Notes: a model not told the origin generated them from the sequence alone. Counted from the first letter of the stretch, positions 1-64,000 are shown. The stretch is DNA of 64,000 bases from SAR116 cluster bacterium AG-337-N21 (GCA_003282145.1 QBZZ01000002.1:1-64000); one strand, 5' to 3'. Program-made: numbers and translations.

Positions 1-62
1 TTAATGTAGAAATGACCCCCTATGATTTGACAAAAGGAAGAATTACTTTTCGCTTTAAATAA
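1..62 (+). CDS. infA: Translation initiation factor IF-1, C-terminal end (5' truncated by window)
   Basis: Frame 3 reads NVEMTPYDLTKGRITFRFK followed by TAA at 60-62. This is the conserved C-terminal end of IF-1 (family consensus ends close to TPYDLTKGRITYRFK). The rest of the gene lies upstream of the window. IF-1 binds the ribosomal A site during initiation in the cytoplasm. Its position immediately before maf, an RNase E/G gene and yacG is the usual alphaproteobacterial arrangement, which supports the call despite only 19 visible residues. Confidence 0.9.
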   Translation, partial: NVEMTPYDLTKGRITFRFK

Positions 63-86
63 TTTTTATTCGTTAAAGTTTGTTTT

Positions 87-686
87 ATGAACAAAATTAA
101 ATTAAACAAACAATTTATACTTGCTTCTGGTTCTAAAAGACGACTTGAACTATTGAAGCAAATAAGCATAAAGCCTGACTTGGTTCTAACTCCAGACATA
201 AACGAAACTAATTATTTTCAAGAATTACCTTTAAATTATGTAAAAAGAATGTCTGTCGAAAAAAATAAAGTTTTTCAGACTAAATATTCTCAATCTATTA
301 TCCTGACTGCAGACACTGTAGTTTCATTAGGAAGAAGAATATTACCTAAAACTGTAAATTTAAAAATGGCTAAAGAATGTTTACAATTGATTTCAGGAAG
401 AAGACATAAAGTTTTAACTAGTTTTGCATTATACTCACCAGATTTTCCTCTTAAAGTAAAAACAATAAAATCTACTATAAAGTTTAAAAGACTTCATTCT
501 GACGAGCTAGATTACTATCTTAAATCCAAGGAATGGGAAGGTAAAGCTGGAGGTTATGCAATACAAGGAATTGCAGCTTCTTATATAAATTTTTTGTCAG
601 GATCTTACAGTAATGTTGTAGGCTTACCTTTGGCAGAACTATACAGATCTCTTTTATCTATTGGATATAATTTCAATAATGATTGA
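87..686 (+). CDS. maf: Maf-like nucleoside triphosphate pyrophosphatase
   Basis: 199 aa, normal length for Maf. The N-terminal FILASGSKRRLELL carries the Maf signature (S-x-S-x-R-R), followed by TADTVV at about residue 75, which holds the conserved Asp, and SGRRHKVLTS near 110-120. Maf proteins hydrolyse non-canonical or methylated dNTP/NTPs to the monophosphate, a house-cleaning role in the cytoplasm. The gene starts 24 bases after infA and its end overlaps the following RNase gene by 8 bases, so it is co-transcribed. No strong ribosome binding site is visible before the ATG at 87. Which Maf subfamily (dTTP/UTP or m7GTP) is not decided here. Confidence 0.9.
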   Translation: MNKIKLNKQFILASGSKRRLELLKQISIKPDLVLTPDINETNYFQELPLNYVKRMSVEKNKVFQTKYSQSIILTADTVVSLGRRILPKTVNLKMAKECLQLISGRRHKVLTSFALYSPDFPLKVKTIKSTIKFKRLHSDELDYYLKSKEWEGKAGGYAIQGIAASYINFLSGSYSNVVGLPLAELYRSLLSIGYNFNND

Positions 687-1701
687 TAAAATTAATGATC
701 ATTTTATTTTAGTAGACAAATGTGCAGACCAAACAAGAATTGTTGAAATTTTAAGTCATAAAATTATTAAAATGATTTTTTGGTTTGATAAATATCCACC
801 ATTAATTGGCAGCGTTCATAGTGCTATAATTATTAAAAAATTAAATGGTGGCGTGACTCGAGCAAAAATAGAAGGTAAAACCATTTTATCAGTTAGAGGT
901 ATCTCAAAATCTTTAAATATAAATGATAAGATAAGAGTAATCATTACAAGCGAAAAATTTGAAGATAAGCCTATCCAAGCAAGAATGTTACCTGCTGACT
1001 CAAAAAATTATGAAGTTTTAGATGTTGTCCAAAGGATAATTAATCTTTTTTTTACAAAAAATATCCCTGTCATTAAAGATATGTATGCTATTTATTGGAA
1101 TAATTTAGATCTGGATAGTCAATTTATTGCCGCTTTACAACCAAAAATAGAATTGAGTGACGGTGGACTTATTTGGATTGAAAAAACTAGAGCAGCAACA
1201 CTCATTGACATAGATACACATAAATTATTACTTAAATCTGAGGAAGAAATACTAGAATTTTGTAAAAGAGCATTTGTTAGATGTGCAAAAGAAATTAAAC
1301 TTAGAAATATTGGAGGAATGATTATTATAGATTTCCCAAGAATATCTTATAATAGAAAAAAACATCTTCATCAAAATATTATAGAAATAGGAAAACAATA
1401 TTTTTTCGATGCTAATTTTCTTGGCTTTTCAAGGTTAGTTTTATATGAAATGTATATTCCTAGAAATTTTGGTTCACTGGAAAGTTTTTATGTAGATAGA
1501 AATTCATATAACTTTCAAAATCATATAAGATCATTGTGGAGAAAATCTAAAGAACCAAAATCAAAAAATAATATACAATTTTTGTGTGGAACAGCTTTGT
1601 TCAAAAAGTTAAAAAGTAGAAAGGTACCACCTTTTATAAATATTGTTGAAAGATTAGATTTTCCCGATGATCATGGTGAGTTGATGGAAATAAATAGATG
1701 A
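679..1701 (+). CDS. Short ribonuclease E/G family protein
   Basis: About 340 aa from the ATG at 679, which overlaps maf by 8 bases; a TTG at 661 in the same frame is a less likely start. The catalytic core of the RNase E/G family is visible: LSDGGLIWIEKTRAATLIDID and, further on, RNIGGMIIIDFPRI, each with the Asp that binds the catalytic metal. A weakly conserved S1-like stretch lies at about residues 40-105. It is much shorter than RNase G (about 490 aa) and lacks the C-terminal CPxCxG zinc-link. Small RNase E/G proteins next to yacG are typical of Alphaproteobacteria. Likely role: endonucleolytic RNA processing, with substrates unknown. Confidence 0.82.
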   Translation: MIDKINDHFILVDKCADQTRIVEILSHKIIKMIFWFDKYPPLIGSVHSAIIIKKLNGGVTRAKIEGKTILSVRGISKSLNINDKIRVIITSEKFEDKPIQARMLPADSKNYEVLDVVQRIINLFFTKNIPVIKDMYAIYWNNLDLDSQFIAALQPKIELSDGGLIWIEKTRAATLIDIDTHKLLLKSEEEILEFCKRAFVRCAKEIKLRNIGGMIIIDFPRISYNRKKHLHQNIIEIGKQYFFDANFLGFSRLVLYEMYIPRNFGSLESFYVDRNSYNFQNHIRSLWRKSKEPKSKNNIQFLCGTALFKKLKSRKVPPFINIVERLDFPDDHGELMEINR

Positions 1702-1874
1702 CAGTGTCAAAATCTAATAAAGCAAAATGTATTACATGTAATAAAGAGTTTAATATAACTTTAAAAACAAAGCCCTTCTGTTCTAAGCGTTGTAGTTATG
1801 TAGATTTAAATAATTGGCTAGGAGAAAAATATGCCATTGAAGCTAATGAGAATGATTACGATAAAGACATTTGA
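1698..1874 (+). CDS. yacG: DNA gyrase inhibitor YacG (zinc-binding)
   Basis: A 58-codon gene starting with ATG at 1698, overlapping the RNase stop by four bases (ATGA). The translation shows the YacG zinc knuckle: Cys11-x2-Cys14 and Cys28-x3-Cys32 within FCSKRCSYVDLNNWL, then EKYAI. The pattern C-x2-C ... PFCSxRC ... DLxxWL is diagnostic for YacG, a small protein that binds GyrB and inhibits gyrase in E. coli. Length (about 60 aa) and location behind maf and the RNase gene are as expected. TGA stop at 1872-1874. Confidence 0.92.
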   Translation: MTVSKSNKAKCITCNKEFNITLKTKPFCSKRCSYVDLNNWLGEKYAIEANENDYDKDI

Positions 1875-1933
1875 TTTTTTGTGGTTGATAGCTAGACATA
1901 ATCTGATGTACGCGTTATAGATTACTTATAAAA

Positions 1934-2009
1934 GCCCGGGTAGCTCAGTAGGTAGAGCAGAGGACTGAAAATCCTCGTGTCGGTGGTTCGAATCCGCCCC
2001 CGGGCACCA
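1934..2009 (+). tRNA. tRNA-Phe (GAA)
   Basis: A 76-base cloverleaf with encoded CCA: acceptor arms GCCCGGG (1934-1940) and CCCGGGC (1999-2005), discriminator A2006 and CCA at 2007-2009. The D arm is GCTC/GAGC, the anticodon stem GAGGA/TCCTC with loop CTGAAAA giving anticodon GAA, and the T arm GGTGG TTCGAAT CCGCC. All stems pair perfectly. tRNA-Phe after yacG is the usual alphaproteobacterial order. Confidence 0.98.
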
Positions 2010-2256
2010 ATTAATCAAAATTAAATAATCAGTATATGTAGAATTAACCACATTGATAAACATATAAAAAACATAAATTTATATTTTATTTCAAAGAAAC
2101 TGTTATAGGTTGCAAAAAACTAACCATTTTTTTTACACTTGTTTAATTAATTCAATAACTCATAAAATATTCTCTGTTAATAGAAATTTCTTGATAATTA
2201 ACCAAATCATAGTGTTTATTTACGATTATACTAATAACAATTAAATAGGAATATTA

Positions 2257-2664
2257 ATGAAACATAAATTAAAACATTTTATTGCAACTCATACATTTCA
2301 CTCTACAAAATCAAAAAAGGATTTTTTTTCTCTCGTTAAACATAGAAAAACAAATTCAGATTGGTTTGGAAATGAAACTGCAGAAATGAAAGAAAATTTT
2401 TTTAAGTTATTAAAAAGTAGGAATTTACTTGATGATGATAATATTACTGAAAAAAATAGTGATGATTATGCACTCCTTTTACAATTATTCATAGGTCGTG
2501 GTGAATTCTTTTTTTGTCATTGGTATGCAATTGACGAACAAACTATCAATGATAGGCTTAGTGTGACTAGTGGAGAAAAATTTTTCATTACCATGGCAAC
2601 ACAAGTAGATGGTCCTAAAATACATGTAAATAAACTGACAAAATATATGAAAAAGCTAAAGTAA
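2257..2664 (+). CDS. Hypothetical protein, unknown function
   Basis: 135 aa, ATG at 2257 preceded by AGGA at the right distance (TAGGAATATTA). I do not recognise the family. It has no signal peptide or membrane segment, is Lys/Phe-rich, and contains a compact central segment IGRGEFFFCHWYAIDEQTINDRL that looks like a small alpha/beta ligand-binding domain; a distant resemblance to short DUF4242-like proteins is possible but unproven. It stands alone between tRNA-Phe and a gene-poor gap, so it gets no help from its neighbours. The codon use and Shine-Dalgarno make a real gene likely. Confidence 0.6.
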   Translation: MKHKLKHFIATHTFHSTKSKKDFFSLVKHRKTNSDWFGNETAEMKENFFKLLKSRNLLDDDNITEKNSDDYALLLQLFIGRGEFFFCHWYAIDEQTINDRLSVTSGEKFFITMATQVDGPKIHVNKLTKYMKKLK

Positions 2665-3193
2665 TTTATAATTGATAATTTGTGATGGAATAGTGGTATC
2701 CAAAAAATTGCAATAATAGTCTTCATAAAAATTAAATAAATAAACTAAATGCCAAATAATTTTAAAAATTATCATATTTTAATGACTTATATTTTGCATT
2801 GTAATTTTATATTATGTTAAAATATTCATTTACTTGATAATGACAATTTTAAAGTAAAAAAAATGAATAAATCTTTTTTTAGAAAAGTTGGATTTGGTCT
2901 TAGTGTTAATTAAAAAAAAGTTATTCGGGGGAAGAGATTTAAACTTTACGTTGGATACTAGATCAATTTATTGTTCTGCAATGTCAACATGCTTTAATAC
3001 TGTCTTAAACTGACGAACAACATGTATTTCCTGACAAAACTATCATTAATTTAATTAATAAAATATTCAAATCATAAATATTCTTAGATTTATTAATTGA
3101 CTCTTTAATTGTATTCTCAATGCAATTTGATTAACATTAATATGTTAACCAAGTTATTAACGAAATTCATTTGGAATATATTTTGGGGGTAAA
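2665..3193. other. Gene-poor 529-base gap with possible gene remnant
   Basis: No substantial ORF. At 2863-2913 a 16-codon ORF, MNKSFFRKVGFGLSVN, resembles the N-terminus of DUF1800-type proteins and stops immediately. Short stretches at about 2943-3077 (for example TLRWILDQF, and EQHVFPDKTIINLINKIFKS in another phase) could be decayed remains. The last 60 bases hold the likely promoter/operator of the next operon (inverted repeat at 3131-3148) and a strong GGGGG ribosome binding site before ATG 3194. No RNA gene or terminator is evident. Confidence 0.4.
3131..3148. promoter_or_regulatory. Candidate operator (inverted repeat) before the 2-hydroxyacid dehydrogenase operon
   Basis: TTAACAT-TAAT-ATGTTAA, a 7-base perfect inverted repeat 46 bases upstream of the ATG at 3194, in the only gap that can hold the promoter of the 3.2-6.7 kb operon. 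The size and symmetry suit a dimeric regulator. The sequence is AT-rich, so chance is possible, and no cognate regulator lies nearby. Confidence 0.3.
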
Positions 3194-4189
3194 ATGATTG
3201 AAAATACTCAAATTAATAATAGTAACAAAAAAAAGGTGTTAATGGTTCAGGGTCTTCATGAGGAAGGTCAAAAGTTATTTTTGGCAAGAGATGATATTGA
3301 ACCTATTACTATTATGTCCTCTAATGAAGATGAAATCATGGAAGCCGCAAAGGATGTTCATGGTATTACTGTAAGAACTGCAAATATTTCTAGAAAAATA
3401 ATTGAGAATGCTAAAAATTTACTAATAGTTTCTAGGCATGGTGTTGGATATGATTCTATTGATGTTGATGCTTTGAATGATAGTGGTATCCCTCTAGCAA
3501 TAGCTGCCCATTCAAATATGATATCAGTTGCAGAACATGCAATGTTTATGTTGTTAGCTCTTTCCAAAAATGTATTTTATTATGATAAATTTGCAAGAAA
3601 AGCTGATTGGTCAACAAGATGGAATATAAGGGCTTGGGATGTTGCAGAAAAAAAACTACTTGTTGTGGGTTTTGGAAGAATAGGATCTAGGTTAGTAAAA
3701 CGTGCGCTTGCTTTTGATATGAAAGTTTATGTATATGATCCTTATGTTAATGCTGAAGAAATAAATAAGTCAGGTGCTATTCACTTAGAAAATTATTTAG
3801 ACATGTTGTCAGAGATGGACGCTGTATCTTTACACTGTCCCAAAAATAACGAAACTAATAATATGTTCTCTGACAAAGAATTTAATATCATGAAAGATAG
3901 TTCATATCTTATCAACTGTGCAAGGGGAGGTATAGTAAACGAAAAAGCCTTATATGATGCATTAACTACTAATAAAATTCGCGGTGCCGGATTAGATGTA
4001 TATGACGACGAACCCTCAACATCTTCAAATCCACTTTTTGGCTTAGATAATATTTTACTTTCTCCTCATATTGCTGGAGTTACTCAAGAAGCAACTATAA
4101 GAATGTCAAAACAATCAGCTCAAAATGTTTTAGATGTCTTTGACGATAAAGTGAATTATGAAGTTATTATAAATAAGAATGTTTTGTAG
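3194..4189 (+). CDS. D-isomer specific 2-hydroxyacid dehydrogenase (SerA/PdxB-like family)
   Basis: 331 aa, NAD-dependent 2-hydroxyacid dehydrogenase. The nucleotide-binding GFGRIG motif is at residues 159-164 with the acidic YDP after strand 2. The catalytic triad of the family is visible as Arg244 (NCARGGIV), Glu273 (DDEPS) and His292 (SPHIAGVT). There is no ACT domain, so it is not a regulated serine-pathway SerA; length fits hydroxypyruvate/glyoxylate reductase or 2-ketoacid reductase types. It has a strong GGGGG ribosome binding site. It is first in an operon with an HpcH-type aldolase (11 bases downstream), an MDR oxidoreductase and a TauE permease, which suggests catabolism of a hydroxy- or keto-acid; the substrate is not readable from sequence. 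Confidence 0.88.
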   Translation: MIENTQINNSNKKKVLMVQGLHEEGQKLFLARDDIEPITIMSSNEDEIMEAAKDVHGITVRTANISRKIIENAKNLLIVSRHGVGYDSIDVDALNDSGIPLAIAAHSNMISVAEHAMFMLLALSKNVFYYDKFARKADWSTRWNIRAWDVAEKKLLVVGFGRIGSRLVKRALAFDMKVYVYDPYVNAEEINKSGAIHLENYLDMLSEMDAVSLHCPKNNETNNMFSDKEFNIMKDSSYLINCARGGIVNEKALYDALTTNKIRGAGLDVYDDEPSTSSNPLFGLDNILLSPHIAGVTQEATIRMSKQSAQNVLDVFDDKVNYEVIINKNVL

Positions 4190-4200
4190 GAGATAACTAA

Positions 4201-4959
4201 ATGGAACAACAAACTTTAAGAAATTGCTGGTCAAAAGGAAAAGGTGCCATTAACGCTTGGTGTTCAATTCCAAGCGCTATTACAGCTGAAATGATGTCAA
4301 TGAGTGATTTTGACTCAATTACAATTGATATGCAACATGGACTAGTTGATTATCAAATGGCTCTTAACATGCTCCAAGTTGTATCAGGCTCAGGCAAAAC
4401 TCCTATGGTTAGAGTCCCTTGGAATGAACCAGGAATTATCATGAAGGCTCTTGATGCGGGTGCATTAGGTATTATTTGTCCAATGATAAATACTCCTGAT
4501 GACGCCATTAGCTTTGTTGGAGCGACTAGATACGCCCCTGTTGGTCACAGGAGTTCTGGCCCTACTAGGGCATTAATGGTTCATGGTCTATCATATCATG
4601 ACGAGGCGAATGAAAAAATTATTTCATTTGCTATGATAGAGACTGTTGAGGCCCTTGAAAATGTTGAAAAAATTGCGGCTACTGACGGCTTGACTGGAAT
4701 CTATATTGGTCCGTCTGACCTAAGTATTTCTATGGGATTTAAACCAGGTTTGGATAGAGCTGAACCAGAAATGATTGATGCTATTAAAAAAATTGAAAAT
4801 GCATGTAAAAATAATAATATTAAAGTAGGAATTCATTGTCTTTCACCTTCTTACCTTAAAGATAAATTATCCAATGGCTATGATTTAGGGACTTTAGCAA
4901 GTGACGTTAGAATTTATGCAGAAGGAATTAGTAATAAAATGAAAGAGGCAAGATCATAG
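4201..4959 (+). CDS. HpcH/HpaI family aldolase (class II 2-keto-3-deoxy acid aldolase)
   Basis: 252 aa, standard length. It matches the HpcH/HpaI aldolase/citrate lyase beta family: IDMQHG with catalytic His46, Arg71 (MVRVP), metal ligands Glu147 (MIETVEALENV) and Asp173 (IGPSDLS). These positions correspond closely to E. coli HpaI. Such enzymes cleave 4-hydroxy-2-ketoacids retro-aldol fashion to pyruvate (or a related oxoacid) plus an aldehyde, using a divalent metal. Second gene of the 3.2-6.7 kb operon. A paralogue of the same family lies at 61.6 kb, next to an old yellow enzyme. Exact substrate unknown. Confidence 0.88.
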   Translation: MEQQTLRNCWSKGKGAINAWCSIPSAITAEMMSMSDFDSITIDMQHGLVDYQMALNMLQVVSGSGKTPMVRVPWNEPGIIMKALDAGALGIICPMINTPDDAISFVGATRYAPVGHRSSGPTRALMVHGLSYHDEANEKIISFAMIETVEALENVEKIAATDGLTGIYIGPSDLSISMGFKPGLDRAEPEMIDAIKKIENACKNNNIKVGIHCLSPSYLKDKLSNGYDLGTLASDVRIYAEGISNKMKEARS

Positions 4960-4986
4960 TCTTTTTCAAAAATGAAAGGAATGAAA

Positions 4987-5958
4987 ATGAAAGCAGTTAC
5001 AGTAGCTGAAACTGGTGTTCAAATTCTTGATGTAGATATACCAAAACCAAATAGTAGCGAGGTTCTCGTTAAAGTTTATGCATGTGGACTTAATAGAGCA
5101 GATTTAGTTGTAGCTGATGGAGGCGCTCACGGTGCTGCTGGCGGACCTGGAACTATAGTAGGTATGGAATTTTCAGGTGAAGTTGTTGAATGTGGTAATA
5201 ATGTAAAAAATGTCTCAATTGGTGACAGAGTTATGTGTTCTGGATCATCAACATGGGCTGAATACGCTATTGCTGACTATGGCCGTGTTATTAAGATACC
5301 AGACAATAATATGGATTATTTAACAGCAAGCACATTACCTGTGGCTCTTGCAACAATGCATAATGCAATTGTTACAATTGGAGAGTTTGTAAAAGGACAA
5401 ACAATTCTGATCCAAGGTGCAAGTTCAGGTGTTGGTCTTATGGGACTTCAAATAGCCAAACTATTAGGCGCAAAAATAATTATTGGAACTTCTACAAAAA
5501 CTAAAAAATTTGATAAATTAAAGTCACTAGGAGCCGATGTTGTAGTAAACTCAAAAAATCCTGCTTGGGTTGATCAGGTATTAGCTACAACTAACAAGGA
5601 AGGTGTAGATCTTATTATAGATCAACTATCTGGCTATACAGTTAATAAAAATATGCAAGCTACAAAAATAAAAGGTAAAATAGTTAATGTTGGAAGATTA
5701 GCAGGTGGAATAACAGATTTTAATTGTGATCTCCATGCATTAAGAAGAATAAATTATCAAGGGGTAACTTTTAGAACTAGATCTGTAGAAGAAATAAGGA
5801 GTGTCTATTTAGATATGTGGAACGATCTTGGAAATGCAGTGATAGCTGGTCAATTATCCCTTCCAATTGAAAAAATCTATGATTTTAATGATGTAGCACA
5901 AGCATTATCTTCAATGAGAGATAATCAACACTTTGGAAAATTAATTTTAGAATTATAA
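4987..5958 (+). CDS. Quinone-oxidoreductase-like medium-chain dehydrogenase/reductase
   Basis: About 323 aa from the ATG at 4987 (MKAVTVAETG), chosen because AGGA sits seven bases upstream; ATGs at 4972 and 4981 lack this. It has the N-terminal GroES-like domain (GTIVGMEFSGEVVECG) and a Rossmann domain with GASSGVGLMGLQIAKLLGAK at about residues 145-165, typical of the QOR/zeta-crystallin branch of MDR enzymes (NADPH-dependent, zinc-free). It probably reduces a quinone, an activated double bond or a carbonyl. It lies directly after the aldolase, so it may act on the aldehyde or enone product. Substrate not determined. Confidence 0.85.
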   Translation: MKAVTVAETGVQILDVDIPKPNSSEVLVKVYACGLNRADLVVADGGAHGAAGGPGTIVGMEFSGEVVECGNNVKNVSIGDRVMCSGSSTWAEYAIADYGRVIKIPDNNMDYLTASTLPVALATMHNAIVTIGEFVKGQTILIQGASSGVGLMGLQIAKLLGAKIIIGTSTKTKKFDKLKSLGADVVVNSKNPAWVDQVLATTNKEGVDLIIDQLSGYTVNKNMQATKIKGKIVNVGRLAGGITDFNCDLHALRRINYQGVTFRTRSVEEIRSVYLDMWNDLGNAVIAGQLSLPIEKIYDFNDVAQALSSMRDNQHFGKLILEL

Positions 5959-5971
5959 AGCTTATATTCAG

Positions 5972-6715
5972 TTGAATTTTGAACTCATAACAATAATAGC
6001 AATCTTTGCTGCATTTGCTTTAGGTGGAATATTAAAAGGCGCAACTGGAGCAGGGGCTCCAATTATTACAATACCTGTGATAGCAGCTTTTTATGATGTA
6101 AGAATTGCAGTAATTATTATGGTAATTCCTAATTTGTTAACAAATATCGGCCAACTTTATCAATTTAGAAAAACCATTCTTCCCTCTTTTTTTACTGTCT
6201 CGTTTGCATTGGGTGGAGGAATTGGAGCTTTTCTTGGTACAATTTTATTAGTTAGTTTGCCAATTAAAATCTTAACCCTAGCGGTAGCTGTCATAGTAAT
6301 AATATATATTTTACTCAAAATTGCAGTACCATCTTGGAAATTAGTCTATGCAAAAGCAGAAAAATTAGTATTTATTATGGGAGCAGGTGGCGGTGTCCTT
6401 CAAGGTTCAGCAGGCTTATCAGCACCAATATCAATTACCTTTTTAAACTCTATGAAATTAGAACGAAATCAGTTCATACCAACAATCTCAGTATATTTTG
6501 GCGTAATGTCTATATTTCAAATGCCTACTTTGTACTACTATGATTTTTTAAATATAGAGATTATTATTGTAAGTATTATGTCTACGATTGTACTCATGTG
6601 CTTTATGCCACTTGGTTCGTGGATAGCTAAAAGTATATCCAAAGAAACTTTTGATAAAGTAACCTTAATCCTTTTGGGATTTATTGCGTTGAGAATAATT
6701 TATTTAAATTTGTGA
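5972..6715 (+). CDS. TauE/SafE family membrane permease
   Basis: 247 aa, highly hydrophobic with about seven to eight transmembrane segments and the duplicated glycine-rich motifs of the TauE/SafE (DUF81) family: LGGILKGATGAGAPIITIPV near the N-terminus and GAGGGVLQGSAGLSAPI near residue 135-150. Family members export sulfite/sulfoacetate or move small organic anions. The start is a TTG at 5972, 13 bases after the MDR gene; no ATG is available nearby. Last gene of the operon, so it may transport the pathway's substrate or product. It ends three bases from the convergent FecR-domain gene. Confidence 0.83.
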   Translation: MNFELITIIAIFAAFALGGILKGATGAGAPIITIPVIAAFYDVRIAVIIMVIPNLLTNIGQLYQFRKTILPSFFTVSFALGGGIGAFLGTILLVSLPIKILTLAVAVIVIIYILLKIAVPSWKLVYAKAEKLVFIMGAGGGVLQGSAGLSAPISITFLNSMKLERNQFIPTISVYFGVMSIFQMPTLYYYDFLNIEIIIVSIMSTIVLMCFMPLGSWIAKSISKETFDKVTLILLGFIALRIIYLNL

Positions 6716-6718
6716 TAT

Positions 6719-7429
6719 TTATTTATATCTATTACCGCATACCAACCTTCCATTCTTAGTAATACAACCATATTGAAGATCCCAATCTCTTTTTTTTGCT
6801 TTTGAGTTTTGGATTTTGTTTACGCATCCTTGTAAAAATTTATTTGTGTATTGACTGGCATCAGTTGCATTAACAATTTCTAAACGATTTTCTTTTTTGG
6901 ATATTTTTGCATTAGAATAAGGTGGAATGTTTAATTTCTTTTTGTCTTTAAACATAAGTTTTAATTTATTATTAAAGTTAAGAATTTCTAATTTATTTTG
7001 TTTTGAAATTATAATTTCGTCTTTAAAATTATTTATTTTATAATCAGAGAAAATGACATTAAATTTATTTTGAGAGTTATTAGGCACTGATAAAAGGATA
7101 TTCCCTTTTTTAAGGCTTAAACTTATTTCATATTGATCTGCTGCTAATTGAACATTCTCTATTTTTAATGAAGTGCTTTTAGACAAACAAACTTTTGTTT
7201 TGTTTGTTAAAACTAAGTTTGCGGGATTTTTCCTTGTACGTAAATAGTCTCCACTCTTAATTTCTGAAGATTTATTAAGAGTATACCTTTTACCGTAGAT
7301 ATCCAGAACATGAATTGTATTCTTAATGTCAATAATTTTAATGTCTGAATAACTTAAAGAAGTAGATAATAAAGAAAATATAACTGAGAAGCCAATCATA
7401 TTTAGAAATTTTTTGATTGCGTTAAACAT
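6719..7429 (-). CDS. Exported FecR-domain protein
   Basis: 236 aa with an N-terminal signal peptide (hydrophobic stretch to about residue 28, ending SLSYS). Residues about 35-130 form a FecR domain: GKRYTLNKSSEIKSGDYLRT, then LVLTNKTKVCLSKSTSLKI and KKGNILLSVP. Two cysteine-containing segments near the C-terminus (GCVNKIQ, YGCITKNGRLVCGN) could form disulphides. In iron-transport systems FecR is an anti-sigma sensor with a cytoplasmic N-terminus. Here there is no sigma factor, TonB receptor or transmembrane anchor beyond the signal peptide, so it is a stand-alone periplasmic FecR-fold protein of unknown role. It follows the BMP-type binding protein on the same strand, separated by a hairpin. 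Confidence 0.72.
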   Translation of the reverse strand: MFNAIKKFLNMIGFSVIFSLLSTSLSYSDIKIIDIKNTIHVLDIYGKRYTLNKSSEIKSGDYLRTRKNPANLVLTNKTKVCLSKSTSLKIENVQLAADQYEISLSLKKGNILLSVPNNSQNKFNVIFSDYKINNFKDEIIISKQNKLEILNFNNKLKLMFKDKKKLNIPPYSNAKISKKENRLEIVNATDASQYTNKFLQGCVNKIQNSKAKKRDWDLQYGCITKNGRLVCGNRYK

Positions 7430-7434
7430 AATTT

Positions 7435-7473
7435 AAATAATGTAGCCATTAAAATTATATAGCTACATTATTT
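7435..7473 (-). terminator. Hairpin between binding-protein gene and FecR-domain gene
   Basis: Left arm at 7435-7446 and right arm at 7462-7473 (GCTACATTATTT) pair over 12 bases around a 15-base loop. It lies 15 bases beyond the stop of the BMP-family binding-protein gene on the minus strand and just before the FecR-domain start. The downstream U run is short (TTTAAATT), so it may be a weak terminator or an mRNA 3'-stabilising stem. Confidence 0.5.
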
Positions 7474-7488
7474 TCGTAAATTTTTATA

Positions 7489-8598
7489 TTATCCTGGGAC
7501 TTTCCCATTAACACCTTTGAGATAATAATTCATACCCCATAAGGCACCGTCATCAAGACTTTTACCTGCAGGAATTATTTCTTTACCCGTGTTATCCACT
7601 AAAGGACCTGCAAATATATTAATCTTACCACTTTTTAGTCCGTCTAGAGCTTCTTGTGCTTTTTTAGCAACGCTATCTGGCATATTTTGAAATTTAGAAA
7701 TAAGCAACATTTCTGCTTTTAGTCCACCCCAATCATTGCCAGCCCAATGGTTAGGACCATCACCAGTATTCCATTTACCGCTTTTTAACTCTTCAATTTT
7801 TCTAATGTAATATGGACCCCAATTATTTATAGAGGCAAATAATTGAGCTTTTGGTGCGAATGCAGACATATCAGTAGATTGGCCAAATCCAAGTGCACCT
7901 TTTTTCTCGGCTATTTGAAGCATTGCGGGAGAGTCTGTGTGTTGTGCAAGAATATCTGCACCTTCTGCTATATGTACCTTAGCGGCATCTGCTTCTTTTA
8001 CTGGATCATACCATGTATTTGCCCATATAACTGAAATTGATGCATCCTTATTTACAGATCTTAAACCTTGAGCAAATGAGTTAATACCCATAATAACTTC
8101 AGCTATTGGATATGCACCAATATATCCGATTTTATTTGTTTTTGTCATTAATCCTGCTACTACACCTTGGATATATCGACCTTCATAAAATCGTATATTT
8201 CCTGTAGCAACATTTTTAGATCTTTTATATCCGGTAATATGTTCAAATTTTACATTAGGAAATTCTTTAGCAACTTTTAAAGTTGGTTCCATGTAACCAA
8301 ATGAGGTAGTGAATATAATTTCATTACCTTGTTTAGCAAGTTCTCTTATTACTCTGGTTGCGTCGGGACCTTCAGGGACATTTTCAACAACTGAAACTTT
8401 GACATCATTGCCAAATCGTTTTTCAACCATTTGTTTACCTAGTTCATGAGCATAAGTCCAGCCATGATCTCCAGGTGTTGTTAAATAAACAAAACCTACT
8501 TTTGTTGGTTTTCCAGCAAAAGCACTATTAAATATAAAAAATACAACTGATGCACTTAATGCAAACAGTGAAAAAATACGCATACAAAATTTTAACAT
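7489..8598 (-). CDS. BMP family ABC transporter substrate-binding protein (nucleoside type)
   Basis: 369 aa with a signal peptide to about residue 28 (FNSAFA/G). The mature protein matches the basic membrane protein (Bmp/Med/PnrA) family: KVGFVYLTTPGDHGWTYAHELG at the N-terminus, then EGPDATRVIRELAKQGNEIIF, GYIGAYPIAEVIMGINSFAQG and ADILAQHTDSPAM. Family members with these permeases bind purine nucleosides (PnrA) or related heterocycles in the periplasm. It has a good AGGAG ribosome binding site. It follows the two permeases and the double ATPase, so the importer is complete. A purine or nucleoside ligand would fit the purine-degradation island at 31-44 kb, but that is inference. Confidence 0.88.
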   Translation of the reverse strand: MLKFCMRIFSLFALSASVVFFIFNSAFAGKPTKVGFVYLTTPGDHGWTYAHELGKQMVEKRFGNDVKVSVVENVPEGPDATRVIRELAKQGNEIIFTTSFGYMEPTLKVAKEFPNVKFEHITGYKRSKNVATGNIRFYEGRYIQGVVAGLMTKTNKIGYIGAYPIAEVIMGINSFAQGLRSVNKDASISVIWANTWYDPVKEADAAKVHIAEGADILAQHTDSPAMLQIAEKKGALGFGQSTDMSAFAPKAQLFASINNWGPYYIRKIEELKSGKWNTGDGPNHWAGNDWGGLKAEMLLISKFQNMPDSVAKKAQEALDGLKSGKINIFAGPLVDNTGKEIIPAGKSLDDGALWGMNYYLKGVNGKVPG

Positions 8599-8706
8599 TT
8601 CACACTCCTAATTTGATAATAAAACCTTAAAAGTGAATCTTTAAAATAACAATAAAAAAAATGAATTTTAATTTTAAAATATAAAAATGCAAATATTTAT
8701 GACTTT

Positions 8707-9618
8707 TTATTGAGTATCAAAAAAAGGTTTCCCAAGAGATGCTGGTACTACGCTATTACTTTTCGAAATTCTTCCAGATATAACTGTTAGAGCAACAATG
8801 GTCGCTAAATAGGGCATCATAGAAAGAATTTGAGAGGGAATAGGCCAACCCCTTGCTTGACCAACTAATTGAGCGATTGTTATTCCCCCAAAAATTAATG
8901 CGCCGACAATAATTCTCCATGGTATCCAAGAAGCAAAAACAACTAAAGCTAAGGCTATCCAACCTCTACCTGCGGTCATTCCTTCTGACCAATGTGGTGT
9001 CAACACTAGTGGAATGTAGGCTCCTCCAATACCCGCACACATACCCCCAAAACAAGTAGCGTACCAACGAATTTTTTTTACTGGATAGCCAACTGAATGA
9101 GCACTTTGATGGTCATCACCAACGGCACGTAAAACAATCCCTGATTTAGAATATTTTAGAAAATAAGTAATAAAAATAATTATAGCTACCGACAAGTACG
9201 CAATAAAATCTTGTTTGAATAAAATTTCTCCAAAAAATGGTATATCTGACAACAAAAAAATTTCTATCTTGGGCAAAGATGGAACTGTTTTCCCGACTAA
9301 AGGAGCTCCAGCCAAACCTGTCAAACCAGTTGCAAAAATAGTTAATCCAAGCCCCGTTGCAACCTGATTAGTCATGAAGTTAATGGTAAAAATTGAAAAT
9401 ATAGAGGCCATTAAAACACCACATAACCCTCCTGCAATTATTCCAAAATAAGGACTTCCCAACCATAAAACGGCTCCTAAAGCACCTACAGCACCACTTA
9501 ACATCATACCTTCAACACCAAGGTTCAGAACCCCACTTTTTTCTGTAATTAATTCACCAGTAGCTGCTAACAAAAGAGGTATAGAAGTTGCTATTATTGT
9601 TAATATTAATGCATCCAT
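8707..9618 (-). CDS. ABC transporter permease, nucleoside/BMP type (NupQ/YufQ-like)
   Basis: 303 aa, eight or so transmembrane segments, branched-chain amino acid/ribose permease superfamily. The N-terminal IPLLLAATGELITEKSGVLNLGVEGMMLSGA is the hallmark of the second permease of BMP-linked nucleoside importers (YufQ/NupQ). Later SGIVLRAVGDDHQSAHSVGYPV is the cytoplasmic coupling loop. The start codon directly abuts the stop of the preceding permease gene, so the two are translationally coupled. It acts as half of the inner-membrane channel. Confidence 0.9.
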   Translation of the reverse strand: MDALILTIIATSIPLLLAATGELITEKSGVLNLGVEGMMLSGAVGALGAVLWLGSPYFGIIAGGLCGVLMASIFSIFTINFMTNQVATGLGLTIFATGLTGLAGAPLVGKTVPSLPKIEIFLLSDIPFFGEILFKQDFIAYLSVAIIIFITYFLKYSKSGIVLRAVGDDHQSAHSVGYPVKKIRWYATCFGGMCAGIGGAYIPLVLTPHWSEGMTAGRGWIALALVVFASWIPWRIIVGALIFGGITIAQLVGQARGWPIPSQILSMMPYLATIVALTVISGRISKSNSVVPASLGKPFFDTQ

Positions 9619-10695
9619 TTAAGTGACCTTTGACCATTTAATCTTATATTTTTGAAGTGTTTCTCCTGTTAATAAAAAAAACAATAGTATTCCTTCAAAT
9701 AAACCAGTAACTACTTTAGGTATACCCATAGACATTTGTGCGTTATCTGCCCCTAACTTAACGGTTGCTATAATAATACCTGCAAACAAAATTCCAATTG
9801 GATTTAATCGGCCAAGGAATGCTACTATAATTGCAGTAAACCCATATCCAAAAGAAACTTCAGGTTGCAATTGGCCAATGTTTGCAGAAACTTCAATTAC
9901 TCCTGCCACACCTGCTAAGCCACCAGATATTAACAAAACAGTAATTGTAATGGTATTTTGCTTGAAACCAGCAAATTTTGCTGCTTTAGGAGCAGCTCCT
10001 AACACATTTATTTTGAACCCACTCAACGTTTTATTTACAAAAAGCCATGAAATTGGAATTAATAATATTATAAATAAAATGCCATAGTGAAGTTGTCCCA
10101 AATAGCCTATAGCAGGAAATGGTATCTTATTGATTATAGCTCCTTCTGGGTACGGTTTAGATAATGGGAACCCAAAACTCATTGGATCTCTTAATGGACC
10201 CCTTACAATAAAATCTATAAACAACATTGCCACGTAAACAAGCATAAGACTAACTAATATTTCGTTTACGTTTAATTTCGTTTTTAGAATTGCAGGAATA
10301 AATGCCCACAAAGCACCACCTATAAAACCAATAACTATCATGATAAATATAAAGAATTTTGTTTCTACACTTGGGAATAATAATGCAAAAGAGCCAGCAA
10401 GTAGTGTTCCCATTATGAATTGACCTTCAGCACCAATATTCCATACATTAGCTCTGAAGCACAACATCAAACCAATTCCAACAATAATCAAGGGACATGC
10501 CTTAACAAGAATATCACTAATCCTGTCAATTCTTGAAAATGGGGATAGAAATATTTGATATAAAGTTTCTAAAGGATTATACCCAAGAAAAGTAAAAATT
10601 AATAAACCAAAAAAAATTGTTAAAAAAATTGATAAAATTGGACCGATGATTGTCCAGTTTTTGGAAACTTTATCCCTTGGTATAAAAGTGATCAT
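9619..10695 (-). CDS. ABC transporter permease, nucleoside/BMP type (NupP/YufP-like)
   Basis: 358 aa, about nine to ten transmembrane segments, first permease of a BMP-linked importer (YufP/NupP type). Diagnostic segments are LIIVGIGLMLCFRANVWNIGAEGQF at about residues 70-95 and LNVNEILVSLMLVYVA, then FKINVLGAAPKAAKFAGF in the coupling loop. Its ATG overlaps the stop of the ATPase gene by one base (TAATG), and the following permease starts immediately after its stop. It forms a heterodimeric channel with the next gene product. Confidence 0.9.
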   Translation of the reverse strand: MITFIPRDKVSKNWTIIGPILSIFLTIFFGLLIFTFLGYNPLETLYQIFLSPFSRIDRISDILVKACPLIIVGIGLMLCFRANVWNIGAEGQFIMGTLLAGSFALLFPSVETKFFIFIMIVIGFIGGALWAFIPAILKTKLNVNEILVSLMLVYVAMLFIDFIVRGPLRDPMSFGFPLSKPYPEGAIINKIPFPAIGYLGQLHYGILFIILLIPISWLFVNKTLSGFKINVLGAAPKAAKFAGFKQNTITITVLLISGGLAGVAGVIEVSANIGQLQPEVSFGYGFTAIIVAFLGRLNPIGILFAGIIIATVKLGADNAQMSMGIPKVVTGLFEGILLFFLLTGETLQKYKIKWSKVT

Positions 10696-12254
10696 TATGT
10701 TGATTCCATTTCATTAGAAGTTTCTAATTTACCACCCATCAACAATCCAACATCCTCAGCAGTGATTTGAGCTACTGGCAAAATTTTACTTAACGCTCCA
10801 TCATTTATTACACAAATTTTATCGGATAATTCAAAAATTTCTTCTAAATCTTGGCTTATAAGAATTACAGCTTTTCCACTATTGGATAAGTTCAATAATT
10901 TTTGTCTTATTGACGTCGCAGCACCTATGTCAACTCCCCAAGTAGGTTGTGAAAAGATCGCAACTTTAGGATCATTAGCTAATGATCTTCCTAAGATAAA
11001 TTTCTGTAAATTACCTCCCGACAATTGATTTGCTAAAGGATTTGCTTCAGGACATCGAACATCATTATCCTTTATTATATTCTCACTCTCAATCTTACTG
11101 TTTTGAGGATTATTTAATAAATTTGAAATTATATTGTTAGCTTTTGGGTATTTAAAAAAATATGTGAGAAAAGTATTTTCGGCAATTGTGAAATTTGGAA
11201 CAGTAGCGTGAAGTGTTCTTTCTTCAGGAATAGTTTCTATCCCTAATAGCCTTCTTTCTGCAATATTTTTAAACCCTATAGGTCGAGTTTCCAACAAAAT
11301 GTGATTTTCTTTTTCACATTGTGTTTCACCGCTTAATATTTCCATTAATTCTACTTGACCATTACCTGCAATACCTGCAACACCTAATATTTCACCATAG
11401 TTCACTTTTAGATTTATATTTTTTAGAGATATTCCAAAATCTGTTTCTTTAGCTTTGTTCAAATCTTTTAATTCCAAAGCAATGTCTTTAGTAACGTTCA
11501 TAGAATTTGTTTTTTTTAAATCAGTAATTTCTTTTCCAACCATGGTTTCAGCAAGAAATTTTGTATTTGTTTTTTTTGCATTAATTGTAGCTATTGACTC
11601 ACCAGATTTTAAGATAGTTACTTGATCTGCTAATTCTATAATTTCTTCTAATTTATGGCTTATATATAAAATAGAACAACCTGAAGAAGCTAAACGTTTT
11701 AAAATTTTAAATAGATTTGAAATTTCTTGAGGTGTTAGAACAGACGTTGGTTCATCCATAATCAACAATTTAGGGTTCTGCATTAAACATCGTATTATTT
11801 CAACTCTTTGTTGTTCTCCGACTGATAGTTCACTTACCCTTTTTAATGGATCAACAAAAAGCTCCCATTCTTTAGAAAGTTTAGAAATTTCTAAAATTAA
11901 ATCTTTGAATTTAATTTTTTTGTCTAGTGCTATCAAAATATTTTCAGCAACTGTAAGTGCTGGAAATAAGGAAAAATGTTGAAATACCATTCCAACACCA
12001 TTTTTCCTGGCAGAATTAGGTGAGGATATAGAAACTTCACTATTATTAATTTCTATGGTTCCTGTATCTGGTTTTAAAACACCGTAAAAAATTTTCACGA
12101 GTGTTGATTTACCAGCACCATTTTCACCTAAGAGAGCGTGAATTTCTCCCTTAGCTATAGATATGTCAATATCTTTATTTGCAATGAAGTTACCAAAAGA
12201 TTTATTTATTTTGGACGCTTTTAAAAGAATTTCTGGCTCTTTTTTTATTGCCAT
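10695..12254 (-). CDS. ABC transporter ATP-binding protein, double domain (NupO/YufO-like)
   Basis: 519 aa with two ABC domains. The first (about 10-245) has Walker A GENGAGKST, signature LSVGEQQRVEI and Walker B LLIMDEPTSVLTPQE. The second (about 265-500) has a degenerate Walker A (GIAGNGQVEL), signature LSGGNLQKFILGR and a Walker B in which the usual Glu is altered (VAIFSQPTWGVD). This asymmetry is normal for sugar/nucleoside importers with a fused ATPase. It energises the two permeases downstream. It starts 62 bases after the small membrane gene that ends the TAXI-TRAP operon, so read-through from there is possible. Confidence 0.92.
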   Translation of the reverse strand: MAIKKEPEILLKASKINKSFGNFIANKDIDISIAKGEIHALLGENGAGKSTLVKIFYGVLKPDTGTIEINNSEVSISSPNSARKNGVGMVFQHFSLFPALTVAENILIALDKKIKFKDLILEISKLSKEWELFVDPLKRVSELSVGEQQRVEIIRCLMQNPKLLIMDEPTSVLTPQEISNLFKILKRLASSGCSILYISHKLEEIIELADQVTILKSGESIATINAKKTNTKFLAETMVGKEITDLKKTNSMNVTKDIALELKDLNKAKETDFGISLKNINLKVNYGEILGVAGIAGNGQVELMEILSGETQCEKENHILLETRPIGFKNIAERRLLGIETIPEERTLHATVPNFTIAENTFLTYFFKYPKANNIISNLLNNPQNSKIESENIIKDNDVRCPEANPLANQLSGGNLQKFILGRSLANDPKVAIFSQPTWGVDIGAATSIRQKLLNLSNSGKAVILISQDLEEIFELSDKICVINDGALSKILPVAQITAEDVGLLMGGKLETSNEMEST

Positions 12255-12316
12255 AACATACCTATTAAATATTAACTTTTAAAATTAATATGACCATAAC
12301 GATATATTTATAGTAT

Positions 12317-12502
12317 TCAATTTTTTTGTTTAGAAGTCTTTAATATTAAAAATATCAGTATTGCGATTGATACAAAAATTATAGAGATGAATAAATTGAA
12401 ATTGCTAACATGCATTTTATTGAAACCACAAGAAAATATAATTATAGTGGTCACAACAATCATTATCCAATGAATTGGTTTACCTAAAAATATCTTATTC
12501 AC
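12317..12502 (-). CDS. Small two-helix membrane protein linked to TRAP transporter
   Basis: 61 aa, two predicted transmembrane helices (about residues 12-27 and 35-54) joined by FNKMHVSNFN, and a short Lys-rich tail. The GTG start at 12502 overlaps the TAG stop of the TRAP permease by one base (TAGTG on the minus strand), strong evidence for a translated, coupled gene. Function unknown. Its placement suggests an accessory or stabilising subunit of the TAXI-TRAP permease. Confidence 0.65.
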   Translation of the reverse strand: MNKIFLGKPIHWIMIVVTTIIIFSCGFNKMHVSNFNLFISIIFVSIAILIFLILKTSKQKN

Positions 12503-14514
12503 TATGTTTCCTTTAAACTAAAATTTAGTTTATCTTGTAAAAAGTATATAATTAATAAAATTAAAATCCCAAAAAAATTATAATAAAAACCTTCTAAACC
12601 ATAAATAGTCATTAATGGTGGGATTAGTAAAGTTACCGAACCAACTAACACTAAAGTTCTTTTGTACAAGTTTAATTTACCATTAAACCATCCTTCGAGA
12701 CCAAGTGTCATTAACCAATAAGCCAGCAAAACAGCAACAAGACTATATAAACTCCAAATAATGGGACCTTCCATCAAAAGAGACGGATTATAAACAAAGG
12801 CAAAAGGTACAATATATTTTGCAATACCTACTTTGCTGGATTCAACAGCTGTAGACATTGGTGGAGACTTTGCAATAGCTGCACCTGCAAATGAGGCCAA
12901 AGCCACTGGAGGAGTTATCGTCGAGACAACTCCAAAATAAAATGCAAACATATGAGCGGCTATTGGTAAAATACCAGATTCAATTAATGAGGGAACAATT
13001 AATGCAGCCACAGTAATATAAACAGCAGTAGTCGTCATTCCCATTCCTAAAATAATTGCTGAAATGGCGGTAAGACAGAGCAAAATAAATAGTACACCAC
13101 CGGATAAATCTATAACGGATTGTGTGAATTTTAGTCCTAGGCCAGAAACAAATACGGAACCAATAATTATTCCAGCACATGCACAGGCAATAGTAACAGG
13201 GACTGTAGATTTTATACCACTTTCAAACGCGCCAAGTATATCAACTACAGACATTCTAGTATTTTTTTTCAAAAAACTTAAGGCAATGACAGACACTATA
13301 CTCCAAAAGCCAGCAGTCATAGCTGTTTTTCCATAAATCAAAAGACCCACTAGCACAGCCAGTGAAAGCAACATATGACCGCCACCTTTCAATACTTCAA
13401 TAACGTTAGGTAGCATAGACTTATCAATTTTTTCTATTCCATGTTTTTCAGCTTCGATGTGAACCATAAAATAAATTGTAGTAAAGTATAAAAATGCAGG
13501 AATAATAGCTGCAAGTATCACATATGAATATGGTGCTTCTAAAAATTCAGCCATTATAAATGCAGCAGCACCCATTATCGGAGGTGTTATCTGCCCTCCA
13601 GAAGATGCACATGCCTCAACCGCAGCAGCAAATTTTGCTCTATAACCGTAATTTTTCATGAGGGGTATAGTAAAAGATCCTGTTGTTACAACATTTGCAA
13701 CAGCTGAACCATATACAGTTCCAGTCATTCCAGATGCCACAACTGCTGCTTTTGCAGGACCTCCTGTTCTATGTCCTGTTAAAGCAACAGCCAAATCAAC
13801 AAAAAATCTTCCAACCCCAGACCTAATCAAAATACCTCCAAATATTATAAATAGAACAATATAAGTGGATGCAACATAAAGAGGTATTCCATAAATTCCA
13901 TCTGAGGTCATAAATAAGGTGTCTATATATTTAGCAAGTCTTGTAGGTGGTCCATAAAAAAAACCAAAAAACTTGTGAGCGTATAATGCGTGTAGCATAA
14001 AAAAACCAGCAACAAAAACCATTGCCCAACCTACTGCACGTCTTGTGGCGTCTAAAACAATAAAAATAAGAATTGATCCGACTATAATGTCGCCAATATA
14101 CTTGTCACCATATCGCATCATAAAATTTTCGACATCCCATGTTGTCCATAATTGAATAAATATTATTGAAAGTATTATTATTAAATCATATGCAAAACCA
14201 AAGACTCTGAAATAATTACCTTGTTTGTCATTTTTAATCAGCAGAGGATCTTTTATGTTTTGTCTAAATAAGGGATATATAAAAACTGCTAAAACCATCA
14301 TCGCGGAAAGATGTATAGATCTAAATGAACGTCCCTCTGGTGTTCCATAGACTGCAACAAATAGATGGTAGAAGGCTAAACCAACAGAAAGCCAGGAACA
14401 AACTACAATAATCCAATAATAAATTGATTTATCTTTGTTCCACTCGAGCAGCTCATCAAAGAAACTAATTTCTTTGACTTCGTTATATTCTAATTTTTTG
14501 GTATTTTCTGACAT
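12502..14514 (-). CDS. TRAP transporter fused 4TM/12TM permease (TAXI type)
   Basis: About 670 aa from the ATG at 14514 (MSENTKKLEYN); a GTG 27 bases upstream (14541) would overlap the hairpin at 14531-14558 and is less likely. The N-terminal part is DctQ-like (four helices, to about residue 200), the rest DctM-like, with GVGRFFVDLAVALTGHRTGGPAKAAVVASGMTGTVYGSA and GGQITPPIMGAAAFIM, the conserved substrate-channel motifs. Fused permeases of this kind work with TAXI-family binding proteins and are driven by an ion gradient. The TAXI binding protein is encoded just upstream. Substrate likely a dicarboxylate or related organic acid, not resolvable from sequence. Confidence 0.92.
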   Translation of the reverse strand: MSENTKKLEYNEVKEISFFDELLEWNKDKSIYYWIIVVCSWLSVGLAFYHLFVAVYGTPEGRSFRSIHLSAMMVLAVFIYPLFRQNIKDPLLIKNDKQGNYFRVFGFAYDLIIILSIIFIQLWTTWDVENFMMRYGDKYIGDIIVGSILIFIVLDATRRAVGWAMVFVAGFFMLHALYAHKFFGFFYGPPTRLAKYIDTLFMTSDGIYGIPLYVASTYIVLFIIFGGILIRSGVGRFFVDLAVALTGHRTGGPAKAAVVASGMTGTVYGSAVANVVTTGSFTIPLMKNYGYRAKFAAAVEACASSGGQITPPIMGAAAFIMAEFLEAPYSYVILAAIIPAFLYFTTIYFMVHIEAEKHGIEKIDKSMLPNVIEVLKGGGHMLLSLAVLVGLLIYGKTAMTAGFWSIVSVIALSFLKKNTRMSVVDILGAFESGIKSTVPVTIACACAGIIIGSVFVSGLGLKFTQSVIDLSGGVLFILLCLTAISAIILGMGMTTTAVYITVAALIVPSLIESGILPIAAHMFAFYFGVVSTITPPVALASFAGAAIAKSPPMSTAVESSKVGIAKYIVPFAFVYNPSLLMEGPIIWSLYSLVAVLLAYWLMTLGLEGWFNGKLNLYKRTLVLVGSVTLLIPPLMTIYGLEGFYYNFFGILILLIIYFLQDKLNFSLKET

Positions 14515-14530
14515 TTGTATTTGAAAAATT

Positions 14531-14558
14531 AAGAAAGGCACATATTTGCGCCTTTCTT
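14531..14558 (-). terminator. Intercistronic hairpin after the TAXI binding-protein gene
   Basis: AAGAAAGGC (14531-14539) and GCCTTTCTT (14550-14558) pair perfectly over nine bases around a 10-base loop, eight bases after the binding-protein stop. On the minus strand the stem is followed by AATTTTTC, a short U run. It probably acts as a leaky terminator or RNA stabiliser, giving more binding protein than permease. Confidence 0.6.
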
Positions 14559-14566
14559 ATTTAGAT

Positions 14567-15523
14567 TTACATTACGCCTTGTTCTTTGTAATATTTTGCA
14601 GCTCCAGGATGAATAGGAACCGCTGCACCATTAACAGCGTCTTTAAGTATAACTTTCTTCCAAACACCTTTAACTTTTACAAATTCTGCGTGATTATCCC
14701 AAAAAGCCTTAGTCATTTTGTAAACGAGGTCATCTGATAAATCCTTGTGTACAATCATGGAAGTAACAATTCCTAGAGTTGGAATGTCTTTATCTAGAGA
14801 TTTATATGCACTTGCAGGAATTTTACCATAGATATATCCAGGATTATTTTTTACAATTCTGTCAATTCTTTCTTTAGGTAAGCCAATAAATCTTATGCCT
14901 GGGCTATTTTCTAATTCAATGAAACTAGCCTGAGGTACTGAAGTAGCAGCCATAAAAACATCAGCTTGTCCATCTTTCATTAAAGCAACTGATTCTTTAT
15001 AACTTACCATATGGACTACACCACCATTTTTTTTGATAGTACTAAAATCATAACCATAATCTTTTATAATTGACTCACAAAAAGCTGTACCGGTCCATTT
15101 TGGTTTACCAGGACTGATATTTGCTGATTTCATATCTTCAAAACCTTTAATTTTTGAATCAGCTCTAACCGCAACTTGAAATGCAGCAGGATAGAGTGTA
15201 GCAAAATATCTCACGTTTTTATGTGCTTTTTTGAATTTACCTTTTCCTGAGTATCCATTGGCCACAGTATGGGCATAGGTCCATCCAATTTCAGCATCAC
15301 CACCATCAACTGACATAACATTGGAAATACCACCACCAGAAGTATTAGAAGTTGATACACCTTTAATGCTAGTTTCCATTACTTGCATTACTTTAGCACC
15401 AAGTGGATACCAAGATCCTCCAGATGGTCCTGATACCATCCTAAGAAATTGATCTGCATTAGCTATTGATGATGTAACAAAAAGTGATGCAGCAATTAAA
15501 ATTGCTCCTGAAATACGTTTCAT
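14567..15523 (-). CDS. TAXI family TRAP transporter solute-binding protein
   Basis: About 318 aa from the ATG at 15523, preceded by a perfect GGAGG five bases upstream; the longer reading from 15535 would include that site. Signal peptide to about residue 23 (TSSIANA/D). The mature part opens with FLRMVSGPSGGSWYPLGAKVMQ, the TAXI (TRAP-associated extracytoplasmic immunogenic) signature, followed by NTSGGGISNVMSVDGGDAEIGW. It captures the solute in the periplasm and delivers it to the fused permease encoded next. Divergent from the HMG-CoA-lyase operon across a 130-base gap, so both may be co-regulated. Confidence 0.93.
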   Translation of the reverse strand: MKRISGAILIAASLFVTSSIANADQFLRMVSGPSGGSWYPLGAKVMQVMETSIKGVSTSNTSGGGISNVMSVDGGDAEIGWTYAHTVANGYSGKGKFKKAHKNVRYFATLYPAAFQVAVRADSKIKGFEDMKSANISPGKPKWTGTAFCESIIKDYGYDFSTIKKNGGVVHMVSYKESVALMKDGQADVFMAATSVPQASFIELENSPGIRFIGLPKERIDRIVKNNPGYIYGKIPASAYKSLDKDIPTLGIVTSMIVHKDLSDDLVYKMTKAFWDNHAEFVKVKGVWKKVILKDAVNGAAVPIHPGAAKYYKEQGVM

Positions 15524-15653
15524 ATAATCCTCCAAATTTAAGTATTAACTCTAAATATCATTACGAATTATAAAAAAGGTCAAGTGAATGTTGTATTTTT
15601 TTTAATAAATCCTATTCTCTATAAATTAAAACATAATCAAATGGGGTTTTTAT

Positions 15654-16592
15654 ATGAAAGTTGAAAAAGTTAAAATTACTGAGGTTGGACCTAGAGACGG
15701 CTTTCAATCTGAAAGGACTATATTAAAAACTGAAGATAAAATTGATGTAATAAACAATCTAATAGATGCAGGTCTTCAAAGAATAGAAGTTTCATCTTTT
15801 GTCTCCCCAAAAGCAATTCCACAATTGGCTGATGCAGCAACAATTCTAGAAAATGTAAAAAGAAATCCCAAATTTACTTTAGCAGCACTAGTGCCTAATG
15901 CAAAAGGAGCATTAAGGGCTGTTGAGGCAAAACTTGACGAAATTGTTGTTTTTCTTTCCGCTTCAGAAAGCCATAATAAGAAGAATGTAAATAGAAGTGT
16001 AGAAGACTCTCTAATTGGATTTAGAGAAATTGCAGACATTGCTGGAAAAAATAATATACCAGTTCAAGGTGATATAGCAACAGCTTTTGGCTGTCCATTT
16101 GAAGGTAACGTTTCAGCAAAAAAACTAGCTGAAATTTCTAATGAATATAAATTAATGGGTTTTAAAGGTGTTACTTTAGGTGATACCACCGGGATGGCAA
16201 CACCACCTGTAGTAATTGATGCTATTCACGCGATAAGGGATAAAGTCCCAGATTTAGAAATTACCCTTCATTTTCATAACACTCGAGGTGTTGGACTTGC
16301 TAACGTGATGACAGGATTGAATGAGGGAATAACTGATTACGAAAGTTGCTTTGGTGGGATGGGTGGATGTCCTTTTGCACCAAATGCAACGGGTAACATT
16401 TGCTCTGAAGATCTTATTTATTTACTTCATGAAATGGGAATAGAAACTGGGATTGATTTAGATCAGATAATTTCAATTGCTAAAAAAGTAGAAAAATTGG
16501 TTGGTCATAAATTACCTGGTCAGGTTATGAGAGCAGGCCACAGATTATTGTCTTACTCTATGGACGAAGTACCTACTGCTGTTGGAGCATAA
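15654..16592 (+). CDS. Hydroxymethylglutaryl-CoA lyase family protein
   Basis: 312 aa, TIM-barrel of the HMGL-like family. It begins KITEVGPRDGFQSE (metal/substrate Arg-Asp), has ETSF-like VSSFVSPKAIPQLAD, the metal-binding HFHNTRG, and GGCPFAPNATGNICSEDL at about residue 237 carrying the catalytic Cys. Family reaction: retro-aldol cleavage of 3-hydroxy-3-methylglutaryl-CoA to acetyl-CoA and acetoacetate; close relatives cleave citramalyl-CoA-type esters. It is first of six same-strand genes (CoA-transferase, hydratase, dehydrogenase, PrpF-type isomerase, AbrB). Given that company a substrate other than HMG-CoA is plausible. Confidence 0.87.
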   Translation: MKVEKVKITEVGPRDGFQSERTILKTEDKIDVINNLIDAGLQRIEVSSFVSPKAIPQLADAATILENVKRNPKFTLAALVPNAKGALRAVEAKLDEIVVFLSASESHNKKNVNRSVEDSLIGFREIADIAGKNNIPVQGDIATAFGCPFEGNVSAKKLAEISNEYKLMGFKGVTLGDTTGMATPPVVIDAIHAIRDKVPDLEITLHFHNTRGVGLANVMTGLNEGITDYESCFGGMGGCPFAPNATGNICSEDLIYLLHEMGIETGIDLDQIISIAKKVEKLVGHKLPGQVMRAGHRLLSYSMDEVPTAVGA

Positions 16593-17747
16593 ATGACTTC
16601 TGAAAATAATAATGGTGCACTTTCTGGTGTAAAAGTTATTGATCTGACAAGAGTGCTGTCCGGTCCTTTTTGCACGATGCTTTTAGCTGATATGGGAGCT
16701 GAAGTAATTAAGATAGAACCACCTAAAGGTGACAATGTAAGGAATCAGGGTGATATGGTTGATGGCTATAGCTCTTACTTTGCACAGTTCAATAGAAATA
16801 AAAAATCTGTAATTTTAGATTTATATAAAGAAACCGATAAAGAGTTATTAAAATCTTTGCTTAGTGATGCAGATGTTGTTGTAGAAAATTTTAAGGCAGG
16901 AGTTTTTAATAAAATGGGTTTTGATTATGAAACCTTGAAATCGATCAATCCGAAACTGATTAGTGCATCTGTCAATGGTTTTGGAAGTAAAGGAGAAATG
17001 AGTGACAGACCAGCTTTTGACTTCATAGCTCAGGCATTAAGTGGATTTATGTCATTAAATGGTACTGATGAAAGTGGCCCAATGAGAGCAGCTATGCCCA
17101 TATCAGATTTAGTAGCTGGTCTATATTGTTCTTTCGGAATCGTGAGCGCTTTATATTCAAGAGTTCAAACAGGAAAAGGGCAACAAGTTGAGTCATGTCT
17201 TACATCAGGTCTAATATCAATGATGGCATATTTATCATCTGAGAGTTTTGTTACCGGTAAAGCCCCAAAAAAATCTGGTAATAATCATCCAATTTTAGCA
17301 CCTTATGGGATTTTTCAAACATCTGATGGTGAGGTAGCTGTAGCCCCAGCAAGTGACAAGTTTTGTAATATATTCCTTGAAAGTACTGGTTTAACAAATT
17401 TGTTAAAAGATGAACTATATAAAAATAATACAAATAGAATGAAAAATAGAGACAGTCTAAATAAAATTGTTAATGAAAAAATGGCCTTGAAATCGTCAGA
17501 TTACTGGATAAAAAAACTAAATGATGCAGGTTGTCCTGCAGCTAAAATTGTATCACTACCAGAAGCTCTTGATAGTCAATTAGTAAAAGATACTGAGATG
17601 GTTATAAACTCAAACGGCCCAGAGGGTAGAAAAATAAAAATGACAGGTTTCCCAGTCAAATTATCTGAAACACCTTCCCAACTCTATAGATCCCCGCCCT
17701 TACTAGGTGAACATACAGAAGAAGTTCTAAAAACAATAAAAAATTAA
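16593..17747 (+). CDS. CaiB/BaiF family (class III) CoA-transferase
   Basis: 384 aa, usual length. It opens LSGVKVIDLTRVLSGPFCTMLLADMGAEVIKIEPP, the family hallmark, and has the active-site Asp at about residue 172 in AMPISDLVAGLYCSFG. Class III CoA-transferases move CoA between carboxylic acids (for example succinyl-CoA to a dicarboxylate). Its ATG follows the lyase stop with no gap, so the two are coupled. It most likely activates the acid that the following hydratase and the preceding lyase act on, as in itaconate- or methylglutaconate-type degradation; the identity of the acid is inference. Confidence 0.9.
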   Translation: MTSENNNGALSGVKVIDLTRVLSGPFCTMLLADMGAEVIKIEPPKGDNVRNQGDMVDGYSSYFAQFNRNKKSVILDLYKETDKELLKSLLSDADVVVENFKAGVFNKMGFDYETLKSINPKLISASVNGFGSKGEMSDRPAFDFIAQALSGFMSLNGTDESGPMRAAMPISDLVAGLYCSFGIVSALYSRVQTGKGQQVESCLTSGLISMMAYLSSESFVTGKAPKKSGNNHPILAPYGIFQTSDGEVAVAPASDKFCNIFLESTGLTNLLKDELYKNNTNRMKNRDSLNKIVNEKMALKSSDYWIKKLNDAGCPAAKIVSLPEALDSQLVKDTEMVINSNGPEGRKIKMTGFPVKLSETPSQLYRSPPLLGEHTEEVLKTIKN

Positions 17748-17763
17748 TTGGAGAGAAATTATA

Positions 17764-18555
17764 ATGGATTTAAAGACAATAAATTTTAAAATCGAAAATG
17801 AAATTGCATTGATTGAATTGAATAGACCAAAACAATATAATTCTCTAAATCAAGCTATGGCAGAGGATTTATTTCAAGTCTCATTGGAATGCGACGATAA
17901 TCCAAATATTAGATCTGTTTTGATGAGTGGAGCTGGGGAAGATGCCTTTTGTGCAGGTGGTGACGTAAATTCTTTTCATAAATATGGCCATAAGACAGCT
18001 AGTCATCTAAAGGAAGTTACAACAATCCTTCATGGAGCTATTTCAAGACTCTCAAGAATGAATGCTCCTCTTGTTGTCGCGGTAAATGGCGTGGCTGCTG
18101 GCGCGGGCTTTTCTTTTGTTGGATTTGCAGATATTGCAATTGCATCAACAAACGCAACATTTGTTTCAGCTTATTCAAAAATAGGATTAACACCAGACGG
18201 ATCCTCAACATACTTTTTGCCAAGAATTATTGGTACAAGAAGATATACGGAGCTTGTATTAACTAATAGAGTTTTAAGTGCAAAAGAAGCACTTGATTGG
18301 GGGCTGATAAATAAAGTTGTTGATTTCAAAGATCTAAAAGATGAGGCACATAATCTAGCAAAAAAATTAGCTGTGGGCCCATCTCTGGCATTTGGTAAAT
18401 TAAAAAATTTAGTCCACAACAGTTTTTTAGATTCTCTTGAAGGACAAATGGAGTATGAGTCAAGAATGATTGCTGAATCTGCAAAAACAAAAGATGGCAT
18501 CAATGGGGTTGATGCGTTCGTAAATAAAAAAACAGTTACATTCAAAGGTGAGTAA
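17764..18555 (+). CDS. Enoyl-CoA hydratase/isomerase family protein
   Basis: 263 aa crotonase-fold enzyme. It shows NRPKQYNSLNQAM near the N-terminus, the first oxyanion-hole loop GEDAFCAGGDVNSF at about 60-73, and the second at VNGVAAGAGFSFV (about 106-118). The Glu pair of classical hydratase is not both obvious: the segment after the second loop reads SKIGLTPDGSSTYFLPRIIG, as in many isomerase-like or 2-(1,2-epoxyphenylacetyl)-type members, so hydratase versus isomerase is open. It has an AGAGAAA-type ribosome binding site. It sits between the CoA-transferase and the dehydrogenase in one operon. Confidence 0.87.
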   Translation: MDLKTINFKIENEIALIELNRPKQYNSLNQAMAEDLFQVSLECDDNPNIRSVLMSGAGEDAFCAGGDVNSFHKYGHKTASHLKEVTTILHGAISRLSRMNAPLVVAVNGVAAGAGFSFVGFADIAIASTNATFVSAYSKIGLTPDGSSTYFLPRIIGTRRYTELVLTNRVLSAKEALDWGLINKVVDFKDLKDEAHNLAKKLAVGPSLAFGKLKNLVHNSFLDSLEGQMEYESRMIAESAKTKDGINGVDAFVNKKTVTFKGE

Positions 18556-18567
18556 GAGTGTTATTTT

Positions 18568-19656
18568 ATGTCGATTAATATTTTAGCTTTTGACGGCGAT
18601 GGTATTGGCCCTGAGATAATGAAATCAACACTGGATATCGTTGAGCTTTTGAATAAGAAATTAAAATTAAAAATAGATATATCTAAAGAGCCTATAGGTT
18701 TTGAATCACTAGAACAAAAAGGAACAACTTTTACAGACGACGCACTAACAAAAGCAAAAAAAGCAGATGGAATTATTTTGGGACCTGTTGGCCACAATGC
18801 TTATCCGTCCAAGAAGCAGGGTGGTATTAACCCATCTGGAACACTTCGAATAGAATTAGATTTATATGCAAATATAAGACCTGCGAAAAATTATAAAAAT
18901 GTTAAGTCTCTTTCTAAAGATATGGATTTAATTATTTTAAGAGAAAACACTGAAGGTTTTTATGCTGATCGAAATATGTTTGAAGGGAGTGGTGAATTTA
19001 GCCCGTCTCCTGGAATAGGATTAGCTATTAGGAAAATAACTAAAGCTGCGTCGCTTAGAATAGCAGAAACCGCTTTTGAAATAGCTAGATTAAAGAATAA
19101 TCAAATTAAAAAACCAGTTGTTCACGCAATTCATAAAGCAAATGTAATGAAATTAACGGATGGTATCTTTCTAGATGCTTGCAGGCAAGTGTCTAAAAAA
19201 CACAAAGATATTATTTATAAAGAAATGCTTGTAGATGCCTGTGCTGCTCACATTATAAGAGATCCAAGTCAATTTGATATTATTGTAACTACCAATATGT
19301 TTGGAGATATTTTATCTGATTTAGCAACTGAATTTTCAGGTTCCTTAGGTTTGGCAGGATCGCTAAATGCCGGTGAAGATTATGCAATGGCTCAAGCTCA
19401 ACATGGCTCTGCTCCAGATATTGCAGGTCAAAATACGGCAAACCCAATTTCTCTAATTTTGTCCACAAGTATGTTACTCAATTGGCTTGGAGAAAGAAGA
19501 AAGATAAAGGACCTGATTTTAGCATCGAGTTTAATTGATAAATCTGTTACAAACCTATTCGAAAACAAAAATAATTTAACTAAAGATCTTGGTGGAACGG
19601 CTTCAACAGAAAAAACAACCGAAAATCTAATTAACATCTTAAATCATTTAATTTAA
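18568..19656 (+). CDS. Isocitrate/isopropylmalate dehydrogenase family protein
   Basis: 362 aa beta-decarboxylating dehydrogenase. It has GDGIGPEIM at the N-terminus, the specificity helix TLRIELDLYANIRPAK at about 90-105, RENTEGFYADRN (isocitrate/homoisocitrate/tartrate-type ENTEG rather than the ELTGG of LeuB), HKANVMKLTDGIF with the catalytic Lys, the metal-binding Asp segment NMFGDILSDL, and HGSAPDIAGQNTANPI. It oxidatively decarboxylates a malate-type acid with NAD(P). The absence of leuACD neighbours and the presence of PrpF, CaiB and lyase genes argue against leucine synthesis and for catabolism of a branched or tricarboxylic acid. Confidence 0.88.
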   Translation: MSINILAFDGDGIGPEIMKSTLDIVELLNKKLKLKIDISKEPIGFESLEQKGTTFTDDALTKAKKADGIILGPVGHNAYPSKKQGGINPSGTLRIELDLYANIRPAKNYKNVKSLSKDMDLIILRENTEGFYADRNMFEGSGEFSPSPGIGLAIRKITKAASLRIAETAFEIARLKNNQIKKPVVHAIHKANVMKLTDGIFLDACRQVSKKHKDIIYKEMLVDACAAHIIRDPSQFDIIVTTNMFGDILSDLATEFSGSLGLAGSLNAGEDYAMAQAQHGSAPDIAGQNTANPISLILSTSMLLNWLGERRKIKDLILASSLIDKSVTNLFENKNNLTKDLGGTASTEKTTENLINILNHLI

Positions 19657-19662
19657 TAAGTC

Positions 19663-20763
19663 ATGACTGATCAAATATCTATACCTACAGTTTTTATGCG
19701 AGGGGGAACATCCAAAGGATTACTTTTCGATAAAAGAGATTTGCCTTCTGAAGAAAAAAAAATAAGTAAATATTTACTAGCTGCAATGGGTTCACCTGAT
19801 TTGCGTCAGATAGATGGGATGGGCGGAGCTACTTCAGTAACTAGTAAAGTTTGTATAATTTCAAAAAGTGAGCTTAAAAATATTGATATAGATTATTTTT
19901 TTGCTCAAGTTTTAGTTGATGAGGCTAGAGTAGATTATGGCCCAACTTGTGGTAATATGCTCTCGGCCGTTGGCCCATTTGCTATTGAAAAGGGTATGAT
20001 AGATGCAAAAGAGATTAAAACTAATATAGTTATTAGATCAGTCAATACTGGTTCAATTGTAGAAGCAACTATCCAAACTCCCAATAAGAAGGTTAAATAT
20101 TCTGGTGACTATAAAATTGCAGGAGTTCCTGGTGAAGGATCACCAATATTATTAAAGTTCAAAAACTTAGTTGGGGGTATTACTGGTAAACTTTTACCAA
20201 CTGATCATCCAACCACAATTATAAATGGTATTGAGGTCACATGTTTAGATGTTTCAATGCCAATAGTTATGGCAAATGCAAAAGATTTTGGCATTGTTGG
20301 AAATGAAACTAGTAATGATTTAAATGAAAACAAAACTTTATTAAAAAAAATAGAAGAAATTCGACTTAGAGCTGCTTTAAAAATGGGTATGGGAGACGTA
20401 AGTGGGATAGTTATTCCTAAGTTTGCTCTTTTATCAAAACCACTAAATGGTGGAACTATTACTTCAAGGTATTTTACTCCAAAAACTTGCCATGAGACTC
20501 ACGCTGCAACTGGTTCTAATTGTATTGCTTCAGCATGTTTAATTTCCAACACAGTTGCATCTAAAATTACAAATATTGAAGCAACTGGTAACGATAAAAT
20601 AACAATAGAACACCCATTAGGTCTGATAGATTGTTTAGTTGAAACCTCAACTACAGTAAATAGTTTTGATAAAGATTTTATCAAATCCTGTGGTGTGTAT
20701 CGTACTTCAAGAAAAATAATGGATGGTAATGTCTATATTCCAGAAAATATAGATGATGATTAA
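19663..20763 (+). CDS. PrpF-type isomerase (aconitate / methylitaconate / oxalomesaconate isomerase family)
   Basis: 366 aa, PrpF protein family (diaminopimelate-epimerase fold, duplicated). Diagnostic segments are PTVFMRGGTSKGLLF at residues 5-20, DGMGGATSVTSKVCII near 50-65, YGPTCGNMLSAVGPFA near 90-105, and HETHAATGSNCIASA near 280. Members shift double bonds in aconitate-like acids: 2-methyl-cis-aconitate isomerase, aconitate isomerase, 3-methylitaconate isomerase, 4-oxalomesaconate tautomerase. No prpBCD genes are present here, so the methylcitrate cycle is not the context. It overlaps the AbrB gene by 11 bases. Confidence 0.9.
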   Translation: MTDQISIPTVFMRGGTSKGLLFDKRDLPSEEKKISKYLLAAMGSPDLRQIDGMGGATSVTSKVCIISKSELKNIDIDYFFAQVLVDEARVDYGPTCGNMLSAVGPFAIEKGMIDAKEIKTNIVIRSVNTGSIVEATIQTPNKKVKYSGDYKIAGVPGEGSPILLKFKNLVGGITGKLLPTDHPTTIINGIEVTCLDVSMPIVMANAKDFGIVGNETSNDLNENKTLLKKIEEIRLRAALKMGMGDVSGIVIPKFALLSKPLNGGTITSRYFTPKTCHETHAATGSNCIASACLISNTVASKITNIEATGNDKITIEHPLGLIDCLVETSTTVNSFDKDFIKSCGVYRTSRKIMDGNVYIPENIDDD

Positions 20764-21826
20764 ATCTACTAACTTATACTTTAAAAACTTTTTTGACTGG
20801 TGGCCTCAAAAGTGGGGGTATATTTTCAGTTTATTGTTAGCTGTAATTAGTAGTTTGATTGCCTATTATTTAGGGTTGCCTCTACCTTGGATGTTAGGAC
20901 CATTGATGGGCTGTGGCTTTTTTGCAGCAATAGGTAAACCGGTCATAATTGGTAAAAAGCCTAGACCAATTTGTAGGGCACTTTTAGGCTGTACTATTGG
21001 GGCTAATTTTGGGCCAGAGATTTTAAATAGATTTAGTGAAATCGGAGTGTCTTTATTATTTATACCTGGTTTTGTTTTAATTATGGGAATCACAACTTTT
21101 TTATATTTATCAAAAATTATGAAAATGGATCGATCAACATCAATTTATGGTTCAATTCCAGGTGGTTTAAATGAAATGGTTATTTTGGGTCAAGAAATTG
21201 GAGCCGATCCAAGGACGCTTGTTTTAATTCACGCAACAAGAATAGTAGTCGTAGTATTTTTAGCCTCTTTGGTAATATTATTTGTTCCGAATTTAGGTGT
21301 TGAAGATTTACCTGAACCAGATTTATTTTATAATTGGAAACAAACCCCAACTGTTATTCTAGTTTCGCTAATCGGATGGTTTTTAGCAGTCAAACTAAAA
21401 ATACCTGGACCCACAATTATAGGCCCAATGATTTTATCAGCGGCTGCCCATATTTTTCAGATTATAGATGCAATGCCAATGTATATAATAGTAATTTCCA
21501 TTCAAATTTTACTTGGTTCTGCACTTGGATGTTTATTTAAAAACATTACTTTCAAAGAAATGTCTGGTCCAATATTAGCTGGATTAATAACAACTTTAAT
21601 TGCAGTAATACCTCTAATTATAATTTTTTATTTTTTAAGTAATATTGGTTATGATCCTTTATCAATTTTGTTAGCTTTTTCTCCAGGTGGTCAGTCTGAG
21701 ATGAATATTTTAGCATTATCTGTTGGTGCGGATATGTCTTTCATAAGCCCCCACCATATGTTCAGAGTGTTTCTTGTGATTATATTTGCAGGAATTTTAC
21801 ATAAAATCATAAAAAGATTTATTTAA
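20753..21826 (+). CDS. AbrB family membrane protein (probable transporter)
   Basis: 357 aa polytopic membrane protein of the membrane AbrB family (AbrB duplication type, often mis-named ammonia monooxygenase). The duplicated motifs are GLPLPWMLGPLMGCGFFAAIGKP and LKIPGPTIIGPMILSAAAH, with SIPGGLNEMVILGQEIGAD and AFSPGGQSEMNILALSVGAD halfway through each repeat. Function in bacteria is unproven; genetic context commonly suggests organic-acid transport. It overlaps the PrpF gene by 11 bases, ending the 15.6-21.8 kb operon. A second member lies at 23.2 kb on the other strand. Confidence 0.85.
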   Translation: MMIKSTNLYFKNFFDWWPQKWGYIFSLLLAVISSLIAYYLGLPLPWMLGPLMGCGFFAAIGKPVIIGKKPRPICRALLGCTIGANFGPEILNRFSEIGVSLLFIPGFVLIMGITTFLYLSKIMKMDRSTSIYGSIPGGLNEMVILGQEIGADPRTLVLIHATRIVVVVFLASLVILFVPNLGVEDLPEPDLFYNWKQTPTVILVSLIGWFLAVKLKIPGPTIIGPMILSAAAHIFQIIDAMPMYIIVISIQILLGSALGCLFKNITFKEMSGPILAGLITTLIAVIPLIIIFYFLSNIGYDPLSILLAFSPGGQSEMNILALSVGADMSFISPHHMFRVFLVIIFAGILHKIIKRFI

Positions 21827-21850
21827 ATCCTTTTACTAGGGCTTATTTTT

Positions 21851-22228
21851 TTAGTCAATCAAGCTCATGCCTTTATTATCAACAAAAGGTGTATTATTTA
21901 TCCAAGACATTTCAAAGCCTTCAATGCAACCAATATTGTATCCATACTGATTAGGATCAGATCGTCTTTTATGATGAGTATTTATGCCACATATCTTACA
22001 AAAATAATGCTCAGCTACTTTGGTGTTCCACTTATAAGAGGTTAAAAATTCTTTACCTTCAGTAATTTTTAATTCGTCTATTAAAGCTGTTCCCATAACA
22101 AAGCCTTTTCTAGAACAAATAGAACAATTGCACCTACGTAAATTTTTTATGTTTGTGCTCACTTCAAATCTTACTGAACCACAATGACATTTTCCTCGAA
22201 GAGGTAAAGATAAATCGTCAATTTCCAT
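21851..22228 (-). CDS. GFA family zinc-binding protein
   Basis: 125 aa, GFA (glutathione-dependent formaldehyde-activating-like) family. Zinc ligands are visible as CHCGSV near residue 14-19, RRCNCSICSRKG near 32-43 and FCKICGINTHH near 75-85. The family name is historic; most members have no demonstrated enzyme activity, though some use glutathione adducts. It is convergent with the AbrB gene upstream and 17 bases beyond the DapA-like gene on the same strand, so probably in its operon. Function unknown. Confidence 0.85.
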   Translation of the reverse strand: MEIDDLSLPLRGKCHCGSVRFEVSTNIKNLRRCNCSICSRKGFVMGTALIDELKITEGKEFLTSYKWNTKVAEHYFCKICGINTHHKRRSDPNQYGYNIGCIEGFEMSWINNTPFVDNKGMSLID

Positions 22229-22245
22229 ATCAACTCATATATTTT

Positions 22246-23157
22246 TTAAAATATGAACCCATAATCACTTTTTAATTTATTGGCCAATTCGTGGGTCTTA
22301 TGTTCGGATATAGGTATGAATGGTGGCCTTAAATTATTCCACATAGTATTTTTAGTCTGTAATGCCAATAAAGATTTTTGTGCTGGTATTGGAGCATAAT
22401 CTTGAAATAATAGTCTAACTGATTTAACTTTCTTTTGGAGTTCTTCTGCTCTTTCCCATTCTCCAGCATGACAAAGATCTATGACCTTAGATATATCTTT
22501 ACTATTCAAGTTGGCAGTTGCTGATATACACCCTGGTGCACCTAGTTTGATTGCCTCAATTACTGGAAGTTCTGCTCCTGGATAAACTATAAGCCCATTT
22601 ATTTTCAGAAGTGCTTCTGTATTCTCCCAAACACCTGAACTATCTTTTATACCTATTATAAAGTCAGGGTATGAAGATTTTAGTTTATGAACCAGATCGA
22701 TTGATAAACCTACGCCACTTACCTGAGGTATATGATACAAATATATCTTAAGTCTTTGGTCATTTACACCATCAATTAATTTTTCAAAATATTCATACAG
22801 TCCGTCATCGCTCACACCCTTGAAGTAAAATGGTGGTAAAGTCATTGCACCAAGGCAGCCTAAGTCAATAGCATGTTTAGTGATTTCAATTGTATCAGGT
22901 AAATTACATAAACCAGTCCCAGGAATTAATGTTTTGGGGTTGATACCAGATTTAACTAAACCTTCAATTGCTTTCATCCTTTCTTTATTTCCAACTGATA
23001 ATGCTTCTCCAGTAGTTCCAAAAGGGGCAAGACCAGAGCATCCATTTTCCATTAGATTTTGTGCTAGATCATTATACATTATTTGATCAACTTTAAGTTC
23101 ATTATTAAAAGGTGTTAAGATTGGTGCAATTAGTCCTTTAATCAATTTTGTCTCCAT
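22246..23157 (-). CDS. Dihydrodipicolinate synthase family aldolase
   Basis: 303 aa, (beta/alpha)8 class I aldolase of the DapA/NAL superfamily. It shows PFGTTGEALS (residues 45-54), Tyr141 in YLYHIP and the Schiff-base Lys171 in GIKDSSG. All three active-site elements are intact. The neighbours (GFA protein, AbrB permease, no lysine genes) argue against lysine synthesis and for cleavage or synthesis of a 2-keto-acid in catabolism, for example 2-keto-3-deoxy-sugar acids or 4-hydroxy-2-oxoacids. It is separated by about 50 bases from the AbrB gene on the same strand. A second DapA-like gene lies in the purine island at 41.6 kb. Confidence 0.87.
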   Translation of the reverse strand: METKLIKGLIAPILTPFNNELKVDQIMYNDLAQNLMENGCSGLAPFGTTGEALSVGNKERMKAIEGLVKSGINPKTLIPGTGLCNLPDTIEITKHAIDLGCLGAMTLPPFYFKGVSDDGLYEYFEKLIDGVNDQRLKIYLYHIPQVSGVGLSIDLVHKLKSSYPDFIIGIKDSSGVWENTEALLKINGLIVYPGAELPVIEAIKLGAPGCISATANLNSKDISKVIDLCHAGEWERAEELQKKVKSVRLLFQDYAPIPAQKSLLALQTKNTMWNNLRPPFIPISEHKTHELANKLKSDYGFIF

Positions 23158-23206
23158 GAATCCAACTAGATTTATACATTACTTTAATTTTTGTAAGAAA
23201 TAAATT

Positions 23207-24262
23207 TCAATTTGAATTCTGTATTAATAATTTCAGTTTAGGATAAATATATTTTTCGGCTATAGCTAAGATTATGAGCACAATTAACAATCTAAAAAAA
23301 TGATGAGTGACAACAAATGCTGGTTTAATATCTAGTGATGAAGCTACTAAACCCATTTCTTGAATTCCACCAGGAGCAAATGCTAATATTATTGCTTCTG
23401 CTTTAGCACCTGTAAAAGAAGATATAATCACTATAAACGGTATCATACAAACTGTAAGAGACATGACTATCCCAATTGCACAACCAATGTATTCTCTTGC
23501 GATTTTCCAATTTAGTCCATGCATGTTACTTCCAAAAAAGCTGCCAACTATGAGTTGTGCTAAAATGAAAATTATAATAGGAGCATCTAAGGCAATAATT
23601 TCAGTCATATGAAGAACCGCACTTAGGATTAATGGTCCAAAAAGTTTTTTACCCGGAAGTTTTATAATTGTTCCAAAGAATATACCACTAGGGATTAATA
23701 TGAGAATTATAAAACAATCAACTATACTTCCATAAAAATTAGGCCACATTGGTTGTCTTTCAAATGATCCTGGAAATACGAATAATATAAGAGTGGGGAT
23801 GGTAAATACAGTTATAAAAATTCGTATAATATGTATTAGTCCTACCTTCTTTGAGTTTGCTCCACATTCTTCTGCTCCTAATGCCATTTCTAACAAACCA
23901 CCTGGAGAAGAAATAAAAAAAGCTTCTACTTTTGGTACCTTTAAAATTTTGTAAAGGAAAACATAAGTAATAAAAAACGCAATTGGTACATACAGAAATA
24001 AGAACATGATAGAAATTATCCAATCATTCAATTCATGAAAAATTGAAGATGAAAATGACTGACCTAACCAAACACCTATAATGCCTACAAAAGGATCTCT
24101 CAGTTTTTGTGGAACATGTACTTCGTTTCCAAAAAGTGTAAAAATAGCTATTGAAAAGGCAGGTCCCAAAACCCACGGCAAAGGAAAAAGTAAAAAATTG
24201 AAAGTAATACCTCCTAAAATACCAATAAAAATTGTTATTAAAATAATTTGAATTTTACCCAT
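23207..24262 (-). CDS. AbrB family membrane protein, second copy
   Basis: 351 aa, about ten transmembrane segments. The same duplicated architecture as the protein at 20.8 kb: FPLPWVLGPAFSIAIFTLFG and KLPGKKLFGPLILSAVLHMTE, with SSPGGLLEMALGAEECGA and AFAPGGIQEMGLVASSLDIK. Identity between the two is modest by eye, so they are diverged paralogues rather than a recent duplication. It is first gene of a minus-strand operon with the DapA-like and GFA genes and divergent from the Ldh-family dehydrogenase, suggesting uptake of a hydroxy- or keto-acid. Confidence 0.83.
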   Translation of the reverse strand: MGKIQIILITIFIGILGGITFNFLLFPLPWVLGPAFSIAIFTLFGNEVHVPQKLRDPFVGIIGVWLGQSFSSSIFHELNDWIISIMFLFLYVPIAFFITYVFLYKILKVPKVEAFFISSPGGLLEMALGAEECGANSKKVGLIHIIRIFITVFTIPTLILFVFPGSFERQPMWPNFYGSIVDCFIILILIPSGIFFGTIIKLPGKKLFGPLILSAVLHMTEIIALDAPIIIFILAQLIVGSFFGSNMHGLNWKIAREYIGCAIGIVMSLTVCMIPFIVIISSFTGAKAEAIILAFAPGGIQEMGLVASSLDIKPAFVVTHHFFRLLIVLIILAIAEKYIYPKLKLLIQNSN

Positions 24263-24383
24263 AAAACATCCATCTACAAAAAATATCTAGAGAAAAAATT
24301 GGTATGTATTTTATTTTACTTAATATATTAAATAAATTATATCTAAATCTCAGCATATGAATAGATACTAACAGGGGAGCAAA

Positions 24384-25511
24384 TTGACGGGGGAAAACAT
24401 TAATTCAGAAATTCGTATTAAAGTTAAATACGCAATTCAACTTATTACTGAAATATTTCAAGCTAAGTCATGTAGTGAATATGAAGCTAAGACAATCGCG
24501 CAAAGACTATGTGGCTCAAATTTAAAAGGTCATGACAGTCATGGAATTGTTAGAGTTCCAAGATATGTACAGTGGATGGACTGGAACTGGGTTTTTCCAA
24601 ATGTTAAACCTGAAATAATAGTGGATGCTGGAGCAATGGCTTTACTGGATGCAAAACAAGGCTTTGGACAAGTGGCAGGTGAATATGCAGTTGATGAAGG
24701 AATTAAAAGAGCTGCAAAACACGGTATTTCTGTTATAGGTTTGAAAAATTCTGGTCATCTAGGTAGGATTGGAGACTGGGCTGAACGAGCAGCTGATGCA
24801 GGATTAGTTTCTTTTCATTTTGTAAATGTAAGGGGCAGCTTGCTTGTGGCACCCTTTGGAGGAAGCGACCGGAGAGGAAGTACATCTCCGTTATCAATAG
24901 GAATACCATCTAAAGGATTTCCTCATATTATCCTAGATATGGCAACTTCGACAGTTGCAGAAGGAAAGGTAATGGTAGCTCAAAAGGGAGGAAAAAAATT
25001 ACCCTTTGGCGCATTAATTGATAGTTCTGGAAATTTAACTACTGATACTGAAGTTATGTATGGCAAAATAAGGGATGATGAGATCCCAAACTCTGAGAAC
25101 GGAACGGGTGCGATCACAGCTTTTGGATTACATAAGGGATCTGGAATTAATTTTATGATGGAAATGTTAGGTGGAGCTCTAACTGGCTCAGGTGTGTCAG
25201 CGGGTATTGATGATAAAGAAAAAAGAAAATTTGGGAATGGCATGTTGTCATTGTACATATCTGTACAAAAAATGGTTGATTTAGATTACTTTTCTAAGGA
25301 AGTTAAATCTTACGCAGATTTTGTAAGGGCATCTCCACCTGCAAATCAAAATGAAAAAGTAATGATACCCGGTGACAAAGAAATATTGACTAATGAAGAT
25401 AGAATGAAAAATGGTTTACCAGTCGCACCTTTGGTTTGGGAAAATATCAGGCAAACTGCTAAAAAATTAAATGTTCCGAACCTACAGAGATTTGAAGAAG
25501 CTATAAATTAA
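24384..25511 (+). CDS. Malate/L-lactate/ureidoglycolate dehydrogenase family (Ldh_2) protein
   Basis: 375 aa NAD(P)-dependent oxidoreductase of the Ldh_2 family, unrelated to classical MDH/LDH. It has LKGHDSHGIVRVPRYVQW (catalytic His at about residue 50), VIGLKNSGHLGRIGDWAERA, APFGGSDRRGSTSPLSIGIP and HKGSGINFMMEMLGGALTGSG. The TTG start at 24384 follows GGGGAG. Members include ureidoglycolate, malate, sulfolactate and 2,3-diketogulonate dehydrogenases. Given the ureide-degradation genes 11 kb away a ureidoglycolate dehydrogenase role is possible but not shown; the divergent AbrB/DapA operon suggests another hydroxyacid. Confidence 0.87.
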   Translation: MTGENINSEIRIKVKYAIQLITEIFQAKSCSEYEAKTIAQRLCGSNLKGHDSHGIVRVPRYVQWMDWNWVFPNVKPEIIVDAGAMALLDAKQGFGQVAGEYAVDEGIKRAAKHGISVIGLKNSGHLGRIGDWAERAADAGLVSFHFVNVRGSLLVAPFGGSDRRGSTSPLSIGIPSKGFPHIILDMATSTVAEGKVMVAQKGGKKLPFGALIDSSGNLTTDTEVMYGKIRDDEIPNSENGTGAITAFGLHKGSGINFMMEMLGGALTGSGVSAGIDDKEKRKFGNGMLSLYISVQKMVDLDYFSKEVKSYADFVRASPPANQNEKVMIPGDKEILTNEDRMKNGLPVAPLVWENIRQTAKKLNVPNLQRFEEAIN

Positions 25512-25513
25512 TA

Positions 25514-26137
25514 TTATGTATCAAAAATTCTGTCTCCAGCATCTCCAAGTCCTGGGATTATAAACCCTTTTTCATTAAGATGATCGTCTTTTTGGGCACA
25601 TATTATAGTTACATCTGAAAATTTTTCTTTAACATTTTTTATACCTTCTTCAGATGCAAGTAAGCAAACTAATGTTATGTTAGATGCATTATTTTGTTTT
25701 AGGGTTTCTAACGAAGATATTGCACTTCCTCCCGTTGCGAGCATTGGATCACAAAGAAAACATTGTCTATTTTGAAGGTTTGAAGGAAGTTTTATTAAAT
25801 AATTTACGGGGCTAAGCGTCTTTTCGTCCCTATACATACCTATATGTCCAATGGATACATCTTTGAAAATGTCGGTGATACCTTCAGAAATTATCAAACC
25901 CGCTCTAAGAATTGATATAACACATGGTTTAGGGTCTTGAGTTTTTGCACCTAAGAAACTTTCAAGTGGAGTATTAATCTTTTTTCTATCAACTTTAAGA
26001 TCTTTAAATACTTCAAAAGCCATTAAGGAAGATATTTTTTTGGCTGTATATCTAAATTCAAAACTACTTGTCTCTTGAGAACGTAGGTTTGTCATAAGTA
26101 CATTTATTAAAGGGTGATTTAGGACTTTAACTGTCAT
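25514..26137 (-). CDS. upp: Uracil phosphoribosyltransferase
   Basis: 207 aa, normal length for Upp. It shows the N-terminal HPLINVLMTNLRSQETSS (family HPL...K.T.LR), CVISILRAGLIISEG, the PRPP-binding loop CDPMLATGGSAISSLETL and the C-terminal uracil-binding FIIPGLGDAGDRIFDT. It converts uracil plus PRPP to UMP (pyrimidine salvage, cytoplasm). It starts four bases after the hydantoin racemase gene, which itself follows the Pot-like permeases, so this salvage enzyme is probably co-transcribed with an importer and may hint at a nucleobase-related substrate. Confidence 0.93.
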   Translation of the reverse strand: MTVKVLNHPLINVLMTNLRSQETSSFEFRYTAKKISSLMAFEVFKDLKVDRKKINTPLESFLGAKTQDPKPCVISILRAGLIISEGITDIFKDVSIGHIGMYRDEKTLSPVNYLIKLPSNLQNRQCFLCDPMLATGGSAISSLETLKQNNASNITLVCLLASEEGIKNVKEKFSDVTIICAQKDDHLNEKGFIIPGLGDAGDRIFDT

Positions 26138-26141
26138 AATT

Positions 26142-26879
26142 TTATCTTTGTGGTCTAAATTTACTCAAATAACCGGTATAATTCTTATCTCTAGGTAAAG
26201 CATAAGAGCCGATTTTACTTGTTTTAATTTGAAGATTAATCAAACCTTCTATTAATACAACTGCTGAAGAAACCCCTTCTATTACTGGCAGACCGTGACT
26301 TAGCTCAAGGTCTTTTGCTAAGTTAGACATTCCTGCACATCCAAGAATAATAGCTTCTGAATTATCTTCTAATATGGTTTTTTCTATGCCCTTATTTAGT
26401 TTGTCAAGATTATCATCTGAGATTGCTTCTAGATCTAATACAGGTACCTCTATAGCAGTGACACTTACGCATTTTTCAAACAATCCATATTTTTTTAGAT
26501 TATGCTTTAAGGGATTTATCGATCTTGATAATGTGGTTATAACTGAGAAGTTTCCAGATACAATACTAGCCACATGATAAGCCGCTTCTCCAATTCCAAT
26601 TACGGGTTTGTCGGTAATTGATCGAACTGCATCTAGACCTGTGTCGTCAAAACATGCAATTATATAACCATCAGCATTTATATTATTATTGATTTCTTCG
26701 ATTAATCCTGGAACACAAAAGGCTTCGTCATAATAACCTTCAATGCTCTCAGGACCAATATTTGGTTCAACTGAAATAATTTCAGTATCTACATTTGCAA
26801 AGTTCTTTGCAGTTAAATCTATTTTATGCGTCATTGCTTTAGTAGTATTAGGATTAATTATACAAATTTTTCTTTTCAA
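26142..26879 (-). CDS. Asp/Glu/hydantoin racemase family protein, both catalytic Cys present
   Basis: 245 aa. The Asp/Glu racemase superfamily, hydantoin-racemase branch: ICIINPNTTKAMT at the N-terminus, catalytic Cys76 in IIACFDDTGLDA and Cys181 in IILGCAGMSNLA, and VIGIGEAAYHVAS between. Cofactor-independent racemases use these two cysteines for proton abstraction on each face. Of three homologues in this window only this one keeps both. It is five bases downstream of a Pot-type permease gene and four upstream of upp. Candidate substrates are 5-substituted hydantoins or allantoin; the choice is inference. Confidence 0.87.
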   Translation of the reverse strand: MKRKICIINPNTTKAMTHKIDLTAKNFANVDTEIISVEPNIGPESIEGYYDEAFCVPGLIEEINNNINADGYIIACFDDTGLDAVRSITDKPVIGIGEAAYHVASIVSGNFSVITTLSRSINPLKHNLKKYGLFEKCVSVTAIEVPVLDLEAISDDNLDKLNKGIEKTILEDNSEAIILGCAGMSNLAKDLELSHGLPVIEGVSSAVVLIEGLINLQIKTSKIGSYALPRDKNYTGYLSKFRPQR

Positions 26880-26884
26880 AATAA

Positions 26885-27754
26885 TTATCCTTTATTTCTT
26901 TTAAGCCAAATATAACATACTATTGAAATACCAATTACACTAAATGATACAAAGGTAGTTACAGTACCTAATGCATATATAACAGGAGTTGTGACTGTTG
27001 TAGTCAAACCTTTCAACTCTAATGGAAGTGTGTTTCCAGCTCCCATAACTTGAGATGATCTTGCTAACTCATCATATGACAATGTGAATCCAAATAAAGC
27101 AATTCCAATTATGCTAGGAGCAATTAGCGGAAAAACAATTTCTTTAAAAGTTTTCCAAGGGCTTGCTCCAAGGTCTCTAGCTGCTTCTTCGTAAGATTTG
27201 TCAAATCTGTTAAAAACTGCAAACATAATTAGTAATCCAAAAGGAAGCGTCCATGTCAATTGTGCTCCTAATCCACTTGTAAACATTCCTAAAGAAGTTT
27301 GAAAAAATTCATTAATATAATTTATATCAAAAGTAGATCCAAGCCATTTAGTAAAATCATCAAGTAATCTAAATTGAAGAGCAACCCCAAGTGACAATAC
27401 TATCGATGGTACAATTAAGCTTGCTACTGTTGCAAAGAAAAGCATATCGGAGCCCCAAAATTTTTTTCTAAATGCAAGACCTGCACTTACAGATAAAAGA
27501 ACTGTTAAGACCATAACTATTAAACCCAAGATTATAGATCGTTTAAAAGCTGATCCAATATCTACAACAGAACCGCCTCGCCATAATTCCTCGAACCAAT
27601 ATATTGAAACGCCATTGAGAGGGAAAGTTAACCCTCCATCAGGCCCCTGAAAACTTAAAAGAATGATCGTAAATGTTGGGCCATATAGAAATAATACAAA
27701 TAAACAAAAAAAGAAAACGCATATATAATAAGTTTTATTTTTTTTATTTAACAT
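26885..27754 (-). CDS. ABC transporter permease, polyamine-type (PotC-like)
   Basis: 289 aa, six transmembrane segments, binding-protein-dependent transport inner-membrane domain. The EAA loop reads EEAARDLGASPWKTFKEIVFPLIAPS, and the N-terminal part FFCLFVLFLYGPTFTIILLSFQ resembles PotC/YdcV. It partners the preceding permease (the ORFs are separated by one base). The cognate ATPase is encoded divergently at 30.1 kb. Polyamine-type systems also transport putrescine, opines, gamma-aminobutyrate, thiamine and other cations, so the ligand is uncertain. Confidence 0.88.
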   Translation of the reverse strand: MLNKKNKTYYICVFFFCLFVLFLYGPTFTIILLSFQGPDGGLTFPLNGVSIYWFEELWRGGSVVDIGSAFKRSIILGLIVMVLTVLLSVSAGLAFRKKFWGSDMLFFATVASLIVPSIVLSLGVALQFRLLDDFTKWLGSTFDINYINEFFQTSLGMFTSGLGAQLTWTLPFGLLIMFAVFNRFDKSYEEAARDLGASPWKTFKEIVFPLIAPSIIGIALFGFTLSYDELARSSQVMGAGNTLPLELKGLTTTVTTPVIYALGTVTTFVSFSVIGISIVCYIWLKRNKG

Positions 27755-27755
27755 T

Positions 27756-28652
27756 TTAAAGCTCTTTTCGAATATCTATCATTTTAGTCATTATCCATAT
27801 AATCAAAAGGGTTAATGCCAATAGTATCACAGCATTTGCTGCAGCAGCGGGTAATTGAAGATAACTCATTTCAACGTAGATAATTTTACCAATTGATGGA
27901 ACTTGTTGCCCACCCATAATCCCGATTGTAATAAAATCGCCCATAACGACAGTAATAACAAAAATAGATCCAATTACAATTCCGGGTTTGCATAATGGTA
28001 TAATGACATTCCACAATATTTGAAGTCCATTCGCTCCGTTATCATAAGCAGCTTCAATGATTGATTTGTCAATTCTCATCATAGAATTAAAAATCGGAAC
28101 TATCATAAACAGTGTGTATAAATGCACAAAAGCTAAAACTATAGAAAAGCCTGAATACAAAAGCCATTCTTGGGGTGTATCAGTTAGACCTATGTAAAGT
28201 AAAAAATCATTTACAAGACCATTTCTTCCTAGAAGAGGTATCCATGATATCATTCTAATGACATTTGAAGTCCAAAATGGAATTGTACAAAGCAAAAATA
28301 ATACAATCTGCCAAGTAATTGAATTTACGTAAAAAGCAAGGAAATAAGCTACAAAAAATCCAATGATTAATGTAAAAAACCAAGTTGCAAAACAAAAAAT
28401 AAAAGTTGATATATAAGTTTTAAAAGTAACACACATATTTTTTTCAAAGTTAAAGCAATCTTTAAAAATATATATGTAATTTTCAAGAATAAAATCAGGT
28501 ATTATTGAATATTCATTATAATCCCAAAAACTAATAATGAGGGTTAATACTAATGGAATAAAGAAAAAAAATATAAATACAAAACTGTATGGTATTGATA
28601 ATAAACCGACTGATGGCTTAATCTTCCAGAATTTCATCATATTTATATTCAA
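27756..28652 (-). CDS. ABC transporter permease, polyamine-type (PotB-like)
   Basis: 298 aa, six transmembrane helices. The N-terminus LSIPYSFVFIFFFFIPLVLTLIISFWDY and the EAA loop IIEAAYDNGANGLQILWNVIIPLCKPG identify a PotB/YdcU-type permease. It lies after the substrate-binding protein gene, separated by a strong hairpin terminator, and just before the PotC-like gene, so expression is probably stepped down relative to the binding protein. Confidence 0.88.
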   Translation of the reverse strand: MNINMMKFWKIKPSVGLLSIPYSFVFIFFFFIPLVLTLIISFWDYNEYSIIPDFILENYIYIFKDCFNFEKNMCVTFKTYISTFIFCFATWFFTLIIGFFVAYFLAFYVNSITWQIVLFLLCTIPFWTSNVIRMISWIPLLGRNGLVNDFLLYIGLTDTPQEWLLYSGFSIVLAFVHLYTLFMIVPIFNSMMRIDKSIIEAAYDNGANGLQILWNVIIPLCKPGIVIGSIFVITVVMGDFITIGIMGGQQVPSIGKIIYVEMSYLQLPAAAANAVILLALTLLIIWIMTKMIDIRKEL

Positions 28653-28662
28653 TTAAAATTTT

Positions 28663-28696
28663 AAAAAAAATAGGGTAACATTTGTTACCCTATTTT
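28663..28696 (-). terminator. Strong hairpin with U-run between binding-protein and permease genes
   Basis: AAAATAGGGTAACA (28667-28680) pairs perfectly with TGTTACCCTATTTT (28683-28696), a 14-base inverted repeat with minimal loop. On the minus strand it is followed by an unbroken run of T (complement of A at 28663-28670). It lies ten bases past the stop of the binding-protein gene and before potB, making it an intrinsic terminator that most likely acts partially inside the operon. Confidence 0.85.
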
Positions 28697-28706
28697 GAAA
28701 TATTTT

Positions 28707-29978
28707 TTAGGACGCAATCATTTCATTCCATTTTCTAACCATGTATTTGTTCTCATCCATGGTAGCATTCCAGCATGCGACACCGCCCATTCTTGCCTCA
28801 TATGATCCACCATCTCTGATTTCTCCTTTAGAAGCTAATTTTTTGCCTTCTGGGCTCATAATATCAGCAGTAGCAGGTTTACCCATCATCCAATAATCCC
28901 ACTCATAAGCCTCCATGTACTTCTTTGCTGTTGGAATAACAGCTGAATAGTAACCTTGACGATTTAAATAAGCACCTACCCAACCAGATAAATACCAATT
29001 TATAAATTCATAGCAAATATCAGCTTGTCTTCCTTTAGTAGTAGATGGTAAACCAAAACCTGCTGCCCAAGCTCTATAACCTTCTTTAAGCGGCTGATAG
29101 ACACATGGAATACCCTTAGTTCTGACAGCAGTAATCGCTGGTGACCACATTGACTGTATTACAACTTCACCAGATGCCATTAGATTTACACTTTCATTAA
29201 AATCACTCCAGAAAGCTCTAAACTGACCCGCTTTCTTTGCTTCTGTAAAAATTTTCATTGTTAAATCAATTTCTTCTTTGGTCATGTTACCTTTATCTGG
29301 ATATTTATATTCACCCATAGCTTCCACAACCATAGCTGCGTCCATTATACCAATTGATGGTATATTTAAAATTGAAGCTTTTCCTTTGAATTCTGGATTT
29401 AACAATTCCGCCCAAGTACTAATTGGTCTTTTAATAAGATCAGGTCTTATACCTAAAGTATCAGCGTTGTAAACAGTAGGTATCAATGTTACGTATTGCG
29501 TTGGCTCAGAGGCAAATTCTTTAGATTGTGAACCCTTAAGATACATCACCTTTTTAGGTGCTGTTCCTTGATCTCCTATTTTCTTTCCTGCAACCTCTCC
29601 TTTAGTAAATGCAGAAGTTACATTATCCCATTCTTTTATTCTTTTGGTATCCATACCCAATAAGTTTCCAGATGGTACCAACTTAGGCATACTAAAATAC
29701 TCAGAGTCAACGATATCAAAACTGTTTGGTTGCGTAAAAATCGTTTTTACAACTTCATCGGTTGTCTTAACAATGAATTTGACTTTAATTCCAGTGTCAT
29801 CAAATAATTTTTTTTGAACTGCATCACCCATGTTAACAGCTGTTCCAAGGTATCTGATTACTGGAGCATCTGCGGCATGTATTGCCGGAAAACCTTTTAG
29901 CAATCCCGCCCCTGCAACTGCACCTATCGCTGCAGTTGATGTTTTAAGCATATTACGCCTAGTTAAACTTTTTTTCAT
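28707..29978 (-). CDS. ABC transporter substrate-binding protein, polyamine-type, Tat-exported
   Basis: 423 aa. The N-terminus MKKSLTRRNMLKTSTAAI has a twin-arginine motif (TRRNML) followed by a hydrophobic stretch ending at about residue 35 (FPAIHA), so it is exported by Tat, folded. The mature part fits the PotD/PotF-like extracellular solute-binding family 1: VIRYLGTAVNMGD, FDIVDSEYFSMPKLV, YNADTLGIRPDL, STWAELLNPEFKGKASILN and GEVVIQSMWSPAITAVRTKG. It has an excellent AGGAGG ribosome binding site. It is the highly expressed binding component of the divergent ATPase/permease set; ligand unknown. Confidence 0.9.
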   Translation of the reverse strand: MKKSLTRRNMLKTSTAAIGAVAGAGLLKGFPAIHAADAPVIRYLGTAVNMGDAVQKKLFDDTGIKVKFIVKTTDEVVKTIFTQPNSFDIVDSEYFSMPKLVPSGNLLGMDTKRIKEWDNVTSAFTKGEVAGKKIGDQGTAPKKVMYLKGSQSKEFASEPTQYVTLIPTVYNADTLGIRPDLIKRPISTWAELLNPEFKGKASILNIPSIGIMDAAMVVEAMGEYKYPDKGNMTKEEIDLTMKIFTEAKKAGQFRAFWSDFNESVNLMASGEVVIQSMWSPAITAVRTKGIPCVYQPLKEGYRAWAAGFGLPSTTKGRQADICYEFINWYLSGWVGAYLNRQGYYSAVIPTAKKYMEAYEWDYWMMGKPATADIMSPEGKKLASKGEIRDGGSYEARMGGVACWNATMDENKYMVRKWNEMIAS

Positions 29979-30053
29979 ATTAACCTCCTAAAATGTTAAT
30001 GTTAAAGTTGTATAATTAATATAATTATAATAAACATCTTAATGTGTGGAAAT

Positions 30054-30066
30054 ATATGCTGCATAT
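30054..30066. promoter_or_regulatory. Candidate operator in divergent binding-protein/ATPase promoter region
   Basis: ATATGC-T-GCATAT, a perfect 13-base odd palindrome located in the 171-base gap between the divergent binding-protein (-) and ATPase (+) genes. The position between two divergent promoters fits a regulator site. No regulator gene is adjacent. Confidence 0.35.
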
Positions 30067-30099
30067 TTTTTAAGCAATGCATCATTTTTTTTCAAAATT

Positions 30100-30124
30100 G
30101 ATTAAAGTCTAGACAACTTTAATC
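30100..30124. promoter_or_regulatory. Candidate operator: 9-base inverted repeat upstream of ATPase gene
   Basis: GATTAAAGT (30100-30108), spacer CTAGACA, ACTTTAATC (30116-30124): a perfect 9-base inverted repeat 25 bases upstream of the TTG start at 30150. It lies where a repressor or a 5'-leader hairpin would act on the ATPase mRNA. No U-run follows, so a terminator is unlikely. Confidence 0.4.
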
Positions 30125-30149
30125 TATAAAATTACGCGAAAGTATAAAT

Positions 30150-31148
30150 TTGGTAAATAAATTGAATAATCCGGAAAATCTAGAATTTGCGATTCTAACA
30201 AAAAAATACGGTGAAACCATTGCTGTTGATAGTATAAATCTTAAAATACCAGCAGGAACATATTGTTGTTTTCTGGGTCCTTCAGGTTGTGGTAAAACCT
30301 CAACTCTAAGGATGATAGCTGGACACGAAGAAATTTCAGGAGGTGACATACTTTTAGGTTCCAATATCATAAATGATTTGCCACCAGCAAAACGTGGAAC
30401 CGCAATGATGTTTCAAAATTATGCTCTTTTTCCACATTTATCATGTCTAGACAATGTTGCGTTTGCTTTAAAGATGCGTGGTATAAAAAAAAATGTAAGA
30501 TATGATAAATCTCTAAAAATGCTAAAATTAGTTCAAATGGAAGATTACTCTGATCGATATCCTAACCAGCTTTCAGGCGGTCAACAACAACGAGTAGCAC
30601 TAGCGAGAGCTTTGATTACAAATCCTTCTATATTGCTTTTAGATGAACCTTTATCAGCTTTAGACCCTTTCTTAAGAATAAAAATGAGAAGTGAATTAAA
30701 AACATTACAAAAAAAGCTTGGTATATCATTCATTCATGTAACTCATTCACAAGATGAAGCTATGGCTTTGGCTGACATGATTGTTGTAATGAATAACGGA
30801 AAAATTGAACAAGTTGGCGAACCTTACGAAGTTTTTAATAAGCCCAAAAACGAGTTCATTGCAAATTTTGTTGGTGGGCATAACGTAATTTTAAAAAACA
30901 AACAATTTTATTCTATCAGAATGGATCACATACAAATAATTAATAGTAAAAAATCAAAGAATTCCTATTCAATGACTGTGAATGAAATTGAATATCAAGG
31001 TCAAATTGTCAAAGTTACGGGTATATCTAAAGATTTTGGACGTTTAAGTGTATCTCTAGGTGATGATATTTTTTTAAAAAATAAATTTGATATTGATGAT
31101 GAAATTTTTATAAGTTGGGATAAAACAAAAGAAAATTCCTTAGTATAA
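30150..31148 (+). CDS. ABC transporter ATP-binding protein, polyamine-type (PotA-like)
   Basis: 332 aa. ABC domain about 10-240 with Walker A GPSGCGKTST, Q-loop FQNYALFPHLS, signature LSGGQQQRVALARAL, Walker B SILLLDEPLSALD and switch His in VTHSQDEAMALAD. The C-terminal 80 residues are a short, diverged TOBE-like domain. It starts at TTG 30150 (a second TTG at 30162 is possible). It is divergent from the binding protein and permeases it must serve, an uncommon split of a Pot-type operon. The xanthine dehydrogenase genes follow 79 bases downstream on the same strand. Confidence 0.9.
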   Translation: MVNKLNNPENLEFAILTKKYGETIAVDSINLKIPAGTYCCFLGPSGCGKTSTLRMIAGHEEISGGDILLGSNIINDLPPAKRGTAMMFQNYALFPHLSCLDNVAFALKMRGIKKNVRYDKSLKMLKLVQMEDYSDRYPNQLSGGQQQRVALARALITNPSILLLDEPLSALDPFLRIKMRSELKTLQKKLGISFIHVTHSQDEAMALADMIVVMNNGKIEQVGEPYEVFNKPKNEFIANFVGGHNVILKNKQFYSIRMDHIQIINSKKSKNSYSMTVNEIEYQGQIVKVTGISKDFGRLSVSLGDDIFLKNKFDIDDEIFISWDKTKENSLV

Positions 31149-31163
31149 TCTTGTTTATCTTTA

Positions 31164-31193
31164 TTGATTTTTTTAAAATTTAGAAGTTATAAT
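31164..31193 (+). promoter_or_regulatory. Candidate sigma-70 promoter of xanthine dehydrogenase genes
   Basis: TTGATT (31164-31169), an 18-base spacer and a consensus TATAAT (31188-31193) lie 35 bases before the TTG start of the small subunit, with GAGG at 31215-31218 as ribosome binding site. It is the best promoter-like match I noticed in the window and would make the purine genes independent of the upstream ABC ATPase. Confidence 0.5.
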
Positions 31194-31227
31194 CTTAAAA
31201 TAATAAATTAATTTGAGGTAATAGTAT

Positions 31228-32628
31228 TTGACTAATTCAACAAACATTATTTATATAAATAATAAAAAAATAGAAGTTAAAAATGTCTGTCATGACATCA
31301 CTCTATTAGATTGGTTGAGAAATTATCATAAAATAACTGGAACAAAAGAAGGTTGTGCGGAAGGAGATTGTGGAGCATGTTCAGTTATAATAGATGAACA
31401 AAATAAAGAGAATACAAAACCCATAAACTCATGCTTAGTTAGATTAGGTCAAGTAATAGGAAGTAACATTACAACCATAGAAGGTCTAGGTTGTGATAAA
31501 AATCCTCATCCTTTGCAAGTGGCATTTTCGAATGAGTACGCCTCTCAATGTGGATATTGTACGCCAGGATTTATTATATCAGGTGTTAGCCTAATAAATT
31601 CTGGTAAAGTAATTAATAATGATACAATAAATGACGCAATTTCAGGAAATTTATGTAGATGCACTGGTTACTCTCCAATAATAAAGGCAATTAAATCTGT
31701 ATCAGATAAAAAAACAATATTAAAAAAAGTTCAAATTATTAAAAAAGAAAAGAAAGTTCGTTTTGGAAACATTACTTATTTAAAACCGAATAATTTAAAA
31801 GAGCTTAAAAATTATTTAAAAGTAAAGAATTTTCAATTTATTGCAGGTGGTACAGATTTAAATCTTCAAAGACCTATCATCAACGAAAAAGAAAATAATA
31901 TTATATGTTTAAGTTCAATTAAAGAATTGAAATTTATCAAGAAATTTAAAGAAAAAATAGTTCTTGGAGGAGCAGTTACAATTGAAAATTTCCTTGATTC
32001 AGTTAGATCAAGAATGCCTGAATTAATAGAGATCCTTCAGAGGTTTGGATCGCCACAAATTAGAAATCAAGGAACCATTGGAGGAAATTTATGTACCTCA
32101 AGTCCAATTGGAGATATAGCCCCATTATTAATGGTTTTAAATTCTGATATAAATGTGTTTGGAGAGAATGGTATTAAAAAAACAAACATAAAAAACTTTT
32201 TCCAGGGTTACCGAAAAAATATTTTGAAAAACGATGAGATAATTTTATCCATAGAAATACCTTATCCAAACAAAAAAAATAAAATTTTTTCCTGGAAACT
32301 CTCTAAACGTTATGATCAGGATATATCAACTGTTTCTCTAGCTATAAATATACAAACCCAAAAGAATATAATAAAAGAGATACAAGTAGCTGCAGGAGGG
32401 GTGGCAGCAACACCAAAGAATTTGGACAAATTATGTAAATCAATGCTAGAAAAAAAATTAGACGATGCAATAGATTTTGCAACTGAAAATTTAGAAAAAC
32501 ATATCAAACCAATTTCTGATTTTAGAGGTTCAAGTAATTATAGATTAGAGTCCATTAAAGGATTATTTAGAAGATTACAAATTTGCCTAAATCAAAATAA
32601 AAAAAGTTTATCAATTATGGATTTGTGA
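31228..32628 (+). CDS. xdhA: Xanthine dehydrogenase small subunit (2Fe-2S and FAD domains)
   Basis: 466 aa. N-terminal plant-type ferredoxin domain with Cys43, Cys48, Cys51 and Cys69, then the second [2Fe-2S] domain with Cys108, Cys111, Cys143 and Cys145 (QCGYCTPGF, GNLCRCTGY). From about residue 175 comes the FAD-binding domain with FIAGGTDLNLQ and QIRNQGTIGGNLCTSSPIGD. This is the XdhA architecture of bacterial xanthine dehydrogenase, passing electrons from the molybdenum site to NAD. TTG start with GAGG nine bases upstream. The large subunit starts two bases after the stop. No xdhC maturation gene is in the window. Confidence 0.93.
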   Translation: MTNSTNIIYINNKKIEVKNVCHDITLLDWLRNYHKITGTKEGCAEGDCGACSVIIDEQNKENTKPINSCLVRLGQVIGSNITTIEGLGCDKNPHPLQVAFSNEYASQCGYCTPGFIISGVSLINSGKVINNDTINDAISGNLCRCTGYSPIIKAIKSVSDKKTILKKVQIIKKEKKVRFGNITYLKPNNLKELKNYLKVKNFQFIAGGTDLNLQRPIINEKENNIICLSSIKELKFIKKFKEKIVLGGAVTIENFLDSVRSRMPELIEILQRFGSPQIRNQGTIGGNLCTSSPIGDIAPLLMVLNSDINVFGENGIKKTNIKNFFQGYRKNILKNDEIILSIEIPYPNKKNKIFSWKLSKRYDQDISTVSLAINIQTQKNIIKEIQVAAGGVAATPKNLDKLCKSMLEKKLDDAIDFATENLEKHIKPISDFRGSSNYRLESIKGLFRRLQICLNQNKKSLSIMDL

Positions 32629-32629
32629 A

Positions 32630-34921
32630 ATGAATAATTTAAATAAAATTCCAATTCATGATTCCTCTTTAAGGCATTCCACAGGTAAGGCAATTTATAT
32701 CGATGATATACCTGAACAAGAAAATTTATTACATGGGGCGCCTGTTTTATCAAAATTTGCATGCGGAAAAATAAAAAATATTAATTCTGACAAACTAAAT
32801 AACTTACCATTTTTTACTAAAGTTATTACCGCAAAAGATATTCCTGGAGAAAATGAAATTGGTCCCATTAAAAGTGGTGAACCAGTTTTAGCAGATGAAT
32901 TCTTTTCATATTTGGGTCAACCAGTTGCAATTGTTTTGGCTAAAACACATCAAGAAGCTATATACGCAAGTAATTTGGTTGATATTGAGACTGAGTTTAA
33001 TACTGAACCAATTCTTAATTTAGATGATGCATATAAACAAAATTCCTTTTTAGAAGATCCAATGGTTTTAGAAAAGGGAAACATCAAAAAAGATATGTTA
33101 AAATCAAATTATAAACTATGCGGTAATTTTGAGATTGGTGGTCAAGATCATTTTTATCTGGAAACTCATGTCGCGATGACATTTCCTGGCGAAAATGATG
33201 AATATGTGGTGTGGTCAAGTACTCAGCATCCTACTGAGGTTCAACACGGTGTTGGAAAGGTTTTAAATATACCATCGGCTAAAATCGATAGTAAAGTTCG
33301 CAGACTTGGCGGTGGTTTTGGTGGAAAGGAAAGTCAGGCTACGATTTTTGCTGCCATGTCTGCCTTAGGAGCGTATGTAACACAAAAACCTGTAAAGATT
33401 CGTCTTAATAGACATACTGATATGACAGCATCAGGAAAAAGACATGACTTTAAGGTAGATTATACGGCTGGTATTACAGACACAGGCAAGATTTTAGCTT
33501 TGGATATAAAACTTCTAAGTAATGGCGGGAATGTATTAGACTTGTCTGGACCTGTGATGACCAGGGCTATAACTCATCTTGATAATTGTTATTTCATTAA
33601 ATCACTTAAAGCAGTTGGTTATGTTTGTAAAACTAATACTGTTTCAAATACAGCCTTTAGGGGTTTTGGCGGACCACAAGGAATGTTTACAATTGAAAAT
33701 ATTCTTTATTCAGTAAGTCAATATTTAGGAAAGCCACTAGATGAAATTCGCAAACTTAATTATTATTCAAGACAAAATGGTCTAAAGACACCATACGGTC
33801 AAATTGTAAAAAACTTGAGGATAGATAGGATTTTAGATGAGGTATATAAGTTAAGTGATTATAATAACAGACTTAGAGATATTAATAAGTTTAACTTAAG
33901 TCAAAAAGCTAATAATTTGCCTTTTAGAAAAGGTATTGCCCTGATGCCAGCAAAGTTTGGCATTTCATTTAATAAACCATCATTAAATCAAGGAGGAGCG
34001 CTGGTTCATGTCTACTCAGATGGATCAATAAGGTTAAATCATGGTGGGACTGAGATGGGCCAAGGTTTATTCATTAAAGTCGCCCAAGTGGTTGCTGAAT
34101 GTTTTAAAGTTCCTGTTGAACAAATTCACATAACTTCAACCAATACTGCGGAAGTACCAAACACCTCAGCTACAGCAGCTTCTTCTGGTTCAGATTTAAA
34201 TGGCATGGCAGCATGGAACGCATCAAATGTTATAAAAAATAGAATGATCGACCATGCTGCAAAATTATTTAAAAAAAATAAAAAAGATATTGTTCTCAGT
34301 GATGGTAGAATTATTTGTGGTAACAAAAGTTTATCTTTTTCAGAGTTAGCCTTTTCCTGTTGGGAAAATCGAATTTCTTTATCTTCTACAGGTTACTATA
34401 AAACTCCCAAAATTTCATGGGATCAAGGTAAGTTGAGGGGTCACCCTTATTTTTATTTTACATGGGGAGCTGCAATTTCTGAGGCCTTATTAGATATAAA
34501 TACCGGAGAGAGTAGAATATTAAGAGCTGATATTGTTCAAGACTGTGGAAATTCTCTTAATGAAAATATTGATATCGGTCAAATTGAAGGAGGTTTTATT
34601 CAAGGTTTGGGGTGGTTGACATGTGAAGAATTATGTTTTTCCAAAGAAGGAAAATTACTTACAACTGGGCCGTCTACATATAAATTACCTGGGAGTAGAG
34701 ATATTCCTCAAATCTTCAATGTTAAATTACTAGAAAAATCAGATAATGAAGAAAAAACCATCTTTAGATCAAAAGCTGTCGGTGAGCCGCCTCTACTACT
34801 TGCAATCTCTCATTTTCTAGCGCTGAAAGAAGCAATCAGGGCTTCTTCAACAAAATCAAGACCTGAGCTTCTTAATTCTCCAGCTACTCCATCTGAAATT
34901 TTGAAAGTCTTAAAAGTTTAG
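32630..34921 (+). CDS. xdhB: Xanthine dehydrogenase molybdopterin-binding large subunit
   Basis: 763 aa, normal for bacterial XdhB. It begins with SLRHSTGKAIYIDDIPEQENLLHG, the a/b hammerhead domain. It has GGGFGGKES at about residue 225-233, FRGFGGPQGMF near 345, GGTEMGQGL near 475, and the catalytic Glu at about 719 in AVGEPPLLLA, all Moco-contacting elements of xanthine oxidoreductase. It oxidises hypoxanthine/xanthine to urate in the cytoplasm with the small subunit. It opens the purine degradation pathway whose later steps are encoded from 35 to 44 kb. Confidence 0.93.
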   Translation: MNNLNKIPIHDSSLRHSTGKAIYIDDIPEQENLLHGAPVLSKFACGKIKNINSDKLNNLPFFTKVITAKDIPGENEIGPIKSGEPVLADEFFSYLGQPVAIVLAKTHQEAIYASNLVDIETEFNTEPILNLDDAYKQNSFLEDPMVLEKGNIKKDMLKSNYKLCGNFEIGGQDHFYLETHVAMTFPGENDEYVVWSSTQHPTEVQHGVGKVLNIPSAKIDSKVRRLGGGFGGKESQATIFAAMSALGAYVTQKPVKIRLNRHTDMTASGKRHDFKVDYTAGITDTGKILALDIKLLSNGGNVLDLSGPVMTRAITHLDNCYFIKSLKAVGYVCKTNTVSNTAFRGFGGPQGMFTIENILYSVSQYLGKPLDEIRKLNYYSRQNGLKTPYGQIVKNLRIDRILDEVYKLSDYNNRLRDINKFNLSQKANNLPFRKGIALMPAKFGISFNKPSLNQGGALVHVYSDGSIRLNHGGTEMGQGLFIKVAQVVAECFKVPVEQIHITSTNTAEVPNTSATAASSGSDLNGMAAWNASNVIKNRMIDHAAKLFKKNKKDIVLSDGRIICGNKSLSFSELAFSCWENRISLSSTGYYKTPKISWDQGKLRGHPYFYFTWGAAISEALLDINTGESRILRADIVQDCGNSLNENIDIGQIEGGFIQGLGWLTCEELCFSKEGKLLTTGPSTYKLPGSRDIPQIFNVKLLEKSDNEEKTIFRSKAVGEPPLLLAISHFLALKEAIRASSTKSRPELLNSPATPSEILKVLKV

Positions 34922-35059
34922 TTATCAACAACATCTTCTCTAACAATTGTTTCTTTTGGAATTCGTAAAAATTTTACTTTTCATCTCTACTATAATTATA
35001 CATTTAAAAGTTTGATAAATATTGTTACATTACAACACAAAAAATTTTCGAGCTTTAGT

Positions 35060-36418
35060 ATGAAAATAGCAAATTTATTAATTAAAAATGCTCAAATAAT
35101 TGCAACAATGGATGATGAAAGAAAAGAAATATCTAACAAATCTATTTATTGTGAAAATGGCAAAATTATTGACATCGGGGATCTTGAAAATTTTAATTAT
35201 AACCCTGGATTAATAATTGATGCACATGAAATGGTTGTTATACCTGGTTTGGTAAATACTCATCATCATTTATTTCAAAATTTGACACGCTGTTATCCTG
35301 GCTCCCAAAATGAGTCATTATTTGGATGGCTTACAAATTTATATCCTATTTGGAGTAAAATATTACCCTCTGATATTTATATTTCAACTTTAATTGGATT
35401 ATCTGAAATGGTTATTAGTGGGTGTACTACTTCTAGTGATCATTTATACCTCTTTCCAAATGGATCAAAGCTTGAAAATCAGATTGAAGCATCAAGTGAG
35501 ATTGGTTGTAGATTTCACGCCACTAGAGGCTCAATGAGCATAGGTGTTAGTAAGGGAGGACTTCCGCCAGACGCACTTACTGAAAACGAAAACTCAATTA
35601 TAAAAGATTGCCAAAGGGTTATTGAAAATTTTCATGATTCTTCTGAATTTTCAATGTTAAAAATTGCTTTAGCACCATGTTCTCCATTTAGCGTTAGTCA
35701 AGATTTGATGAAGGAAACTGCTAAGTTAGCTAGAAATTACTCAGTTAGTATGCATACTCATTTAGCAGAAAATAACGAAGATATTGTTTATACCAAACAA
35801 AATTTTGGTATGTCCCCAGGTGAGTATATTGAAGACTTAGGGTGGGTTGGAGATGATGTTTGGCATGCTCATTGTGTAAAATTAAATGAAGATGAAATTG
35901 AATTATTTTCTAGAACAGGTACTGGTATTGCTCATTGTCCTTGTTCAAACATGAGGTTAGCAAGTGGAATAGCTCCTTTGAGAACGTGGATAGATAAAGG
36001 TGTGAAAGTAGGGTTAGGTGTAGACGGTTCAAGTTCAAATGATAGTGGATATCTTTTAAATGAAGCTCGCCAAGCAATGTTGTTACAGAGAGTAAACTTA
36101 GGTGCTAATAAATTTTCACCAAGAGAAGCATTATTTACTGCAACAAGGGGTGGTGCAGAAGTATTAAATAGAAATGATATTGGTCAGATTTCTATTGGTA
36201 AAGCTGCAGATTTTGCAATATATGATTTGAATAAAATTGCCATGTCTGGAGCTTGGAGTGATCCACTGGCAGCGTTGGTATTATGTACCCCTTTGGAAAC
36301 AGCGTACACAATTTGTAATGGAAATATAATTTCTCAAAAAGGTCATTTAAATAATTTTGATCTTAATTTATCTTTAGAAAAACATAAGGTTGCGTCAAAA
36401 AGATTGCTGGATTTATAG
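35060..36418 (+). CDS. Guanine / 8-oxoguanine deaminase (amidohydrolase)
   Basis: About 452 aa from the ATG at 35060 (MKIANLLIKNAQIIATMDD); a TTG at 35012 would add 16 unconserved residues. Metal-dependent amidohydrolase with VNTHHHLFQNLTR (HxHH metal site as in 8-oxoguanine deaminases), MHTHLAEN, a His in DVWHAHCVKL and the catalytic Asp in GLGVDGSSSND. This branch deaminates 8-oxoguanine or guanine to urate or xanthine, directly feeding purine degradation. It follows xdhB with its own leader of about 140 bases. It is convergent with allA, the stop regions overlapping by six bases. Confidence 0.85.
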   Translation: MKIANLLIKNAQIIATMDDERKEISNKSIYCENGKIIDIGDLENFNYNPGLIIDAHEMVVIPGLVNTHHHLFQNLTRCYPGSQNESLFGWLTNLYPIWSKILPSDIYISTLIGLSEMVISGCTTSSDHLYLFPNGSKLENQIEASSEIGCRFHATRGSMSIGVSKGGLPPDALTENENSIIKDCQRVIENFHDSSEFSMLKIALAPCSPFSVSQDLMKETAKLARNYSVSMHTHLAENNEDIVYTKQNFGMSPGEYIEDLGWVGDDVWHAHCVKLNEDEIELFSRTGTGIAHCPCSNMRLASGIAPLRTWIDKGVKVGLGVDGSSSNDSGYLLNEARQAMLLQRVNLGANKFSPREALFTATRGGAEVLNRNDIGQISIGKAADFAIYDLNKIAMSGAWSDPLAALVLCTPLETAYTICNGNIISQKGHLNNFDLNLSLEKHKVASKRLLDL

Positions 36419-36925
36419 AGTTATGTATCTAGTTTCATTATCTGTGAAATGATATTCTTTTAAATTAATAGAAGAATCTTCTTGATCATTTATTCTATCA
36501 ATCACCCAAAAATCTTGTTTCTTTTTAACTAAAAGAGGGTGGTGCCAAACATTTTTATTGTATGTAACACCAGTATCTCCGTTAACATGGAAACATCTTA
36601 AAGTATCTAAATTTGGTAATTCATTTATTTCCTCACTAACAACTATTAACCAATCATAATCTTGAATTGGAAGAAAACTTTGTGAGGCAACAGGATGTTT
36701 TTCCATAATCTTTATTTCTATAGGAAGTTCTCTTGGTAAACCAGAAAAGATAGAAATACCTGAATTTCCATCTTTACTTTTTAAATCTAACTTTGAAATG
36801 TTATGATATCTAGTAGTAGTTCCTTGATTGATAGAACGCAATTCTGATGCATTTTTCTTTTCTAAAACATTCCCAAATCTAGAAAAAATATTAGAATCTA
36901 ATTTTTCAATTGGAATATTATTCAT
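36413..36925 (-). CDS. allA: Ureidoglycolate lyase
   Basis: 170 aa, ureidoglycolate lyase/hydrolase (AllA) family. It starts NIPIEKLDSNIFSRFGNVLE and carries HPVASQSFLPIQDYDWLIVV and HVNGDTGVTYNKNVWHHPLLV, the conserved cupin-like active-site segments. Reaction: ureidoglycolate to glyoxylate plus urea. It is one base downstream of the allantoicase gene, whose product it uses, giving a tight functional pair. Confidence 0.93.
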   Translation of the reverse strand: MNNIPIEKLDSNIFSRFGNVLEKKNASELRSINQGTTTRYHNISKLDLKSKDGNSGISIFSGLPRELPIEIKIMEKHPVASQSFLPIQDYDWLIVVSEEINELPNLDTLRCFHVNGDTGVTYNKNVWHHPLLVKKKQDFWVIDRINDQEDSSINLKEYHFTDNETRYITL

Positions 36926-36926
36926 T

Positions 36927-37919
36927 TTATAATTTTATACCAAAAATTCTTAATCTTGATACTCCTCCGTCAGGATAAATATTCAATCTGACATGAGTTA
37001 CACCTTTAGTTGACGTATCATTAACTTCGTAATTATGTATATTGTCTGCTTGAAGTTTTGATTTATCCAAGATGTATTTCCAGTTATGTGAGTCATTAAT
37101 CACTTCTTCTAAACCTTTGTTTTTGTCAAAGTTTGAGACTTGCACTGATGCTTGATCTGGATAATTTCCTTTAAAATGAGCAGTATCTATTTCAATTTTT
37201 TTTATCAGACCCTTGGTTGCTAATTTAATTATAATCCAGTCATTACCAGGTTCTCTTCTCCTTCTAGTTTCCCATCCATCACCCATTGTTTTTCCTCTTC
37301 CATGAGATAGAAGAGCAGATACGTCACCATAATGAGCATTATTATAAGCAACAATAGAACCACCTAATTTTAAAGATGATAATTCAATTAGATTATTTTT
37401 ATTATCATAATTCTCCCAATTAAGTTTTACTTCACCAAATAATCTTAATCTTGCAACTCCTCCGTCAGGAAAAATTTGTAATTTTATGAAATTAACTTTT
37501 GTTTTTGATTCAATTTTAAATTTATTACCGGAATCACCTTTTAAAGATGTTTTAGAGAGTATTTCAATCCAGTCTGAGTCTTTGCTAGGTTTTTGATCAC
37601 TATATAGACCTTCAATTGAAGCAAAAGGAGGAAAATTTCCGGTAAAAAAACTTGTATCAATATCTATCTCAGTAATAATTCCTGGAGATCCTAATTCTAT
37701 TATAGCCCAATCATTGCCACCATCTCTTCTTCTTTTACTCTCCCATCCATCCATCCACTTTCCATGCTCATCATATTTATCTTCAATGAAGACTGGCTCT
37801 TTGTCATCTAGCATACGGGAAACTTCACCGAAAAAATCATCAGAAACTTCAATTATTTTTGTACCAATTTTTGGAGAAGCTAGATTAGTTAAATTTTGAT
37901 TTATATCGTTAGTGCTCAT
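36927..37919 (-). CDS. alc: Allantoicase
   Basis: 330 aa with the two tandem jelly-roll repeats of allantoicase: each half contains GDVSALLSHG/GEVSRMLDD, a GWE(T/S)(R/K)RRR-GNDW segment and ending PDGGVARLRLFGE/PDGGVSRLRIFGI. Reaction: allantoate plus water to ureidoglycolate plus urea. The order is allantoicase then ureidoglycolate lyase on the minus strand, 15 bases downstream of the hydantoinase-type amidohydrolase. Complete and without lesions. Confidence 0.95.
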   Translation of the reverse strand: MSTNDINQNLTNLASPKIGTKIIEVSDDFFGEVSRMLDDKEPVFIEDKYDEHGKWMDGWESKRRRDGGNDWAIIELGSPGIITEIDIDTSFFTGNFPPFASIEGLYSDQKPSKDSDWIEILSKTSLKGDSGNKFKIESKTKVNFIKLQIFPDGGVARLRLFGEVKLNWENYDNKNNLIELSSLKLGGSIVAYNNAHYGDVSALLSHGRGKTMGDGWETRRRREPGNDWIIIKLATKGLIKKIEIDTAHFKGNYPDQASVQVSNFDKNKGLEEVINDSHNWKYILDKSKLQADNIHNYEVNDTSTKGVTHVRLNIYPDGGVSRLRIFGIKL

Positions 37920-37934
37920 TTTTTTCCTATTTAT

Positions 37935-39341
37935 TTAAAGCATACAAAAATCTCTAAAAATATATTTTCCTAAATTTTTGTTAACTATGAATTCATTCTG
38001 ATCGTAAATTTTGTTACCTCTTAACCAAGTTTGTATTGGCCATCCAGTAATATCTAAACCTTCATAAGGCGTATAATCAGAGCCATGGCTTAGATTAATT
38101 TGTTGAATTTTATCTTTTTTATTAGGATCCCAAATTGTTATATCAGCATCAGATCCAACTTTAATTGATCCTTTTTCAGGATAAAGTCCATACATTTTGG
38201 CAGGATTAGTAGAAGTTAGCTCTACAAACCTTTCCAAGCTGATTCTATTTTTGCTTACTCCTTCAGAAAACAAAATTGGCAATCTTGTTTCCACTCCTGG
38301 GATACCATTTGGGACCCATTTAAATGATGTTCTTGCTCCAGGCCTATCTTTACCTTTACTATCTTTAAAACGGAATGGGCAGTGATCTGATGAAAAGATA
38401 TCAAAAGTTCCATCGATTAATCCATCCCAAATAGCCTGTTGACTTTCCAAATCTCTTGGCGGAGGTGAGCATACGTATTTTGCTCCCTCAAAATCCATAT
38501 TTAATCCCTTCATATCATCTTCAGTTAAACAAATATACTGAGGGCAAGTTTCAGAAAAAATTTTAATTCCTTTATCTTTTGCCCATTTAATTTGAGATAG
38601 TGCCTCCTCTCCCGAAACATGAACAATTACAATTGGAATATCAACTATTTGGGCATGACTTATTGCTCTGTGCGTTGCTTCTCTTTCCACAATCTGAGGC
38701 CTAGACAAACCATGATAATAAGGGGCTAATTTTCCTTCATCTTCTAATTTTTTTGTTAAAAATCTAATAGCATCATATCCTTCAGCATGGACCATGACTA
38801 ACGTTTTCTCATTTTTAGCAACTTCGAAAACTTTTAAGAGTTCTTCATCATTTAAAACCAGATCGTCATATGTCATAAATACTTTAAAAGAGGTATAACC
38901 ATCTCTAGCTAGTGCAGGGAGTTCTTGTCCTAAAACTTGTGGTGAGGGGTCACTTATAATTAAGTGAAATGAAGTATCTACAAACAAATTGCCATTAGCT
39001 TTTTTATGATAACTTTCTACACATTCTCTGAGGGATTGTCCTTTTTCTTGCATAGCAAAAGGTAAAACTGTGGTATTACCTCCAGCCGCGGCAGATTTTG
39101 TAGCGCTTTGAAAGTTGTCAGCCATTTCAACGTCTGGTCCTGATGGTTGATCTATGTGGACATGGGCATCTATACCGCCAGGCAGAACTAATAGGTTAGA
39201 AACATCCTCTACAATTTTTGCGTCAGCATTAATCTCGCCTATTTCACGAATTTTTCCGTCAGCAACGGCAATGTCGCAGTCTTCTACACCATTTTCAGTT
39301 ACTGTTTTTCCATTTTTAAAAATTATGTCAAAGTTTTTCAT
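37935..39341 (-). CDS. Dihydropyrimidinase / D-hydantoinase family amidohydrolase
   Basis: 468 aa. Cyclic amidohydrolase with LPGGIDAHVHIDQPSG (two metal His), the carboxylated Lys in YTSFKVFMTYDD, VMVHAEG, VIVHVSGEEAL and FSSDHCPF (metal Asp). Sequence style is dihydropyrimidinase/hydantoinase rather than the AllB allantoinase. It lies between allantoicase and the urate oxidase gene in a ureide operon. It may open hydantoin, dihydropyrimidine or allantoin rings. Because a PuuE-type allantoinase is also encoded (43.3 kb), its exact substrate is open. Confidence 0.87.
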   Translation of the reverse strand: MKNFDIIFKNGKTVTENGVEDCDIAVADGKIREIGEINADAKIVEDVSNLLVLPGGIDAHVHIDQPSGPDVEMADNFQSATKSAAAGGNTTVLPFAMQEKGQSLRECVESYHKKANGNLFVDTSFHLIISDPSPQVLGQELPALARDGYTSFKVFMTYDDLVLNDEELLKVFEVAKNEKTLVMVHAEGYDAIRFLTKKLEDEGKLAPYYHGLSRPQIVEREATHRAISHAQIVDIPIVIVHVSGEEALSQIKWAKDKGIKIFSETCPQYICLTEDDMKGLNMDFEGAKYVCSPPPRDLESQQAIWDGLIDGTFDIFSSDHCPFRFKDSKGKDRPGARTSFKWVPNGIPGVETRLPILFSEGVSKNRISLERFVELTSTNPAKMYGLYPEKGSIKVGSDADITIWDPNKKDKIQQINLSHGSDYTPYEGLDITGWPIQTWLRGNKIYDQNEFIVNKNLGKYIFRDFCML

Positions 39342-39358
39342 GAACTATACTCCAATGA

Positions 39359-40582
39359 CTATTTATTTTTCAGATTATGAACACTCATATAAAGTTGATT
39401 AATTAAATTTCTTTCATCTTCTTCAAGAAAAGAAATATTCCCAGGTGGCATGGCATATGATATCACAGACTGTTTATATATATTATCAATATTGTTTATT
39501 ATATCTGTAGGTGTTTCTAAATTGACTAATTTTGGAGCATTTTTCATATTTTCCCATAAAGGCTCTTTTGCATGACACATTGAACATTTAGATACAATTA
39601 TCTCTTGAGCACTTACCAAAGTTTTTTCTGGGATTAGTTCGATCAAAGTAGCTGTGTTTTTTACGTTATTTAGTTTTGGTTTACCCAAATCTGAAATATA
39701 AAAAATTATTGATCCTAGAATAATTATTGGAACACATACCCAATAAGGTGGTTTGGCTCCAGTATGTTTAATATTGAAAAAATGTCTAATGAGCGCTCCA
39801 ATTATTAAAATAATTGAAATGATTATCCAAGAATATTTTGTAGCATAAATTAAAGGATAATGATTTGAAATCATTATAAAAATCACTGGCAATGTTAAGT
39901 AATTGTTATGAAGAGATCGTTGTTTAGCAATAGCACCATGAATTGGGTTAGGGGTCTCATTTGCTAGCAAACTAGCTACAACTTTTTTTTGACCAGGAAT
40001 TATGATCATAAGAACATTAGCAACCATTATAGTACCTAAAACTGTACCTATCTGCATAAATGCTCCTCTATAACTAAATATTTCAGAATAAGCCCACGAC
40101 ATGACAGTGATTAAAATAAATATAGAGCTGATTAATACATAGACATTTGTTTTTAATGATAATCTGCACACAAAATCATAAATTACCCAACCAGAGACGA
40201 CGCCTAGTAATGAAATTATTACAGCTTCATATTTTTCTAAATCATATTTGACAATATCAATCATGTATAATTCAGCACCTGCGTAATATATAAGAGCTAA
40301 CAAAGCAAAACCTGAAACCCAAGTTGCATAGGCTTCCCATTTAAACCAGGTTAATTCTGAAGGCATTTTTGATGGTGCAACAAGATATTTAACTAAGTGA
40401 TAAAATCCACCTCCATGAACTTGCCAAGCTTCTCCATGAGATTTATCTGGAAGATTATTATTTTGTTTTAAACTTAAATCTAAAGCAATAAAATAAAAGC
40501 TTGAGCCAATCCATGCAATACCTGCAATGACATGGAACCATCTCAAAATTAGTTCAGTCCATTCTTCCAATAAAAATATCAA
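39359..40582 (-). CDS. puuD: Urate hydroxylase PuuD (membrane cytochrome c urate oxidase)
   Basis: 407 aa. About eight transmembrane helices fill the first 300 residues, with HVIAGIAWIGSSFYFIALD and GEAWQVHGGGFYHLVKYLVAPSKMP, both hallmarks of PuuD. The C-terminal 100 residues are a cytochrome c domain with CSMCH at residues 333-337 (heme) and a probable distal Met378 (AMPPGN). PuuD oxidises urate to 5-hydroxyisourate, passing electrons to the respiratory chain rather than making hydrogen peroxide. It is four bases after hydroxyisourate hydrolase, the next enzyme in the pathway. Confidence 0.93.
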   Translation of the reverse strand: MIFLLEEWTELILRWFHVIAGIAWIGSSFYFIALDLSLKQNNNLPDKSHGEAWQVHGGGFYHLVKYLVAPSKMPSELTWFKWEAYATWVSGFALLALIYYAGAELYMIDIVKYDLEKYEAVIISLLGVVSGWVIYDFVCRLSLKTNVYVLISSIFILITVMSWAYSEIFSYRGAFMQIGTVLGTIMVANVLMIIIPGQKKVVASLLANETPNPIHGAIAKQRSLHNNYLTLPVIFIMISNHYPLIYATKYSWIIISIILIIGALIRHFFNIKHTGAKPPYWVCVPIIILGSIIFYISDLGKPKLNNVKNTATLIELIPEKTLVSAQEIIVSKCSMCHAKEPLWENMKNAPKLVNLETPTDIINNIDNIYKQSVISYAMPPGNISFLEEDERNLINQLYMSVHNLKNK

Positions 40583-40585
40583 AAA

Positions 40586-40936
40586 TTAGCTCCCTCTATA
40601 AGTACTATAGCCAAAAGGAGATAGTAATAGTGGTACATGGTAATGTTCAGATTTATTATTTACAAAAAATCTAATGGGTATTTTGTCAAGAAAAACATGT
40701 TTAAGGTGAGTATTTTGTTTTTTCAGATAATCACCAGCAAAAAATAATAATTCATAATGACTTTCCTCTAAGCTTTCAGCAGATAACAATGGTTCGTCAA
40801 TTCTACCATCCTCATTAGTCAAAACAGTTTTGATCAAAATTTTCTCAATATCTAATATTTTGTACAATTCAATTTTTAATTCTACTGCCGGTTCACCCTT
40901 GCTAGTATCTAAAACATGAGTTGAAAGACCCGCCAT
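40586..40936 (-). CDS. uraH: 5-Hydroxyisourate hydrolase (transthyretin-like)
   Basis: 116 aa. It shows the N-terminal LSTHVLDTSKGEPA and C-terminal YHVPLLLSPFGYSTYRGS signatures; the YRGS tail and the His residues are the HIUase active site and distinguish it from vertebrate transthyretin. It has no signal peptide, so cytoplasmic. Reaction: 5-hydroxyisourate to OHCU. It starts the minus-strand operon (uraH, puuD, hydantoinase, alc, allA) and is divergent from uraD. Confidence 0.96.
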   Translation of the reverse strand: MAGLSTHVLDTSKGEPAVELKIELYKILDIEKILIKTVLTNEDGRIDEPLLSAESLEESHYELLFFAGDYLKKQNTHLKHVFLDKIPIRFFVNNKSEHYHVPLLLSPFGYSTYRGS

Positions 40937-41004
40937 ATTTTTCTCTATTTAAATTTGTATAAAGTATGCTTAAATTCACTGACATAATAATGTCAGGTAA
41001 AATA

Positions 41005-41526
41005 ATGTACAATAAAACTTTCAAATTTCTTTCTAAAAAAATGGAAAGAGAAGAAATAATAGATCTACTAAAAGGTGTTTATGAGCATTCTAAATGGGTA
41101 CCAGAAAGATTGTTAAATGAGAATATTAGCGAGATTCAAACAAAAGAAGAATTACAATTGATGATGAAAAAAATAGTTGATGATTCTTCAGAAACAGAGA
41201 AATTAACTTTGATTAATGCTCATCCTGAACTTGGAAAAAAACTTCAAAAAAAAGAAAAATTAACAAAGTTTTCGGAAGATGAACAAAAGTCTGCTGGTTT
41301 AGATCAATGCTCTGATGAAGAATTTAAAATTTTAACTAATCTCAACAATGTATATAGATTAAAATTTAAATTTCCATTTATAATTGCAGTGAAAGGTCTA
41401 AATAAAAATCAGATCATAGATAATATGCAAAAGAGGGTTAAGAACATTAAAACTAAAGAATTTGAAACTGCTATTAGTGAAATTCACAAAATTGCTGAAC
41501 TAAGAATTAAAGATTTGACTTATTAA
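41005..41526 (+). CDS. uraD: OHCU decarboxylase
   Basis: About 173 aa from the ATG at 41005, preferred because AGG lies seven bases upstream and the length matches the family; the frame is open back to an ATG at 40966. Motifs are GVYEHSKWVPERL near residue 25-37, the catalytic His in NAHPELGKK near 75-83 and FIIAVKGLNKNQI. It decarboxylates 2-oxo-4-hydroxy-4-carboxy-5-ureidoimidazoline to S-allantoin. Divergent from uraH, the preceding enzyme, and first of a plus-strand run leading to puuE. Confidence 0.92.
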   Translation: MYNKTFKFLSKKMEREEIIDLLKGVYEHSKWVPERLLNENISEIQTKEELQLMMKKIVDDSSETEKLTLINAHPELGKKLQKKEKLTKFSEDEQKSAGLDQCSDEEFKILTNLNNVYRLKFKFPFIIAVKGLNKNQIIDNMQKRVKNIKTKEFETAISEIHKIAELRIKDLTY

Positions 41527-41570
41527 GTAGCTAATTTAATTTTTATTCCAGATAAATTTTAGGAAGGTAA

Positions 41571-42524
41571 ATGACAAAAGAATTTAAAGATATGAAAGGT
41601 GTTATTGCCATTGCAACAACACCTTTTAACAATGAAAACTTAATTGATTTTGAATCAGTCGATAGACTTTCAAATTATTACATAGAAAGTAAAGTTTCAG
41701 GGGTTACAATCCTTGGGGTTATGGGAGAGGCTCACAAGCTGAATATTGAAGAACAAAAAACATTAATAAAAAGATACGTAAATAACTTAATTAATAGTGT
41801 TCCAGTAATTGTAGGGGTTTCTAATGCTGGTCTTGATAACTTAGAATTACTATCAAAATTTTCAATGGATTCTGGAGCCTCTGGAGTTATGGTATCTGGT
41901 AATAATGGTCTAAAAAATGACGATCAAATCAAATCATATTTCAATCAAGTTGTAGATCGCACTCAAGATATTCCAATTTGTTTGCAGGATTATCCACCCA
42001 CAACCAATGTTTACTTTTCTGAAAGTGTTATAAATACTATAATGGAAAACCATCCTTCAATTGAAATGTTTAAGCATGAAGACTGCCCAGGACATAATAA
42101 ATTATCAAGACTTCTTAGATATAGAGACAATCATTTAAACAGAAAATATAGCATCTTTGTAGGGAATGGAGGCTTATATGTTCCCCAAGAACTCGAGAGA
42201 GGCGCTGACGGAATTATGACGGGTTTTGCATTCACTGAAATGTTGGTGAATTTACATAATTTATTTTCTAATCATGATAAAGAAAAAGCAGAAGACTTAT
42301 TTGATATATATTTACCACTTATAAGGCATGAACAGCAATTTGGAATAGGTTTAGCCTTAAGAAAATTTGTCTTACAACAGAGAGGTATTATTAAATCGTT
42401 AAATGTGAGATCTCCTGGGCCTGTTCTTACAGAAGACGATATTAAGGAAATGAATTATTTATTAAAAAGATTACACTTAAAATTAACTGAAAAAGGTCTT
42501 ACAATTCCAAAAGGAATTAATTAG
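41571..42524 (+). CDS. Dihydrodipicolinate synthase family protein in purine operon
   Basis: 317 aa TIM-barrel class I aldolase family. GVMGEA at 49-54 replaces the usual GTTGE, Tyr141 (LQDYPP) and the Schiff-base Lys168 (EMFKHED) are present, so it should be catalytically competent. It is preceded by AGGAAGG and placed between OHCU decarboxylase and the racemase-fold/PuuE pair. No standard purine step needs a DapA-type aldolase, so it may handle a side product such as a hydroxy-oxo-acid or glyoxylate condensation. Function unknown. Confidence 0.85.
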   Translation: MTKEFKDMKGVIAIATTPFNNENLIDFESVDRLSNYYIESKVSGVTILGVMGEAHKLNIEEQKTLIKRYVNNLINSVPVIVGVSNAGLDNLELLSKFSMDSGASGVMVSGNNGLKNDDQIKSYFNQVVDRTQDIPICLQDYPPTTNVYFSESVINTIMENHPSIEMFKHEDCPGHNKLSRLLRYRDNHLNRKYSIFVGNGGLYVPQELERGADGIMTGFAFTEMLVNLHNLFSNHDKEKAEDLFDIYLPLIRHEQQFGIGLALRKFVLQQRGIIKSLNVRSPGPVLTEDDIKEMNYLLKRLHLKLTEKGLTIPKGIN

Positions 42525-42528
42525 TGGC

Positions 42529-43278
42529 ATGAAAATATTATTGTATAACCCAAACACTTCTGAATCTATAACTGAAACACTTTATGAAACTGCCAAGTTG
42601 GTTGTAAGTAGTGAAACAACCTTAATTCCTAAAACAGCAGAAAAGGGTTTCCCATATATATCAACTAAAGTTGAAGCCCAAATTACTGGCACTTTAGTTT
42701 TAGAAAAATTAGCAGAAATACATCCAAAATTTGATGCCATAATTATAGCTGCCTTTGGTGATCCAGGTCTGATACCAGCAAAAAGTTTGTTTAACTTGCC
42801 TATAATTGGGTTAGGGGAGGCAGCTATGTTGAGTGCTTGCTTATTTGGTAAAAAATTCTCAATTATCTCATTTACTAATGCAATGGCGTCTTGGTATGAT
42901 GAAAGTGTTGAATTACTAGGATTACAATCTAGATATGCAGGATTTAGAGCTATAGATGGTGTTAATTTAACTATTGATAAAATCCAAACGCTTCAGAAGA
43001 AATCTCTAATTGAATCTGCCAAAAATGCTATCAACCTTGATGGTGGTGAGGTTATTATATTTGCAGGGGCTCCATTGTCTGGATTTAAAAAAGTTGTTCA
43101 AAAAGAAATTAGTGTTCCTGTGATTGATTGTGCTGAAGCAGCTGTAAAGCAAGCAGAATTAGCTGTCGTTATGAATCAAAACACTATTAATAAACATAAA
43201 CTACCACCTAAATCGTCAATTGGAGTTGATAAAAAATTATCACAATTGATTTCTCATAAAGCTAATAATGGTTCATAA
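42529..43278 (+). CDS. Asp/Glu/hydantoin racemase-fold protein lacking both catalytic Cys
   Basis: 249 aa. The fold is clear from LLYNPNTSESITETL, IIIAAFGDPGLIPAKSL, IIGLGEAAML and VIIFAGAPLSG. At the two positions that hold the catalytic cysteines in hydantoin/allantoin racemase it has Ala75 (AAFGDPG) and Gly180 (FAGAPL), so a two-cysteine racemase mechanism is excluded. It is four bases after the DapA-like gene and abuts puuE exactly (stop TAA then ATG), hence a probable role tied to allantoin. It could be a non-racemase member of the family or use other residues. Confidence 0.82.
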   Translation: MKILLYNPNTSESITETLYETAKLVVSSETTLIPKTAEKGFPYISTKVEAQITGTLVLEKLAEIHPKFDAIIIAAFGDPGLIPAKSLFNLPIIGLGEAAMLSACLFGKKFSIISFTNAMASWYDESVELLGLQSRYAGFRAIDGVNLTIDKIQTLQKKSLIESAKNAINLDGGEVIIFAGAPLSGFKKVVQKEISVPVIDCAEAAVKQAELAVVMNQNTINKHKLPPKSSIGVDKKLSQLISHKANNGS

Positions 43279-44181
43279 ATGATTAGAGATTTTATTGGTT
43301 ATGGAAAAGAAAAGCCAAAAATTTTTTGGCCACAGGGTAATAAAATTGCAGTTTCGTTTGTTGTAAATATCGAAGAAGGTGCAGAACTCTCTGTTTCTTC
43401 AGGCGATAGTCAAAATGAGTATGTATTCGAAAATAATAAAACTAAAATATTAGATACCCCAGATCTTTGTATGGAGTCTCATTTTGAATATGGTTTAAGA
43501 TCAGGTATATGGCGTATTTTTGACGCTCTTGATAAATATAATATAAAAGCAACATTTAGTTGTTGTTCTTTGGCTTTAGAAAAATCTCCTTGGTTGATAG
43601 AAGAAATTTTAAACAGAAAACATGAAATATCCGCTCATGGTGTAAAGTGGATTTCCCATGCTTATTTCAGTAGAGAAGAAGAAAAAAAAATTATTAATGA
43701 TTGTTACTCTTCAATTCTAAAACTTTCTGGTCGTCCCCCACAGGGATGGCATACAAAATCAAGTACGTCACCATTTACTAGGGATCTTTTAATAGAGCAT
43801 GGAGGTTTCATATATGATTCTAATGCTTATAATGATGATATACCTTATGTAATAAGACAAAACGATAAGAAATTTGTAATTATCCCATATTCATTTGATA
43901 CAAATGATATGAGATTTGATGGGAACAATGGTTTTGTACAAGGCGACGATTTTAATATTTATTGCAAAGAATCATTTAATCAACTTCTCTCAGAAACAGA
44001 TGATGGTTCTTTAAGAATGATGTCTATTGGACTACATCCCAGAATTATTGGAAGACCAGGAAGAATTAAGGGACTTGAAGATTTTATCAAACATATAAAA
44101 ACATATCAAAATGTATGGATACCAAAGAGGATTGACATAGCAAAACATTGCTTAGAAAAAGATTTATTCAATCTTTTCTGA
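43279..44181 (+). CDS. puuE: Allantoinase PuuE (polysaccharide-deacetylase-like)
   Basis: 300 aa, PuuE type, NodB/polysaccharide-deacetylase fold, unrelated to AllB. Motifs are MIRDFIGYGKEKPKIFWPQG at the start, AVSFVVNIEEGAE, SGIWRIFDALDKYNIKATF, EISAHGVKWISH and GWHTKSSTSPFTRDLL. Reaction: S-allantoin to allantoate, in the cytoplasm. It directly follows the racemase-fold gene. With alc and allA on the other strand it completes the route from urate to glyoxylate. A 120-base gap follows before the TRAP genes. Confidence 0.94.
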   Translation: MIRDFIGYGKEKPKIFWPQGNKIAVSFVVNIEEGAELSVSSGDSQNEYVFENNKTKILDTPDLCMESHFEYGLRSGIWRIFDALDKYNIKATFSCCSLALEKSPWLIEEILNRKHEISAHGVKWISHAYFSREEEKKIINDCYSSILKLSGRPPQGWHTKSSTSPFTRDLLIEHGGFIYDSNAYNDDIPYVIRQNDKKFVIIPYSFDTNDMRFDGNNGFVQGDDFNIYCKESFNQLLSETDDGSLRMMSIGLHPRIIGRPGRIKGLEDFIKHIKTYQNVWIPKRIDIAKHCLEKDLFNLF

Positions 44182-44193
44182 TTAAATTTATGA

Positions 44194-44203
44194 CACATAT
44201 GTG
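44194..44203. promoter_or_regulatory. Palindrome upstream of TRAP genes
   Basis: CACATATGTG, a perfect 10-base palindrome 98 bases before the DctP start in the 120-base gap after puuE. The same gap has TTGACT at 44242-44247 with an AT-rich -10-like stretch 17-18 bases on, so a promoter for the TRAP/hyu genes is likely here. Confidence 0.3.
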
Positions 44204-44301
44204 AAGAGATAAAACAAAATTTTGCTTACGTTCAATTCAATTTGACTCTGTTTTAATATGAATGCTTAATTATTAAACACTTAAAATGAAAGGAATTAAA
44301 A

Positions 44302-45276
44302 ATGATTATAAAAGTTTTAAAAAAATTGTTTCTTTTTGTAAGCGTATCTTTTTTTAGTTTTAATTTGCAAGCAGCAGATTGGACAATGGCCTCAGGATAC
44401 CCAAAAAGTAATTTTCATACTCAAAATATAATTAAATTTATAGATGACGTTAAATCTACTACTTCGGTTAATATCAACTTAAACCCTAATGACACTCTAA
44501 TTAAATTAGATGCTATAAAAACATCTCTTCAAAGAGGACAAATTCCAATTGGTGAAATAAGATTAGGTATTTATGGTAATGAAGACCCAATGTATATCTT
44601 AGCAGGATTACCGTTTATTGCGCCAGACTATTCAAGTGCTTGGATGTTGAAAGATGTTCAGATGGAATATCTTCAGGAAAAATTCGATAAAAAAGGACTT
44701 ATGATTTTATATACTGCTCCCTGGCCAGGACAAGGGTTTTATACTAAGTTTCCTGTAAGTAGTGTTTCTGACTTTAAAGGTAAAAAGCTAAGAATATATT
44801 CTACCGCCACACAACAAATGGGATCTATGTTAGGGTTTAATGCAACAATTCTTCCTTTTGCCGAGATTCCTCAAGCATTTTCTACAGGTCTTATTGAAGC
44901 TTTATTTACTAGTCCGCAAACAGGCATAGATATTCAAGCGTGGGATAATACGAAACATTTTACATATGCTGGAGCTATTTTCAGTAAAAATGCAGTCGTC
45001 GTTACCAAAAAAGCCTTTAATGCTCTATCAAAAGGTGATCAGAGTAACATTTTAGCTGCAGCAAAGAAAGCTGAGCTTAGGGGCTGGGAAATGAGTGCTG
45101 AAACTACAAAGAAGCAAATAGATATCCTCAAGACAAATGGAATGTCTTCTAAAAATGCCCCAGATGAAGTAATTAGCAAAATGAAAAGTATTGGTCTAGA
45201 GATGATGAAAAACTGGAGATCAAAAGCTAGTCCAGAGGCTAATGCTGTCTTAGATAGATATTTATCTTTGCGTTAA
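44302..45276 (+). CDS. TRAP transporter solute-binding protein (DctP family)
   Basis: 324 aa, signal peptide to about residue 25 (NLQAA/DW). Mature protein: WTMASGYPKSNFHTQNI, AGLPFIAPDYSSAW, PWPGQGFYTKFPVSSVSDFKGKKLRIY with the conserved ligand-binding Arg, and ALFTSPQTGIDIQAWDN, as in DctP/TAXI-unrelated TRAP receptors. AGGA-type ribosome binding site. It captures an organic anion in the periplasm. First of dctPQM followed by hyuA/hyuB, so the ligand may be a hydantoin, carbamoyl or pyroglutamate-like acid. That is inference. Confidence 0.92.
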   Translation: MIIKVLKKLFLFVSVSFFSFNLQAADWTMASGYPKSNFHTQNIIKFIDDVKSTTSVNINLNPNDTLIKLDAIKTSLQRGQIPIGEIRLGIYGNEDPMYILAGLPFIAPDYSSAWMLKDVQMEYLQEKFDKKGLMILYTAPWPGQGFYTKFPVSSVSDFKGKKLRIYSTATQQMGSMLGFNATILPFAEIPQAFSTGLIEALFTSPQTGIDIQAWDNTKHFTYAGAIFSKNAVVVTKKAFNALSKGDQSNILAAAKKAELRGWEMSAETTKKQIDILKTNGMSSKNAPDEVISKMKSIGLEMMKNWRSKASPEANAVLDRYLSLR

Positions 45277-45294
45277 AATTTTAGCGAGATAGTC

Positions 45295-45810
45295 ATGAGA
45301 ACTAAATTAAATAAATTATATTTATTCAGTGGCTATCTCTCTGCTTTTTTTATGGTCTTGATTGCTTTGACCATTGTTGCTCAAATTTTAGGTAGATTTG
45401 TTAATATTACAGTAGATTCTACTGAAACTGCTGGTTTTAGTCTAGCTGCATTAACCTTTTTTGGACTTTCATATACTTTTCACAGTGGCGAACACATCAG
45501 GGTAACTTTATTTACAAGATTATTAGGAACAAAAGTTAGAAGATATCAAGAGCTCTTCTCTTTGTTATTTTGTATTATAATTTCTAGTTATTTAACATAC
45601 TGGAGTTGGGACTTTGTGTATTTTTCATTCATTTTCGAGGATATTAGCCCAGGTCTATTGGCTATCCCTTTTTGGATTCCAAGGATAAGTATGTCTATCG
45701 GGGTAACTATATTCCTAATTGCTCTTATTGATGATTTTTTTACAGTTTGGAAAAAGGAACAGCCATCTTACGTAAAAAATGCTGATCCAATATTAAAAGA
45801 TAATACTTAA
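45295..45810 (+). CDS. TRAP transporter small permease (DctQ)
   Basis: 171 aa, four transmembrane helices, standard DctQ. It begins LYLFSGYLSAFFMVLIALTIVAQILGRF and has GFSLAALTFFGLSYTFHSGEHIRVTL, a highly conserved DctQ segment. It sits 18 bases after the receptor gene and 11 before the large permease gene. It forms the membrane complex with DctM. Confidence 0.9.
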   Translation: MRTKLNKLYLFSGYLSAFFMVLIALTIVAQILGRFVNITVDSTETAGFSLAALTFFGLSYTFHSGEHIRVTLFTRLLGTKVRRYQELFSLLFCIIISSYLTYWSWDFVYFSFIFEDISPGLLAIPFWIPRISMSIGVTIFLIALIDDFFTVWKKEQPSYVKNADPILKDNT

Positions 45811-45821
45811 AAGAGAAATAT

Positions 45822-47120
45822 ATGGCCACTGGATTATCATTAATTCTATTTATCTTGTTACTATTCCTTTTATCTTTGGGTATCTGGGTAGCTCCAGCAT
45901 TAATTACTTTAGGTTATATACTTTTAGAATTTTTTACTCCAGCACCTGTAGGATCTCTCCTTGCAAGTACATTATGGGATGCAAGTTGGAATTGGGCATT
46001 AACAGCTTTACCTTTATTTATATGGATGGGTGAGATACTTTTTAGAACAAGACTCTCTTCAGAAATGTTTAAAGGTCTTTCTCCAATGTTATCTAATTTA
46101 CCTGGAGGTTTGTTACATGTAAATGTAGTTGGTTGTGGTATAATGGCTGCTGTTGCAGGCTCTAGTGCAGTAACTTGCGCCACAATAGGTAGAATGAGTA
46201 TACCGGAATTAAAGAAAAGAAACTATGACGAGACACTTAGCATAGGTTCTTTAGCGGGTTCTGGCACGTTAGGTTTGTTAATTCCACCTTCAATCATGCT
46301 GATTGTTTATGGTGTTTTAGCTCAAGTCTCAATTTCAAGACTTTTCATAGCAGGTGTTTTGCCAGGTATAATGATTATTTTTATTTTTATGTCATATATA
46401 GCAATTAGATCTAAACTTAATCCTTCTTTAGCACCAAAACAAAATGTTAGTTATACTTTTTTAGAAAAAATAAAAGCGGCAAGAAACTTGCTCCCAGTAG
46501 TTGCACTAATATTTTTTGTTCTAGGATCGATTTATGGTGGTTATGCTACTCCAACAGAGGCTGCAACTATTGGCGTGATTGGAGCACTAATACTTGCATG
46601 GTCTTCAAAATCTCTTAATTTCAAAAGTTTTATGGATAGCTTACTAGGTGCAGTCAAAACATCTTGTATGATTAATTTTATTATTGTGGGAGCTGCCTTT
46701 CTTTCTGTTGCAATGGGCTACACTGGTATCCCAAAACAATTAGGACAAATAGTAAATGACTTTGAATTATCACAACTTTCACTTTTAGCAATTTTAACAA
46801 TATTATACATTTTCCTTGGTTGTTTCCTTGAGGGAACATCCATGATGGTATTGACTGCATCCGTAGTTTTGCCAATGGTTCAGACAGCTGGTATAGATTT
46901 AATATGGTTTGGTATTTTTACTGTAATAGTTGTTGAGATGGCACAAATTACTCCTCCAGTAGGATTTAATTTATTTGTTCTTCAAGGAATGACAGGTAGA
47001 GATATATTGAAAGTTACTAAAGCTGCCTTACCCTTTTTCTTTTTAATGTTATTAAGTATAGTTATAATTGTAATTTTTCCTCAAATCGTAACCGCACCTG
47101 TCAATTTCATGATCCAATGA
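45822..47120 (+). CDS. TRAP transporter large permease (DctM)
   Basis: 432 aa, about twelve transmembrane segments. It shows ALPLFIWMGEILFRTRLSSEMFKGLSP, VAGSSAVTCATIGRMSIPEL, GSLAGSGTLGLLIPPSIMLIVYG and EMAQITPPVGFNLFVLQGMTG, the core motifs of DctM (the two discontinuous helices that bind Na and substrate). It is 24 bases before hyuA. It provides the ion-coupled import path for the DctP ligand. Confidence 0.93.
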   Translation: MATGLSLILFILLLFLLSLGIWVAPALITLGYILLEFFTPAPVGSLLASTLWDASWNWALTALPLFIWMGEILFRTRLSSEMFKGLSPMLSNLPGGLLHVNVVGCGIMAAVAGSSAVTCATIGRMSIPELKKRNYDETLSIGSLAGSGTLGLLIPPSIMLIVYGVLAQVSISRLFIAGVLPGIMIIFIFMSYIAIRSKLNPSLAPKQNVSYTFLEKIKAARNLLPVVALIFFVLGSIYGGYATPTEAATIGVIGALILAWSSKSLNFKSFMDSLLGAVKTSCMINFIIVGAAFLSVAMGYTGIPKQLGQIVNDFELSQLSLLAILTILYIFLGCFLEGTSMMVLTASVVLPMVQTAGIDLIWFGIFTVIVVEMAQITPPVGFNLFVLQGMTGRDILKVTKAALPFFFLMLLSIVIIVIFPQIVTAPVNFMIQ

Positions 47121-47144
47121 TAATTTTTTAGAGGATTTCAATTA

Positions 47145-49214
47145 ATGAGACTTGCTATCGATATTGGTGGAACTTTTACAGACATAGTTCTAGAAAACAA
47201 AACTGATCTTTACACTAAAAAAGTGCTTACTTCTTCCTCTCAACCTGAAGTTGCAGTAATTCAAGGCGTAATAGAACTATTACAAGAAAATAAAATCAAT
47301 TCTTCAGATATAAAGATGATTATTCATGGTACGACTTTGGCTACAAATGCAGTTATAGAAAGAAAGGGTGCCAAAACTTGTTTTATAACAACTGAGGGTT
47401 TCAGAGATGTTTTAGATATTGGTTATGAAAGTAGGTTTGATCAGTATGATATACTTATTGAAAAAACAATGTCACTTGTTCCAAGAAAGTATAGATATGT
47501 AATAGAAGAAAGAACCGATATTAATGGAAATATAATAAAGCCTATAAATACGAAAAAATTTCAAAGTTTAGTTGATATAATTAAAAATGAAAGATTTGAA
47601 AGTATTGGAATTGGGTTTTTACATTCCTATGGAAATCCTAAAAATGAAAATGAATTAAAAGAATTTTTATTAAAATATTTACCAGATGTAGAAGTCAGTA
47701 TATCTTCTGACGTATGTCCAGAAATAAGAGAATATGAACGTTTTACTACTACTGTAGTAAACTCATACATAAAACCTCTAATATCTACTTATTTGAAAAA
47801 ATTAGATACTAAATTAAGGCAAAAAGGTTTTAATTGTCCCCTCTTATTAATGACCTCTGGTGGAACTTTAACTAATGTAATAAGTGCGTGTAACAATCCA
47901 GTCAGGTTAGTTGAGTCTGGTCCTGCAGGTGGTGCTATTTTAGCAACATCTATTGCTGAAGATTTGAAATTAGATAAAGTAATATCATTCGATATGGGAG
48001 GAACAACCGCTAAAATAACTATAATTGAAAACCAGCAAGCAATTAAAGCTCGAGAATTTGAAGTTGACAGAAAAGCAAGGTTTAAAAAAGGAAGTGGTCT
48101 ACCTTTAAGAATTCCTGTAATTGAAATGGTTGAGATTGGTGCAGGAGGTGGGTCAATAGCACGGGTAAACAAGTTAGATCAAATAATTACTGGGCCAGAC
48201 AGTGCTGGCTCAAACCCAGGCCCAGCATGTTATTCTAATGGGGGAGATAATCCAACAATTACAGATGCAGATTTAGTAATAGGGAAGATTGATGCTAATA
48301 AATTTGCTGGGGGGAAAATAGACCTATCTAAAGAATTTGCTAAAAATGCAATTACAAAAAATATTAGTGACAAGCTTAACATTAAGACCGAAACAGCCGC
48401 ATTAGCAATATCTGAAATTGTAGATGAAACTATGTCAAATGCTGCTAGAGTTCATACTGTTGAACAAGGTCACGAAACATCAAACAGAACATTAATTGGA
48501 TTTGGAGGAGCTGCTCCTCTTCATATCTCTAGAGTTGCGGAAAAATTAAGAGTAAAAAAAATCATCATTCCTACAAACGCAAGTGTAGGATCAGCAGTCG
48601 GTTTTTTGAAAGCACCTGTTGGTTACGAAGTAGTTAAAAGTTTAAGAATGTTATTAAATAAGTTTAACTTTGAAAAAGTTAATAATTTACTAACATCTAT
48701 GAAGAATGAAGCCAAAAAAATTATACAAAATAAGTCTGAAAAAACAGAATATACTGAAGAACGTTTTGCATTTATGCGTTATGCTGGACAAGGTCACGAA
48801 ATCAAAGTGCCTATAGACAATGAAGTGTTGTCTACTAAAGATACAAATAAAATTAAAGAGACTTTTGAAACTAATTACGAAAAATTATATTCTAGGACAC
48901 TGCCAAATGCTGACATAGAGATTTTAACTTGGTCTTTGTCACTATCTATTATAGATGAGAAAACTACTAAATATATAGAACTTTACGCTTACAAAAACAT
49001 TAAAGAAAATTCTCTAATTGATTTTTGTGATTATGAAAGTGGACAAAAAATTAAAATACCTAATTATGAAAGGACAAATTTAAAACCTGGAGATCTTATA
49101 AATGGTCAATGTATAATAACAGAGGATCAAACTACAATAGTTGTTTCAAATAATTTTAATACAAAGGTTTTAAGTAACAATTTTTTGCAAATGGAACATA
49201 TAGATAATGAATGA
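47145..49214 (+). CDS. hyuA: Hydantoinase/oxoprolinase subunit A (HyuA family)
   Basis: 689 aa. ATP-binding hydantoinase A family, ASKHA-like fold: LAIDIGGTFTDIVLE at the N-terminus, IIHGTTLATNAVIERKGAKTCFITTEGFRDVLDIG, ISFDMGGTTAKITII at about residue 280-295 and IGAGGGSIARV with GSNPGPACY. Members are ATP-dependent N-methylhydantoinase, 5-oxoprolinase or acetone/acetophenone carboxylase subunits. The tail overlaps hyuB by eight bases. Since a racemase-fold gene follows hyuB, a hydantoin-type substrate is likely. Substrate uncertain. Confidence 0.9.
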   Translation: MRLAIDIGGTFTDIVLENKTDLYTKKVLTSSSQPEVAVIQGVIELLQENKINSSDIKMIIHGTTLATNAVIERKGAKTCFITTEGFRDVLDIGYESRFDQYDILIEKTMSLVPRKYRYVIEERTDINGNIIKPINTKKFQSLVDIIKNERFESIGIGFLHSYGNPKNENELKEFLLKYLPDVEVSISSDVCPEIREYERFTTTVVNSYIKPLISTYLKKLDTKLRQKGFNCPLLLMTSGGTLTNVISACNNPVRLVESGPAGGAILATSIAEDLKLDKVISFDMGGTTAKITIIENQQAIKAREFEVDRKARFKKGSGLPLRIPVIEMVEIGAGGGSIARVNKLDQIITGPDSAGSNPGPACYSNGGDNPTITDADLVIGKIDANKFAGGKIDLSKEFAKNAITKNISDKLNIKTETAALAISEIVDETMSNAARVHTVEQGHETSNRTLIGFGGAAPLHISRVAEKLRVKKIIIPTNASVGSAVGFLKAPVGYEVVKSLRMLLNKFNFEKVNNLLTSMKNEAKKIIQNKSEKTEYTEERFAFMRYAGQGHEIKVPIDNEVLSTKDTNKIKETFETNYEKLYSRTLPNADIEILTWSLSLSIIDEKTTKYIELYAYKNIKENSLIDFCDYESGQKIKIPNYERTNLKPGDLINGQCIITEDQTTIVVSNNFNTKVLSNNFLQMEHIDNE

Positions 49215-50841
49215 GAATAATCTAATTGATGATAAAAATAATATTCAATATCAAGTGATGTGGAATAGACTTCTTTCTGTTGTTGAAGAGCAAGGCCAAA
49301 CACTAGTCAGAACTGCATTTAGTCCAATTGTTCGTGAATGTGGAGATATATCTGCTGGAGTGTTTGATTTAGAAGGTAGAATGATGGCTCAAGCTGTTAC
49401 AGGTACTCCTGGTCATGTAAATTCCATGGCGGAATCAGTTAAGCATTTTATTAATCATTTTCCATTAAATACTATGAATGAAGGAGACATATTTATTACA
49501 AATGATCCATGGATGGGAACAGGGCATTTGAACGATTTTGTACTAACAACCCCTTGTTTCAAAGATAACAAAATAGTTGGTCTTTTTTCATGTACATCTC
49601 ATTTGACAGATATCGGAGGATTAGGAGTTGGTCCTGATGCCACTGATATACATATGGAAGGTCTTTATATACCTATGTTGAAATTAGCTAACAAAGGTGT
49701 AATGAATAAAACATTATTAAAACTAATTAGCCAAAATACAAGACAACCAGTAGAAACAGAAGGTGATGTTTATTCATTGGCTGCATGTAATGATATAGGT
49801 TGCAAAAGATTAGTTGAAATGATGAAAGAATTTAAAATTGATGATTTAAAAAAATTATCTGATTTCATATATGACAAGTCTTTATCAGCTGTAGAAAATG
49901 AAATTCAGAAAATCCCAAATGGTGTATATAAAAATTTTATGATGATAGATGGATTTGAAAAGGATATTAAATTAGAGGCTAAATTGATCGTTTCGGAAAA
50001 GTCAATATCTGTAGATTTTACTGGTACTTCAGAAAAATCAAAGTTTGGCATAAATGTACCTTTATCTTACACTAAGGCTTACACATGTTTTGGATTAAGT
50101 TGTCTCGTTAGTGCAGAAATACCAAACAATGCAGGTTCTCTAAAACCTTTTGAAATTGATGCACCATTGGGTTCAGTTTTAAATGCGCCATATCCTGCTG
50201 CAGTATGTGCAAGACATATTATTGGACAAATGCTTCCAGATGTAGTTTTTGGTTGCTTAGAAAAAGCTATACCTGAAAAGGTCCCTGCAGAAGGTGCTTC
50301 TTGTTTGTGGAATATTACATTTCGAGGCAAGACTGACAGGGGTGCAAACAATAACTCTTTATTTGCGGTAACTGCCGTAGTTAATGGTGGCACAGGTGCA
50401 AGGCCAAATAAAGATGGTTTATCAGCTACTGCCTATCCTTCTGGTGTGAGAGGAACTCCAGTTGAAATTAATGAAGCGGTTGCGCCATTATTATTTCTTA
50501 AAAAAGAATATAATCCTGGTAGTGGAGGTAAAGGAAAGTTTAATGGTGGTATGGGGCAAGTTATTGAAATTAAATCAGCAATTGATGAGGATATGGATTT
50601 GTTAGCTTCCTTTGACAGAATAAAATTTCCAGCTAGAGGAAGGTTAAATGGAGAGAATGGTAATGCAGGTAAGGTATCTATCAAAAATAAAAGAAAGCTT
50701 AATGGTAAAGGAACTCAAGTTATTAAAGCTGGTGAAATATTAGAAATATTCACACCTGGTGGTGGAGGACTTGGAGATTACTCTGATAGAGATAAGGAAT
50801 TGATGGATACTGACATAGAAAATGAATTGTTACGAGATTAA
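49207..50841 (+). CDS. hyuB: Hydantoinase/oxoprolinase subunit B (HyuB family)
   Basis: 544 aa, normal for HyuB. The N-terminus VMWNRLLSVVEEQGQTLVRTAFSPIVRECGDISAGVFD, then GTPGHVNSMAESVKHFI, GDIFITNDPWMGTGHLNDF and the C-terminal GGGGLGDYSDRD are all family features. It acts as a heteromer with HyuA, binding metal and performing the ATP-driven ring opening or carboxylation. It overlaps hyuA by eight bases. It ends five bases before the convergent racemase-fold gene. Confidence 0.9.
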   Translation: MNENNLIDDKNNIQYQVMWNRLLSVVEEQGQTLVRTAFSPIVRECGDISAGVFDLEGRMMAQAVTGTPGHVNSMAESVKHFINHFPLNTMNEGDIFITNDPWMGTGHLNDFVLTTPCFKDNKIVGLFSCTSHLTDIGGLGVGPDATDIHMEGLYIPMLKLANKGVMNKTLLKLISQNTRQPVETEGDVYSLAACNDIGCKRLVEMMKEFKIDDLKKLSDFIYDKSLSAVENEIQKIPNGVYKNFMMIDGFEKDIKLEAKLIVSEKSISVDFTGTSEKSKFGINVPLSYTKAYTCFGLSCLVSAEIPNNAGSLKPFEIDAPLGSVLNAPYPAAVCARHIIGQMLPDVVFGCLEKAIPEKVPAEGASCLWNITFRGKTDRGANNNSLFAVTAVVNGGTGARPNKDGLSATAYPSGVRGTPVEINEAVAPLLFLKKEYNPGSGGKGKFNGGMGQVIEIKSAIDEDMDLLASFDRIKFPARGRLNGENGNAGKVSIKNKRKLNGKGTQVIKAGEILEIFTPGGGGLGDYSDRDKELMDTDIENELLRD

Positions 50842-50846
50842 ATATT

Positions 50847-51551
50847 TTAAATAGGAATTCCAAAATTTCTTAAAGGTTTAGGAACAAATCTTTTTATATT
50901 TAATTGAAGTTTGGTTAAATTTTCAATGAGTGCAGTTGCTGCAGTCATACCTTCTATAATGGGTAAATCAAATTTAAGTCTTAAATCTTTTGCAAGATTT
51001 ATTATTCCCGCGCTAGTAATAATGATTGCCTCAGGACTATCTTCTGAAATAGTTCTTTGAATTTCAATTTCTAATTTTGTTAGATTTGACTTTGACATTG
51101 TCTCCATATCTAAGATTGGGACTTCAATTGACTTTAATGAAACACATTTGTGATCCATATCATATTTAATTAAATTATTTTTTAAAGCCTCGTGGGATTG
51201 AGATACATTTGTAATAATTGAAAACTTATTAGCTATTATATTGGCAGTATAAAATGAAGCCTCTCCAATACCTATGACTGGTTTTGTAGTAACCTTTCTA
51301 ATTGTATCAACTCCAACATCTTCAAAAGATGCAATTATAAATGCATCTGATGAATTATTATTCTCTATTTGTTTAACCAAACCAGAAATATTAGTTGTTT
51401 CTAAATGATGACTGAAATAATCATTTTCTAAATTTTCCTCATTTATATAAATTTTAGAATTTTCATTAATTACTGTTGACGCACATTTTTTGAGCTTTTC
51501 ATTAGATCTGGCAGTCCCGTAAGGATTAATGATACAAATTTCTATGCTCAA
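50847..51551 (-). CDS. Asp/Glu/hydantoin racemase-fold protein lacking both catalytic Cys (third homologue)
   Basis: 234 aa. It is closest to the homologue at 26.1 kb: ICIINPYGTARSNEKL, VIGIGEASFYTANI, SIEVPILDMETM and LPIIEGMTAATALIE align with it throughout. Both catalytic cysteines are gone, with Ser75 (IIASFEDVG) and Ser180 (IIITSAGI) in their place. Last gene of the minus-strand run behind the molybdoenzyme (11 bases), and convergent with hyuB. Probably not an active racemase unless the serines substitute; may bind the same ligand class. Function unknown. Confidence 0.8.
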   Translation of the reverse strand: MSIEICIINPYGTARSNEKLKKCASTVINENSKIYINEENLENDYFSHHLETTNISGLVKQIENNNSSDAFIIASFEDVGVDTIRKVTTKPVIGIGEASFYTANIIANKFSIITNVSQSHEALKNNLIKYDMDHKCVSLKSIEVPILDMETMSKSNLTKLEIEIQRTISEDSPEAIIITSAGIINLAKDLRLKFDLPIIEGMTAATALIENLTKLQLNIKRFVPKPLRNFGIPI

Positions 51552-51562
51552 ATTTAATTGCT

Positions 51563-53908
51563 CTATTTATTAACTATGTTGGGTTTTTCTAAAATACTTA
51601 TAGGAGGTAATTCTTTTACAAATCTTTTTACTTCAACTAATGTAGAGTGAGCAGATGGACCTTGTGCAAGCGAAGAAGTTCCTATGTCAGCTGTTAATAC
51701 ATTTGGGTTGCCGTGCACACAAAATCCACCATCGTCAACAGGGTCGTACCAGGCACCCACTGGAAGAAAAACAACACCCTTCATAACTTCTTTACTAATA
51801 ACAACTCCTGCAAGACATTTACCTCTTTTATTAAATATTTCTACAATATCTCCATCATTTAATTTTCTCGCGAGAGCATCATGTGGATGAATTTTCACAG
51901 GTTCTCTTCCAGATATTTTATCTCTTTGACTTTCAGATCCGTTGTCAAGTTGACTATGTAACCTATTATGAGGTTGACCTGATATAAGTTGAAGAGGGTA
52001 ATGTTTAGTTAAAGATGAACCCAGCCACTCTTCCTGTTCCAACCAAGTTGGGTGACCAGGGCAGTCCTTATAATTAAAATTTTGTATAGTTTCTGAAAAT
52101 ATTTCAATTTTTCCAGACGGGGTTGATACAGGATTTTTAATAGGATCTTTTACAAATTCTTCTAACAAAATAGTTTGTTTTTTTGGAGACAATACTTCCT
52201 GAAATCCATTTTTCCAAAACTTATCAAACTCAGGCAAATTAAAACCAGCTTCTTTTGCACTCTCTCTTGCTTCACTCCACAAATATTTTAACCATTGATC
52301 TTCATTTCGATTTTCTGTGAATTTGTCTTTAATATTAAGTTTTGAAGAAATTGATGAGAAAATCTCATAGTCTGATTTTGACTCTCCTATCGGTTCGATA
52401 ATTTTATGCATTGGTGATATAGTTTGATCCCAATGTCGAATTCCAATATCATTTTTCTCCAGTGACGAAGTAGCAGGTAAAACAATGTCAGAGTGTCTTG
52501 CTAGGCTATTCCACCAAATTTCGTTTACAATTATACTATCTGGTTGTTTAAACGCTTTAACAAGTTTTTTTAAGTTCATCTGATGATGGAACGGATTACC
52601 ACCTGCCCAATATACTAATTTAATATCTGGATATTTTATTTCTTTGCCGTTATACGAGAATATTTCACCTGGATCTAGGAGCATGTCTGATATTCTTGCT
52701 ACAGGTATAAAATCTGAAACGGCATTTTTAAATTGATCTAATGCTGGCCATTTGTGATATTGAACTGGGTTTCCAATACCGTTTTCAGCGCTATATCCAA
52801 GGCCGAAGCCACCACCGGGAATACCAATCTGTCCAAGCATACAAGCTAGTACAGTAATCATCCAATGAGGTTGTTCACCATATTGTTGTCGTTGTAAAGC
52901 CCACGCCCCAGTAATCATAGTTCTATTAGTAGACATCTTTTTTGCTAAATTATATATCGTGTTACTGGGTATGCCAGTAATTTTAGATGCCCAAAAAGGA
53001 GTTTTTGCCTTGCCGTCAGATACTCCTTTTAAATATTTTAAAAATTTATTATACCCAACACAATATTTACTTATAAACTCTCTATCAACTAAACTTTCAG
53101 TTTCAAAAATAAATGCCAAACTCAGCATTAAAGCAGTATCTGTCCCGGGTCTTATTTTAATCCATTCTGCTTTACTAATTATATCAGCTTCCATTTCCAT
53201 GGGGCTAACATTTATAAATTTAATACCCTTTTTTTCACATTTTTTAATATAGTCTTTGGTAGTATGTTTACCCACTCCACCAGAAGTTACTTGGGAATTT
53301 TTGAGTGGCAATCCTCCAAACATAACGATTAATTGGGAATTATCTTTGATGTTGTTCCAATCTGTATGAGTATCAAGAAATTTTCTATAAGATAAACCAA
53401 TAACATGCGGCATAATTGTTTCACTTGCAGCATAAGAATAAGTGTTGACTGACCTTGTGTAACCACCATAACTATTAAAAAATCTATGAAGTTGGCTTTG
53501 GGCATGGTGGAATCTTCCAGCTGACCCCCAACCATAAGAACCAGCAAAGAAAGCTTTATTTTTATATTTTTTCTTAATTCTACTTAGTTCAAATGCAACA
53601 ATATCTATAGCTTCATCCCAACTTACAGGAACAAAACTATCGGATCCACGTTTGTCTCTCGCACGTTTTCCTGTTAAAGACATTTTACTATTAGCAAGTT
53701 CTTTTCTTATCTCACGAAGATAACCTTTCCTGATATGTGGAGTTTTTATTCTCAAGTCATCGTCAATGCTATCAATTATTCCATTGGCGATACTCGATGG
53801 GTCTTCATCATTCTCATATGGTCGCATTGCAACAAGTTTATCATTTTCTATCTCAGCGTAATAACTTCCCCAATGAAAAGAAGTGGGTTTTCTAATTTTG
53901 CTTGGCAT
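51563..53908 (-). CDS. Molybdopterin-dependent oxidoreductase, BisC/TorA/DMSO-reductase type
   Basis: 781 aa, molybdopterin guanine dinucleotide enzyme. It has no N-terminal Fe-S cysteine motif and no signal peptide, as in BisC. FAGSYGWGSAGRFHHAQSQ holds the conserved serine Mo ligand, followed by VMFGGLPLKNSQ, MITGAWALQRQQYGEQPHWM, PDSIIVNEIWWNSLARHSDIVLPATSSLEK and a C-terminal domain with ISGQPHNRLHSQLDNGS. Such enzymes reduce S- or N-oxides (biotin/methionine sulfoxide, TMAO), here in the cytoplasm. It is in a run with a FAD/Fe-S dehydrogenase and a racemase-fold gene; the physiological oxide is not identifiable. Confidence 0.9.
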   Translation of the reverse strand: MPSKIRKPTSFHWGSYYAEIENDKLVAMRPYENDEDPSSIANGIIDSIDDDLRIKTPHIRKGYLREIRKELANSKMSLTGKRARDKRGSDSFVPVSWDEAIDIVAFELSRIKKKYKNKAFFAGSYGWGSAGRFHHAQSQLHRFFNSYGGYTRSVNTYSYAASETIMPHVIGLSYRKFLDTHTDWNNIKDNSQLIVMFGGLPLKNSQVTSGGVGKHTTKDYIKKCEKKGIKFINVSPMEMEADIISKAEWIKIRPGTDTALMLSLAFIFETESLVDREFISKYCVGYNKFLKYLKGVSDGKAKTPFWASKITGIPSNTIYNLAKKMSTNRTMITGAWALQRQQYGEQPHWMITVLACMLGQIGIPGGGFGLGYSAENGIGNPVQYHKWPALDQFKNAVSDFIPVARISDMLLDPGEIFSYNGKEIKYPDIKLVYWAGGNPFHHQMNLKKLVKAFKQPDSIIVNEIWWNSLARHSDIVLPATSSLEKNDIGIRHWDQTISPMHKIIEPIGESKSDYEIFSSISSKLNIKDKFTENRNEDQWLKYLWSEARESAKEAGFNLPEFDKFWKNGFQEVLSPKKQTILLEEFVKDPIKNPVSTPSGKIEIFSETIQNFNYKDCPGHPTWLEQEEWLGSSLTKHYPLQLISGQPHNRLHSQLDNGSESQRDKISGREPVKIHPHDALARKLNDGDIVEIFNKRGKCLAGVVISKEVMKGVVFLPVGAWYDPVDDGGFCVHGNPNVLTADIGTSSLAQGPSAHSTLVEVKRFVKELPPISILEKPNIVNK

Positions 53909-53949
53909 TCTTACCTCTTGTTAAGAATAGACTAATTCTTAATTTGATT

Positions 53950-56904
53950 TTAGTAAATTATATTATCATCTAGAAATTTAGCAACGTGAATGGCTTGCTT
54001 ATCTAAACCATCCTTGATTTGGCATCTACATGAAGTCCCATCTGCAATAATTTTAATTCCTTTTGAATTATTTTTTATAGCTGGGAAAAGTCTTTCCTGA
54101 GCCATTCTCATAGAAATATCATAAGTGTCTTTGCCATAGCCAAAAGCTCCAGCCATTCCACAACAACTCGTTTCTATTGTTTCTACGTCTAAACCTTCAA
54201 TGTAATTTAAAATTTTTTGGATTGGCTTAACAGCATCAAATGCTTTTTGATGGCAGTGTCCATGAAGTAACACTTTTTCATTTAATTTTTTAAAAGCAAG
54301 ATTTTTACATTGTTTGGCTAATAATTCTTCGAAGGTATAAGAATTTTTCTTTAAAAGTTCGGTATTCTTATTTTTTAATAAAGCAGGTAATTCGTCCCTA
54401 AATGACAAAATACATGAGGGTTCTAATCCAACTACACTTATACCTTGCGATACATAAGGTAAAAGAGTATCTAAAACGTTAGTTGCCTCTGTTTTTGCAT
54501 TGTCAATCAAACCATTGCTTAAATATGTTCTTCCGCAACACATTACTCTCTTTATATTTTTTGATTTCGGAATAAACGGAAAAAATCCTGCAGCATTTAA
54601 AACTTTTATTGCAGATCTTACATTTTCTGGTTCATGATAACGATTAAAAGTATCTACAAATAAAATAACTGGTGTTTTGTCTTGTGTCTTATCTATTGTA
54701 TTTGGTAATTCACTATCTTTGAAGTAATCATTTCTCCATTTGGGAAGAGGCCTTTTAGCCGTAAAACCTAATAATAGCTCACTTATTTTAGCTAAACCTG
54801 GCACTTTATCTCTAAGATTCATAATTTTAGACATTTTTGACGCTAATGGGGCATATTTTGGAAGGTAAGCAACAAGTTTACTGTTAATATCTAAACCATA
54901 TTTTTTTGCTTGTAGATAAGATAATTCAATTTTCATCTTTGACATATCTACACCTGTTGGACATTCTCTTTTGCAGGCTTTACAGGACACACATAATTTC
55001 ATGGTATCTGTCATCTCTTTACTGATTAAAGCATCTTTTCCAAGTTGTCCTGAAAGAGCTAATCTAAGAGAGTTTGCTCTTCCTCTAGTCGAATCTTTTT
55101 CATCCTTTGTAACTCTGAAAGATGGACACATTACTCCACCGTCTAATTTTCTACATGATCCATTATTATTACACATTTCAATTGCACCCTGAAAACCACC
55201 AGCTTTACCTGTCCACAAAGACCAGTCTAAAAGTGTTTTAATATTTTCAGCGTTATAAGATGGCGCATATCTAAAAAGATCTCTACTATCCATTTTAGGA
55301 GCATCAATAATTTTCCCAGGGTTAAATATATTATTAGGGTCAAATGATTTTTTTATGGTTCTAAAAAGATTATTCATATTCTTGCCAAACATTACTTCAT
55401 TGAATTCAGATCTTGCTATTCCATCTCCATGTTCACCAGAATAGGAGCCATTAAATTTTTTAACTAAATTACTAGTTTCATTTGCAATGTTTCTCATTTT
55501 GGAAACATCTTCTTGAAGTTTCATGTTAAGAACAGGTCTTACATGAAGGCATCCAACGGATGCGTGAGCATACCAAGTTCCTTTGGTATTATATTTGTCA
55601 AAAATTTTGTTAAGACCGTCAGTATACTCAGCTAAGTCTTTAAGCTCAACAGCACAATCCTCAATAAACGAGACTGGTTTTGCATCTTGCTTCATTGACA
55701 TCATAATGTTTAAACCAGACTTTCTCATTTCACTTACTTTAGACTGAAGAGAAGTGTCACTTACGTCTATAACTCCGCCAGGCTTTTTAGTATTTTTCCA
55801 TGAGTATCCAAGATCATTAATCAATTCGTGAAGTTTTTTCAATCGAACTAGATTCTCTTCCATATCCACTTCAGCAAATTCAACTAAAAGTAATGATTTT
55901 GGATCTCCTTTAACAACAGCTTCTACAGTGGGCTTGAACATATCAATTTTTCTTGCAAGCTGTATCATAGTGTCATCAACTAGTTCAACTGCAACCGGAT
56001 CTAGTGGAACAATATGTTGTGCAGCATCCATCGCTTCATAAAATGAAGGAAAGTGACACACACCCATAATCTTTTTTGATGGAAGCGGTGATAATTTTAA
56101 TGTTATTGAAGATGAATAAGCTAGCGTGCCCTCAGACCCTACTAATAAATGTGATAAATTTATACCATCACCTACCTTACCATTAGGTCTATTGGCCATT
56201 GCATCAGGAAGCAGGGCGTCAATATTGTATCCACCTACCCTTCGAAGAACTTTTGGAAATTTTGTAAGTATTTCTTCTTGGTTATCTTTAGCTAATTTCA
56301 AGAGATCTAAAATAATATTGGTAGCAACACCATTACTTACATTGGGACGGTTATTTTCTATTTTCCCAAAATTATATGTTGAACCGTCAAATAATATAGC
56401 TTCTATTTCTAGGACATTGTCGCGCATCATGCCATATCTAATCGATCTACCACCACAGCTGTTATTTCCAGCCATGCCACCTATGGTAGCTCTGCTTGAA
56501 GTTGAAACGTCTACTGGAAACCAAACTCCGAAAGGTTTTAAAAAACGATTTAACTCATCCAAAACTATTCCGGGCTCAACAGTACAAGTCATTTTTTCTT
56601 TATCAAAATCAATGATTTTGTTTAAAAATTTGGAATTATCAATAACAATAGCTTTATTAACTGTTTGCCCACATTGTGACGTACCTCCACCTCTAGCTAA
56701 TAATGGAATATTACTTTCTCTTGCATAGTTAATAGTATCTATTAAATCTTTGTTTGTTTTTGGGATTAATACACCATAAGGAACCATTTGATAAATTGAA
56801 GCATCCGTAGCATATCTTCCTTTGGTAAAGTTATCGTAATAAACCTCAGCTGAGGTATTTTTCTCTAATTTTTTTAATAATTGGTCTGTATCGCCATCTG
56901 GCAT
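53950..56904 (-). CDS. FAD-binding and Fe-S oxidoreductase (YdiJ-like, D-2-hydroxyacid dehydrogenase type)
   Basis: 984 aa fusion. Residues about 35-270 are an FAD-binding PCMH domain (LLARGGGTSQCGQTVNKA, GGMAGNNSCGGRSIRYG). Up to about 540 is the FAD-oxidase C-terminal domain (YSGEHGDGIARSEF). A 4Fe-4S ferredoxin motif LCVSCKACKRECPTGVDMSK lies at about 635-655, then CCG domains (MCCGRTY, HGHCHQKAF, ETSCCGMAGAFGYGKD). This layout equals E. coli YdiJ, a D-2-hydroxyglutarate dehydrogenase, and resembles D-lactate dehydrogenases. It is 41 bases before the molybdoenzyme gene and could form an electron path with it. Substrate inferred only. Confidence 0.88.
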   Translation of the reverse strand: MPDGDTDQLLKKLEKNTSAEVYYDNFTKGRYATDASIYQMVPYGVLIPKTNKDLIDTINYARESNIPLLARGGGTSQCGQTVNKAIVIDNSKFLNKIIDFDKEKMTCTVEPGIVLDELNRFLKPFGVWFPVDVSTSSRATIGGMAGNNSCGGRSIRYGMMRDNVLEIEAILFDGSTYNFGKIENNRPNVSNGVATNIILDLLKLAKDNQEEILTKFPKVLRRVGGYNIDALLPDAMANRPNGKVGDGINLSHLLVGSEGTLAYSSSITLKLSPLPSKKIMGVCHFPSFYEAMDAAQHIVPLDPVAVELVDDTMIQLARKIDMFKPTVEAVVKGDPKSLLLVEFAEVDMEENLVRLKKLHELINDLGYSWKNTKKPGGVIDVSDTSLQSKVSEMRKSGLNIMMSMKQDAKPVSFIEDCAVELKDLAEYTDGLNKIFDKYNTKGTWYAHASVGCLHVRPVLNMKLQEDVSKMRNIANETSNLVKKFNGSYSGEHGDGIARSEFNEVMFGKNMNNLFRTIKKSFDPNNIFNPGKIIDAPKMDSRDLFRYAPSYNAENIKTLLDWSLWTGKAGGFQGAIEMCNNNGSCRKLDGGVMCPSFRVTKDEKDSTRGRANSLRLALSGQLGKDALISKEMTDTMKLCVSCKACKRECPTGVDMSKMKIELSYLQAKKYGLDINSKLVAYLPKYAPLASKMSKIMNLRDKVPGLAKISELLLGFTAKRPLPKWRNDYFKDSELPNTIDKTQDKTPVILFVDTFNRYHEPENVRSAIKVLNAAGFFPFIPKSKNIKRVMCCGRTYLSNGLIDNAKTEATNVLDTLLPYVSQGISVVGLEPSCILSFRDELPALLKNKNTELLKKNSYTFEELLAKQCKNLAFKKLNEKVLLHGHCHQKAFDAVKPIQKILNYIEGLDVETIETSCCGMAGAFGYGKDTYDISMRMAQERLFPAIKNNSKGIKIIADGTSCRCQIKDGLDKQAIHVAKFLDDNIIY

Positions 56905-57033
56905 TGAAATTACCTTTAATTTTGATATTAAATTCTGTATGGAAAATTTTAAATTTAAAGTGTATAGATTAAATAAGACATTATCTTAATATTTTCAATA
57001 AAACTTACTAAGTAAAGAAGGAATTTTTTAATT

Positions 57034-58215
57034 ATGAAAAAAAAATATATGCCAGGAAAACATTTTTTACAATTACCTGGTCCTTCAAATGTCCCAGATA
57101 GAATTTTACGAGCTATGGATTATCCAACAATTGATCATCGTGGACCTGATTTTACCAAACTAACTCGAGCATGTCTTGATGGAATGAAATCAATATTTAA
57201 AACCACTTCAGATGTAATTATTTTCCCTGCGTCAGGAACTGGTGCATGGGAAGCTGCTTTAGTTAATATCCTTAATGAAGGTGATTTGGTATTAATGGTT
57301 GAAACTGGTCATTTTGCATCTTTATGGAATAAAATGGCTCTTAAACTTGGAATTAAAACTGAGTTTTTAGAAACTGACTGGAGAAGAGGTGTTGAACCTG
57401 AAAAGTTGTTTGATCGATTAAAAAAAGATACTGAAAAAAAAATAAAAGCTGTTTGTGTTGTACATAACGAAACATCTACTGGTAGTACTTCAAGGATAAA
57501 TGAAGTTAGAGAAGCAATTGACTCCTCTAGTCATAATGCATTATTGATGGTAGACACAATATCTGGCTTAGCTTCTCTAGAATATAAACATGACGAATGG
57601 GGTGTTGATGTAACGGTGTCAGGATCTCAAAAAGGATTGATGTTACCTCCAGGATTGTCCTTTAATGCAATATCTGAAAAGGCACTTTTAGCCTCAAATG
57701 AAAATAGTATGAAGAGATCTTATTGGGATTGGAAAGAACAAATTAAATCTTATGAATCAGGATCTTTCCCTTACACACCAGCCACTAATCTTTTATATGG
57801 TCTAAAAGAAGCAATAAATATGCTTCATGAAGAAGGGTTGGCAAATGTTTTCAAACGCCATGATAGGCACGCAGAAGCTACAAGAATTGCTGTTCAAGCA
57901 TGGGGATTAGAAGTTCTTTGTCAGGAAGAAAAAGATTATTCCAGTGTTTTAACGGCTGTTAAATTACCAGAGGGTCACAATGCTGACGGCTTACGAAAAA
58001 TCATACTCGAAAAATTTAACATGTCTCTTGGAAATGGTTTATCAAAACTAGCTGGTAAAGTATTTAGAATTGGTCATTTAGGCGATTTCAATGATTTAAT
58101 GTTAATGGGAACATTAAATGGAGTGGAAATGGGACTTTCTCTAGCTGGTATACCTCATCAAAAAGGAGGTGCTAGTAGAGCTTCAGAATATTTAACAAAT
58201 AATATTGTAAAATGA
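57034..58215 (+). CDS. Serine/alanine-glyoxylate aminotransferase (class V, PLP)
   Basis: 393 aa. It starts HFLQLPGPSNVPDRILRAMDYPTIDHRGPDF, the family hallmark, has ASGTGAWEAALVN, a VHNETSTGSTS loop and the PLP Lys in SGSQKGLMLPPGLSF at about residue 190-205. Aminates glyoxylate to glycine using serine, alanine or, in purine-degrading relatives (PucG), ureidoglycine. Glyoxylate is the end product of the nearby allantoicase/AllA route, so a sink role is attractive. It overlaps the malonyl-CoA decarboxylase gene by four bases (ATGA). Confidence 0.9.
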   Translation: MKKKYMPGKHFLQLPGPSNVPDRILRAMDYPTIDHRGPDFTKLTRACLDGMKSIFKTTSDVIIFPASGTGAWEAALVNILNEGDLVLMVETGHFASLWNKMALKLGIKTEFLETDWRRGVEPEKLFDRLKKDTEKKIKAVCVVHNETSTGSTSRINEVREAIDSSSHNALLMVDTISGLASLEYKHDEWGVDVTVSGSQKGLMLPPGLSFNAISEKALLASNENSMKRSYWDWKEQIKSYESGSFPYTPATNLLYGLKEAINMLHEEGLANVFKRHDRHAEATRIAVQAWGLEVLCQEEKDYSSVLTAVKLPEGHNADGLRKIILEKFNMSLGNGLSKLAGKVFRIGHLGDFNDLMLMGTLNGVEMGLSLAGIPHQKGGASRASEYLTNNIVK

Positions 58216-59516
58216 GCAAAATCAATTTTTTTCATGGTTTAATTAATTCTTTATTTGATAAACCAATTAAAAGAAGACCCTTTAATTTTTTTTCAGAAAA
58301 GAAACAACCTATATCTTCTAAAGACATTATTGAAAACGTTGCGTCTGCGAGAGGTGAAGTGTCAGCTCTTGAATATGCAGAATTATTAATGCAACATTGT
58401 GAGAAATTAAACGATAAAGATTTAATAAATTTTTTTAAATTAATTAGGGATAATTTTGATATTTCTACTTCGGAACTCTCTGAAGCTATTGATCAATATA
58501 AAGTTGGTAGTAACTCAGAAAATTTAATAACTTTTATGAAACTTTCAGAACCTAAAAGGCGTGAAATTTTTAGAAGATGTAATGGAATATCGAAAGGGAC
58601 TATAAGATTAGTTAATTTAAGAAAAAGATTGTTAGGTCTTTTAAAAAAGAACCCTGAGCTTAACGCAGTTGACTATGACCTCGTCTACTTATTTAAAAAC
58701 TGGTTTAACAGAGGCTTTCTTATTTTAAGGCCGATAAATTGGGAAACACCAGCACACATACTAGAAAAAATAATAGCTTATGAAGCAGTACATGAAATAA
58801 ACTCTTGGGATGAGCTCAGATTACGATTAGCACCTAAGGACAGAAGATGTTTTGCTTTTTTTCATCCAGCAATGCAAGACGAACCCATTATATTTGTTGA
58901 GGTTGCTCTAATGAATAATATTCCATCTAAAATTCAAGATGTTTTAGAAGAAGAAAGACAGTTAATTGAGCCACATGAAGCAAATGTTGCAGTTTTTTAT
59001 TCTATATCAAACTGTCAAAAGGGATTGTCTGGTATATCATTTGGTAACTTTTTAATTAAACAAGTTGCTAATGATCTAAAGATTGAGTTTAATAATATAA
59101 AAAAGTTTGTAACTTTGTCTCCAGTTCCAGGATTAAGAAATTGGATTAAAAATAAAAATCCTAAATTTGAATTAATTTTGGAAAAATTTAAGAAATCTGA
59201 ACAATTTTTAAAAATTAAGCCTTCTTTAATGAGATATGCAGGAGAGTATTTTTTAAATTCCGATAGATCTGACGGAATGCCTAATGATCCAGTTGCAAGA
59301 TTTCATTTAGGTAATGGGGCATCTTTAGAACAAATTAATTACTTAGGTGATACTTCATTAAATGGTTTAAATTTATCTGGTGGTTTGATGGTAAATTACC
59401 TTTATGATCTAGATAAAGTAGAAGAAAATCATGAAGCATTTATTTCAGAAAATAAAATTAATATTTCTAAAAATGCTAAAAAAGATTTAATACAATATGC
59501 TAAAGGTGATGAATAA
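58212..59516 (+). CDS. mcd: Malonyl-CoA decarboxylase
   Basis: 434 aa, full MCD domain. It shows RCFAFFHPAMQDEPIIFVEVAL, the GNAT-like core FYSISNCQKGLSGISFGNFLIKQV, FVTLSPVPGLRNW with the catalytic Ser, and near the end ARFHLGNGASLEQINYLGD followed by NGLNLSGGLMVNYLYDL. It converts malonyl-CoA to acetyl-CoA plus CO2 in the cytoplasm. Start at 58212 overlaps the aminotransferase stop, so the two are translationally coupled. No malonyl-CoA synthetase or malonate transporter is adjacent. Confidence 0.92.
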   Translation: MSKINFFHGLINSLFDKPIKRRPFNFFSEKKQPISSKDIIENVASARGEVSALEYAELLMQHCEKLNDKDLINFFKLIRDNFDISTSELSEAIDQYKVGSNSENLITFMKLSEPKRREIFRRCNGISKGTIRLVNLRKRLLGLLKKNPELNAVDYDLVYLFKNWFNRGFLILRPINWETPAHILEKIIAYEAVHEINSWDELRLRLAPKDRRCFAFFHPAMQDEPIIFVEVALMNNIPSKIQDVLEEERQLIEPHEANVAVFYSISNCQKGLSGISFGNFLIKQVANDLKIEFNNIKKFVTLSPVPGLRNWIKNKNPKFELILEKFKKSEQFLKIKPSLMRYAGEYFLNSDRSDGMPNDPVARFHLGNGASLEQINYLGDTSLNGLNLSGGLMVNYLYDLDKVEENHEAFISENKINISKNAKKDLIQYAKGDE

Positions 59517-59534
59517 ATTTTTAAAAGGAAAAAA

Positions 59535-59921
59535 ATGAATATTTTAAAATTTTTACCAATCTTGTTATCAATTATTCTTTTTTCTGCGAATAGCTATGCA
59601 AAAGAAACTAAATACAGTTGTAAGCCTAAAAGTGCTGCAGCAGTTAGATCAAATGGTATCCAAGTTTTTAAAATTACTGGAAAAGAAAAACCAGTGGAAA
59701 TTACTATAAAAGATGGAAAAGGTACAGATTCAGGGTTTTTCATAGTTAATAAATCAAAATACGAAATCTTAGATTTGGGAACTGGAAAAGCTTATGCTTT
59801 TGACAAAAACGAACCATGGACTCACATACAAGATATCTTTTTTTTAGATAATAACATTTTATCTTTTATTTTAGCTGCTAACGCATCTATAACTAGATAT
59901 CTATGTGACGAAATTAAATAA
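59535..59921 (+). CDS. Small exported protein, unknown function
   Basis: 128 aa with a signal peptide to about residue 22 (ANSYA/K). The mature part has two Cys (YSCKPKSAAA near the start, RYLCDEIK at the very end) that could form a disulphide linking the termini of a small beta-rich domain. I recognise no family. AAGGA ribosome binding site, 18 bases after the malonyl-CoA decarboxylase gene, so probably in the same transcript. Confidence 0.65.
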   Translation: MNILKFLPILLSIILFSANSYAKETKYSCKPKSAAAVRSNGIQVFKITGKEKPVEITIKDGKGTDSGFFIVNKSKYEILDLGTGKAYAFDKNEPWTHIQDIFFLDNNILSFILAANASITRYLCDEIK

Positions 59922-59992
59922 TTATTTTGAAATTTTGCAATAAGAAATTTTAATACCAGCTAAGTAAAAATATAAATAATTATAGGATTGAA

Positions 59993-61021
59993 ATGTTTAC
60001 TCGTCCTCGACTAATGAAGTTTTGTACATCTGTTTTTATTAAATTAAAAATGGATGAAGAAAAAGCGATAGATACCTCTGATATTCTAATTGAAGCGGAC
60101 TTGATGGGGCATTCTACACACGGCGTTAGACTATTACCATTATATATAAAAGATATTGAAACTGGCAACATGAATATATCAGGCGAAGAAGAAATTCTTA
60201 AGGATATTGGAAGTTGCTTAACAATTGATGGGAAAAGTCTTCCGGGAATATGGTTAACTAAAAAAGCCTTAAACCAGTCAGCTAAACGAGCAAAAAAATA
60301 CGGAACTTCAACGGTTCTTATAAAAAACAGTCATCACAATGGCGCACTTGCTGCGTATATGTTGCCAATAATTAATCAGAATTTAGTTCCGATAATTAAA
60401 AGTTCCGTTCCTTCCTCAGCTACTGTTGCTCCATTTGGAGGGACAAAAGCTCTTTTAACCCCTGATCCTATGGCTTTAGGTTACCCTACTAATAAAGAAC
60501 CTGTAATTATTGACATTAGTGCTTCTATTACAACTAATAATATGATCGCAGACAAAATAGCTAAAAATAAATTATTTGACTTTGACTGCTTGCTTACATC
60601 AGAAGGAACTCCTACTAATGATCCTAAAGAAGTTATGGAAAAAAACGGTACTGTTATGCCTGTTGGTGGATTACAATATGGTCATAAAGGCTTTGGACTT
60701 GCCCTAGGAATTGAAGCCTTGTCTCAAGGATTGTCTGGTTCAGGAAGGAGTAAAAAACCAAAATCTATGAATCTTTCTACCTTTGTTCAAGTAATTGATC
60801 CTGAGGCATTTGCTGGTTTGAAAGTTTTTAAAGATGAAATGACTTTTCTTTATGAGCAATGTATCAATAACCCACCCATAAATGAAAATAACAAAGTAAG
60901 GATGCCAGGACAATACGCGTTATTAAGAAGACAAAAATCTTTAAAGGAGGGTTTTGAATTAAGTAAAGAAACTATGATAGCATTAAAAAGTATATCTGAA
61001 AAATTTGATATAGTTCTCTAA
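59993..61021 (+). CDS. Malate/L-lactate/ureidoglycolate dehydrogenase family (Ldh_2), second copy
   Basis: 342 aa. It carries EADLMGHSTHGVRLLPLYIKDIE (catalytic His at about residue 40), TVLIKNSHHNGALAAYM, SSATVAPFGGTKALLTPDPMALGYP and YGHKGFGLALGIEALSQGLSGSG. About 30 residues shorter than the copy at 24.4 kb and clearly diverged. TTG/ATG alternatives upstream are not needed: AGGA lies before ATG 59993. NAD(P)-dependent 2-hydroxyacid dehydrogenase. Sulfolactate, malate, ureidoglycolate or keto-sugar acid substrates are known in the family; none is indicated strongly here. Confidence 0.85.
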   Translation: MFTRPRLMKFCTSVFIKLKMDEEKAIDTSDILIEADLMGHSTHGVRLLPLYIKDIETGNMNISGEEEILKDIGSCLTIDGKSLPGIWLTKKALNQSAKRAKKYGTSTVLIKNSHHNGALAAYMLPIINQNLVPIIKSSVPSSATVAPFGGTKALLTPDPMALGYPTNKEPVIIDISASITTNNMIADKIAKNKLFDFDCLLTSEGTPTNDPKEVMEKNGTVMPVGGLQYGHKGFGLALGIEALSQGLSGSGRSKKPKSMNLSTFVQVIDPEAFAGLKVFKDEMTFLYEQCINNPPINENNKVRMPGQYALLRRQKSLKEGFELSKETMIALKSISEKFDIVL

Positions 61022-61028
61022 ACTTATC

Positions 61029-61544
61029 TTATCTACCACGCCATTCACTAACTTCTCCAAGTAAATCTAAGAGAACACTCAATTTTTCTTCTCCATAACG
61101 TTTTTGAATAGCTTTATAAATTATATCCATATCAGGAGCTATTTTATTTAAAACTTCTTGTCCCAGTGAAGTTAAAGATAAGTTTATTCGTCTTCCATCC
61201 TTATCATCAATAAATCTTGTAATAAATTTTTCAGTTTCAAGTTTTCCAATAATTCTTGATAAACTTGGAGCTAAAATACAAGCATCAAATGCTACTTGAC
61301 CAGCGTCCGATGTTCCTTTTTCACCCAAAACTCTTAAAACTCTCCATTGCTGCTCTGTAAATCCATGTTTAGCTAAAATTGGCCTAAAAGACAACATCAT
61401 TGCCTCTCTAGCTCTTAACATAGCAATTGGCAAGGATTTACTAGTTTCTGGAAAACGAGCGGTATCAATATTACTAATTTTACAATCCCCCCAGATAGAA
61501 ATTAGCAGTAAGCTAATCTGAAGTAAAATCAATTTATATGTCAT
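61029..61544 (-). CDS. MarR family transcriptional regulator (HpaR-like)
   Basis: 171 aa as an open frame. The C-terminal 135 residues form a winged-helix MarR domain: LPIAMLRAREAMMLSFRPILAKHGFTEQQWRVLRVLGEKG, then DACILAPSLSRIIGKLETEKFITR and DKDGRRINLSLT. The style is that of HpaR, the homoprotocatechuate-pathway repressor. The first 20 residues (MTYKLILLQISLLLISIWGDC) are hydrophobic and atypical, with no ribosome binding site before ATG 61544; a GGGGGG run upstream of an in-frame ATT at 61478 suggests the true start may lie there (about 149 aa). It probably regulates the divergent aldolase/old yellow enzyme operon. Confidence 0.85.
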   Translation of the reverse strand: MTYKLILLQISLLLISIWGDCKISNIDTARFPETSKSLPIAMLRAREAMMLSFRPILAKHGFTEQQWRVLRVLGEKGTSDAGQVAFDACILAPSLSRIIGKLETEKFITRFIDDKDGRRINLSLTSLGQEVLNKIAPDMDIIYKAIQKRYGEEKLSVLLDLLGEVSEWRGR

Positions 61545-61592
61545 TTTAAATTATTAATTTAAAATATTAAATGATTATTTCTTATTTTGATT

Positions 61593-61607
61593 ATCATAAA
61601 GTATGAT
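61593..61607. promoter_or_regulatory. Candidate MarR operator in divergent gap
   Basis: ATCATA-AAG-TATGAT, a perfect 6-base inverted repeat with 3-base spacer in the gap between the MarR regulator (-) and the HpcH/HpaI aldolase gene (+). The size and spacing suit MarR-family dimers and the location fits auto-repression plus control of the divergent operon. Confidence 0.45.
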
Positions 61608-61644
61608 TAGATAAAAATTTAAATATATTGGTTAATTTAATTAG

Positions 61645-62433
61645 ATGGAAAAGATTATGAAAAATATTGCAAAAGAGAAGCTAAAAAAAAATGAATTGTG
61701 TCTTGGTGTAGGTTTAAGACAAAGTAGAACGGTAGATATAGGTAAAATAATGGCTACGTGTGATTATGATTGGTTGTTCATAGATATGGAACATAATAGC
61801 ATGGACATAGACATTGCTTCACAGATTTCAGTTGCCGCACAAGATGCCGGTATAACACCTCTAGTAAGAGTGCCAGATTTTGCACACCATCATGCGACGA
61901 GAGTGCTTGACTGTGGAGCTATGGGTATAGTTTTTCCTCATGTCGACAATGCAAAAACTGCTGAAAAATTAGTCTCTTTTTGTCTTTTTCCTCCTAAAGG
62001 TCACCGTTCCATGACAGGATTATTACCACAATTAGATTTCAAGCAATCTCCAATTTCAGACGTAGCTTCGGTAATTAACGATAATATGTTAATTGTTATT
62101 ATGTTAGAAAGCCCTGAAGCTATTGAAAATGTAGATAGTATTGCTGCAGTTCCTGGTGTGGATGTTATTTTAATAGGTACTAACGATTTATGTATGGAAA
62201 TGGGAATTCCAGGAAATTATTCTAATCCAAAAATTAAGGAGGCATATAAAAAAGTTATTAATGCATGCAAAAAATATGGCAAGACCCCAGGAATGGGTGG
62301 GGTATATAACGAAGAACTTATGTCAGAATATATTAGTATCGGAATGAAATTTATATTGTCAGGATCTGATCTTTCTTTTATGATGGCCTCTGCTTCACAA
62401 AGATCAAATAAATTAAGATCTTTCCAAAAATAA
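61645..62433 (+). CDS. HpcH/HpaI family aldolase, second copy
   Basis: 262 aa. FIDMEH with catalytic His50, Arg75 (PLVRVP), metal ligands Glu155 (MLESPEAIENV) and Asp181 (GTNDLCMEMG) are all present. The ATG at 61657 (MKNIAKEKL) is an alternative start with GGA upstream. Class II pyruvate-type aldolase acting on a 4-hydroxy-2-oxoacid. It is divergent from an HpaR-like regulator and followed by an old yellow enzyme, which resembles an aromatic or hydroxy-acid degradation module, but ring-cleavage genes are absent. Substrate unknown. Confidence 0.87.
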   Translation: MEKIMKNIAKEKLKKNELCLGVGLRQSRTVDIGKIMATCDYDWLFIDMEHNSMDIDIASQISVAAQDAGITPLVRVPDFAHHHATRVLDCGAMGIVFPHVDNAKTAEKLVSFCLFPPKGHRSMTGLLPQLDFKQSPISDVASVINDNMLIVIMLESPEAIENVDSIAAVPGVDVILIGTNDLCMEMGIPGNYSNPKIKEAYKKVINACKKYGKTPGMGGVYNEELMSEYISIGMKFILSGSDLSFMMASASQRSNKLRSFQK

Positions 62434-62464
62434 AGGATTAATAAATTTTTCTGGAGACTTAAAA

Positions 62465-63601
62465 ATGAACAAAGTACCTCTTTTTTCATCATTTAAAATT
62501 AAATCCAAAAGCTTTAGAAATCGCATAGTTTTGTCTCCTATGTGCCAATATAAAGCTAAAGACGGAGTTATTAGTGATTGGCATTTTCAACATTACTCAA
62601 GATTTGCTTTTTCAGGACTAGGCGCTGCTTTCGTTGAAGCTACTGGAGTATCTCCAGAGGGAAGAATTGGACATGGGTGTACAGGTATTTGGAGTGACAG
62701 TCATGTTGAAGGATTATCTAAAATTGCGAAAATATTTAATGAATACAATTGTTTAAGTGGTATTCAATTAGCTCATGCTGGAAGAAAAGCCAGCTATTTA
62801 AGACCATGGGATGGTGCTTCTCCTATCACTGAAAATGATAAAGTAGAACCCGCTTGGCAAACCATAGGACCAAGTGCAATTCCTATAAATAACAGTTCAC
62901 CCGTTCCAAAAGAAATGACAGTTGAAGATATTAATAAAGTAAGGGAGGATTTCAAAAAAGCTGCTCAAAGAGCTGATGAAGCTGGTTTCGATATTATTGA
63001 GATACATGGCGCTCATGGTTATTTATTACATTCCTTTTTCTCTCCACTTTCAAATCAGAGAAATGATCAATATGGAGGAAGTTTTGAAAATAGAATCAGA
63101 TTTGCTATGGAGATAATTGCTGACATCAAGTCTATTTGGCCAAATAATAAACCATTATTTTATAGGTTGTCATCCATTGATGCTCCAGGTCAAGGTGCGA
63201 ACTTAGAAGATAACATTATGTTGGCAAAATCACTCAAAAGTGTTGGTGTAGACGTTATAGATTGTTCTTCGGGTGGTATTACTGGATCCCCAGTTCTTAC
63301 TAAATCTAAGATTATCCCTGGTTTTCAAGTTCCTTATTCTGAAAAAATTAAGAAAGATGCAGAGATAAGCTCAATGGCAGTAGGAGCTATTATAAGCGCA
63401 GATCAAGCGAATGAAATTATTTCAAATAAAAGAGCTGATTTAGTGGCTATGGGAAGAGAGTTACTTGCTGACACACAGTGGGTTTATAAAGCTGCAACAT
63501 ATTTTAACTTAGAAAATGCTAAAGATTATCTCCCTGATAGTTATTCTTTTTATTTATCTAGAAGAGATGAGTATTTAGATAGAGCTGCAAAACCTGCTTA
63601 A
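62465..63601 (+). CDS. NADH:flavin oxidoreductase, old yellow enzyme family (YqjM/NamA type)
   Basis: 378 aa FMN TIM-barrel. RIVLSPMCQY has the Cys of the YqjM/thermophilic-like class; GIQLAHAGRKAS, the substrate-binding HGAHGYLLHSFFSPLSNQRNDQYGGSFENRIRF, and VAMGRELLADTQW are conserved. It reduces activated C=C bonds (enones, nitro compounds) with NAD(P)H. It lies 31 bases after the aldolase gene, presumably under the MarR regulator, and converges on the NIPSNAP gene with no gap. Confidence 0.92.
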   Translation: MNKVPLFSSFKIKSKSFRNRIVLSPMCQYKAKDGVISDWHFQHYSRFAFSGLGAAFVEATGVSPEGRIGHGCTGIWSDSHVEGLSKIAKIFNEYNCLSGIQLAHAGRKASYLRPWDGASPITENDKVEPAWQTIGPSAIPINNSSPVPKEMTVEDINKVREDFKKAAQRADEAGFDIIEIHGAHGYLLHSFFSPLSNQRNDQYGGSFENRIRFAMEIIADIKSIWPNNKPLFYRLSSIDAPGQGANLEDNIMLAKSLKSVGVDVIDCSSGGITGSPVLTKSKIIPGFQVPYSEKIKKDAEISSMAVGAIISADQANEIISNKRADLVAMGRELLADTQWVYKAATYFNLENAKDYLPDSYSFYLSRRDEYLDRAAKPA

Positions 63602-63934
63602 CTAGGTGTTTTTAAAATTGAATTTATAAAAATCAACAGGTTTTAAAAGTTTATTTTGCTGGGCTTCTAAAGCCCCAAGTTTTGCACTTTCCACTGTATA
63701 ACTAACCCAAGCGGGATCTGCCCACATCGCAGCTCTTTTATTTTCTCTATCTCCTGCATTTTCATATACCCAAATATGAGTATACTGGTTTGGGTTGCCA
63801 GTCTCAGTAGTGGCAAAAAGTAATGGTTGGCCCAAGTGTTTAGATTGTACAGGTTTACCTTTTTCGCTGTATAGTTTTAGATGGGTATTAATAGTACCAG
63901 GCCTACATGTATAAGTTCTAACGTCTAAAAGCAT
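63602..63934 (-). CDS. NIPSNAP family protein
   Basis: 110 aa, dimeric alpha/beta-barrel NIPSNAP domain. It has LLDVRTYTCRPGTINTHLKLY, then YTHIWVYENAGDRENKRAAMWADPAW, the classic family pattern. Often encoded beside catabolic enzymes; biochemical role unknown in bacteria. Convergent with the old yellow enzyme gene, their ends adjoining. Near the window end. Confidence 0.88.
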   Translation of the reverse strand: MLLDVRTYTCRPGTINTHLKLYSEKGKPVQSKHLGQPLLFATTETGNPNQYTHIWVYENAGDRENKRAAMWADPAWVSYTVESAKLGALEAQQNKLLKPVDFYKFNFKNT

Positions 63935-64000
63935 AAAAATTCCTTAAAATTTATTAAATTATTTAAAAATATTAGCTTTTTTGTATAAGATTGTAAAAGA

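Follow-up and report, generated by a model that had tools for sequence, protein, structure and literature searches.

Gene content and organization of the operon

The window analyzed here, a stretch of 64,000 nucleotides from SAR116 cluster bacterium AG-337-N21, contains six adjacent ORFs on one strand and a TRAP transporter encoded divergently from them:

15654-16592, plus strand: HMGL-like CoA-ester lyase (PF00682; NF004283, 351 versus a cut-off of 246)
16593-17747, plus strand: class III (CaiB) CoA-transferase (PF02515, 404 bits)
17764-18555, plus strand: probable crotonase-fold enoyl-CoA isomerase, PaaG-like (ECH_1; nearest structures include PaaG)
18568-19656, plus strand: beta-decarboxylating hydroxyacid dehydrogenase of the IDH/IPMDH superfamily, in a clade of its own (PF00180)
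19663-20763, plus strand: PrpF/LigU/YbhH-family double-bond isomerase (NF033377, 449 versus a cut-off of 440)
20753-21826, plus strand: AbrB-duplication membrane protein, predicted carboxylate carrier (TIGR03082 and PF05145)
14567-15535, minus strand: TAXI-family TRAP solute-binding protein, divergent (TIGR02122, 226 versus a cut-off of 84)
12502-14541, minus strand: fused TRAP permease, syntenic (TIGR02123, 621 versus a cut-off of 321)

The six ORFs were assigned by Pfam and NCBIfam to HMGL-like, CoA_transf_3, ECH_1, Iso_dh, PrpF, and AbrB, and are separated, in order, by 0, 16, 12, 6, and -11 bases. An earlier note on this DNA had described gaps of 0-12 bases or overlaps; the tight same-strand spacing holds, but the largest gap measured is 16 bases. 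Its family calls agreed with the Pfam and NCBIfam models and need three corrections: the ECH protein is probably an isomerase, the lyase is probably not a true HMG-CoA lyase, and the AbrB protein is predicted to adopt an AspT/CitS fold. The divergent TAXI-TRAP system that it named was confirmed by the NCBIfam models for both the binding protein and the fused permease. Among the five operon enzymes, the PrpF protein was the only one to pass an NCBIfam equivalog cut-off, supporting the view of an acid-catabolic operon without an assignment. A sigma-70 promoter scan performed at chance level (48 found, 45 expected).

Conservation and distribution of the six-gene unit

The host genome measures 2.04 Mb and is 82% complete. 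Its family, here called f1, comprises 58 genomes in four genera of an order that is apparently Puniceispirillales (SAR116). The order HMGL-CaiB-ECH-IDH-PrpF-AbrB was identical in loci from all four f1 genera, and the TAXI-TRAP genes were divergent from HMGL in every f1 locus whose contig extended that far, indicating that the operon is not a chance arrangement. The co-occurrence of the six families, which the earlier note had suggested looking for, thus extends across the four genera together with the transporter, and the relatives within f1 conserve the operon. In searches across the order, 49 of the 58 f1 genomes had a match to the IDH gene and 47 to the HMGL gene. Both were present in all f1 genomes at least 85% complete, and the genomes without a match were all below that value. 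The HMGL gene had no match in the order outside f1 at the threshold used. Pairwise divergences of the six operon proteins, compared over 15-16 loci, correlated with one another at r = 0.90-0.98, whereas their correlation with the TAXI-TRAP proteins was merely 0.44-0.72, suggesting that the six proteins evolve as a unit.

The search outside f1 covered PrpF in 190 genomes of the class, HMGL and IDH in 349 genomes of the phylum, CaiB in 80 loci from genome contigs, and plasmids by tblastn. The full six-gene combination was not found there; two parts of it, HMGL with CaiB and IDH with PrpF, occurred separately only, and the two were never seen together in the 80 CaiB contig loci, in the sampled phylum genomes, or around the plasmid matches. 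In Nitratireductor, Skermanella, Paracoccus seriniphilus, Alloyangia, and Ponticoccus, HMGL and CaiB stood as a pair, encoded divergently from TctABC and usually accompanied by a GntR gene; in Cupriavidus necator N-1 and Roseomonas, the pair lay next to LeuCD-like genes. In Thalassospira, Pacificitalea, and a Puniceispirillales family other than f1, IDH and PrpF were located in TcuA/TcuB loci that also encode a fused transporter of the tricarboxylate type. In the Puniceispirillum-type locus, both TcuA (655 versus a cut-off of 369) and TcuB (550 versus a cut-off of 247) passed their equivalog models. These tricarballylate-type loci of Puniceispirillales, Thalassospira, and Rhodobacterales share with the operon a same-clade IDH, a PrpF-family isomerase and, in several cases, an AbrB gene, but contain TcuA, TcuB, and the tricarboxylate transporter where the operon contains HMGL, CaiB, ECH, and TAXI-TRAP. 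TcuA and TcuB are missing from the operon, and the best TcuA match in its own genome was 35% identical and lay on another contig. Because HMGL with CaiB and IDH with PrpF were each found separately elsewhere, the operon looks like a fusion of two otherwise separate branched-acid modules.

The lyase and the CoA-transferase

The alignment of the lyase with human HMG-CoA lyase needed no gaps, and the catalytic and metal residues are kept: R14, D15, E45, H206, H208, C239, and N248 correspond to human R41, D42, E72, H233, H235, C266, and N275. In the pocket, human R165 is replaced by Q138 and Y167 by D140, so the residue pair of HMG-CoA lyases is absent. Both equivalents are retained in PA2011 of P. 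aeruginosa, a characterized HMG-CoA lyase, and the pair was missing from all HMGL+CaiB-type homologues aligned. Position 138 is Q in the window and H in some relatives. D140 was specific to f1 among the aligned lyases, and proteins from HMGL+CaiB-only loci carried A, G, or C there. No paper joining R165Q with HMG-CoA lyase was found in a literature search. These features suggest that the operon protein is probably not a true HMG-CoA lyase.

An HMGL homologue adjoining CaiB and GntR genes lies at about 3.083 Mb in a genome that, judging partly from its gene order, is probably that of Chloroflexus aurantiacus. This site presumably holds the genes for (R)-citramalyl-CoA lyase and succinyl-CoA:D-citramalate CoA-transferase, and the Chloroflexus lyase was reportedly placed in the HMG-CoA lyase family in a 2007 J. 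Bacteriol. paper. Both (R)-citramalyl-CoA lyase (EC 4.1.3.46) and succinyl-CoA:(R)-citramalate CoA-transferase (EC 2.8.3.20) are recognized activities (PMC8307300). The Chloroflexus HMGL/CaiB pair is most likely this lyase and its CoA-transferase. Like that pair, the operon places an HMGL-family lyase next to a class III CoA-transferase, and the two lyases share the H-x-H-N-T-R motif and the loss of human R165 and Y167. Identity is about 39% for the lyases and about 31% for the transferases. The Chloroflexus lyase has G at 138 and A at 140 and is accompanied by a GntR gene, whereas the f1 operon has Q or H at 138, D at 140, and no GntR gene, and adds ECH, IDH, PrpF, AbrB, and TAXI-TRAP. The best NCBIfam model for the CaiB protein was succinyl-CoA:mesaconate CoA-transferase, at 308 bits and below the cut-off of 700. 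CaiB adjoined HMGL in other Proteobacteria as well as in the Chloroflexus genome. On these comparisons, we propose the operon lyase as a candidate (R)-citramalyl-CoA-type lyase. Because D140 and Q/H138 differ from the A, G, or C at 140 of the HMGL+CaiB-only proteins and from the A and G of Chloroflexus, its substrate may differ from theirs.

The crotonase-fold protein

Enoyl-CoA hydratases have two catalytic glutamates, one in each of two motifs. In the ECH protein, these motifs read AGAGFSF and YSKIGLTPDGSS and do not provide the two glutamates, a reading based on the sequence itself and on its alignment with PaaG rather than on a residue-by-residue alignment with a canonical hydratase. PaaG of T. 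thermophilus and of E. coli were among the nearest solved structures, and D145, invariant in seven f1 sequences, aligned with Asp136 of T. thermophilus PaaG, a catalytic, proton-shuttling residue (PMC7497051). The retained PaaG-type Asp and the two motif sequences suggest that the protein is probably an isomerase rather than a hydratase. No hydratase for an unsaturated CoA ester is encoded in the operon, and the hydration step that the earlier note had included therefore has no evident enzyme. The itaconyl-CoA hydratase of pseudomonads also shows itaconyl-CoA isomerase activity (PMC12290011).

The dehydrogenase and the PrpF-family isomerase

The IDH-like protein missed all NCBIfam equivalogs (leuB, 213 versus 353; AksF2, 302 versus 540; IDH PRK08997, 268 versus 510; TTC, 187 versus 470), and LeuB is encoded separately in its genome, as are two tartrate-dehydrogenase paralogues. 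N88, S90, R94, R104, R125, Y132, K190, D223, and D247 were invariant in 19 sequences of its clade. We take the N88 and S90 sites to be those of S113 and N115 in isocitrate dehydrogenase, which bind the gamma-carboxylate, and of L90 in isopropylmalate dehydrogenase, which contacts a hydrophobic side chain. From the alignment, the polar N88 and S90 would favor a substrate with a third carboxylate or a hydroxyl group. A fold search with the AF2 model (pLDDT 89) did not indicate a substrate, since isopropylmalate, tartrate, isocitrate, and homoisocitrate dehydrogenases were all matched at Z 41-45 and were not separated.

The PrpF protein narrowly passed the 4-oxalomesaconate tautomerase cut-off given above and fell below that of NCBIfam prpF (2-methylcitrate; 184 versus 441). 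Its nearest solved structures were YbhH (6otv) and LigU (6p3j). K62 and C96 were invariant in 14 sequences and are presumably the counterparts of the Lys and Cys that LigU uses in catalysis. The tautomerase label is broad, since it is also given to PrpF proteins of TcuA/TcuB loci (L065:4175-5272 and L066:10871-12001), where it is probably over-broad. A literature search found no paper linking oxalomesaconate with tricarballylate. Aconitate isomerases are known within the PrpF superfamily (PMC11495376). One of them, TarA, resembles the operon protein in being encoded with a carrier, but the tar operon consists of the isomerase and an MFS importer only, without the IDH or the CoA module of f1 (PMC11495376).

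The AbrB protein, the transporter and neighboring genes

No sequence relative of the AbrB protein was found in the PDB. Along almost the whole protein, its AF2 model (pLDDT 86) matched AspT (Z 24.4, rmsd 3.5 over 326 residues) and the citrate symporter CitS (Z 21.2, rmsd 4.3 over 329 residues), both at the level of fold only, and scored well below these values against Na/H exchangers (Z about 10-13). The predicted fold makes a carrier far likelier than a regulator and supports the suggestion of the earlier note that AbrB could act as an importer.

Several further features were observed around the operon and elsewhere in these genomes. A strong 13-pair hairpin followed by a T-rich tail (14530-14559, minus strand) lies between the TAXI and TRAP permease genes and may set unequal expression of the two. 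An internal ATG (MSENTKK...; 14514-14541, minus strand), and not the listed GTG, is probably the start of the permease. Genes for a sugar/B6-type ABC permease and ATPase (9619-12254, minus strand) adjoin the TRAP genes, and in two other f1 genera this site is occupied by an ORF of 358 aa together with an ABC ATPase. A second AbrB-type carrier (23207-24262, minus strand) adjoins DapA-family and malate/LDH2-type genes; some members of the genus and one sister genus have it, but it is missing from the loci of the other two genera. An aconitase of 909-946 aa with a weak PF00330 score, probably AcnB-type, was seen in the host's genus and one sister genus (G000:C22:10835-12289 in the host genome), and one with a strong PF00330 score, probably AcnA-type, in another sister genus and in Puniceispirillum.

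Proposed function and alternatives

Beyond the gene content, conservation, active-site residues, and modularity observed above, we infer the substrates and the direction of every reaction as follows. The operon would be an f1-specific catabolic unit made up of two branched-acid modules and their carriers, a reading to which we give about an even chance. In the first module, the CaiB CoA-transferase would activate a branched hydroxy-dicarboxylate of the citramalate type, and the HMGL-like lyase would cleave the CoA ester, most likely (R)-citramalyl-CoA to pyruvate and acetyl-CoA; the PaaG-like isomerase could act on a related unsaturated acid, moving the double bond of its CoA ester. The second module would process an acid of the aconitate/isocitrate type or a C5 analogue: the PrpF-family isomerase would move or flip the double bond of an acid resembling aconitate or itaconate, and the IDH-like enzyme would convert the corresponding 2-hydroxy-3-carboxy acid to a 2-oxo acid by oxidative decarboxylation. 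The acids would be imported through TAXI-TRAP and the AbrB carrier. Branched di- or tricarboxylic acids would thus yield pyruvate and acetyl-CoA, and probably a 2-oxo acid as well. The two modules may lack a common substrate, because N88 and S90 of the IDH-like protein suggest a tricarboxylate, and the lyase/CoA-transferase pair a C5 diacid.

The earlier note had instead arranged the genes in a single chain of isomerization, decarboxylation, activation, hydration, and cleavage. This chain was not supported, since HMGL with CaiB and IDH with PrpF form separate modules elsewhere; a linear pathway for one acid is possible, yet it is not the simplest reading. In such a route, a single acid, either unsaturated and tricarboxylic or branched and dicarboxylic, would undergo isomerization by PrpF and oxidative decarboxylation by IDH, after which CaiB would activate it, the ECH protein would convert it, and HMGL would cleave it. 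The tight operon, its strict conservation, and the co-divergence of the six genes within f1 are consistent with it, and D140, peculiar to f1 among the aligned lyases, hints at a substrate of its own. However, either module is found without the other elsewhere, the 2-oxo acid produced by IDH is no obvious substrate for CaiB and HMGL, and hydration is missing, with an ECH protein that is isomerase-like. We regard this route as unlikely. Its more specific form, a single unreported pathway shared throughout the marine, SAR116-like f1, seems likewise unlikely; there, a tricarboxylic acid that is both branched and unsaturated would be isomerized, oxidatively decarboxylated, CoA-activated, and cleaved by a lyase of the HMGL family with a new specificity, marked by Q/H138 and D140.

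Degradation of 3-methylglutaconate or 3-hydroxy-3-methylglutarate, as in leucine or isoprenoid breakdown, would have CaiB activate the acid, ECH hydrate it, and HMGL release acetoacetate and acetyl-CoA. The lyase does reach the HMG-CoA lyase subfamily model (351 versus 246), and CaiB is close to the glutarate/HMG CoA-transferase families; but Q and D at the positions of human R165 and Y167, the PaaG isomerase Asp in the ECH protein, and a PrpF and an IDH left unexplained make this quite improbable. Finally, an acid of the 4-oxalomesaconate type from aromatic ring cleavage, with PrpF as the tautomerase, would agree with the NCBIfam score of PrpF and with LigU among its nearest solved structures. 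We consider it very improbable, as the tautomerase label also covers the TcuA/TcuB-locus proteins and no ring-cleavage gene, including a dioxygenase, was found among the scanned operon genes and neighbors.

The reading as two modules and carriers can also be compared with itaconate degradation in pseudomonads, where the citramalyl-CoA lyase is CitE-like. The Ict-Ich-Ccl cluster resembles the operon in combining a CoA-transferase, an enzyme acting on the double bond of a CoA ester, and a lyase yielding pyruvate and acetyl-CoA (PMC12290011). Its lyase is (S)-specific, whereas that of the operon is HMGL-like (PF00682) and not CitE-like, and the double-bond enzyme of the operon is, unlike that of the cluster, a PaaG-like isomerase. 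The parts of the operon are each of a known kind, and their combination, found only in f1, is unusual; to our knowledge it fits no known pathway, in agreement with the earlier note, which had found no full match.

If the proposed function is true, a route for the degradation of C5/C6 branched acids would be added to a marine lineage that is represented here largely by incomplete genomes. Some current labels may also be wrong: an 'HMG-CoA lyase' encoded beside CaiB is likelier to be a citramalyl-CoA-type lyase, a '4-oxalomesaconate tautomerase' in a TcuA/TcuB locus is likelier to be an aconitate-type isomerase, and 'AbrB' regulators are likelier to be carboxylate carriers.
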